DNA of 32,721 nucleotides. Source: a candidate division WS1 bacterium. Lineage in GTDB: Bacteria; Armatimonadota; Zipacnadia; Zipacnadales; Zipacnadaceae. A program made the position numbers and the translations under genes. The stretch lies in the NCBI GenBank assembly GCA_012523355.1, contig JAAYIR010000195.1, forward strand, positions 1 to 32,721. Direction: 5' to 3'. Below are positions 1-32,721 of the stretch, in pieces; position 1 is the first letter of the stretch, and each line of letters starts with the position of its first letter. The notes under the pieces are model-generated. The model did not search any database. It had not been told where the DNA came from and saw only the letters and a program-made list of their open reading frames with translations.

Positions 1-1
1 T

Positions 2-727
2 ATCGAGGCTCTGCCGCCGGGGACGCCGGTGATTCTGGCGGTGGACTTTGAGCCGGCCTCACGGCCCGAGTTGTACCCGATGGCAATCGCCGTGACCCGG
101 CACATCATGCGGCGGGACCTGCGGCTGATCACCATGACCCTGGCCCCCGGGGGCGTGCTGCTGGCGGAGCAAATAACCGCGCAGGTGGCGGAGGAGCAGG
201 GCAAGGAATACGGGGTAGATTACGTCAATCTGGGGATCAAGCCCAACCCCCTGGCGGTTATCCTGGGGATGGGGGAGAATCTTAAGCGCGTCTATACGCA
301 GGATACCCGCGGACAGGCGACCTCGACCATTCCAGCCTTGCGGGGGGGCAACAGCTATGCGGATCTGGGTCTGCTGGTGGAGCTCACGGCCACGGGGCTC
401 ACGGGCAGCTGGATCGTGTTTGCGCACCAGCGCTACAAGGTGCCGTTGGCCGCGGGAGTAACCTCCGTGGTGGCCATGGACTTGTATCCGTATCTGAAGA
501 CGCGACAACTGGTGGGCATGCTCAATGGGATCGCGGGAGCGGCGGAGTACGAAAAGCTGCTGGAGGAGCCGGACCAGGCCTCGCTGGCCATACCGGGAGT
601 GACCGCCGCCCACCTGCTGATGGTGGCGTTGGTGATCATCGGCAATCTGGCCTATGTCATGACACGCCGGCAACGAGTCCGGCCGGAGGCTGAGCCTCCG
701 CAGCCCTCGACAGGGGAGGGGGTGTAG
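2..727 (+). CDS. Unknown protein with extracytoplasmic-type domain and C-terminal TM helix; 5' truncated at window edge
   Basis: Frame is open from base 2 (IEALPPGTPVILAVDFEP...) before the listed GTG at 29; C-terminal hydrophobic helix AAHLLMVALVIIGNLAYVM; stop just before the next gene at 730. Confidence 0.75.
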   Translation: MEALPPGTPVILAVDFEPASRPELYPMAIAVTRHIMRRDLRLITMTLAPGGVLLAEQITAQVAEEQGKEYGVDYVNLGIKPNPLAVILGMGENLKRVYTQDTRGQATSTIPALRGGNSYADLGLLVELTATGLTGSWIVFAHQRYKVPLAAGVTSVVAMDLYPYLKTRQLVGMLNGIAGAAEYEKLLEEPDQASLAIPGVTAAHLLMVALVIIGNLAYVMTRRQRVRPEAEPPQPSTGEGV

Positions 728-729
728 GG

Positions 730-1530
730 ATGCAGGACCTGCTGGCGGCGCTCAACTGGGAGCACATTGGCATCTGGGTGGCCGCTCTGCTCACGCTGGC
801 AGTGTATAGCTTCCTGTACGCCGAAACGCCGGTGTTTCGAGTGGCGGAGCATCTGTTCATCGGGGTCTCTGCGGCATATGGGCTGGTGGTCTTCTTTCAC
901 CTGGCCGTGAAGCCCACCGTGTGGTACCCGCTCCTGGCCCTCATCAAGCAAGGACTCGATTACTTCCACGTGCATTACCAACCGGCGGCCAAGGCCGTGA
1001 TCTCCGCTCTGCATTTCTCGCCCGCGGAGGTGGCGCAAGCCGTGAACGAGGTGCCGGTGGACTTTCGCCTGTATGCTTTCATCATTCCCTTCATCCTGGG
1101 GGTGCTGATTTTCGGGCGGTTCTTCCGGGGATGGCAGTGGTTGTCGCGCTGGCCCATCGCCTTCAGCGTCGGTTTCGGAGCCGGGGTCCCCATCCCGGTC
1201 GCCTTTCAGGCAAACATTCTGGAGCAGGGACACCAGACCATCGAGCCCTTCGTGCGCGGCAGCCAGACCTGGTCACCCGCCGCGATTGACATGGCCGGGG
1301 CCTGGGCCCTGGCCGTGGGCGTGCTCACCACGCTGGCTTATTTCTACTTTTCAGCGCCTCATCGTGGTTGGCTGGGGCGCTCCTCGCGTCTGGGCATGTG
1401 GTTTCTGATGATTGCCTTCGGGGTAGGATTCGGTAATACTGTGATGGCTCGTGTGGCCTTGCTGATTGGCCGCATGCAGTTCTTGCTCTATGAGTGGCTG
1501 CCGCTCTGGACGGGGTTTCATCGTCCTTGA
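730..1530 (+). CDS. Polytopic membrane protein of unknown function
   Basis: 266 aa ORF with multiple hydrophobic segments, 2 bp after the preceding stop; no family recognised. Confidence 0.8.
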   Translation: MQDLLAALNWEHIGIWVAALLTLAVYSFLYAETPVFRVAEHLFIGVSAAYGLVVFFHLAVKPTVWYPLLALIKQGLDYFHVHYQPAAKAVISALHFSPAEVAQAVNEVPVDFRLYAFIIPFILGVLIFGRFFRGWQWLSRWPIAFSVGFGAGVPIPVAFQANILEQGHQTIEPFVRGSQTWSPAAIDMAGAWALAVGVLTTLAYFYFSAPHRGWLGRSSRLGMWFLMIAFGVGFGNTVMARVALLIGRMQFLLYEWLPLWTGFHRP

Positions 1531-1560
1531 CCCCTCGGTGGAGAGAGAGATGAGCGCAGA

Positions 1561-2262
1561 ATGGATCATAAGAAGATCCTCAGCATTGAGGATGATCAGA
1601 CGCAAGCTGAGCTGATACGCGAGGCGCTGGAACGGGAAGGCTACGAGGTGCGGGTAGCCAACGCCGCGGAAGAAGGCTTGCGGGCGGTGGAGGAGATGCG
1701 CCCCGACCTGATACTCCTGGACCTGATGTTGCCAGACATGGACGGGTTGGCGGCAGCCCAGCAAATCCGCACCTTGACCGGAGCCCCGATTATCATGGTC
1801 ACCGCCAAGGCCGAGGAGGTGGACCGGGTCATCGGCCTGGAGCTGGGGGCGGACGACTATCTCGGCAAGCCCTTTGGCGTGCGTGAGCTGGTGGCGCGCG
1901 TGCGGGCCATGCTCCGGCGCATGGTCATCCTGGAGCAGGCTGGCGCGGCCCGACGGAAAATTGTCTTGCCTGGCCTGGAAATAGACGTGCCCACTCGCAC
2001 GGTGCTGGTACAGGGCGAGCCGGTGACCATGACCCCTAAGGAATTCGACTTGCTTCATTGTCTGGCCTCCCAGCCCAGCCGCGTTTTCTCGCGGGAGAAA
2101 CTCATGGACAAGGTCTGGGGCTACGTCCCCGAGAGCGGCGATCTGCGGACCGTGGACACGCACATCAAACGGCTGCGGCGCAAGCTGGAGGAGACGCACC
2201 GGGTTCCGTGGGGGATTGCCACTGTCTGGGGCGTGGGCTACAAGTTCCAGCTCAAGGAGTAG
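1561..2262 (+). CDS. OmpR/PhoB-family response regulator (intact receiver plus winged helix)
   Basis: Receiver EDDQTQAELIREALEREGYEV, phosphoacceptor region LILLDLMLPDMDG, LGKPF lysine, and winged-helix FDLLHCLASQPSRVFSREKLMDKVWGY...VDTHIKRLRRKLE. Confidence 0.95.
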   Translation: MDHKKILSIEDDQTQAELIREALEREGYEVRVANAAEEGLRAVEEMRPDLILLDLMLPDMDGLAAAQQIRTLTGAPIIMVTAKAEEVDRVIGLELGADDYLGKPFGVRELVARVRAMLRRMVILEQAGAARRKIVLPGLEIDVPTRTVLVQGEPVTMTPKEFDLLHCLASQPSRVFSREKLMDKVWGYVPESGDLRTVDTHIKRLRRKLEETHRVPWGIATVWGVGYKFQLKE

Positions 2263-2295
2263 CGGTCTGTTGCGGGAGGCTGCTTGCGGGTTGCG

Positions 2296-3360
2296 TCAGT
2301 ACCTTGCCTGGCAGGCATTCGTGAGCCGGTGCGGCCCCGTCTCCTCCAGCACGAACAGGTCTTCAAGGCGGATGCCGCCCCAACCCGGGAAATAGACTCC
2401 TGGCTCGACGGTGAAGACGTTCCCCACCTCCAGAGCGTAGTCGCCCCGCGCCGAGAGGGTGGGGGCTTCGTGAACCTCCAGGCCCACGCCGTGCCCCAGA
2501 CTGTGCGAGAACTGCTCGCCGAAGCCGGCGTCAATCAGTACCTGGCGCGCGGCCTGATCCACCTCGGCGACCGGGCGCCCGGGCTGGGCGGCGGCGATCC
2601 CGGCGCGCTGGGCGGCCTGCACCGCCCGGTAGCGCTCGACAAACTCCGGCGACGGGTCGCCCAGCATCACCGTGCGGGTGATGTCGGAGCAGTAGCCCTC
2701 GACGAGCGCGCCGAGGTCCAGCACCACCATGTCCCCGGAGTGAAGCACACGATCGCTGAGCGTGGCATGTGGCAGGGCTGAGCGTGGGCCCCCGGCGACG
2801 ATGGGCGTGAAACTGAGGTCTTCTGCCCCCGCCTCGATAAGGGCCCGGTTCAGCTCGAAGCCCACTTGCCTCTCAGTTGGGCCAGGCGCCAGCGCAGGCA
2901 ACATGGCGTCCAACACACCATCCACGATAGCGGCAGCGCGTGCGATCAGCTCCACTTCCGGTGCGGTCTTGCGCAGACGCAGGTTCTCCACCAGCTTTGT
3001 GGTGGAAACGAGTTCCGTCTCAGGCAGGGCGTCTCGCAGGGTGAGGTACTGGGCGTAGGTCAAGCTTTCGCTCTCGAAGGCCAAGCGGCGAGGAGCCTGG
3101 GTGCGGAGGGCCTCCACGAGGGAGGCGAGGTGTCCGCGGTCGGCAGCCACGACCTCGCAACCGGAGGTCTCTTCCTGGGCCTCCGTCTCGTAGCGGCGGT
3201 CGGTGATTAGCACCGGCGTTTTGGAGAGGAGCAGTAGCCCCTCGCCGGTGAAGCCGGTGAGGTAGCGCAGATTGGGCGGGCTGCTGACCGCGAGGGCCTC
3301 CGATGCCAACTCCGCAAGGGACTGCAGGGCCCGGTCACGGCGGGGGGCGTACTCCCTCAT
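2296..3360 (-). CDS. Xaa-Pro aminopeptidase, M24 family
   Basis: M24 metal-ligand motifs [56 protein letters not shown]-terminal creatinase-like domain. Confidence 0.93.
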
Positions 3361-3803
3361 AAGAACTCCCCTGGAGACGCCAGCTCCGGCACGAGGCGCA
3401 GGGCGGCGAGGTATCCGAGCGGGCCGAACCCGCTGATCACTCCCACGCAGGCGGGCGCGGTCAGTGAACGGTGGCGGAACTCCTCGCGACGGTAAAGGTT
3501 GCTTAGATGGACCTCAAGGGCAGGCAATCCGATCGCAGCAAGTGCGTCACGGATGGCAACAGAGGTGTGTGTGTAGGCGGCGGGGTTGATAATCAGGGCG
3601 TCGCAATCGTCCGCTGCCCCCTGGATGGCGGTCACGATCTCACCTTCATGGTTGGACTGGTAGAAGCTAACCTCCACCCCCAGCCGGGCCGCCTCCGCCT
3701 CGAGCAGGGCATTGATCTCCTCAAGAGTCTGACGGCCGTAGACCTCAGGCTCGCGGCGACCCAGGAGATTGAGGTTGGGACCGTGTATGACCAGCACCTT
3801 CAT
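3357..3803 (-). CDS. aroQ: 3-dehydroquinate dehydratase, type II
   Basis: [23 protein letters not shown]..., [46 protein letters not shown]; stop overlaps the next start (ATGA). True start taken at 3803, not the listed 4271. Confidence 0.95.
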
Positions 3804-3818
3804 GCGATGGCCTCCGAT

Positions 3819-3838
3819 CTGCATGAGAGAGCATGCAG
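3819..3838. promoter_or_regulatory. Perfect 7-bp inverted repeat in the aroQ leader / promoter start region
   Basis: CTGCATG-AGAGAG-CATGCAG, immediately downstream of the putative -10. Confidence 0.45.
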
Positions 3839-3866
3839 AGTATATATGCGCGGGAGATGCAGGCAA
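3839..3866 (-). promoter_or_regulatory. Putative sigma70-type promoter for aroQ/peptidase operon (TTGCCT-N16-TATACT)
   Basis: On -: TTGCCT (3866-3861), 16 bp spacer, TATACT (3844-3839), just upstream of aroQ. Confidence 0.5.
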
Positions 3867-3992
3867 TCCCTCTTGTGGTGAGTGAGTCTTCCCGCAGAGT
3901 CTGGTGCCTGCCACTTTCACGGTAAGGCCTGGGGAAGGGAAACACTGGTGCAGCGCCGAACATCCGCGGTGGTGAAGTCTGTGGCTCTGCGG

Positions 3993-4934
3993 ATGCCTGT
4001 AACTCGCGCCGTCATCACTGCCGGGGGACGTGGCACTCGGCAGTTTCCGGCCACGGCCAGTCTCCAGAAGGAGATGATCCCGCTGGTGGACTGCGACGGA
4101 TTGTGCAAGCCGACGCTGCAGCTGGTGGCAGAGGAGGCGCTGCAATCGGGCGTCGAGCAGATCTGTATCGTGACCGCGCCGGGTGGGGAACGGGTGCTCC
4201 AGCGGCACTTCCGGGAGTTGGAGGAAGAGGAGAGGGCGAGATTGGCAAACAAGCCGGAAGCCCTTGAGCAAGCGCAGCGCCTGGCTGAGATGCAGGGGGC
4301 GATCTCATATGTGCTGCAGCCCGAGCCGCTGGGCTTCGGGGACGCGGTGCTGTGCGCGAGGGAGTTCATCGGCCATCAGCCCTTCCTGCTCCTGCTGGGG
4401 GATCACGTCTATCTCAGTGGTGAAGAGCGACGGTGTGCGCGTCAGCTTCTGGACGTGTGGGACCGCTACCACTGCCCCGTTTCCGGCGTAGCCCGGACCC
4501 CGGCGGCGCAGCTGCACCTTTTCGGGACGGTCGCCGGGGAGCCTGTGCCTGAGGTCCCAGGCCTGTACGAGGCGCATGAGTTCCAGGAGAAGCCCTCTCT
4601 GGAGTATGCCCGCGAGCACTTGCGCACTCCCGGCCTCTCCGAGGATAGCTACCTGTGCTTTCTGGGGATGCACGTGTTAACGCCGGCTATCTTCGATTGT
4701 CTGGAGGCGCAGCGCGAGCAAGGCCAGCGCGAGCGGGGAGAGTTTCAGCTTACCACGGCTCAGGAGCTGCTTCGTCAACGCGGGCGATATCTGGCGGCCG
4801 AGGTGTGCGGCAGCCGGCATGACATGGGCACCCCCGAGGGTCTGGTCGAGACGCAGGTGGCGCTGGCCTTGCGCTCTCCTTATGCCAGTGTGGTGCGACA
4901 GGCAAGTCAGGAGGCGGATCAGCAATGCGAGTAG
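3993..4934 (+). CDS. UTP--glucose-1-phosphate uridylyltransferase-like nucleotidyltransferase
   Basis: [28 protein letters not shown]...[44 protein letters not shown]. Start placed at ATG 3993 by homology to the GalU N-terminus. Confidence 0.88.
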
Positions 4935-6124
4935 TGATTTTAGGCGCGGGCGCGGTGGGGCTGGGATTCATGGGCGATCTGCTCTCGCGCACTGGCGAGG
5001 AGATGGTCTTTGCCGATATCAACAGCGTGCTGGTGGAATCGTTGAATCGGCATGGGGCATGCACCATTAGCAAAGCGAGCCTGAAGGAGATTCGCCCACT
5101 TACTGTCACTGGCGTGGAAGCCGTGGACTCCGGTCAGGCCGAAGGCCGCGACAGACTGGGCCCGGAGCTGGCCGGGGCAGATTTTGCCATCACCAGTGTA
5201 GGGGCGCGGGTACTGCCGCTGATCGGGCGGTTGATTGCGGAACTGGCGCGGAAGGGCTTTCGTCGTGAGACGCCGCTGAACATCCTGTGCTGCGAGAACC
5301 ACCGCGATGCGGCCGGACTGCTGCATGACTCGCTGGCGGAGAGGTTAGGCCCTGAGGAGACCAAAGCGCGCTTCGCCTGCGTCAACACCGTGGTGGGGAG
5401 GATGTGCCAACTCCTTACGCACGGGGAGCGTGACCTGCCCACGGTGACGCCGGATGTGGATCAGGTCTTTCTGGTGGAGGACTACGATCCTTTTCCGGTG
5501 GATGCTGGCGCCTGGAGAGGGCCGCTGCCGCCGATGGCGCACCTGGAGGGTGTCCCCACTCCCCAGTTCGAGGCCTACGAACATCGCAAGCTCTACGCAC
5601 ATAACGGCGTGCACGCGCTCTTGGCGATGCTGGGAAAGCTGCGCGGCTATCAGTTCTTCTATGAGGCCGGACGGGACTCGGAGCTGGATGCTATCGGGCG
5701 TCGGGGTATGTGGGAGGAAATGAGCGCCGCCCTGGTTCGCGCACACCCCAGTTACTTCACGGAGGAACGGATGGGAGCCTTCGCGGATGATCTCTACGCG
5801 CGGCTGGTCAATCCGGTCTTCACCGACGAGATTGACCGGGGCATGCGGGACACTTTGCGGATGGTGCGGCCTGAGGATGGCCGGCTGTCGGGAGCGGCGC
5901 TGTTCGTTGCCGGACAGGGGTACGAACCGCGCGCCATGTGCCTGGGCGTGGCCGGTGCGCTGCGAGATAATGGGATGGACCTCGAAGGACTGGAAGAGGC
6001 CCTGGCTGAGGCCGAGCCGCACGCGGCGGAGGTCGTGCGGGCCTTGACCGCCCAAGCGTTGGAGGCGGTAGACGCCGAGGCCCAGGGGCAACGAGGGGCG
6101 TTAGGTGAGTTTGTGTTTCACTAG
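4925..6124 (+). CDS. Mannitol-1-phosphate/polyol dehydrogenase family protein (MtlD-like)
   Basis: N-terminal [35 protein letters not shown], and KLYAHNGVHALLAMLGKLRG; overlaps the upstream CDS by 10 bp. Confidence 0.88.
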   Translation: MRVVILGAGAVGLGFMGDLLSRTGEEMVFADINSVLVESLNRHGACTISKASLKEIRPLTVTGVEAVDSGQAEGRDRLGPELAGADFAITSVGARVLPLIGRLIAELARKGFRRETPLNILCCENHRDAAGLLHDSLAERLGPEETKARFACVNTVVGRMCQLLTHGERDLPTVTPDVDQVFLVEDYDPFPVDAGAWRGPLPPMAHLEGVPTPQFEAYEHRKLYAHNGVHALLAMLGKLRGYQFFYEAGRDSELDAIGRRGMWEEMSAALVRAHPSYFTEERMGAFADDLYARLVNPVFTDEIDRGMRDTLRMVRPEDGRLSGAALFVAGQGYEPRAMCLGVAGALRDNGMDLEGLEEALAEAEPHAAEVVRALTAQALEAVDAEAQGQRGALGEFVFH

Positions 6125-6133
6125 GAGGCGACA

Positions 6134-7189
6134 ATGCTGGAGGTGTTCGAGCCGGATTTTGGCCGTTTTCTGCAGGTCCTCGGACGCGAAGGGGAGCCGG
6201 ACCGCGTCCCCTTTGTCGAGTTCTGGATTGACTACCGGGCCGGCGAGCCGCTGGCTGGGCCCCCGCCGCAGGATCCGGAGGCGTCGCCGGCCTATCGCAT
6301 CAAGTGGATGCAGGCACTGGGCTTTGACTACGTTATGGGGGTTCATACCTTCGGCTTTCCCCGGTCCGAGTACGGGCTGACGGCGGAGGACACTTCGGTG
6401 GAGCACCCTGACGAAAAACGCGGTTGGCGCGATGAGCATCGCGGGCCTATCCAGAGTTGGCAGGACTTCGAGCAGTACCCGTGGCCGGAGGTCCAGGACG
6501 CCAGCTTCGCCGACTTCGAGAAGCTGGAAAGGCTGCTGCCGGAGGGCATGAAGGTGTTGCCCACTCTGCCCGGCGGGGTGCTGGAGAACCTCGTTGATTT
6601 CTTCGGCTACGAACAGTTGTGCTTTGCCCTGATTGAGCAGCCCGACCTGGTCCGCGCCGTGGTGGAGGCCATTGGCTCGCGCGAGTTAGAGCTGGTCGAG
6701 ACGCTGGCGGACATGGACTGTGTGGGCGCCCTGCTCCTCAACGACGACTTGGGCTTCAAGACCCAGACCATGATCTCACCGGCCGACCTGCGCCAGTACG
6801 TTTTCCCCTGGCACGCCAGGATAGTCGCCGCTGCCCACCGGGCCGGCAAGCCCTGCATGCTCCACGCTTGCGGCAACGTGAGTGAGGTCATGGAGGACAT
6901 CATCGGGTATGGCATGGACGCCAAGCACTCTTTTGAGGACGTGATCCAGCCGGTGGCGGAGTTCAAGGCGCAGTACGGCGATCGCCTCGCGGTCCTGGGA
7001 GGCATTGACGTCAACGTCCTGGCGGCGGGGACGGAGGAAGAAGTGCGCGAGTACACGCGGCGAGTGATCGAGCAGTGCGCCCCGGGGGGCGGCTGGGCGC
7101 TGGGTAGCGGGAATAGCCTGCCCAACTACATCCCCTCGCGCAACTACCTGGCGATGCTGGACGAGGGGAAGAAGCACGGGGTGTACTAG
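6134..7189 (+). CDS. Uroporphyrinogen decarboxylase-superfamily protein (MtaA/CmuA-like methyltransferase type)
   Basis: AGKPCMLHACGNVSEVMEDIIGYGMDAKHSFED, RLAVLGGIDVNVL, GGGWALGSGNSLPNYIPSRNYLAML. Confidence 0.88.
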   Translation: MLEVFEPDFGRFLQVLGREGEPDRVPFVEFWIDYRAGEPLAGPPPQDPEASPAYRIKWMQALGFDYVMGVHTFGFPRSEYGLTAEDTSVEHPDEKRGWRDEHRGPIQSWQDFEQYPWPEVQDASFADFEKLERLLPEGMKVLPTLPGGVLENLVDFFGYEQLCFALIEQPDLVRAVVEAIGSRELELVETLADMDCVGALLLNDDLGFKTQTMISPADLRQYVFPWHARIVAAAHRAGKPCMLHACGNVSEVMEDIIGYGMDAKHSFEDVIQPVAEFKAQYGDRLAVLGGIDVNVLAAGTEEEVREYTRRVIEQCAPGGGWALGSGNSLPNYIPSRNYLAMLDEGKKHGVY

Positions 7190-7195
7190 GCCCTG

Positions 7196-7343
7196 TTCCC
7201 CGTAGGGGCGGCTTTTCCCGCGTCTGCGCGGGAATTGCCGCCCGTTCGTTGCGTGTCATTCCTTCTGGCCGTTGGGTCCCCGTCACAACGCGAACGGGCG
7301 GCAGGCTCGGCGCAGACGCCTCGCAAGCCGCCCCTACGGGGAA
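7196..7343. repeat. Long imperfect inverted repeat (about 50 bp arms), composite intergenic palindromic element
   Basis: Left arm ttccccgtaggggcggcttttcccgcgtctgcgcgggaattgccgcccgttcg; right arm cgaacgggcggcaggctcggcgcagacgcctcgcaagccgcccctacggggaa. Confidence 0.85.
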
Positions 7344-7353
7344 TGACGCAGAC

Positions 7354-7374
7354 GGCGCGGTACAAGTCCGCGCC
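7354..7374. repeat. GC-rich hairpin, possible intergenic palindrome
   Basis: GGCGCGG-tacaagt-CCGCGCC, perfect 7 bp stem. Confidence 0.6.
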
Positions 7375-7389
7375 CTACAGCCGGCGGAC

Positions 7390-7411
7390 GGCGGGGGACG
7401 TGGTCCCCGCC
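7390..7411. repeat. GC-rich hairpin between convergent genes
   Basis: ggcgggggac-gtg-gtccccgcc, 9 bp stem with a one-base bulge. Confidence 0.6.
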
Positions 7412-7416
7412 CCACA

Positions 7417-8544
7417 TTAGGCTTCGTCGGCGGCGATGTCTACCGCGATCAGGTCCAGGAAGCCCAGAGGCTGGGTCATTATCTGGTCAGTCCATAGCGG
7501 GTGCGGGAAGAAGGACCTGATAGTCAGGCTCTCGGCCAGCAGATAGAAGGCCGGTGGGGTCTGCTCCACCCGTAGCCGATCCAGGGCTACGGCCAATTCG
7601 TAGAGCGCCTCTCCGCTTACCTCCCCAGTCTCCACCACGTAGGCCACTCCCTCGGGCAGCGCTCCCAGCCGGGCATGAACCTCAGCCGTGGACCACATGA
7701 AGGCCCCGGGCTCTTTGCGGTGTTCCACTACCGTGAAGGAGATGCTCAGGGCCTTGTCGAGCGCTTGGCGCAGGGCGGTGTTGGGCTGCAACACGATTTT
7801 GGGTTCCACAAACTCGCGCCCCAGAAACAGCTCCAGCTCCAGGTAGCGCAGAGTCTCGTCGGGAGTCAGGGCACGGAAGTTAGCGCGGACGAACTCCTCG
7901 AAGCTCATCTCGCGGGCAATCTCCGCCAGCAGGTTGGGCTGGCCGGCGCAGTAGAAATTGGCACACTTCGCCGGCTTCCAGTCACCCGCGAGACAGCCGC
8001 CGGCGCCCAGGAACAGGCAGGAGGGTGGGGCCATTCGCCCGCGGCCGGTGTGGAGGCCTTGGAGCGAGACGTGGGAGGCCAGCGCTTCCAGGGCGCCAGG
8101 GAACTCGCGCAGCACACGGAGGACGTTGGCACGGATGGCCGAGAAGCGTAGGAGGAAGGTCAGGCCGTCGAGGGTCAGTTCCTCACCACTCTGCAGACGG
8201 TCGCAGAACAGACGCCACTCGGTCAAGCGCTCGCGCAGGACTGCCAGGTCCGACTGGCGATCGGTCCCCTGGCTGCGCTCCAGGATGCCAACGATCTGCT
8301 CGATGGCCTCCTGCTCGACGCGCATTTCCGCGCCGCGCTCCTGCAGGCCACTCTCCAGGCGGGCACGGGCCAGTGGGTCAAACAGTATGCCCTTGTAGAG
8401 ACGCCGGAGATCTGTACTGCCCATCATGGTGCCCTGGTGGCAGCAGGTCTTGCCGCAGGCGCCGCAGACCGCCTCGACGATGTCGAGTAGTTGCTGGTTA
8501 CATTGTCTTACCGAGCCAGCCAGCACGTCCACGGAAAATCTCAT
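7417..8544 (-). CDS. Cys-rich protein, possibly a divergent YkgJ-type (Fe-S/Zn cluster) protein
   Basis: CGACGKTCC near N-terminus and CLFLGAGGCLAGDWKPAKCANFYC centrally, resembling the CxxCxxxCC...C...RPxxC spacing of YkgJ-like proteins. Start uncertain (ATG 8544 or TTG 8613). Confidence 0.65.
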   Translation of the reverse strand: MRFSVDVLAGSVRQCNQQLLDIVEAVCGACGKTCCHQGTMMGSTDLRRLYKGILFDPLARARLESGLQERGAEMRVEQEAIEQIVGILERSQGTDRQSDLAVLRERLTEWRLFCDRLQSGEELTLDGLTFLLRFSAIRANVLRVLREFPGALEALASHVSLQGLHTGRGRMAPPSCLFLGAGGCLAGDWKPAKCANFYCAGQPNLLAEIAREMSFEEFVRANFRALTPDETLRYLELELFLGREFVEPKIVLQPNTALRQALDKALSISFTVVEHRKEPGAFMWSTAEVHARLGALPEGVAYVVETGEVSGEALYELAVALDRLRVEQTPPAFYLLAESLTIRSFFPHPLWTDQIMTQPLGFLDLIAVDIAADEA

Positions 8545-8651
8545 CCCCAAGAGACAGCGAAAGATCTGTAGCTGATTAACGTCAGAGAGCTGCGTTCGAC
8601 CTCCTGTGGACAAGTCCCGAGCAGGAGAACGGGACAGCCGTGTCCTACCGG

Positions 8652-9656
8652 CTAGACTGGTGCATAAGCGGCCAGAGACCCTGGAGCCGGAGAGAGGGGG
8701 CCATTGTCAAGCGTCACGAAACCATTCTCGTGAGCGAAGGGCATACCACCGGGCGCGTCGTCAGGACGGACAACGGGCAGATAGATGCCGCTCGTGGAGG
8801 CCAGATGCAGGACGAGGAGTTGATCTACCGGCCAGTCCCCGCCCAGAAGCGCGACCGGAACGGCCTCCGCAGCAGCGAAGGTGGCGATTTGCCGGGCACC
8901 GGTGAGGCCCCCGCAGCGGCGCAAGTCCACGCCCAGCAGGTCCACGGCTCCCTCCGTAAGCAGGCGTCGGAAGGCCTGCAAGCCCAGGGCGCGTGCTCCG
9001 GCTCCCAGCGGCACCTCCACCTGCCGCCCCAGGTCCCGGTATTCAGCTGCAGCCTCGACGGGGAGCAGATCCAGTATCCAGAAGGTTTCGGTTGCCTGAG
9101 CGCGCAAGGCCAGCCGCAGGGCGTCGTCGAAGTCGCTGGCGGGTTCCGAGAATTGCAGGAACAAGCGTATCTGATCACCCCAGCGGCGCCGGAGCTCCTC
9201 GGCGGACTGGAGAGCGCGCGCGGGACTGGAGTCGGTGATCCGGACTCCGCCCGGAGGAGACTGCGAGGCCTGCTTTCGTTCGGGAGTGAGGGAAACATAG
9301 GTGTCGCAACGGGGGAAGTAGCGTCCGCCGAGGAGCGCGTACAGGGGCAGACTGGCCTGGAGAGCAGCGAGCTGCCATAGAGCCAGGTCCAGCACACTCA
9401 GTGCCGCGGCAGCCGCCGGCTCCGGTTCGTGGCGCCAGTCCACGGTGAGCGCCATCCGCTCCCAGAGCGCTCCGTGCTCCAGCGGCTCACGTCCCAGGAT
9501 CAAGGGTTCCAGGTTCGCCAGGACTTCGGCTGCTTCGCCGGTCTCCACTGCCTCGGGCCAGGCACTGTAAGCCGTGACGCCGGTGTCGGTAGCTAGGGCC
9601 AGGAGCAGGGGTACGGGTCCCTCGGAACGGAGCAGAGTGGCGCTGTCTATGATCAC
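8652..9656 (-). CDS. Enolase-superfamily homologue (mandelate racemase/MenC-like), apparently catalytically degenerate
   Basis: Capping-domain pattern ALSVLDLALWQLAALQASLPLYALLGGRYFPRCDTYVSL and barrel segment LLTEGAVDLLGVDLRRCGGLTGARQIATFAAAEAVPVALLGG; the KxK and metal-ligand motifs are not found. Confidence 0.75.
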   Translation of the reverse strand: MIIDSATLLRSEGPVPLLLALATDTGVTAYSAWPEAVETGEAAEVLANLEPLILGREPLEHGALWERMALTVDWRHEPEPAAAAALSVLDLALWQLAALQASLPLYALLGGRYFPRCDTYVSLTPERKQASQSPPGGVRITDSSPARALQSAEELRRRWGDQIRLFLQFSEPASDFDDALRLALRAQATETFWILDLLPVEAAAEYRDLGRQVEVPLGAGARALGLQAFRRLLTEGAVDLLGVDLRRCGGLTGARQIATFAAAEAVPVALLGGDWPVDQLLVLHLASTSGIYLPVVRPDDAPGGMPFAHENGFVTLDNGPLSPAPGSLAAYAPV

Positions 9657-10333
9657 GAGTCGGCCTCCAGCCGGTGCCCCACGCCCGGAAGCGTGAGGAT
9701 GCTCGCCTGCGCGCCGGCCTCGCTCAGGCGGGCTCGCAGGCGGCCAAGGTGGACGTCCAGGGTACGACTTCGGGGCGGCAGCGCTTGCCCCCAGACCCGG
9801 TGGATCAGTTCCTGGCGCGGGTAGACCTGGCCGGTGCGAGCCAGCAGCGCAGCTAGCAGGTCAAATTCGCGCGGGGGCAAGGGTAGTTCCCGACCGTTGA
9901 CTGTGACCTCATGCCGTCGCCGGTCCAGGCGCAGATTCCCGGCTTCCAGGATGGGAGATGGGACAGAAACCGGGGCGGCTTGCTGGCGGCGCAGGAGGCT
10001 GCGCAGGTGGGAGACAATCTCTCGCGGGGTGAGCGTGGCCGGGATGACGTCACTCACGCCGGTCTGCAACAGGGCGATGGTGGACTCGCTGTCCTCCGCT
10101 AGCGTTGCTACCAAGACGGGTCGGGAGGCTGCCTCGACCAGACGCCGCAGTGGTGTGGGGTCCTGCCTGGCAGGCCACTGCACCAATAGGACCTCACACG
10201 TTCCCTCGGCGACCCGGGAGGCCGCCTGGCGGAAGGTCGGCGCAGGTTCCAGAAGCAGATCGCCACCGGCCTGTCCCCCTGCCAGCAAGCGGTTAGTGAA
10301 GTCCTCGGTTCCCCACACGCAGATGCGGGCCAT
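9653..10333 (-). CDS. OmpR-type winged-helix regulator with degenerate receiver domain
   Basis: C-terminal winged helix LPLPPREFDLLAALLARTGQVYPRQELIHRVWGQ...RTLDVHLGRLRARL...GVGHRLEA; N-terminal receiver-like fold ending in LRSLLRR but without the phosphoacceptor Asp. Overlaps the 8652-9656 gene by 4 bp. Confidence 0.85.
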   Translation of the reverse strand: MARICVWGTEDFTNRLLAGGQAGGDLLLEPAPTFRQAASRVAEGTCEVLLVQWPARQDPTPLRRLVEAASRPVLVATLAEDSESTIALLQTGVSDVIPATLTPREIVSHLRSLLRRQQAAPVSVPSPILEAGNLRLDRRRHEVTVNGRELPLPPREFDLLAALLARTGQVYPRQELIHRVWGQALPPRSRTLDVHLGRLRARLSEAGAQASILTLPGVGHRLEADS

Positions 10334-10336
10334 AGG

Positions 10337-10909
10337 CTATTCTGAGGCGGAAGACTGCTGCTTTTCCATGAAGTCGAGCACGTCAGACAGCCCGAAACGC
10401 CGCGGGTTGCCGCGTGTGCGGAAGCACTTAAGCAAGCAGCGGATGGTGTAGCGGGGCACGGAGGTCGCGCAGACGCCAAGCAGGGTGGCGGTCTCCTCAA
10501 TGCTGAGCACTGGATCGAGCAGGCGTTCGATAAGCTCCTCACGGCTCTCGCGGGCGGCAGAGCCACGAGTGGGGGGCTCCGTCTCTTCGACCTCCAGGGG
10601 CAAGCGCTGTTGACGGCCCAGTAGTAGTTGTAGGCGTCGGCTCTGAACCTCGGGAGGGTTCAGGTCGCTGGGCACAGTCGGCACCCGGCCCGAAGCTGCC
10701 CGTGGAGCCGGTGGCTTCACCTGTGCGGGCGGCGTCCTCTCTGGCTCGATTTCGGTCGTGTCCGGTGCGGGCTCCGTCGCCGTGGTTTCAGGCTCAGTCG
10801 CGGAGTCTTCCGGGGCCTCCGGCTTCTCCGGCTCAGACGCTGGTTGGTCGGGAAGGGAGCGGCGAGTCGCCGCGCGCTCACGGTATCGTAACCATTCGTG
10901 CATCAACAT
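10337..10909 (-). CDS. Helix-turn-helix (MerR/excisionase-like) protein with long Pro/Glu/Thr-rich N-terminus
   Basis: C-terminal LLDPVLSIEETATLLGVCATSVPRYTIRCLLKCFRTRGNPRRFGLSDVLDFME resembles HTH_17-type domains; low-complexity N-terminus. Confidence 0.75.
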   Translation of the reverse strand: MLMHEWLRYRERAATRRSLPDQPASEPEKPEAPEDSATEPETTATEPAPDTTEIEPERTPPAQVKPPAPRAASGRVPTVPSDLNPPEVQSRRLQLLLGRQQRLPLEVEETEPPTRGSAARESREELIERLLDPVLSIEETATLLGVCATSVPRYTIRCLLKCFRTRGNPRRFGLSDVLDFMEKQQSSASE

Positions 10910-10920
10910 AGGATCTCACC

Positions 10921-10937
10921 CCGGCCTGAAAGGCCGG
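10921..10937. repeat. GC-rich hairpin between TPR gene and HTH gene
   Basis: CCGGCC-TGAAA-GGCCGG, perfect 6 bp stem; no T-tract. Confidence 0.6.
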
Positions 10938-10956
10938 CCTGTGCAGCTCTAATCGT

Positions 10957-12657
10957 CTACGGATTGGCGTTGGCCTGCGAAGGAGACGCGGACCAGGAGC
11001 GGGGCAGCGCCACCGCCTCCTGATGCTGTCTCTCGGCCTGGGCGCGCATATTCGCTGCCCCGGTGTCTACATAGACCAGGGCGTTCGTAGCCGCCTCGGT
11101 GGCCAGGGCGTAGTACACCATGCGCAGGTCATAGCTTCGTTGATGGGCGGGGAGAGGCTTCACCTCGGCGGCAAAATCACGGATCTTCTGCATCTGCTGA
11201 ACCGCCGTGCGCAGTCTGGTGTAGGCTTCCTCACGGGTCATCTCCCGTGACTTCTGATCCAGCGCTTTGAGCAGGCTGAATGCCTCCTCCAGGGCCTCGG
11301 CCACCACGCCGTCGCAAGCGGAGAACATCTCTTCAAAATGGGTTGCGGTGTCTTCGGAAGCCTGCGCAGCCTCCTGATAGGCGGTGAAGGCGGCGCCAAA
11401 TTGCAGCGCGGCCATATACATGCGCCCCAGCTCCAGGTAGGCCTCGGCTCTCGCCTCGCCCTGGGAAAGCGCAGCGATCTGAGCATAGGTCTCCTCGGCG
11501 GCGGGCAGCAGGTTGCGGTCGCGGTAGGCGCGGCTGAGGGCGGTGAGCAGGGGTAGGTTCTCAGGGCTAGCCTCAGCACCAGCCCGCAGGGTCTCCAGGG
11601 CCAGGGCCGGCTGCCGCTGACGTTCGTACAATGCACTGAGTTGCAGGTATGCCGCGGGAGCCTGAGGCCGGGCGGCGATCGCCTGCTGCAGGAGCTCCAC
11701 TGCCGGCTGCCAGAGCCCTCGTGCAGCCTGTAAGCTAGCCAGCTCCAGGCGGGGCTCGTAGAGTGTAGGATCCAGCGCGATGGCGGAAACCAGGGAGACG
11801 CGCCGTTGTTCATCATTCTGTAGCGAGGCATAGGCCCGCGCGCGAAGGAGTAGCGCCGGGATCTGGGGCGCCCCCTGACGGATAGCCCCGGCGATCAAGT
11901 CCAGCGCACGGGAAGCATCGCCCTTACTGAGGGCCTCACGCGCTGCTGCCAAGGGGTCAGGAGACGCGGAGGGCAGGGTTTGCACCAGGGTAGCAGGCGC
12001 AGCGACCTCAGGCGGCGACGGCGCAGGAAGGGGGGAAGCGGGGGGAACCTCCGGCTCCGGGGGTGGGGGAAGAACCTGTGTGGCTGATGTCGGGGGAGGA
12101 GGAGGCAGAGCAGGCTGCGTTTCCGGTGCTACCGGCGTCGCTTGCGCCCAGCCCTGGGTGAGCGCTCGGGCCGCCAGGCTGGCCAGCAAGTCTGCGTCCT
12201 GCGGCATACGCAGGGAGGGCTCGGAGACCTCTATCTGGCGCACCTGCCCCGCCGCGAGGCGAGCCCAGACTATCTCCACGCTGCCGCCCTGTGGGGTGAT
12301 CTGTAGCGCAAGACGCGCGACCTCGTCCAGGTGGAGACGCTGGGCCAGTTCCAGGAGCCGGGAGTAGACCTGGTCCGGTGGGGCGGTGCCCAAGGCGGTG
12401 AGGAAGTCCTTACTCAGACCGGCGGCATTGACGAGAGCCGAGTCGGCTGTCAGCATTGTGCACCGGTTGTCGCCCTGGGCCAGCCGAGGCAGCAGAGCAT
12501 CGGCAAATGCGGCAGCGCCGGTCGGCGACTCGGAAGCCAAGACGACAATTACTCCGCGAGTGAGACCCCCGGGGGCTGGTTCAGCGAGCGACGCGCTCAC
12601 CGCTGTAAGCAAGCAGAGGGAGCACACCTGGATTGTTGCAGCCCAGGCTACTCGCAT
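10957..12657 (-). CDS. Secreted TPR-repeat protein with proline-rich linker
   Basis: Signal-peptide-like N-terminus AATIQVCSLCLLTAVSASLAEP; Pro-rich segment; repeated TPR-like helices (e.g. APAAYLQLSALYERQRQPALALETLRAG). Confidence 0.85.
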   Translation of the reverse strand: MRVAWAATIQVCSLCLLTAVSASLAEPAPGGLTRGVIVVLASESPTGAAAFADALLPRLAQGDNRCTMLTADSALVNAAGLSKDFLTALGTAPPDQVYSRLLELAQRLHLDEVARLALQITPQGGSVEIVWARLAAGQVRQIEVSEPSLRMPQDADLLASLAARALTQGWAQATPVAPETQPALPPPPPTSATQVLPPPPEPEVPPASPLPAPSPPEVAAPATLVQTLPSASPDPLAAAREALSKGDASRALDLIAGAIRQGAPQIPALLLRARAYASLQNDEQRRVSLVSAIALDPTLYEPRLELASLQAARGLWQPAVELLQQAIAARPQAPAAYLQLSALYERQRQPALALETLRAGAEASPENLPLLTALSRAYRDRNLLPAAEETYAQIAALSQGEARAEAYLELGRMYMAALQFGAAFTAYQEAAQASEDTATHFEEMFSACDGVVAEALEEAFSLLKALDQKSREMTREEAYTRLRTAVQQMQKIRDFAAEVKPLPAHQRSYDLRMVYYALATEAATNALVYVDTGAANMRAQAERQHQEAVALPRSWSASPSQANANP

Positions 12658-13934
12658 AGCTTCATCTTGGCGCGCACCGTGACCAGGGCGTTGTCGAGGG
12701 CTCGCGCCTGCTCAGGATGAGCGGCCTTCTGCTCCTGATAAGCGGTGACGGCCTTCTGGTAGGCGGCCAGGGCCTCCGCCTTGCGGCCTTGCTGCAGGAG
12801 ACTATCCCCCTGGGCGCGGTAGTCCTCGGCGCGCACCGCAGGCGGGGGCGGTGGCCGCCGGCGCCCACTGATCTCCACCTTGATCATGGGCTGCTCGGTG
12901 GCGGGAGTGGCTGAGGCGGCCGGAGTTGCTGAAGCCGTCGGAAGGGCCGAAGCCGGGGGCGGCTGTGCCGTGGTTTCACCCGTTGCGGAAGTGCCCGGAT
13001 ACCCCGGCGGCTGAATGGGTTGTAGGCCTTCGGCCCGGGGAACCGGGGGCGCCAGGAGCGGGGGTGTGGGCGCGGGCGTGGGCTCGGTGGGTTGCCAGGG
13101 ATTGCTGAGTGGACGGATCTGGACATCGCCGCCGCCGGACGGAGCGGTCACCGGCGGGGGCAAGGGCAAGCCCGTAGCCTCCCCGGTGGCAGGAGCATAG
13201 GGGTTGGTAAGGAACGGATTCCCGGTCGGCGCATAGAAGACGGGGAATTGGCCGGCTGGAGTCCCGGCCTGCCGGGCCTGCCGGAGGGCGGCGTTGTAGT
13301 AGGAGTTCGCGGTTGCGTCCTTGGGCCGCAGGCGCGCGGCCTGCGCGTATTGGGCAGCGGCCTGGGCGTATTGGCCCTGGCCATAGTACTGATTGCCGGC
13401 GTCCATTGCCTGCTGGTATTGCCTGTGGATGACCTGGTTGCGATGGCGTACCACCAGCAGCAGCGCCAGGCTCATGATGAGCAGGACCGCGGCCGCGGTG
13501 AGGATGACCAGGGCCAACGGCTGCAGGCGGCGGAGGTGCTCCTCCTTCTCCTCGGGGGAGGGTTCCTGGGCTTCCAGCTCCTCCATCTCCCGGCGCAAGG
13601 CCTCCAGACGCTCGGCCTCCACCTCACGCTCCGGGTCCAGCTCCAGGAGTTGCTCGTACAGTCCGATAGCCAGGTGCCGATTGCCGGCTTGCTCCTCGGC
13701 CATGGCCAAGAGAGCATAGGCGTCCGCCGAGGCGGGATACTCCTCCAACTCCTCTCGGCACAGCACTGCCGCTTCACCTATACGGCCGAGCGCAAGGAGG
13801 TTAGTAGCACGATGGAGCCGGGAGGGATGCGGGGTCTCCACCACGGGAAGTTGGGAGGTATCCTCCGGCGATGCGGACTCAGACGGAGTGGTGTCCGGAG
13901 TGACGGGCAACAACCTGGTACGCGAATCGTCCAC
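12648..13934 (-). CDS. TPR-repeat membrane protein with proline-rich region
   Basis: TPR-like segments at both ends, TM helix LALVILTAAAVLLIMSLALLLVV, Pro/Ala/Thr-rich central region; GTG start preceded by an extended SD (GGGAGGTGATC). Confidence 0.85.
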   Translation of the reverse strand: MDDSRTRLLPVTPDTTPSESASPEDTSQLPVVETPHPSRLHRATNLLALGRIGEAAVLCREELEEYPASADAYALLAMAEEQAGNRHLAIGLYEQLLELDPEREVEAERLEALRREMEELEAQEPSPEEKEEHLRRLQPLALVILTAAAVLLIMSLALLLVVRHRNQVIHRQYQQAMDAGNQYYGQGQYAQAAAQYAQAARLRPKDATANSYYNAALRQARQAGTPAGQFPVFYAPTGNPFLTNPYAPATGEATGLPLPPPVTAPSGGGDVQIRPLSNPWQPTEPTPAPTPPLLAPPVPRAEGLQPIQPPGYPGTSATGETTAQPPPASALPTASATPAASATPATEQPMIKVEISGRRRPPPPPAVRAEDYRAQGDSLLQQGRKAEALAAYQKAVTAYQEQKAAHPEQARALDNALVTVRAKMKLCE

Positions 13935-14011
13935 TGAAGATCACCTCCCACGAGAATGGCGCCAGGTTCAGGGCGTGTACCTACTAAACCCGTGAGCCAA
14001 TACGCAAGTTC

Positions 14012-14025
14012 CGCCCTGCAGGGCG
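14012..14025. repeat. 14 bp perfect palindrome in leader of TPR operon
   Basis: CGCCCTGCAGGGCG. Confidence 0.6.
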
Positions 14026-14084
14026 CTATGGACCGCAGCAGTACAGCTTTCCACGAAAAACTTGGAAAAGTCTATACAACTGCA

Positions 14085-14113
14085 ATTGTACGAAGCCCAC
14101 CCGGTAGTGTCAA
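14085..14113 (-). promoter_or_regulatory. Near-consensus sigma70-type promoter TTGACA-N17-TACAAT for the leftward TPR/HTH operon
   Basis: On -: TTGACA (14113-14108), 17 bp spacer, TACAAT (14090-14085), about 150 bp upstream of the GTG start at 13934. Confidence 0.7.
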
Positions 14114-14150
14114 GGATGGCTCACAGTCATTGGCTAAGTCGAGGTTGGTC

Positions 14151-14191
14151 GGGGCGGAATCTGCGCCCCAGGACGTTGCTCCTTGGGAGCA
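14151..14191. repeat. Two adjacent small hairpins upstream of the UroD-like gene
   Basis: GGGGCG-gaatctg-CGCCCC (14151-14169) and TGCTCC-ttg-GGAGCA (14177-14191). Confidence 0.4.
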
Positions 14192-14322
14192 GGTAGTCTA
14201 TCTCCTGTGGGGGAAGATTGCTCAGTAGCATGGGCAACCGGGGTCCACTGCTGTCTCTGAGCGGCCGGACCTTCCCGTGTCGCGTAAAGACGGTCTGTAT
14301 CTTCTGGAGTGAGGGATAGTAG

Positions 14323-15462
14323 ATGCTGACACCTCGCGAGAACCTCTTGACCATGCTGCGCCATGAGCGGCCGGAGTGGACGCCGGTCTTCGGGCATGTG
14401 GACAATTACAGTCAGCCCAACCGACGGGGCATGGATCCCGAACTGGAGGAGAGACTCTTCTGCACGGAGGGCCCGGATCAGCGGACCGTGGAGTTTTCGC
14501 GCAATCTGGGACTAGACATCGCCGATCTCTATCCCGTGCCGTTGGTTGCCACGTCGCCGCGGGTGAGGATGGAGGAGCACCGCGAGAAAGAGGTGCTCAC
14601 CAGCGTCTGGCACACGCCAGCAGGTGATTTGCAGGAGGTCAAACGCTACTCACCCGGTACGGGTCTGTGGTATACCCAGGAGCACCTGGTCAAGACCAAG
14701 CGGGATCTACCGGCGCTGGCGGCATTGCATGAGGATCAGGAATTCGCGCTCAGCCCCGATCTCCTGGAGTTGACGCGAGCGCGGCGACAACTGATTGGCG
14801 AGGAGGGCCTGCTTCTCTTGGGCCTACCGGGCACGCCGCTGGGGCAGATGGTGCGGGTCTACGCCGGTGCCGAGAGTCTGGCTTACCTGTGGGCCGACGC
14901 GCGTGCCGAGTTAAGGGCGACACTGGAGGTGATGGGCGAGAACTACGAGCGCTGGTGTCGCCTGGCCGCACAAGTCGAGGAAGCCGAGGCGCTAATCACC
15001 ATGGATGACACCTCGACCACCACCCAGTCGCCAGCGATGTTCGAGGAATTCTGCCTGGGCTACACTGACCGCATGGCAGATATCTGCCATGCCGCGGGGA
15101 AGTTCTATCTGCATCATTCCTGCGGACTGATCCGGGATCTGCTGCCGCTGTATGCGCAGACACGGATGGATGCTGTGCACGCCTTCACCATTCCGCCCGT
15201 GGGGGACGTGGCCATCGCGGAGGGCAAGGCGGTGCTCGGTTCCAGGATTGCCCTCCTGCCGATCGTGGTGCAGCTCATGGGGGACATGAGCGATCGGGAG
15301 AAGGTCATGCAAGGCCTGGAGGAGATGTATGCCGAGGCCGGGGAAGAGAATGTGGGGTTCTGGTTCATCGCGGACCCGGAGAAGGACATGGAGGACCATG
15401 CCTGGTTGGCGGGGGAGTGCCTGCGGCTGGCACGGAAGCCTCAGAGGGAGATCCGCACATGA
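14323..15462 (+). CDS. Uroporphyrinogen decarboxylase-superfamily protein (MtaA/CmuA-like)
   Basis: MLTPRENLLTMLRHERPEWTPVF N-terminus; AGKFYLHHSCGLIRDLLPLY H-x-x-C-type segment; C-terminal barrel. Confidence 0.8.
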   Translation: MLTPRENLLTMLRHERPEWTPVFGHVDNYSQPNRRGMDPELEERLFCTEGPDQRTVEFSRNLGLDIADLYPVPLVATSPRVRMEEHREKEVLTSVWHTPAGDLQEVKRYSPGTGLWYTQEHLVKTKRDLPALAALHEDQEFALSPDLLELTRARRQLIGEEGLLLLGLPGTPLGQMVRVYAGAESLAYLWADARAELRATLEVMGENYERWCRLAAQVEEAEALITMDDTSTTTQSPAMFEEFCLGYTDRMADICHAAGKFYLHHSCGLIRDLLPLYAQTRMDAVHAFTIPPVGDVAIAEGKAVLGSRIALLPIVVQLMGDMSDREKVMQGLEEMYAEAGEENVGFWFIADPEKDMEDHAWLAGECLRLARKPQREIRT

Positions 15463-15548
15463 ATCTGAGCTGTATCATGGTCAACAGCTTCCGGCCGGAC
15501 CACCTCGACCTTTACCGAGACGAGTTGGCCGCTGGCACCCCGGAGTGA
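15459..15548 (+). pseudogene. Probable sulfatase/alkaline-phosphatase-superfamily N-terminal remnant (29 aa), translationally coupled to the UroD-like gene
   Basis: MNLSCIMVNSFRPDHLDLYRDELAAGTPE*; resembles sulfatase N-termini of the form MNxxxIMxDSxRxDHLGCYG; ATGA overlap with the upstream stop. Confidence 0.45.
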
Positions 15549-15571
15549 GCCGCATAAGCTTCTAGATCCGG

Positions 15572-16330
15572 TCAAGAGGCAAGCGGGGGAACAATCGTGA
15601 CGCCTCGCTGTCGCAGGTAAGCGAGCGCTTGCGTGGGTACGTCGCTGCAGAAGGCCTCGGCTGGCGCCGTGAGTGCCGCCTCGAAGTCCGCCGAGGTGTT
15701 GCAGGTCCACATGGAGAGGCGCAGCCCTCGATCCTGTGCCGCCGCGAGGCTCTCCCCGCTGGCTGTATGTACGCTCATGCATGCCCACTCGCAGTCGAGG
15801 CTCACGGCTGTCTCCACATCGGACTGGTTCGCGTAGCCGCCCAGGAAGCCCCGCCTGATCTCCGGCGCGACTTCGCGCATGATGGCCAGCGCCTGGGGGT
15901 CAAAGGAGATGGCCAAGGCACGCTCAGTGACGCCATACTCCGCGGCGGTAGTCGCCAGTTGGCGGCACACGGTCTCATACCGCGTGGTGGCATCGCGCTT
16001 GATCTCCAGATGATACAGGGCGAAATCGGGCACGGCCTCCAGCACCTGACCCAGCGTGGGTACGCCTACCCGCTCTGGCCCCTGGGGAAAAGCGGCGCGG
16101 GCCTCCAGCGCCTGGAGCTCGGCGGACGTGAGGGCCGATACGGGGCCGCGAGCGTTGGTGGTGCGCTCCAGCGTATCGTCGTGGATAACGACCAACACGC
16201 CATCCGCCGACAGGTGTACGTCGAGTTCGATTCCTGTCACACCCAGGTTGCGCGCCAGCGTGAACCCTGCCAGGGTGTTCTCCGGCGCCTCTCCGGCGGC
16301 CCCGCGATGTCCGAGCAAGTGGATGGTCAT
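15572..16330 (-). CDS. Glycerophosphodiester phosphodiesterase family protein
   Basis: LLGHRGAAGEAPENTLAGF, ELDVHLSADGVLVVIHDDTLERTT, YHLEIKRD motifs of GDPD. Confidence 0.93.
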   Translation of the reverse strand: MTIHLLGHRGAAGEAPENTLAGFTLARNLGVTGIELDVHLSADGVLVVIHDDTLERTTNARGPVSALTSAELQALEARAAFPQGPERVGVPTLGQVLEAVPDFALYHLEIKRDATTRYETVCRQLATTAAEYGVTERALAISFDPQALAIMREVAPEIRRGFLGGYANQSDVETAVSLDCEWACMSVHTASGESLAAAQDRGLRLSMWTCNTSADFEAALTAPAEAFCSDVPTQALAYLRQRGVTIVPPLAS

Positions 16331-17037
16331 AGATTGCGCAGGTGCTCCTCGTCTGCCAGTTTCTTCGCCAGTTCCGCCAGGAACTCGGCTCCGCGCCGCC
16401 CGTCGTGCACACGGTGATCAAGCGAGATGGTGAGGTACATCGTGGGCTGTATGACCACCGAGTCACCCTCGACCACAGGTCTGGGGGCGACCGAGGCGAT
16501 GGCCAGAATGGCAGTCTGCGGCGGGCTGATGATACCGTTGAACTGATCAACGCCGGCGGGGCCGATATTCGTCAGGGTTATCCCCGCTCCGCGCTGGAAG
16601 GAAGCCCGTAAGCGCCCGGCGCGGGCCTGCGCAATGAGCTGCCGCGTTTCGCCGGCAATCTCCCCTAGCGTCTTGTGGTCCACGTCAAAGACCGTCGGCA
16701 GGAGAATCCCCTCCTCGGTCTCGCAGACGAAGCCTACGTTAACGCTTTTCAGCAGCTTGACGACGTCATCTTCCCACCAGGAGTTGAGCGTAGGGTAGAC
16801 GGGCAGGGCGTCGCCCGTCAGTTTGATCAGGTAGTCGTTGAAGGTGGGCAGAGGGTCGGCGCCGGCAGCTTTGAGCCGCGTGCGGGCCGTCATCATGGGA
16901 CCTGCCAGCACCTGTCGCGAGACGTCAAACTGCGGTATATCGCGGAAGCTGGTCTGTGTGCGCTCGCCGATGGCTCGACGGATGGCGCTTGGCTCCACGG
17001 TCTCAAAGTCGGGTTCCCAGGGGTTGTGGTCAGACAT
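16327..17037 (-). CDS. Standalone 2-oxoacid dehydrogenase acyltransferase (E2) catalytic-domain protein
   Basis: IPQFDVSRQV, TFNDYLIKL, GAGITLTNIGPAGVDQFNGIISPPQTAILAIAS, catalytic-type HRVHDGRRG; no lipoyl or peripheral-subunit-binding domain. Confidence 0.85.
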   Translation of the reverse strand: MSDHNPWEPDFETVEPSAIRRAIGERTQTSFRDIPQFDVSRQVLAGPMMTARTRLKAAGADPLPTFNDYLIKLTGDALPVYPTLNSWWEDDVVKLLKSVNVGFVCETEEGILLPTVFDVDHKTLGEIAGETRQLIAQARAGRLRASFQRGAGITLTNIGPAGVDQFNGIISPPQTAILAIASVAPRPVVEGDSVVIQPTMYLTISLDHRVHDGRRGAEFLAELAKKLADEEHLRNL

Positions 17038-17047
17038 GGTTATCTTC

Positions 17048-17899
17048 CTACGTCCTCCTTAGCGACATTAGCCACGCCACTCCGAATACTGAGAACTGCG
17101 CAGTCACGATCGTGGCGCCGGTGGGGACATCCCACAGGTGCGAGACATATAATCCGAGCAAGGCGGAGAGTACCCCGAAAACAGCCGCCACGCCCATCAT
17201 GGTGCCGAAGCCCGAGCACAGGAGCCGCGCCGTGGCGCCGGGGATGACCAGAAAAGCGCTAACCAACACCACCCCCACCACCTTCACCGAGGCCACGATG
17301 GTAAGCGCTAGCATGGTAAGCAGCGCATAGTGTAGCACACCCGCCGGCAGCCCGCTCGCCCAGGCCATCTGCGGGTCGAAGGAGTAGTAGATCAACTCCT
17401 TGTAGGACAGAGCGATGAAGCCGAGGATCAACGCCGACAGCACGGCCATCAGGATCAGGTCCTCACGCGTCACCGCCAGGATGGAGCCAAAGAGATAGGT
17501 CATAAGGTCAGCGGTGTAGAGCTTGCGCAGGGAGATCAGTAGCACCCCTAGGGCCATGGAGAAGGCAAAGAAGATGCCGATGGCGCTGTCCGCGGAAACA
17601 TGGCCACGGCGGGAGACCACGCCGATCAATACGGCTACGGCCAGGCAGAAGGCAGCCGTGATCAGGCTGATCGGCAGCCCGGCGGCGCTGGCACTGCCGA
17701 AGAGCAGGAGCCCCAAGGCGAGGCCGCCAAAGGCGGCATGAGAGATGCCCTGGCCAATGAAGGCCATACCGCGCAGAACAACATAGACGCTCAACACCGA
17801 GCAGAGGCCGCCGACCAGGATCGCAGCGATCAGCGCCTGGCGCATGAACTGAAACTCCACCAGGGCTTGCCAGAATCCGATATGATCAGTCATGGCCAA
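17048..17899 (-). CDS. Metal (Zn/Mn-type) ABC transporter permease, ZnuB/MntB family
   Basis: Polytopic; VVLRGMAFIGQGISHAAFGGLALG and VVGVVLVSAFLVIPGATARLL motifs; overlaps the ATPase gene. Confidence 0.92.
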   Translation of the reverse strand: MAMTDHIGFWQALVEFQFMRQALIAAILVGGLCSVLSVYVVLRGMAFIGQGISHAAFGGLALGLLLFGSASAAGLPISLITAAFCLAVAVLIGVVSRRGHVSADSAIGIFFAFSMALGVLLISLRKLYTADLMTYLFGSILAVTREDLILMAVLSALILGFIALSYKELIYYSFDPQMAWASGLPAGVLHYALLTMLALTIVASVKVVGVVLVSAFLVIPGATARLLCSGFGTMMGVAAVFGVLSALLGLYVSHLWDVPTGATIVTAQFSVFGVAWLMSLRRT

Positions 17900-18731
17900 T
17901 GTCGGTTCTGAGGTTGCCCGCCCCTGCCTCCGGAGGAATGGAGGGGGCTCCCCCGTGATACGTTTCCACGTGCCGGTGGTAGGCTCCCAACTCGCACACC
18001 GCCTCCAGATCCTCGCCGGTCAGCGCCTCCGTACGCCCATGCCAGTGTATGGTGTGGTCAATGCAGGCCAAGGAGTCGGCCACAAAACGAATGTGCTCCA
18101 TGTCGTGCGTGGACATGATGACAGTCAGCCGCAGGTGCTGCTGCAACTCGCCGAGCCGCTCGAAGAAAGCCTCCTGCGCCCCCACGTCCATACCTACGGT
18201 GGGCTCATCCAGCAGGAGCAGGCGCGGATTGGCGACCAGGGCCCGGGCGACCAGCACACGTTGCTGCTGCCCTCCGGAGAGTTGGCGCAGTGGTTTGGGC
18301 GCCAGGTTGGAAATGCCCAGGAGGTCCATGGTGTGCAAGGCGTGTTTGCGCTGACTCTGGTGGACGCGGCGTCCCCAGCCCAGCGAGGGGAAGGTTCCCA
18401 TGAGCACGGTGTCGAGTGCCGTCGCGGGGAAGTTGAACTCAGAACGCTCGCGCTGGGGGACGTAGCCGATCCAGCGGCGCAGAGGTCCCAGACGCCGGGC
18501 TTCGCGCCCAAAGACTACCACCTGTCCGTGCTCGGGTGCCAGCTCGCCGAGGATCAGACGCAGCAGCGTGCTCTTGCCACCGCCGTTGGGCCCGATCAAG
18601 CCGAGAAAGACGCCTTGACCAACCTGCAAGTCACAGTCCTTGAGCACCAGATGATCCTGCCAGGAGAAATCCACGTCCTCGACGTGGACGACGTAATCCT
18701 CCTCAAGTTGGGACGCAGGTTGCGCAGTCAT
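17886..18731 (-). CDS. Metal ABC transporter ATP-binding protein, ZnuC-like
   Basis: Walker A GPNGGGKST, signature LSGGQQQRVLVARAL, Walker B LLLLDEPTVGMD, STHDM. Confidence 0.95.
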   Translation of the reverse strand: MTAQPASQLEEDYVVHVEDVDFSWQDHLVLKDCDLQVGQGVFLGLIGPNGGGKSTLLRLILGELAPEHGQVVVFGREARRLGPLRRWIGYVPQRERSEFNFPATALDTVLMGTFPSLGWGRRVHQSQRKHALHTMDLLGISNLAPKPLRQLSGGQQQRVLVARALVANPRLLLLDEPTVGMDVGAQEAFFERLGELQQHLRLTVIMSTHDMEHIRFVADSLACIDHTIHWHGRTEALTGEDLEAVCELGAYHRHVETYHGGAPSIPPEAGAGNLRTDIGHD

Positions 18732-18758
18732 GAGTGTAGAGGACGCAAGTCGTCAGCC

Positions 18759-18794
18759 GTCAGTTGTTCGGCGCGAAGGGCCGCCGGAACTGAC
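18759..18794. repeat. Imperfect inverted repeat between aspS and the ABC transporter genes
   Basis: GTCAGTT...AACTGAC arms with a GC-rich inner pairing segment. Confidence 0.45.
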
Positions 18795-18836
18795 CTGCCG
18801 CACAGGCTCACCCCTCACTACTTCCCGCTCATCTGT

Positions 18837-20624
18837 CTACTCCGGCGGCAGGTCCAGCTTGATGTGTAGATCTCGTAGCGCCTGCGGATCAGCGGGCGCG
18901 GGCGCACCGCTCATCAGATCTTGAGCTCGCTGGGTCTTGGGGAAGGCGATGACCTCCCGGATGTTCTCCTCGCCGGCCAGCATCATCACCAGCCGATCAA
19001 AGCCCGGCGCAATCCCTCCATGCGGTGGCGCCCCATACTCGAAAGCCTTGAGCAGAAAGCCAAAACGGCGCTCCGCCTCCTCCGGCGTTATGCCCAGCAG
19101 GTCGAAGACCTGTTGCTGAATCTCGCGCCGGTGAATCCTGATGCTGCCGCTGGCCAGTTCGGTGCCGTTGAGGACCAGATCGTAGGACTGCGCCCTCACC
19201 CGTCCCGGATCAGTCTTCATCAGCTCCAGGTCATCGGGATGCGGCATGCAGAAGGGGTGGTGTTCGGCCTCCCAGCGCTTGCCATCCTCATCCCACTTGA
19301 ACATGGGAAAGTCTACCACCCACAGTGGCCGCCAGTCCCCGGCCTGCATCAGCCCCATACGGCGGGCCATCTCCCGTCGCAGCCAGTCCAGACTCTCCGC
19401 GACGATTGCCGCCTGGTCGGCGACGATGAGAAGCAGATCGCCCTCCGTGGCTCCCAGACGCTCGATGAGCGCCTTCTGTTCGGCCTCGCCGAGGAACTTG
19501 GCCACTGGCGACTCCAGCCTCGGTCCGGCCTGCACCTGGATCCACACTAGCCCTTGGGCCTTGTGCGCCTTGGCGAATTCGGTGAGGTTATCGAGTTGGT
19601 TGCGCGAGTAGTTGGCGCAGCCCGGTGCCCGCAGACCCTTGATCTGCCCGCCCGACTGGGCCACCCGGCTGAAGACCTTGAACTCGGAGCCGGCCATAGC
19701 CTCGGTCAAGTCTACCAGTTCCAGGCCGAAGCGCAGGTCGGGCTTGTCGGTGCCAAAGCGCGCCAACGCCTCCTCATGGCTCATTCGTGGGAAGGGCTGT
19801 GGAAGCTCCGTGTCCAGCGTTGCGCGGAAGAGGTGTACCATGAGCCGCTCGACGATCTGCAGAACGTCCTCGCGCTCAACGAAGGACATCTCGATATCAA
19901 TCTGCGTGTGCTCCGGCTGCCGGTCGGCACGCAGATCCTCGTCACGCAGGCAGCGCGCGAGCTGGAAGTACTTCTCCACCCCCGCCACCATCAGCAGTTG
20001 CTTCATGGTCTGGGGCGATTGGGGAAGGGCGTAGAAGTTCCCGGGACTGACGCGTGAGGGCACCAGGTAATCGCGAGCCCCTTCAGGCGTGGGCTTGAAG
20101 AGAATCGGCGTCTCGACTTCCCAGAACCCTTCGGTGCTGAGGAAAGCCCGTGTTTCCTGGGCCACGCGATGGCGCAGCTCCAGGTTGGCTTGCAGGCGCG
20201 GGCTGCGCAGGTCGAGATAACGATATTTCAGCCGCACCAGCTCGTCGGTCTCTGTGCGATCGGTGTGCAGGAAGGGCGGCGTCTCCGAGGCGTTCAGAAT
20301 TTCGGCTTCAGTGGCAAGAATCTCCAGGTCGCCGCTGGCGATCTCAGGGTTCTCCGTCCCCTCTGGACGCTGGCGAATGGTCCCGCGCACGGCCAGGACA
20401 AACTCCGCGCGCACGTGTTCGGCCACGGCGAAGGGCTCTGCCTTCTCGGGGTCAAAGACGATTTGGACCAGACCCGATCGGTCGCGCAGGTCCACGAAGA
20501 TCAAGCCGCCGTGATCTCGCCGGCGGTTGATCCAGCCGTTGAGAACGACCTCCTGTCCAGCCTTCTCCAGGCTAAGCTCCGCACAGATGGCAGTACGTTT
20601 AAGGAAGGTTTGACCCTCGGGCAT
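18837..20624 (-). CDS. aspS: Aspartyl-tRNA synthetase (bacterial type)
   Basis: GWINRRRDHGGLIFVDLRDRSGLVQIVFDP, ALPQSPQTMKQLLMVAGVEKYFQLARCLRDEDLRADRQPEHTQIDIEMSF, HPDD; bacterial GAD insertion region. Start at ATG 20624. Confidence 0.97.
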   Translation of the reverse strand: MPEGQTFLKRTAICAELSLEKAGQEVVLNGWINRRRDHGGLIFVDLRDRSGLVQIVFDPEKAEPFAVAEHVRAEFVLAVRGTIRQRPEGTENPEIASGDLEILATEAEILNASETPPFLHTDRTETDELVRLKYRYLDLRSPRLQANLELRHRVAQETRAFLSTEGFWEVETPILFKPTPEGARDYLVPSRVSPGNFYALPQSPQTMKQLLMVAGVEKYFQLARCLRDEDLRADRQPEHTQIDIEMSFVEREDVLQIVERLMVHLFRATLDTELPQPFPRMSHEEALARFGTDKPDLRFGLELVDLTEAMAGSEFKVFSRVAQSGGQIKGLRAPGCANYSRNQLDNLTEFAKAHKAQGLVWIQVQAGPRLESPVAKFLGEAEQKALIERLGATEGDLLLIVADQAAIVAESLDWLRREMARRMGLMQAGDWRPLWVVDFPMFKWDEDGKRWEAEHHPFCMPHPDDLELMKTDPGRVRAQSYDLVLNGTELASGSIRIHRREIQQQVFDLLGITPEEAERRFGFLLKAFEYGAPPHGGIAPGFDRLVMMLAGEENIREVIAFPKTQRAQDLMSGAPAPADPQALRDLHIKLDLPPE

Positions 20625-20654
20625 GATGGATACTCCCTGTTCTCCTATACCTGG

Positions 20655-20676
20655 GGACGGGACCTCAGTCCCGTCC
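20655..20676. repeat. Perfect 9-bp stem hairpin in the aspS leader
   Basis: GGACGGGAC-CTCA-GTCCCGTCC, about 30 bp upstream of the aspS start. Confidence 0.7.
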
Positions 20677-20735
20677 GCCGTTCTCAATTCTGGTTTGCGT
20701 GACAAGTGTCTTGCTTGCCATGTAAAGTTGTGCCG

Positions 20736-21239
20736 CTAAACCTCGCGCTCGTGATGCTCGACGAACCATTTTCTGGTCGCCTGGCCCAGGGCTGGAAGCT
20801 CGCTAGCGACCACTCCCAGCACTACCAGAGAGGCGGCGATGAAACCCAGAGCATGGGTGAAAGGCGCGCCGAGAAAGTGCAGCACCAGTCCGTAAATGGC
20901 AATCGACTCCGCCAGCGCAGCGCGGAAGATGAGGCGCCCCATTCCCGCTTGCGGTGCCGCCGGGCCCGTCAACTGCGGCCAAAGGTACACAGCTGCAGCA
21001 GTGGCAGCCGCGATTCCGGCGAGTGCGTACTCCAGGATTTCAAGCAACCCCGCGTCTGGCCCGCTCGTGGCGGGAACCATGAACACAAGCGCTGCATAGA
21101 TCACGATGCTGGCCATCAGGGCAGCCATGATGACATATGGACGCCAGACCGCCATGCGGGCCTCTTGCAGCGGGAAGCCGCACTGCGGACACGTGACAGC
21201 CCGCTCCTCTAACGGGTTATCGCAGACAGGACAATTCAT
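20736..21239 (-). CDS. Zinc-ribbon domain membrane protein
   Basis: N-terminal MNCPVCDNPLEERAVTCPQCGFPL (CxxC...CxxC), then several TM segments. Start at 21239 by the ribbon. Confidence 0.85.
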   Translation of the reverse strand: MNCPVCDNPLEERAVTCPQCGFPLQEARMAVWRPYVIMAALMASIVIYAALVFMVPATSGPDAGLLEILEYALAGIAAATAAAVYLWPQLTGPAAPQAGMGRLIFRAALAESIAIYGLVLHFLGAPFTHALGFIAASLVVLGVVASELPALGQATRKWFVEHHEREV

Positions 21240-21308
21240 CGGCCTTATGGAGACGCTGGTTGTGTCCTCCGACCCTTCCCAGGGCACACGCAGCCGTCTG
21301 CAAGCTCG

Positions 21309-22115
21309 CTAGTCACGGCTTCGCCGGGCGGCGATCTCCAGGTGCCCAGCCCAGGGATAGTAGGCAGGATCGGCGTGGTACATCTGCTCCAGTTCAACTA
21401 ACTGCTCTTGAATCTTCGGGTCCGACGCCACCAGGCCGTCCAGCCGGTGCGCGAGGCAGAGCTTCCCGATGACGCTTTCCACCTCGAAGCCCTGGCTCTC
21501 GAACGCCGAGCGCAGTTCTTCGGCGGTGAAGGCGTGTATCACGTAGCGTAAGGCTTCCTGCTCGTCGGGTGTGAGGGCTTGTCCGGTTTCCAGCAGGCAT
21601 CGCATAGCGTCTAGGTCATTCGATTGCCGCAGCCAGTTCAGAACGCAGGCTCGATTGTCGACGGAGGCAATGACGCTGGCTCCAGCCCGCGCTACCCGGG
21701 CAAACTCCGCGATTGCCGCCATATGGTCACCGCAGTAGGACAGCGGATCACCCTGGCACACGATCATGTCGAAGCTGTCGTCGGCCAACTCTGGCATGGC
21801 GCGAATATCTGCCTCCACGAGCCTCACGCGCGTCTCCAGACCCTGAGCCGTGAGCTTGGCGCGAGCCTGCGCCAGCATCCCCGTCGAGATATCAGTCAAC
21901 ACGACCTCATATCCCCACGCCGCCAGTTCCAGAGCCCAGATTCCGGTGCCCCCGCCAGCATCGAGGATAAGACTGCCCGCCTGAGGAGGAAGATGGCGCC
22001 GCAGGTTCTCTCGCGTCACCCGGTGGTAGATTGCGTAGTGCTCGAAGTAATTTGCGTCGTAGGTTGCGGCCAACCAGTCGTGGTGGGCTGCGACCTTCCG
22101 CGCCTGTTCGGCCAT
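21309..22115 (-). CDS. Class I SAM-dependent methyltransferase
   Basis: LILDAGGGTGIWALELAAWGYEVVLTDISTGMLAQARAKL; DSFDMIVCQGDPLSYC. Confidence 0.93.
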   Translation of the reverse strand: MAEQARKVAAHHDWLAATYDANYFEHYAIYHRVTRENLRRHLPPQAGSLILDAGGGTGIWALELAAWGYEVVLTDISTGMLAQARAKLTAQGLETRVRLVEADIRAMPELADDSFDMIVCQGDPLSYCGDHMAAIAEFARVARAGASVIASVDNRACVLNWLRQSNDLDAMRCLLETGQALTPDEQEALRYVIHAFTAEELRSAFESQGFEVESVIGKLCLAHRLDGLVASDPKIQEQLVELEQMYHADPAYYPWAGHLEIAARRSRD

Positions 22116-22140
22116 GCTTGTCCCCCCGAGGCGCGTCCGA

Positions 22141-23427
22141 TTACTGGCTGTCGGGCTTGGTAAGCCGGTCCCCCAGTTTCGCGGCCTTCACGCTCTCCTG
22201 TTCCCCGGTTTCGAGGTTGCGGAGCGTGACGTTCTCCTCGCGCAACTCGTCCTCGCCTAGGATCGCCGCCCAGCGGAAGCCCTCCTTGTCGGCGAAGCTG
22301 AGTTGGGCGCGCATGCTCCGGCGTCGGTAGTCCACTTCTGCCACTTGTCCGGCCTGGCGCAGCTCCTGCAGCAGCCGCAGGGCAGGTTCCCAGGCTTGCT
22401 CGCCCAGGGCGGCAACGAACACACCTTCACGCAATGCAGGCAGCGCTCCAGTCTCTGCGGCTGCCTCGGCAGCTTCCTGGGCGATGAGTACACGCTCCAG
22501 CCCCATGCCGATCCCGACGGCCGGAGTGGGCGGTCCGCCGAACTCCCGGACCAGCCCGTCGTAGCGTCCGCCGCCGCCAATGGAGTCCTGCGCCCCCAGT
22601 CCGGGCGCCCGGAATTCAAATGCGGTCTGCGTGTAGTAGTCCAGCCCTCGCACCAGTCGCGGCTCCAGAGTGAACCAGTCGATGCCGATTTCCCGCAGCG
22701 CGCTCTGTACGCCCTCGAAGTGCGTGCCGCAATCTTCGCAGAGCAGGTCCGTCATCTTCGGGGCGTTGGCGGTGACCTCCTGGCAGGTAGCACGTTTGCA
22801 GTCCAGCAGGCGCAGCGGATTGATGTCGAAGCGTCGCTGACAGTCGCCGCACATCTCTCTGAGTCGGGGCGCGACTGCGGCCTTGAGTTGTTGCAGGTGT
22901 CCCGGGCGGCAGACCGGACAGCCCACTGAATTCAGCAGCAGGGTGAGCTCGGTGATGCCAAGTCCGTGATAGAAACTGGTGGCCAGCGCCATTATCTCGG
23001 CATCCAGCGCAGGATTGGCGCTGCCGAGGGCCTCCGCGCCGGCCTGGTGGTGCTGCCGATAGCGTCCCGCCTGGGGCCGCTCGTAACGAAAGATCGGTGC
23101 GAGATAGAATAACTTCACCAGGCGCTCGCGGTCCTGTCCCTGCAAGCTATCCTCCAGGAAAGCGCGCACCACGGGAGCGGTGCCCTCTGCGCGCAGGGTC
23201 AGGCTACGCCCGCCGCGGTCCTGGAAGGTATACATCTCCTTGTTGACGAGGTCCGTCTCCTCGCCGATGGCGCGGACGAACAACTCGGTCTGCTCGAAGA
23301 TCGGCGTGCGGATCTCCTGGTAGGCGAAGCGGCGGCAGAGATCACGATAGAGGGTCTCTGCACGCTGCCAACGCCCGACCTCGGCCGGGGTGATATCATT
23401 GACTCCTCGGGGACGACGGTATTGCAT
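22141..23427 (-). CDS. hisS: Histidyl-tRNA synthetase
   Basis: RPRGVNDITPAEVGRW, LTLRAEGTAPVVRAF, FRYERPQAGRYRQHHQAGAEALGS, LVRGLDYYTQTAFEF, GGGGRYDGLVREFGGPPTPAVGIGMGLER. Confidence 0.97.
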   Translation of the reverse strand: MQYRRPRGVNDITPAEVGRWQRAETLYRDLCRRFAYQEIRTPIFEQTELFVRAIGEETDLVNKEMYTFQDRGGRSLTLRAEGTAPVVRAFLEDSLQGQDRERLVKLFYLAPIFRYERPQAGRYRQHHQAGAEALGSANPALDAEIMALATSFYHGLGITELTLLLNSVGCPVCRPGHLQQLKAAVAPRLREMCGDCQRRFDINPLRLLDCKRATCQEVTANAPKMTDLLCEDCGTHFEGVQSALREIGIDWFTLEPRLVRGLDYYTQTAFEFRAPGLGAQDSIGGGGRYDGLVREFGGPPTPAVGIGMGLERVLIAQEAAEAAAETGALPALREGVFVAALGEQAWEPALRLLQELRQAGQVAEVDYRRRSMRAQLSFADKEGFRWAAILGEDELREENVTLRNLETGEQESVKAAKLGDRLTKPDSQ

Positions 23428-23471
23428 GTCGCTGTTTGCAGGGGCGGCGTGGTGTGCCACCCACCTCGGGG

Positions 23472-24047
23472 CTACCTCTTCCCTGGCGACTTCTCCTCCA
23501 CCACCAGGTCACCTCGGAGCGCAGCCTCCATGAGTTCGCGGTAATACGGATGTCGCGAGTAGATAAAGAGCTGGAAGGCCAGCGCCAGCAGGAGAATCTG
23601 AATGCTGTAGTCAAACCTCAGGCCGGCCAGCGAGGCCAGGACCGCGGCCAGGCCAATGAGCAGACCGATCACGGTCAAGGCCTTGGTGGAAAACACCAGA
23701 TTGCTCATGGCCAGATCTGCATGATCGCTCAAGTCGCGCTTGGAGGGGCGGTGGCCGTTCCCGCCGGAGGCCACCCAGATCGTCCTCGCAATCCGTTGAG
23801 CTTCTGTCCAACGACCATCCAGCCAGAAACCCAACAGAAACAGAGCTGCACCGATGGCCATGACGGCTTTGAACCCCAGGGCCAGCTGCTCGGGCTCGGG
23901 GGAGAGCGGCACGGTATGCCGCAGCGCGGAGGTCACCACCAGCAATATGAGAGCGCAACCCAGGGGGATGAGTCCCCAGCGCACCCACATGACACGAAGC
24001 TGACGGTTGACGGCCTGCATGGTTTGGTAGTGTGGATGTTCTTCCAT
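23472..24047 (-). CDS. Membrane protein of unknown function
   Basis: Several TM segments (LIPLGCALILLVVTSAL, AVMAIGAALFLLGFWLDG, LTVIGLLIGLAAVLASLAGL); start at 24047 because a promoter appears to overlap the longer ORF. Confidence 0.75.
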   Translation of the reverse strand: MEEHPHYQTMQAVNRQLRVMWVRWGLIPLGCALILLVVTSALRHTVPLSPEPEQLALGFKAVMAIGAALFLLGFWLDGRWTEAQRIARTIWVASGGNGHRPSKRDLSDHADLAMSNLVFSTKALTVIGLLIGLAAVLASLAGLRFDYSIQILLLALAFQLFIYSRHPYYRELMEAALRGDLVVEEKSPGKR

Positions 24048-24127
24048 GTGATCTCCGACCTGGCGGACGGTTTCCCCGATCACAATCCGCCCAAGAGAAG
24101 AGGCCTCTACGAGGCCCGCGGGGATTG

Positions 24128-24156
24128 AGTATATCACCACCAGGTAGGGAGGTCAA
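24128..24156 (-). promoter_or_regulatory. Putative sigma70-type promoter TTGACC-N17-TATACT
   Basis: On -: TTGACC (24156-24151), 17 bp, TATACT (24133-24128); upstream of the 24047 start and downstream of the L,D-transpeptidase stop. Confidence 0.6.
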
Positions 24157-24193
24157 ACCGGGTGAGAGTGCCGACGTCCCCGGCAGACGGCGC

Positions 24194-25057
24194 CTAAAAG
24201 ACGTAGACTCGAGTCCCGACTGAGACCATGTCGTAGAGCCTCTTGGCGTCTTGCCGGTGCTGCCGGATGCAGCCGTGGGAAGCCGGAGAACCCAGGTATC
24301 GGTAGAAGCCCGACGAGGTGGCATGAATCCCGTGGCTGCCGGAGCTGGTGATCGCCATCCACCAGGGCATATTGACTTGGTACATGCGACTGAAGGCATT
24401 GGGGGTCTTGTAGAAGATCCGGCCCATGGCGCCACGGCGGCCGGAAGAGCCCGGACGCATGTTGGGGGTGCTGAACGGTGCTGCTGCCGTGGAGACGATG
24501 CTGATCCATCGCAAATGATCGTTCTGGTAGTACCACAGGCGCTGTCGCCGCTTGCTGACGACGATGTAGGTGCCGTTGAGGCCGGAGGCCTCTGAGGGAC
24601 GGAAGCGGACGACGCGTTCGGTCTCCGCCATCAGCTTACCTTCTTCGTCGTAGCCTGCCAGGCGCAACATGAAACTGCGGGCGTCCACCCAGGGCACGGT
24701 CCATCTGTACGAACCTTCGTTGGGGATGGCATCGCTGATCAGGCCGGAGAAACTGCCGCGGCTTCCTCCGCCTAACTTGGTACGGTCCCCGTAGTAATAC
24801 AGCCGCACGTGCTTGATCGGCCCCACCGTGAGCCACTGGATGGTCGCTGTCGCGTTCTCCAGCCACTCCTCGTTGGCTCCGGGACTAATGAACTGCAAGC
24901 GCGGCGTTAGCTCGATTTCCTTGACCACCAGAGTGGCCAGCGGTGCCTCCTGGGTCAGGGCACGGGTGTCCACGCCCGCGACGTCGGCGGCAGCCGCCGA
25001 CGTGAAGCTAACCACCAGACCTACAGCCGCCCATGCAACAAAGTCATACCAACGCAT
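24194..25057 (-). CDS. L,D-transpeptidase (YkuD family), secreted
   Basis: YIVVSKRRQRLWYYQNDHL, GSHGIHATSS, SPASHGCIRQHRQDAKRLYDMVSVGTRVYV; signal-peptide-like N-terminus MRWYDFVAWAAVGLVVSFTSAAAA. Start at 25057. Confidence 0.93.
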   Translation of the reverse strand: MRWYDFVAWAAVGLVVSFTSAAAADVAGVDTRALTQEAPLATLVVKEIELTPRLQFISPGANEEWLENATATIQWLTVGPIKHVRLYYYGDRTKLGGGSRGSFSGLISDAIPNEGSYRWTVPWVDARSFMLRLAGYDEEGKLMAETERVVRFRPSEASGLNGTYIVVSKRRQRLWYYQNDHLRWISIVSTAAAPFSTPNMRPGSSGRRGAMGRIFYKTPNAFSRMYQVNMPWWMAITSSGSHGIHATSSGFYRYLGSPASHGCIRQHRQDAKRLYDMVSVGTRVYVF

Positions 25058-25094
25058 GAATCTCCTCCCTGCACACCAAGATAGGTCGCCCGGC

Positions 25095-25739
25095 CTAGTT
25101 GCTGGGTTCTCCCTCAGCCTTGTCTCTCCTGGGCTCGGGAGCCGGCGTGGCCAACGAGGGTTTTTCCAGATAGGTTGGTAGCCCCAAGCGAGCGCGTGCC
25201 CATTTGCCCCGGTCGTGGAAGAAGCCACTGCGATCCAGCAATCCCGCTTTGATATAGAGCTCACTGTAGTTGGAGAGATGCTCGAAATGCAGCTCGTTGT
25301 GATGGAACATGACGTAGGCGAGCGCTCCCGCTAGGGGCGCTTCTCCAAACGCGGACTCCCCGGAGCGCATGATGGCGTCGCGGCCGGTCTGTCGTGCCGG
25401 CTGCGAGGCCGGGTTGTTCATCCATTCATAAACGTAGTTCCGGCTGTAGAACCGTGCTACCTTGTTCGCCGTGTACCGCAGCGACGGCTCCGTGGCCAAG
25501 GCCAGGTAGATCATCATGCGCAGAAAACGCCGCTGTGTGCGCGTGTGTCGCGGCAGCAGCAAGTAGCGGCGCGCGCGCCGCGCCCGCCGGTAGGCTCGCT
25601 CCGCGGCCCGGCGTACCAGATCGGTCATCCGCAACTCCCGGGCCATCTCCTGCACTCGTTGCTCCATGCGGGTGATGGCGGCTTCTACCTGTTCGGCCGC
25701 GCGTTGGTCCCGTCGCTTCTGGTCTGTAGTGCTTCTCAT
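25095..25739 (-). CDS. Protein of unknown function, Arg-rich N-terminal part
   Basis: 214 aa from ATG 25739, ATGA-overlap with the upstream gene; no family recognised. Confidence 0.75.
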   Translation of the reverse strand: MRSTTDQKRRDQRAAEQVEAAITRMEQRVQEMARELRMTDLVRRAAERAYRRARRARRYLLLPRHTRTQRRFLRMMIYLALATEPSLRYTANKVARFYSRNYVYEWMNNPASQPARQTGRDAIMRSGESAFGEAPLAGALAYVMFHHNELHFEHLSNYSELYIKAGLLDRSGFFHDRGKWARARLGLPTYLEKPSLATPAPEPRRDKAEGEPSN

Positions 25740-28261
25740 GTCTCCACTACCTCCGGTTCTGGCCTGGCAGGGGTGGCCTCTGGCCCGTCCCTGCCGACGC
25801 GAAATGCGCTTCCGCTCCCGGCCAGAACGATAACTAGCAGATACAGTCCCAGACCAGTGAGAAATACCCACGAAAAGCCCCATAGCTTCGCCAACAGCAT
25901 GGCCAGCACTGAGCCACTGACCGAGCTGAGGCCGTTCACGCCCCACATCCAGGGTACGCCACGGGGATTCTGCACCGACATCAGCCGCAGACCGCTGGGA
26001 AGAAGCATACCCAGGAACCAAGCCAGAGGCAACACCAGCAGCATGGTAATGAGGCTCCGCGTCTGGATGTCCAAGAACAGAGTGGCCTTCATGAGGGGCG
26101 CGGCTACCGCGTAGACCACCAGCCCCGTGATAAGCACACCGAGGCCGGCGCGCGGAATCCGCCTGCCCGCCGCCGCGGTCTCACCACGCTGACTGTAGAG
26201 ACTCCCTAGGCTCCCCCCCAGCAGCAGGGCGAATAGAATCACCGACAGCGATAGCACCGGATATCCCAGATAGAGAATCAGCTTCTGAATCAAGCTGACC
26301 TCCAATAGCATGAATCCGGCGCCCAACAGAGAGAAATATACCACCTGCCCCGCGAAGGCCTGGCCGCTGACTTCTCGCCGCCGGCGTATTCCCGGCCAGG
26401 CCAGCAACGATAGCACCACCACGAGTCCTCCCGTGACAGCGGCAAGGGCCCAGAACTGCGCTGGGGGTCGGAAGTTGAGGTCCAATACAAAGGGCTGGTC
26501 ATCCGGACAGGGCAAGAGATTGAGCGGCATCTTCCTTGGCCGCGAGCGGTTTATGCTCTCCACGAACTGCCTCGTGGTGAGTGGGCGGCGCGTCAACTCG
26601 GCAAACGGCGATTGTTCGTAGGCCCCGGGGAAGAAGACCGGTTCCTGGCCGCAGGCGATGGCCAGCTTAGCCAGCTCTGCGGAACGCTCCGGGGTCAGGG
26701 GCCGGCGTGTCATGATCAGGAGATGGCGATATGGCGCCAGGGCTTCCGCCGAAGGTGACCAATCCACGATTGCGAGATGTCGAGCTGCAGTTTGGGGGTC
26801 TGCTCCAGTCTGATTCTGCACTGCTGTCCAGGCGGTCATCAGCGTGCGCAGGAGCAGCGGTGGTTCCTGGCAGATGAAGGCCAGCGCGCCCGCCTCCGTC
26901 AGCCGGTCAAAGTACGCCTCAAAGGCTTCCGTGGTCTGCGCATAGCCCTCGGTCAGCGCCATTGAGCTGGAGGTGGTGGTGGCGGTCTTGGTCAGCGCCA
27001 TGTAGATGAGGTCGTATCGCTGGCGGGACCGGCTCAGGTAACTGCGGCCCTCATCTACCTGGATGTTCACGTTCTGGTAATCGTATACGGGTCCGCAGAA
27101 GTCCCGAAACTTGCGCACAAGGTAGGGGATGGAGGGGTTCAGCTCCGCACCCTCAATGTATTCCGCCCCCACCGACAGGGCCAGCAGGACGTCCAACCCG
27201 CCTCCCGGACCGATCAGCATCACCCGCTTCGGCTGGAAGGCCCGGAAGGGGTACATGCCCAAGAATCGCGTCAGAGTCTGTGCTTGCGCCTGCAGATCGC
27301 CCTGGAAGTGCAGCATGTTCGTGGGCACTTCCCCGTCGGTGAATACCAGCAGATCACTATGCGGATCAAAGCGGCCTTGCTCGTCGGGGTAGCGCACCAC
27401 GTCAGTGCGCGCAAAGGCATTCCAGTCGCTGTACAGAAGCTGGGGTCGGGGGTTCCCGGTGCCCAGATCCTGGTACAGGGGGTTGGCCACGTAGCCTGCA
27501 GTGGGGGATAGGTAGGGAAGGTCCACCAGCCGTCGGGTGAGGTTCTGCTGTAAGAGCCCCCCCAGAGCGATGAACAAGAGCAGAGAGGCCGTCGCGCCGC
27601 CCCGACTCCGCGCCCAGATGAACACCACAGCCGCCGCCGCCGCCGCCATCAGACCGCAGGCCAGTGCGGCGTTCACTCCGCCCACGAGCTGGAGGATAGC
27701 GATCACGCTCAGACTTCCCAGCGCCGCGCCTACCAGGTCCGCGAAATATAGATAGCCGCTGGCGGCACTGTGTCGCGCGAACAGGTGGCTGACGAACACG
27801 CCCGCGCAGGTGAACGGTGGCAGGCACACCGCTGCCAGCACCCACAAGGAAGTGAGGTACAGGGAAAGCTGCGTGCCGAAGAGAAGCAGGACCACCCCCG
27901 GGTAGAGCAGTGCCAGGAGCAGGAGAGGCACGCCCATCGCGGACAGCGAGCGGCTCCACAGGGGCCAGTGCCTGCGCAAGAGGTAGTCCAACAACCCGCC
28001 GAGGCCCAAGCCACAGACCGCCACGGAGATGACCAGGAACACGAAATGATAGCGCAGGAGCACCGAGAAGGCGCGAGTCAGGGAGATCTCATATACCAGC
28101 ACACTCAGCGTGGTTAGAAACAAGGCTACGGCGGGGAGTGCCCAGTGCACGCGTGGTGAACTCGCGCTGCCCGCCGCAGCCTCACGCGGAGTTCCACGAA
28201 GGGCGCGGGCGTCCCGACCGTCGCCTCCATGGGGCTGTGAAGTTGAGCGTTCCTCCGTCAT
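25736..28261 (-). CDS. Polytopic membrane protein with central spermidine-synthase-like (SAM-binding) domain
   Basis: TM-rich N-terminal half, VMLIGPGGGLDVLLALSVGAEYIEGAELNP, then TM-rich C-terminal part. Confidence 0.88.
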   Translation of the reverse strand: MTEERSTSQPHGGDGRDARALRGTPREAAAGSASSPRVHWALPAVALFLTTLSVLVYEISLTRAFSVLLRYHFVFLVISVAVCGLGLGGLLDYLLRRHWPLWSRSLSAMGVPLLLLALLYPGVVLLLFGTQLSLYLTSLWVLAAVCLPPFTCAGVFVSHLFARHSAASGYLYFADLVGAALGSLSVIAILQLVGGVNAALACGLMAAAAAAVVFIWARSRGGATASLLLFIALGGLLQQNLTRRLVDLPYLSPTAGYVANPLYQDLGTGNPRPQLLYSDWNAFARTDVVRYPDEQGRFDPHSDLLVFTDGEVPTNMLHFQGDLQAQAQTLTRFLGMYPFRAFQPKRVMLIGPGGGLDVLLALSVGAEYIEGAELNPSIPYLVRKFRDFCGPVYDYQNVNIQVDEGRSYLSRSRQRYDLIYMALTKTATTTSSSMALTEGYAQTTEAFEAYFDRLTEAGALAFICQEPPLLLRTLMTAWTAVQNQTGADPQTAARHLAIVDWSPSAEALAPYRHLLIMTRRPLTPERSAELAKLAIACGQEPVFFPGAYEQSPFAELTRRPLTTRQFVESINRSRPRKMPLNLLPCPDDQPFVLDLNFRPPAQFWALAAVTGGLVVVLSLLAWPGIRRRREVSGQAFAGQVVYFSLLGAGFMLLEVSLIQKLILYLGYPVLSLSVILFALLLGGSLGSLYSQRGETAAAGRRIPRAGLGVLITGLVVYAVAAPLMKATLFLDIQTRSLITMLLVLPLAWFLGMLLPSGLRLMSVQNPRGVPWMWGVNGLSSVSGSVLAMLLAKLWGFSWVFLTGLGLYLLVIVLAGSGSAFRVGRDGPEATPARPEPEVVET

Positions 28262-30540
28262 GACTCCTGGCTGTCACCTACCGTCGGAGCCTTGGCAGGA
28301 GCATAGCGCGCGAGTTCCTCGGCGGTAGCATCCCGCGTGAACCTGCACTTGGGATAGGCCGAGCAGCCCAGGAACTGACCGCGCCGCCCCGTGCGCAGCA
28401 CCAGGGGCTTCCCGCATCTCTCACATGGCAGGTCCGTCTGCACCGCCTGGGGCTTGCTGCCTGCCTGCTGTGACTTGCCCTGGATGTACCGGCACTCGGG
28501 GTACGCGCTACAGCCGATGAACGGTCCCCGCTTGCCGACTCGTTCCATAAGTGGAGCGCCGCATTCGGGACAGGAATCCTCCAGAAGCTTGCGTTTGATG
28601 TACTTGCACTTGGGATACGCACTACAGCCGACGAACGATCCCCACCTGCCCTCTCGCTCTATCAGCGGCTCTCCACAGTCAGGGCAGACCTCGTCGAGTT
28701 CCACGGGTGCTGCCGCCTCCGGGAGCCCGGAGAGATTCCGTGTATACTTGCACGCCGGGTAGTTTTCACAGCCAGCGAACTTGCCGCGCGCCGAGTAGCG
28801 CACCATTAGTCGCCCCCCGCACTCCGGGCAGGTCTCCTCGGGCAGGACCGCCGGTTCTCCCTGCTTCACCTCTTCCAGCCGTTGCTCAAAAGCCTCGTAG
28901 AACTCTCGCAGTACGGCGATCCAGTCCACTTCGCCCTGCTCGATGGTGTCGAGCTCCTCCTCCATGCGCGCTGTGAACTCGATGTCCATGATGTCGGGAA
29001 AGTGGTCCAACAGGTAGTCGCATACGGCAAAGCCCAGTCGCGTGGGCACAAACTGCCGCTTCTCCATGTGCACGTACTTGCGGGCGCGCAGGGTCTCCAG
29101 GGTCGGTGCGTAGGTGCTGGGCCGTCCAATGCCCTTCTCCTCCAGCACCTGGATCAACGAGGCCTCGTTGTAGCGCGGTGGCGGCTGTGTAAAGTGCTGG
29201 TCGGGCCGCAATTCCAGCAGCCGCAGACTCTCCCCGGCTGTCAGCGCGGGCAGCGGCGTCGGCTGGTCGTCGTTGCGATCCGGCAAGACCGCAAGAAATC
29301 CGGGGAACACCACCCGCGACGATGAGGCCCGCAGTTGATAGGGCCCGGCCAGAATATCCACACCCACCTGGTGCATCAGCGCCGGCGCCATACGGCTGGC
29401 GATGAACCGTCGCCAGATCAACTCGTAGAGCCGTGCCTGATCCCGGTCCAGATGGCCCTTGAGTTGTTCCGGGGTACGCCAGACCGAGGTGGGCCGGATG
29501 CACTCATGTGCCTCCTGCGCCGCCTTGACGTTCTTTCCCCGCACCCCATGGCCCAGGTAGTCCGCCCCGAAATGCTGTTCAATGAACTCCCGCGCTTGAT
29601 GCTGGGCCGGTGCTGCCACGCGGGTCGAGTCAGTGCGCATGTAGGTGATCAGCCCTACCGTCTCGCCGTCCATGGTCACGCCCTCATAGAGCTGCTGGGC
29701 CAGCCTCATCGTCTTGCTTGCCGAGAAACTCAGCTCCGAGGCCGCTGCCCGCTGCAAGGTGGAGGTAATGAAGGGCGGGGGGGCGTTCCGCTTCCGGTCC
29801 TTCTCCTCGACCTTCCCGACCACAAACTCCTGCTGCTGTAGGTCGCTGACAGTCGCTTCCGCGCTCTCCTCCGAGGGGATCGAGATATCCTTGCCGTCCT
29901 TCTTCTTCAGTTCCGCAGTGAAGGAGGCTTCCTGCGCCAGTGGGGTAAGCAGCGCCTCAATGGTCCAGTACTCCTCAGGAATGAAGGCCAGGATCTCGCG
30001 CTCGCGCTCGACCACCAGACGTAAGGCCACCGACTGCACGCGTCCAGCACTGAGGCTGGAGCCGGAGCGTGCCATGATCCTCCACAACAGAGGGCTGATC
30101 TCATAGCCCACCAACCGATCCAGAATACGCCGGGCCTGCTGGGCCTCCACACGCTTCTGGTCCAGTTCCCGTGGGTGTTGGAGTGCCTCCCGCACGGCTT
30201 CCTCGGTGATCTCGTTAAATTCGATGCGCTGTGCCGTGGGGAGTTTCAGGGCCTCGGTGAGGTGCCAGGCAATGGCCTCGCCCTCTCGGTCCGGGTCGGA
30301 GGCCAAGAAGACCTCGTCAACGTCCTTGAGCTGCGCTGTGAGTTCCTTGAGGGTCTTGCGTTGGCGGGGGATTATTTCGTACTGGGGACGAAAGTCGTGT
30401 GCCACGTCCACGGCCAGCGTCTTGGCCGGCAAATCCCGAATGTGTCCTTTGGAGGCCAGGAGCAAGTACTCGTTACCCAGAAACCGGCCCAGCGTTCGTG
30501 TCTTGGCCGGGGATTCTACAATTATCGCTTTTTTCGCCAA
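28258..30540 (-). CDS. topA: DNA topoisomerase I with four C-terminal zinc-finger repeats
   Basis: KKAIIVESPAKTRTLGRFLG, SDPDREGEAIAWHL, GLITYMRTDSTRV, GIGRPSTYAPTLETL; four CxxCG...GC..YPxC repeats. TTG start. Confidence 0.97.
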   Translation of the reverse strand: MAKKAIIVESPAKTRTLGRFLGNEYLLLASKGHIRDLPAKTLAVDVAHDFRPQYEIIPRQRKTLKELTAQLKDVDEVFLASDPDREGEAIAWHLTEALKLPTAQRIEFNEITEEAVREALQHPRELDQKRVEAQQARRILDRLVGYEISPLLWRIMARSGSSLSAGRVQSVALRLVVEREREILAFIPEEYWTIEALLTPLAQEASFTAELKKKDGKDISIPSEESAEATVSDLQQQEFVVGKVEEKDRKRNAPPPFITSTLQRAAASELSFSASKTMRLAQQLYEGVTMDGETVGLITYMRTDSTRVAAPAQHQAREFIEQHFGADYLGHGVRGKNVKAAQEAHECIRPTSVWRTPEQLKGHLDRDQARLYELIWRRFIASRMAPALMHQVGVDILAGPYQLRASSSRVVFPGFLAVLPDRNDDQPTPLPALTAGESLRLLELRPDQHFTQPPPRYNEASLIQVLEEKGIGRPSTYAPTLETLRARKYVHMEKRQFVPTRLGFAVCDYLLDHFPDIMDIEFTARMEEELDTIEQGEVDWIAVLREFYEAFEQRLEEVKQGEPAVLPEETCPECGGRLMVRYSARGKFAGCENYPACKYTRNLSGLPEAAAPVELDEVCPDCGEPLIEREGRWGSFVGCSAYPKCKYIKRKLLEDSCPECGAPLMERVGKRGPFIGCSAYPECRYIQGKSQQAGSKPQAVQTDLPCERCGKPLVLRTGRRGQFLGCSAYPKCRFTRDATAEELARYAPAKAPTVGDSQES

Positions 30541-30665
30541 GGCCTACTCCTATGCTGCGGGTGTCCGGGCTCTCTCCAGTTCAGGGTCAAGCCACCCGCC
30601 GATAACAGGGTCGCGAGATGGCAGGGGCCTTCACTGGACGGCCTACACCACCTTGCCACCTCTAC

Positions 30666-31757
30666 CTACTGTAGTCTAAGATATGTTCCTCCAGCGAATC
30701 TTCGGGCCAGGCCCTTGACTTCCAGGAGCATCAGCGTCGCATTCACCATCGCTGTCTCCAGGTCGGTACTGTCCACGAGCTGATCCACGCGCAACGGCTC
30801 TGTACCCAGCGCATCGTACACCAGTTGTTCGTCGCGACTCAACTCCGCCACCGGACGCCGATCTCGTCGGGGCGCCGCCTGCAGGCTCATCCCCAGGCCC
30901 TCAACGATGTCCTCAGCCACTTCGACCAGATGCGCGCCCTCCTTCAGGAGTTGGTGGCCACCGGAGGAGAGTGGGCTGTCAATGCTTCCCGGCACTGCAA
31001 ACACCTCGCGCCCCTGTTCCAGCGCATGGGTTGCGGTGATTAGTGCCCCGCTTTCGCGGGGGGCCTCCACCACCACGACCCCCATGCTCAACCCTGAGAT
31101 GATGCGATTGCGGACCGGGAAGGCATACCGCGAGGCGCCGCTCCCGAAAGGCATCTCGGTAAGCACTGCGCCGGACTCGGCGATCCTCCGGCGCAGATCC
31201 CGGTGGCTCGACGGGTAAGTCACATCCGCGCCGGTGGCCATGACGGCCAGGGTTCGTCCTCCGGTCTCCAGTGCCCCTTCATGGGCTTCGGCGTCAATCC
31301 CCGGCGCCATGCCGCTGACAATCGTGAACCCGCGTCGCGCCAGGTCCGAGGCCAGTTTGCGTGCTGTCTTCTGGCCGTAAGGCGAGGCTTTACGGGTACC
31401 CACGAGCGCCACGGCCCGGGCATCGTCGCGCGCCAGGTCCCCCTGGACGAACAAGAGCGGCGGCGCCTGCTCCACCTCCACCAGCCGTTCCGGATATTCG
31501 GCATCCTGGTAGCTGACCAAATGAACGCCATGCTCCAGGCACAGGTTCCGTAGTTGGCTGAGATCCGTCCGTCGCCGGGCAGTGGCCAGCCGCTCCAGGT
31601 GCAACCGGTTCACGCCTGGTAGCTCCTGCACGTCCTCTTCCCTGGCGGCTAGCACTGCCTGTGCCGATCCTAGATTATCGACCAGCAGGCGCTGGACGGC
31701 GGACGACAATTGGCTGGCATTGAGCGCCAGCCAGGCCTCGGCCTCTTCGCTCAACAT
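30666..31757 (-). CDS. dprA: DNA processing protein DprA
   Basis: VALVGTRKASPYG, GFTIVSGMAPGIDAEAHEGALETGGRTLAVMATGADVTYPSSHRDL, FPVRNRIISGLS, ESGALITATHALEQGREVFAVPG; C-terminal winged-helix-like region. Start at 31757. Confidence 0.96.
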   Translation of the reverse strand: MLSEEAEAWLALNASQLSSAVQRLLVDNLGSAQAVLAAREEDVQELPGVNRLHLERLATARRRTDLSQLRNLCLEHGVHLVSYQDAEYPERLVEVEQAPPLLFVQGDLARDDARAVALVGTRKASPYGQKTARKLASDLARRGFTIVSGMAPGIDAEAHEGALETGGRTLAVMATGADVTYPSSHRDLRRRIAESGAVLTEMPFGSGASRYAFPVRNRIISGLSMGVVVVEAPRESGALITATHALEQGREVFAVPGSIDSPLSSGGHQLLKEGAHLVEVAEDIVEGLGMSLQAAPRRDRRPVAELSRDEQLVYDALGTEPLRVDQLVDSTDLETAMVNATLMLLEVKGLARRFAGGTYLRLQ

Positions 31758-31959
31758 GCTAAGACTCCCCGCCCCCTCACAGGGGATGTGCCCTGGCGCA
31801 CCGGATGACGGCTCTTGCGATGTCCACCTCGGCGCCATGGCTGGATATGCTATGGACGCTGCCTGCCGCTCACGGGGTCGGCTTCAGCCAACCGGCACAC
31901 GGCGAATCCCTTTCCGTCTGGTGTTTCAGATACGCAAAGACTATACCGGTAAAACGCTT

Positions 31960-31983
31960 GGTGCAGGCTTCCCAGCCTGCACC
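31960..31983. repeat. Perfect 10-bp stem hairpin between lapA-like gene and dprA; possible weak terminator or dispersed palindrome
   Basis: GGTGCAGGCT-TCCC-AGCCTGCACC; on - followed by AAGCGTTTTA. Confidence 0.7.
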
Positions 31984-32032
31984 CGAGACCGCCTCGGCCT
32001 CTTGGGGCACGAGATTGCGCCCACCCCAAGCT

Positions 32033-32494
32033 CTAAATCAACTCGTCGTCCTCTGCCGGCTCCTCCTCCAGTGTGACTTCCACTTCGGGCTCCGGCTGTG
32101 TCGCGGCTGCGGAGGCGGCCTGCTCTGCCAGTTGACGCATGGCCCGCGTTGACTCTAACTGCGCCTCCAACTCTTGAATCCGTTCTCGCTGCCGCATGAG
32201 CATGGTCTTGAACTCGTTCAGTTTGGCCTTGGCGCGCTGCACCGTTGCCTGAGCGCGCGAGGCCGCCGCGCGTTGGCTGTAGTATCCACCACCAAGGAAC
32301 ACTGCGGCAAGCAGTACGCCCAGAGCGACTGAGCCGAGGGCCACCAGACCCAGGGGCAGGTTATCCTCGATCCAGTACTGCCCGCCAAAGGCCCAGCCGG
32401 TCAGGCTCACGGTTCCCTGGTTCCAGGTCACGAACATGGCAGCGTACGCGACCAGTGCCAGCAGCACAAGGACTATGAAGATCGTTTTTGCCAT
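32033..32494 (-). CDS. LapA-domain-like membrane protein with coiled coil and acidic C-terminus
   Basis: MAKTIFIVLVLLALVAYAAMFVTWNQGTVSLTGW... second TM LGLVALGSVALGVLLAAVFLGGGYY, then RQRERIQELEAQLEST coiled coil. Confidence 0.78.
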   Translation of the reverse strand: MAKTIFIVLVLLALVAYAAMFVTWNQGTVSLTGWAFGGQYWIEDNLPLGLVALGSVALGVLLAAVFLGGGYYSQRAAASRAQATVQRAKAKLNEFKTMLMRQRERIQELEAQLESTRAMRQLAEQAASAAATQPEPEVEVTLEEEPAEDDELI

Positions 32495-32555
32495 AGCTCT
32501 TCTCCTCCCGGACGGAGCCTGGGAGCCGGACTCCCTGAGAGACTGGGCGGTGCAT

Positions 32556-32720
32556 TTATCCCGGCGGCGGGGGCGGAGGTCCCACCGGCGCCTGAGGGGC
32601 GCCAGGAAAACCGCCACCGGGGAAGCCCCCACCAGGAAAGCCTCCCCGCGGCTGCAACTGGTCCTCGCCAGGAAGTTTTGGGGCCGGAAGCGAGTTGTCT
32701 ACATAGAAGTAGACGCGCAT
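32556..32720 (-). CDS. Gly/Pro-rich C-terminal tail of a protein running off the right edge (or very short ORF)
   Basis: Frame MRVYFYVDNSLPAPKLPGEDQLQPRGGFPGGGFPGGGFPGAPQAPVGPPPPPPG*; below the ORF-track size cut-off. Confidence 0.5.
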   Translation of the reverse strand: MRVYFYVDNSLPAPKLPGEDQLQPRGGFPGGGFPGGGFPGAPQAPVGPPPPPPG

Positions 32721-32721
32721 A

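Follow-up and report, generated by a model that had tools for sequence, protein, structure and literature searches.

A conserved Zipacnadales gene cluster with a putative operator for its own BldC-like regulator

Do six closely packed genes for two TPR proteins, a helix-turn-helix protein, a regulator with a pseudo-receiver, a pseudo-enolase and a cysteine-rich protein form a functional unit and, if they do, of what kind? The window in which they lie (the whole stretch of DNA analysed, 32,721 nucleotides) is contig C58 of a 3.24-Mb Zipacnadales MAG; Zipacnadia is a class in the Armatimonadota (PMC10290634). An earlier note on this DNA had described the genes as a same-strand cluster with very tight junctions, and had taken it for a regulatory or sensing module rather than a metabolic one. 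The coordinates, strands, overlaps and gaps that it gave were all reproduced by our ORF analysis. Its domain calls were matched by Pfam for the first five genes, including TPRs in A and B and HTH_17 in C at the cut-off; the sixth protein, F, is Cys-rich as described, and no Pfam family was found for it or for any of its homologues. The features are as follows.

12648 to 13934, minus strand: gene A, TPR, transmembrane helix, Pro-rich stretch, TPR
10957 to 12657, minus strand: gene B, signal peptide, alpha/beta domain, Pro-rich linker, TPR superhelix
10910 to 10956, minus strand: B-C gap of 47 bp, containing a small GC palindrome close to the ribosome-binding site of C
10337 to 10909, minus strand: gene C, MerR/BldC-like HTH regulator
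9653 to 10333, minus strand: gene D, OmpR-type winged helix and degenerate receiver (atypical response regulator)
8652 to 9656, minus strand: gene E, MR/MLE (enolase superfamily), lacking metal ligands and catalytic Lys/His
7417 to 8544 (ORF to 8613), minus strand: gene F, eight invariant Cys, Zipacnadia-specific
14085 to 14113, minus strand: promoter TTGACA-17-TACAAT upstream of A, an 11/12 match, conserved in relatives
14041 to 14067, unstranded: putative operator palindrome GTACAGCTTT-N7-AAACTTGGAA, one mismatch, just downstream of the -10, the sole match in the window

A and B overlap by 10 bp (12648-12657) and D and E by 4 bp (9653-9656), while 3 bp (10334-10336) separate C from D. The ribosome-binding sites of A and C are good. 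With the ATG at 8544 as the start of F, E and F are 107 bp apart, versus 38 bp with the TTG at 8613; a start at 8544 or slightly downstream is favoured, because the homologues of F begin near residue 28.

Comparison of fetched regions shows that the order A-B-C-(D)-E-F recurs throughout the Zipacnadales, over six families, and that it stays strict across families despite protein identities as low as 21–40%. The cluster is therefore not a chance arrangement, and the earlier description of a coherent unit holds. Among 41 genomes of the order, B is present in all, and F is present in 19/19 of those of good quality. There are departures from the pattern. The locus lacks D in G021, in G023 and in the three genomes of family f3 that were examined; E is absent from G003; and E-F lie apart from A-D in five genomes (G009, G010, G011, G013 and G026). 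Several further contigs break off within the cluster. In most genomes, B and C are separated by a gene for a DUF2905 membrane protein; the window has lost this gene and has 47 bp in its place. The B-C, C-D and E-F gaps reach 100–340 bp in some relatives. Homologues of these genes are thus kept together across the order, with the exception of the detached E-F pairs and of the genomes in which D or E is missing. The earlier statement that the composition matches no known pathway or defence system stood up to a PADLOC search. An anti-phage defence system was rejected on the same grounds: the hits, to generic HTH, TPR and CARF models, were no more than weak and partial, and the cluster is vertically conserved in the order. 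Our literature searches turned up no account of this cluster.

How might these genes be transcribed? A scan of 7100-14500 for sigma70-like sites gave that at 14113-14085 alone, at a lax threshold for which shuffled sequences lead one to expect 0.6. At the stricter level, when the upstream region was shuffled 2000 times, a promoter match of 11 of 12 positions arose just twice. All 19 relatives examined carry TTGACA (TTGACG once), a spacer of 17 or 18 bp and TAnnnT upstream of A. The near-consensus promoter reported earlier is thus upheld both by the shuffle test and by conservation. The sigma70-like scan of the window found no comparable promoter inside the cluster and none ahead of E or F. This last result bears on the idea that there are two transcripts, A-B(-DUF2905)-C-D and E-F, which are neighbours by history only. 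The five genomes with a detached E-F pair would suit such a split, as would the class outgroup G287, in which F is on the opposite strand and E is absent; however, the missing internal promoter, the overlap of D with E, and the position of E-F next to D in most genomes speak for continuity, and we regard two transcripts as unlikely. Nonetheless, the gaps of 100–340 bp in relatives, together with the five detached pairs, leave some doubt about a single transcript.

The promoter does not stand alone. A related element lies beside it at 20/20 A promoters, from a few to about 17 nt past the -10 in most genomes and within the -35/-10 spacer in family f2. It is a palindrome, GTNNARSTTT-N7/8-AAASYTNNAC, accompanied in some genomes by extra direct repeats. 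A profile of the element hits the same place in genomes outside its training set (L038, L051 and L068), and a profile of promoter plus element does so in L047. In the window, the palindrome matches once, at 14041-14067, against 0 matches in 100 shuffles; the N7 form occurs once in the entire genome to which the window belongs. An independent test was provided by 305 kb of outgroup loci, in which four sites match the palindrome with at most one mismatch, and all of them head the operon of C (families f41, f42, f43 and f45). The reversed motif gave 0 sites there, and ten Markov shuffles gave 1 in total.

Which protein would read this element? It is kept at loci that lack D (L083 and L095), and also at loci with none of A, B, D, E and F (L131, L133 and L134). 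C is the one gene that is always linked to the element, from which we infer autoregulation by C, with the putative operator as its binding site. D was considered as the reader and is disfavoured, since the element persists at loci without it. Rfam searches of the window and three further loci returned nothing, which, along with the position of the element inside or upstream of the promoter in some genomes, argues against an RNA element.

C has matches in 218/291 genomes of the Armatimonadota, with a single match in nearly all of them. It carries an invariant N-terminal ML-H-W motif and an RQ-x-x-LP-x-[ED] segment, and comparison of its profile with the PDB identified a cobalamin-binding regulator and BldC as relatives. 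The likeness to BldC of Streptomyces, a member of the MerR-like wHTH family (PMC5859096), has two aspects: the HTH of C is of the MerR/BldC type, matching PDB 6ama/6amk at E values of 3.5e-5 to 6.4e-5, and in several genomes the operator region can partly be read as ~10-bp direct repeats, such as BldC binds. Published BldC sites are direct repeats, one of them oddly placed for repression (PMC5859096). Unlike BldC, which is a wHTH alone, C has about 130 extra conserved N-terminal residues with invariant motifs of their own; it scores 15.6 bits against the NCBIfam BldC cut-off of 77; and the conserved putative operator is mainly an inverted repeat, with direct repeats added in some genomes. C represents an undescribed regulator family with a concrete candidate DNA site, assayable in cultured armatimonads.

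The reading that we favour, and hold to be rather probable, is that of a Zipacnadales-specific autoregulated operon with one conserved sigma70-type promoter, at which C acts on the adjacent palindrome, and with an envelope-tied control locus assembled stepwise behind it. In this operon, the product of the third gene, C, would bind GTNNARSTTT-N7/8-AAASYTNNAC beside the promoter and, when bound, would most likely repress its own operon. The autoregulation step is well supported by the sequence comparisons; the envelope and sensing steps are speculative. The earlier notion of a regulatory or sensing module thus fares best in its regulatory half, by way of C and its putative operator.

A different assignment of the palindrome has to be weighed. 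It could be bound by a global regulator that is unlinked to the locus, such as one of the LexA or cell-cycle type, with this operon as one member of its regulon and C acting elsewhere. Variants of the motif do occur beside other genes in other genomes: gyrB (L157 and L175), ribonucleotide reductase (L196 and L204), mutS (L208), RNase H-like genes (L209, L210 and L215) and mraZ (L242 and L243), identities that were read by eye from translations. Moreover, pattern counts exceed the reversed control in many genomes, and family f26 is rich in the pattern, yet its listed sites are not at C. However, every strict site in the outgroup loci is at the operon of C, the sole N7 site in the genome of the window is at this operon, and several of the extra sites are located within coding sequence, which means that chance matches are part of the wider set. 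We consider an unlinked regulator somewhat improbable.

The same sites could be read in a more ambitious way: C and its palindrome would define a phylum-wide Armatimonadota regulon with DNA-replication and division genes, and C would be a previously unrecognised regulator of the cell-cycle type, with the envelope scaffold, the phosphorylation-free response regulator and the pseudo-enolase as Zipacnadia additions to it. Because several of the listed sites are within coding sequence and many are not at promoters, such a regulon is a lead only, and we would give it little credence.

How did the locus arise? In the outgroup families, C is usually found after queA and before a GT4 glycosyltransferase gene, and DUF2905 is often ahead of queA; in G263, A and B are also upstream of such a locus (DUF2905-queA-C-GT4). 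The class outgroups G286 and G287 have A-B-DUF2905-C-D and no E, and in G287 F follows D in the opposite orientation. The Zipacnadales do possess queA, albeit unlinked; in the genome of the window, it is on contig C223. Judging from these gene orders, C is the ancient core of the locus, with housekeeping neighbours (DUF2905, queA and GT4) in the wider phylum, and in the Zipacnadia queA left the locus while D, E and F joined it. The locus grew by accretion, beginning with A-B-DUF2905-C; D and F came next, and E last. The picture of a six-gene sensing module must be adjusted accordingly: the unit is conserved but not free-standing, C is its old core, D, E and F are additions made within the class or order, and DUF2905 is normally a seventh gene.

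What might the remaining proteins contribute? A, a membrane-anchored TPR protein, and B, an exported one, could together form an envelope-side scaffold, a speculative role that we propose on the basis of one TM helix, one signal peptide and the TPRs. Relatives of A have a zinc-ribbon-like motif at the N-terminus. The AlphaFold2 model of B (pLDDT 86) comprises a small alpha/beta domain (residues about 33–168) and a TPR superhelix; a PDB fold search with B returned TPR matches only, with none for the N-terminal domain.

F is confined to the class: it was found in 36/291 genomes of the phylum, 34 of them Zipacnadales, and a scan of a genome collection for F gave 29 loci whose titles include Zipacnadia, WS1 and Armatimonadetes. 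Its invariant cysteines are C50, C53, C57, C58, C199, C207, C217 and C222 (numbering of the 398-aa ORF). The AlphaFold2 model has a pLDDT of 85, and its fold found no match in the PDB at E<=0.001. F resembles the YkgJ-type CxxCxxCC proteins (PF03692) in its eight Cys and in a similar C-x-F...C...[RK]P-x-x-C register, and differs from them in its length of 360–400 aa with a C-terminal alpha/beta half. Membership in YkgJ/PF03692 was rejected: there was no Pfam hit, F did not appear in the family search, and the profile comparison was insignificant. F is probably a metal-binding cysteine-cluster protein.

The earlier note had called two of the proteins inactivated homologues, and the residues bear this out for both in the window. 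In D, Pfam detects Trans_reg_C at E=3.5e-20 and the receiver merely at E=0.3, and the acidic pair, the Asp and the Lys of the receiver have all been replaced. The degeneracy extends throughout the order: every readable member lacks the Lys, none of the five with a readable N-terminus has the acidic pair (many reference starts are truncated), and an Asp still occupies the phosphoacceptor column in four members. In the class outgroups G286 and G287, by contrast, the receiver is complete (acidic pair, LDLML, Thr and Lys). D would be a response regulator that has become independent of phosphorylation. It shares with the atypical OmpR/PhoB regulators HP1043, ChxR and RitR (PMC12632262, PMC8345958) an OmpR-type winged helix, a receiver devoid of phosphorylation chemistry and canonical ancestors; unlike them, it is restricted to Zipacnadales and is encoded beside a BldC-like regulator in an operon with no histidine kinase. 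The switching of bacterial pseudo-receivers has been described as an open question (PMC12632262), and this locus presents, in traceable order, the passage within one class from a canonical response regulator to a phosphorylation-free one.

A second such decay, from an enolase-superfamily enzyme to a pseudo-enzyme in several lineages, with selection still acting on it, is seen at the same locus in E. This protein contains MR_MLE_N and MR_MLE_C (PF02746 and PF13378, above the Pfam cut-off), i.e. both domains of the mandelate racemase/muconate lactonizing family, with 4ggb and 5olc as its nearest PDB entries. At the positions K1/K2/D/E1/E2/H, E of the window has R/-/Q/L/A/L: the His and the Lys-x-Lys are missing, as are at least two metal ligands, in contrast to working members of the family. 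These residues are mostly lost in the genus of the window, in family f3 and in others, whereas 7/23 sequences (family f5 and genus g13) are intact at all residues checked, ligands and catalytic residues alike. We therefore cannot extend the phrase "rather than metabolism" to the locus in general: E keeps its catalytic residues in several relatives. In the lineage of the window, E would be an enolase-fold protein retained in the operon after catalysis was lost.

Such losses could also mean that the neighbourhood is functionally mixed, with unrelated genes sharing a housekeeping promoter and with E and the receiver of D decaying under relaxed selection. The housekeeping neighbours of C in the wider phylum (queA and GT4), the absence of D or E from some genomes and the loss of E catalysis in several families fit this account. 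We think it doubtful in light of three observations: gene order is strict across families even at the lowest protein identities, the eight Cys of F are invariant, and dN/dS for pairs of degenerate E sequences is 0.13–0.35, like that of A, B and D and within the range of the other five genes, which indicates that degenerate E is still constrained by purifying selection.

Variants of the operator motif, the palindrome beside the promoter of A and putative site of C, also lie close to mraZ (loci L242 and L243 of related genomes), gyrB (L157, L175), ribonucleotide reductase (L196, L204) and mutS (L208); these genes are candidates for a wider regulon. Within the cluster, the palindrome CCGGCCT-TTC-AGGCCGG in the B–C gap (10910-10956) abuts the ribosome-binding site of C, where it could possibly exert translational control.

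Two URO-D-domain protein genes bracket the six-gene cluster, one per side, and an imperfect inverted repeat separates F from the convergent URO-D-like gene:
6134-7189, + strand, URO-D-domain protein gene
7196-7343, inverted repeat (arms 53 nt, 81% complementary; spacer 42 nt), MITE-like or terminator-like in appearance
14323-15462, + strand, URO-D-domain protein gene

Other genes accompany F in relatives:
L057:5311-7977, 888-aa DEAD-box helicase that ends in a winged helix of OmpR type (Trans_reg_C match)
L056:5574-6125, small LuxR/sigma70-region-4-like HTH protein (HTH by Pfam)
L050:11826-12392, likewise (HTH recognised by eye)
L109:1667-2311, likewise (HTH recognised by eye)

Genes such as the first, an uncommon fusion of helicase and Trans_reg_C in one protein, lie in the neighbourhood of F in several Zipacnadales genomes. 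The small HTH proteins adjoin F in several genomes, including the class outgroup G286.
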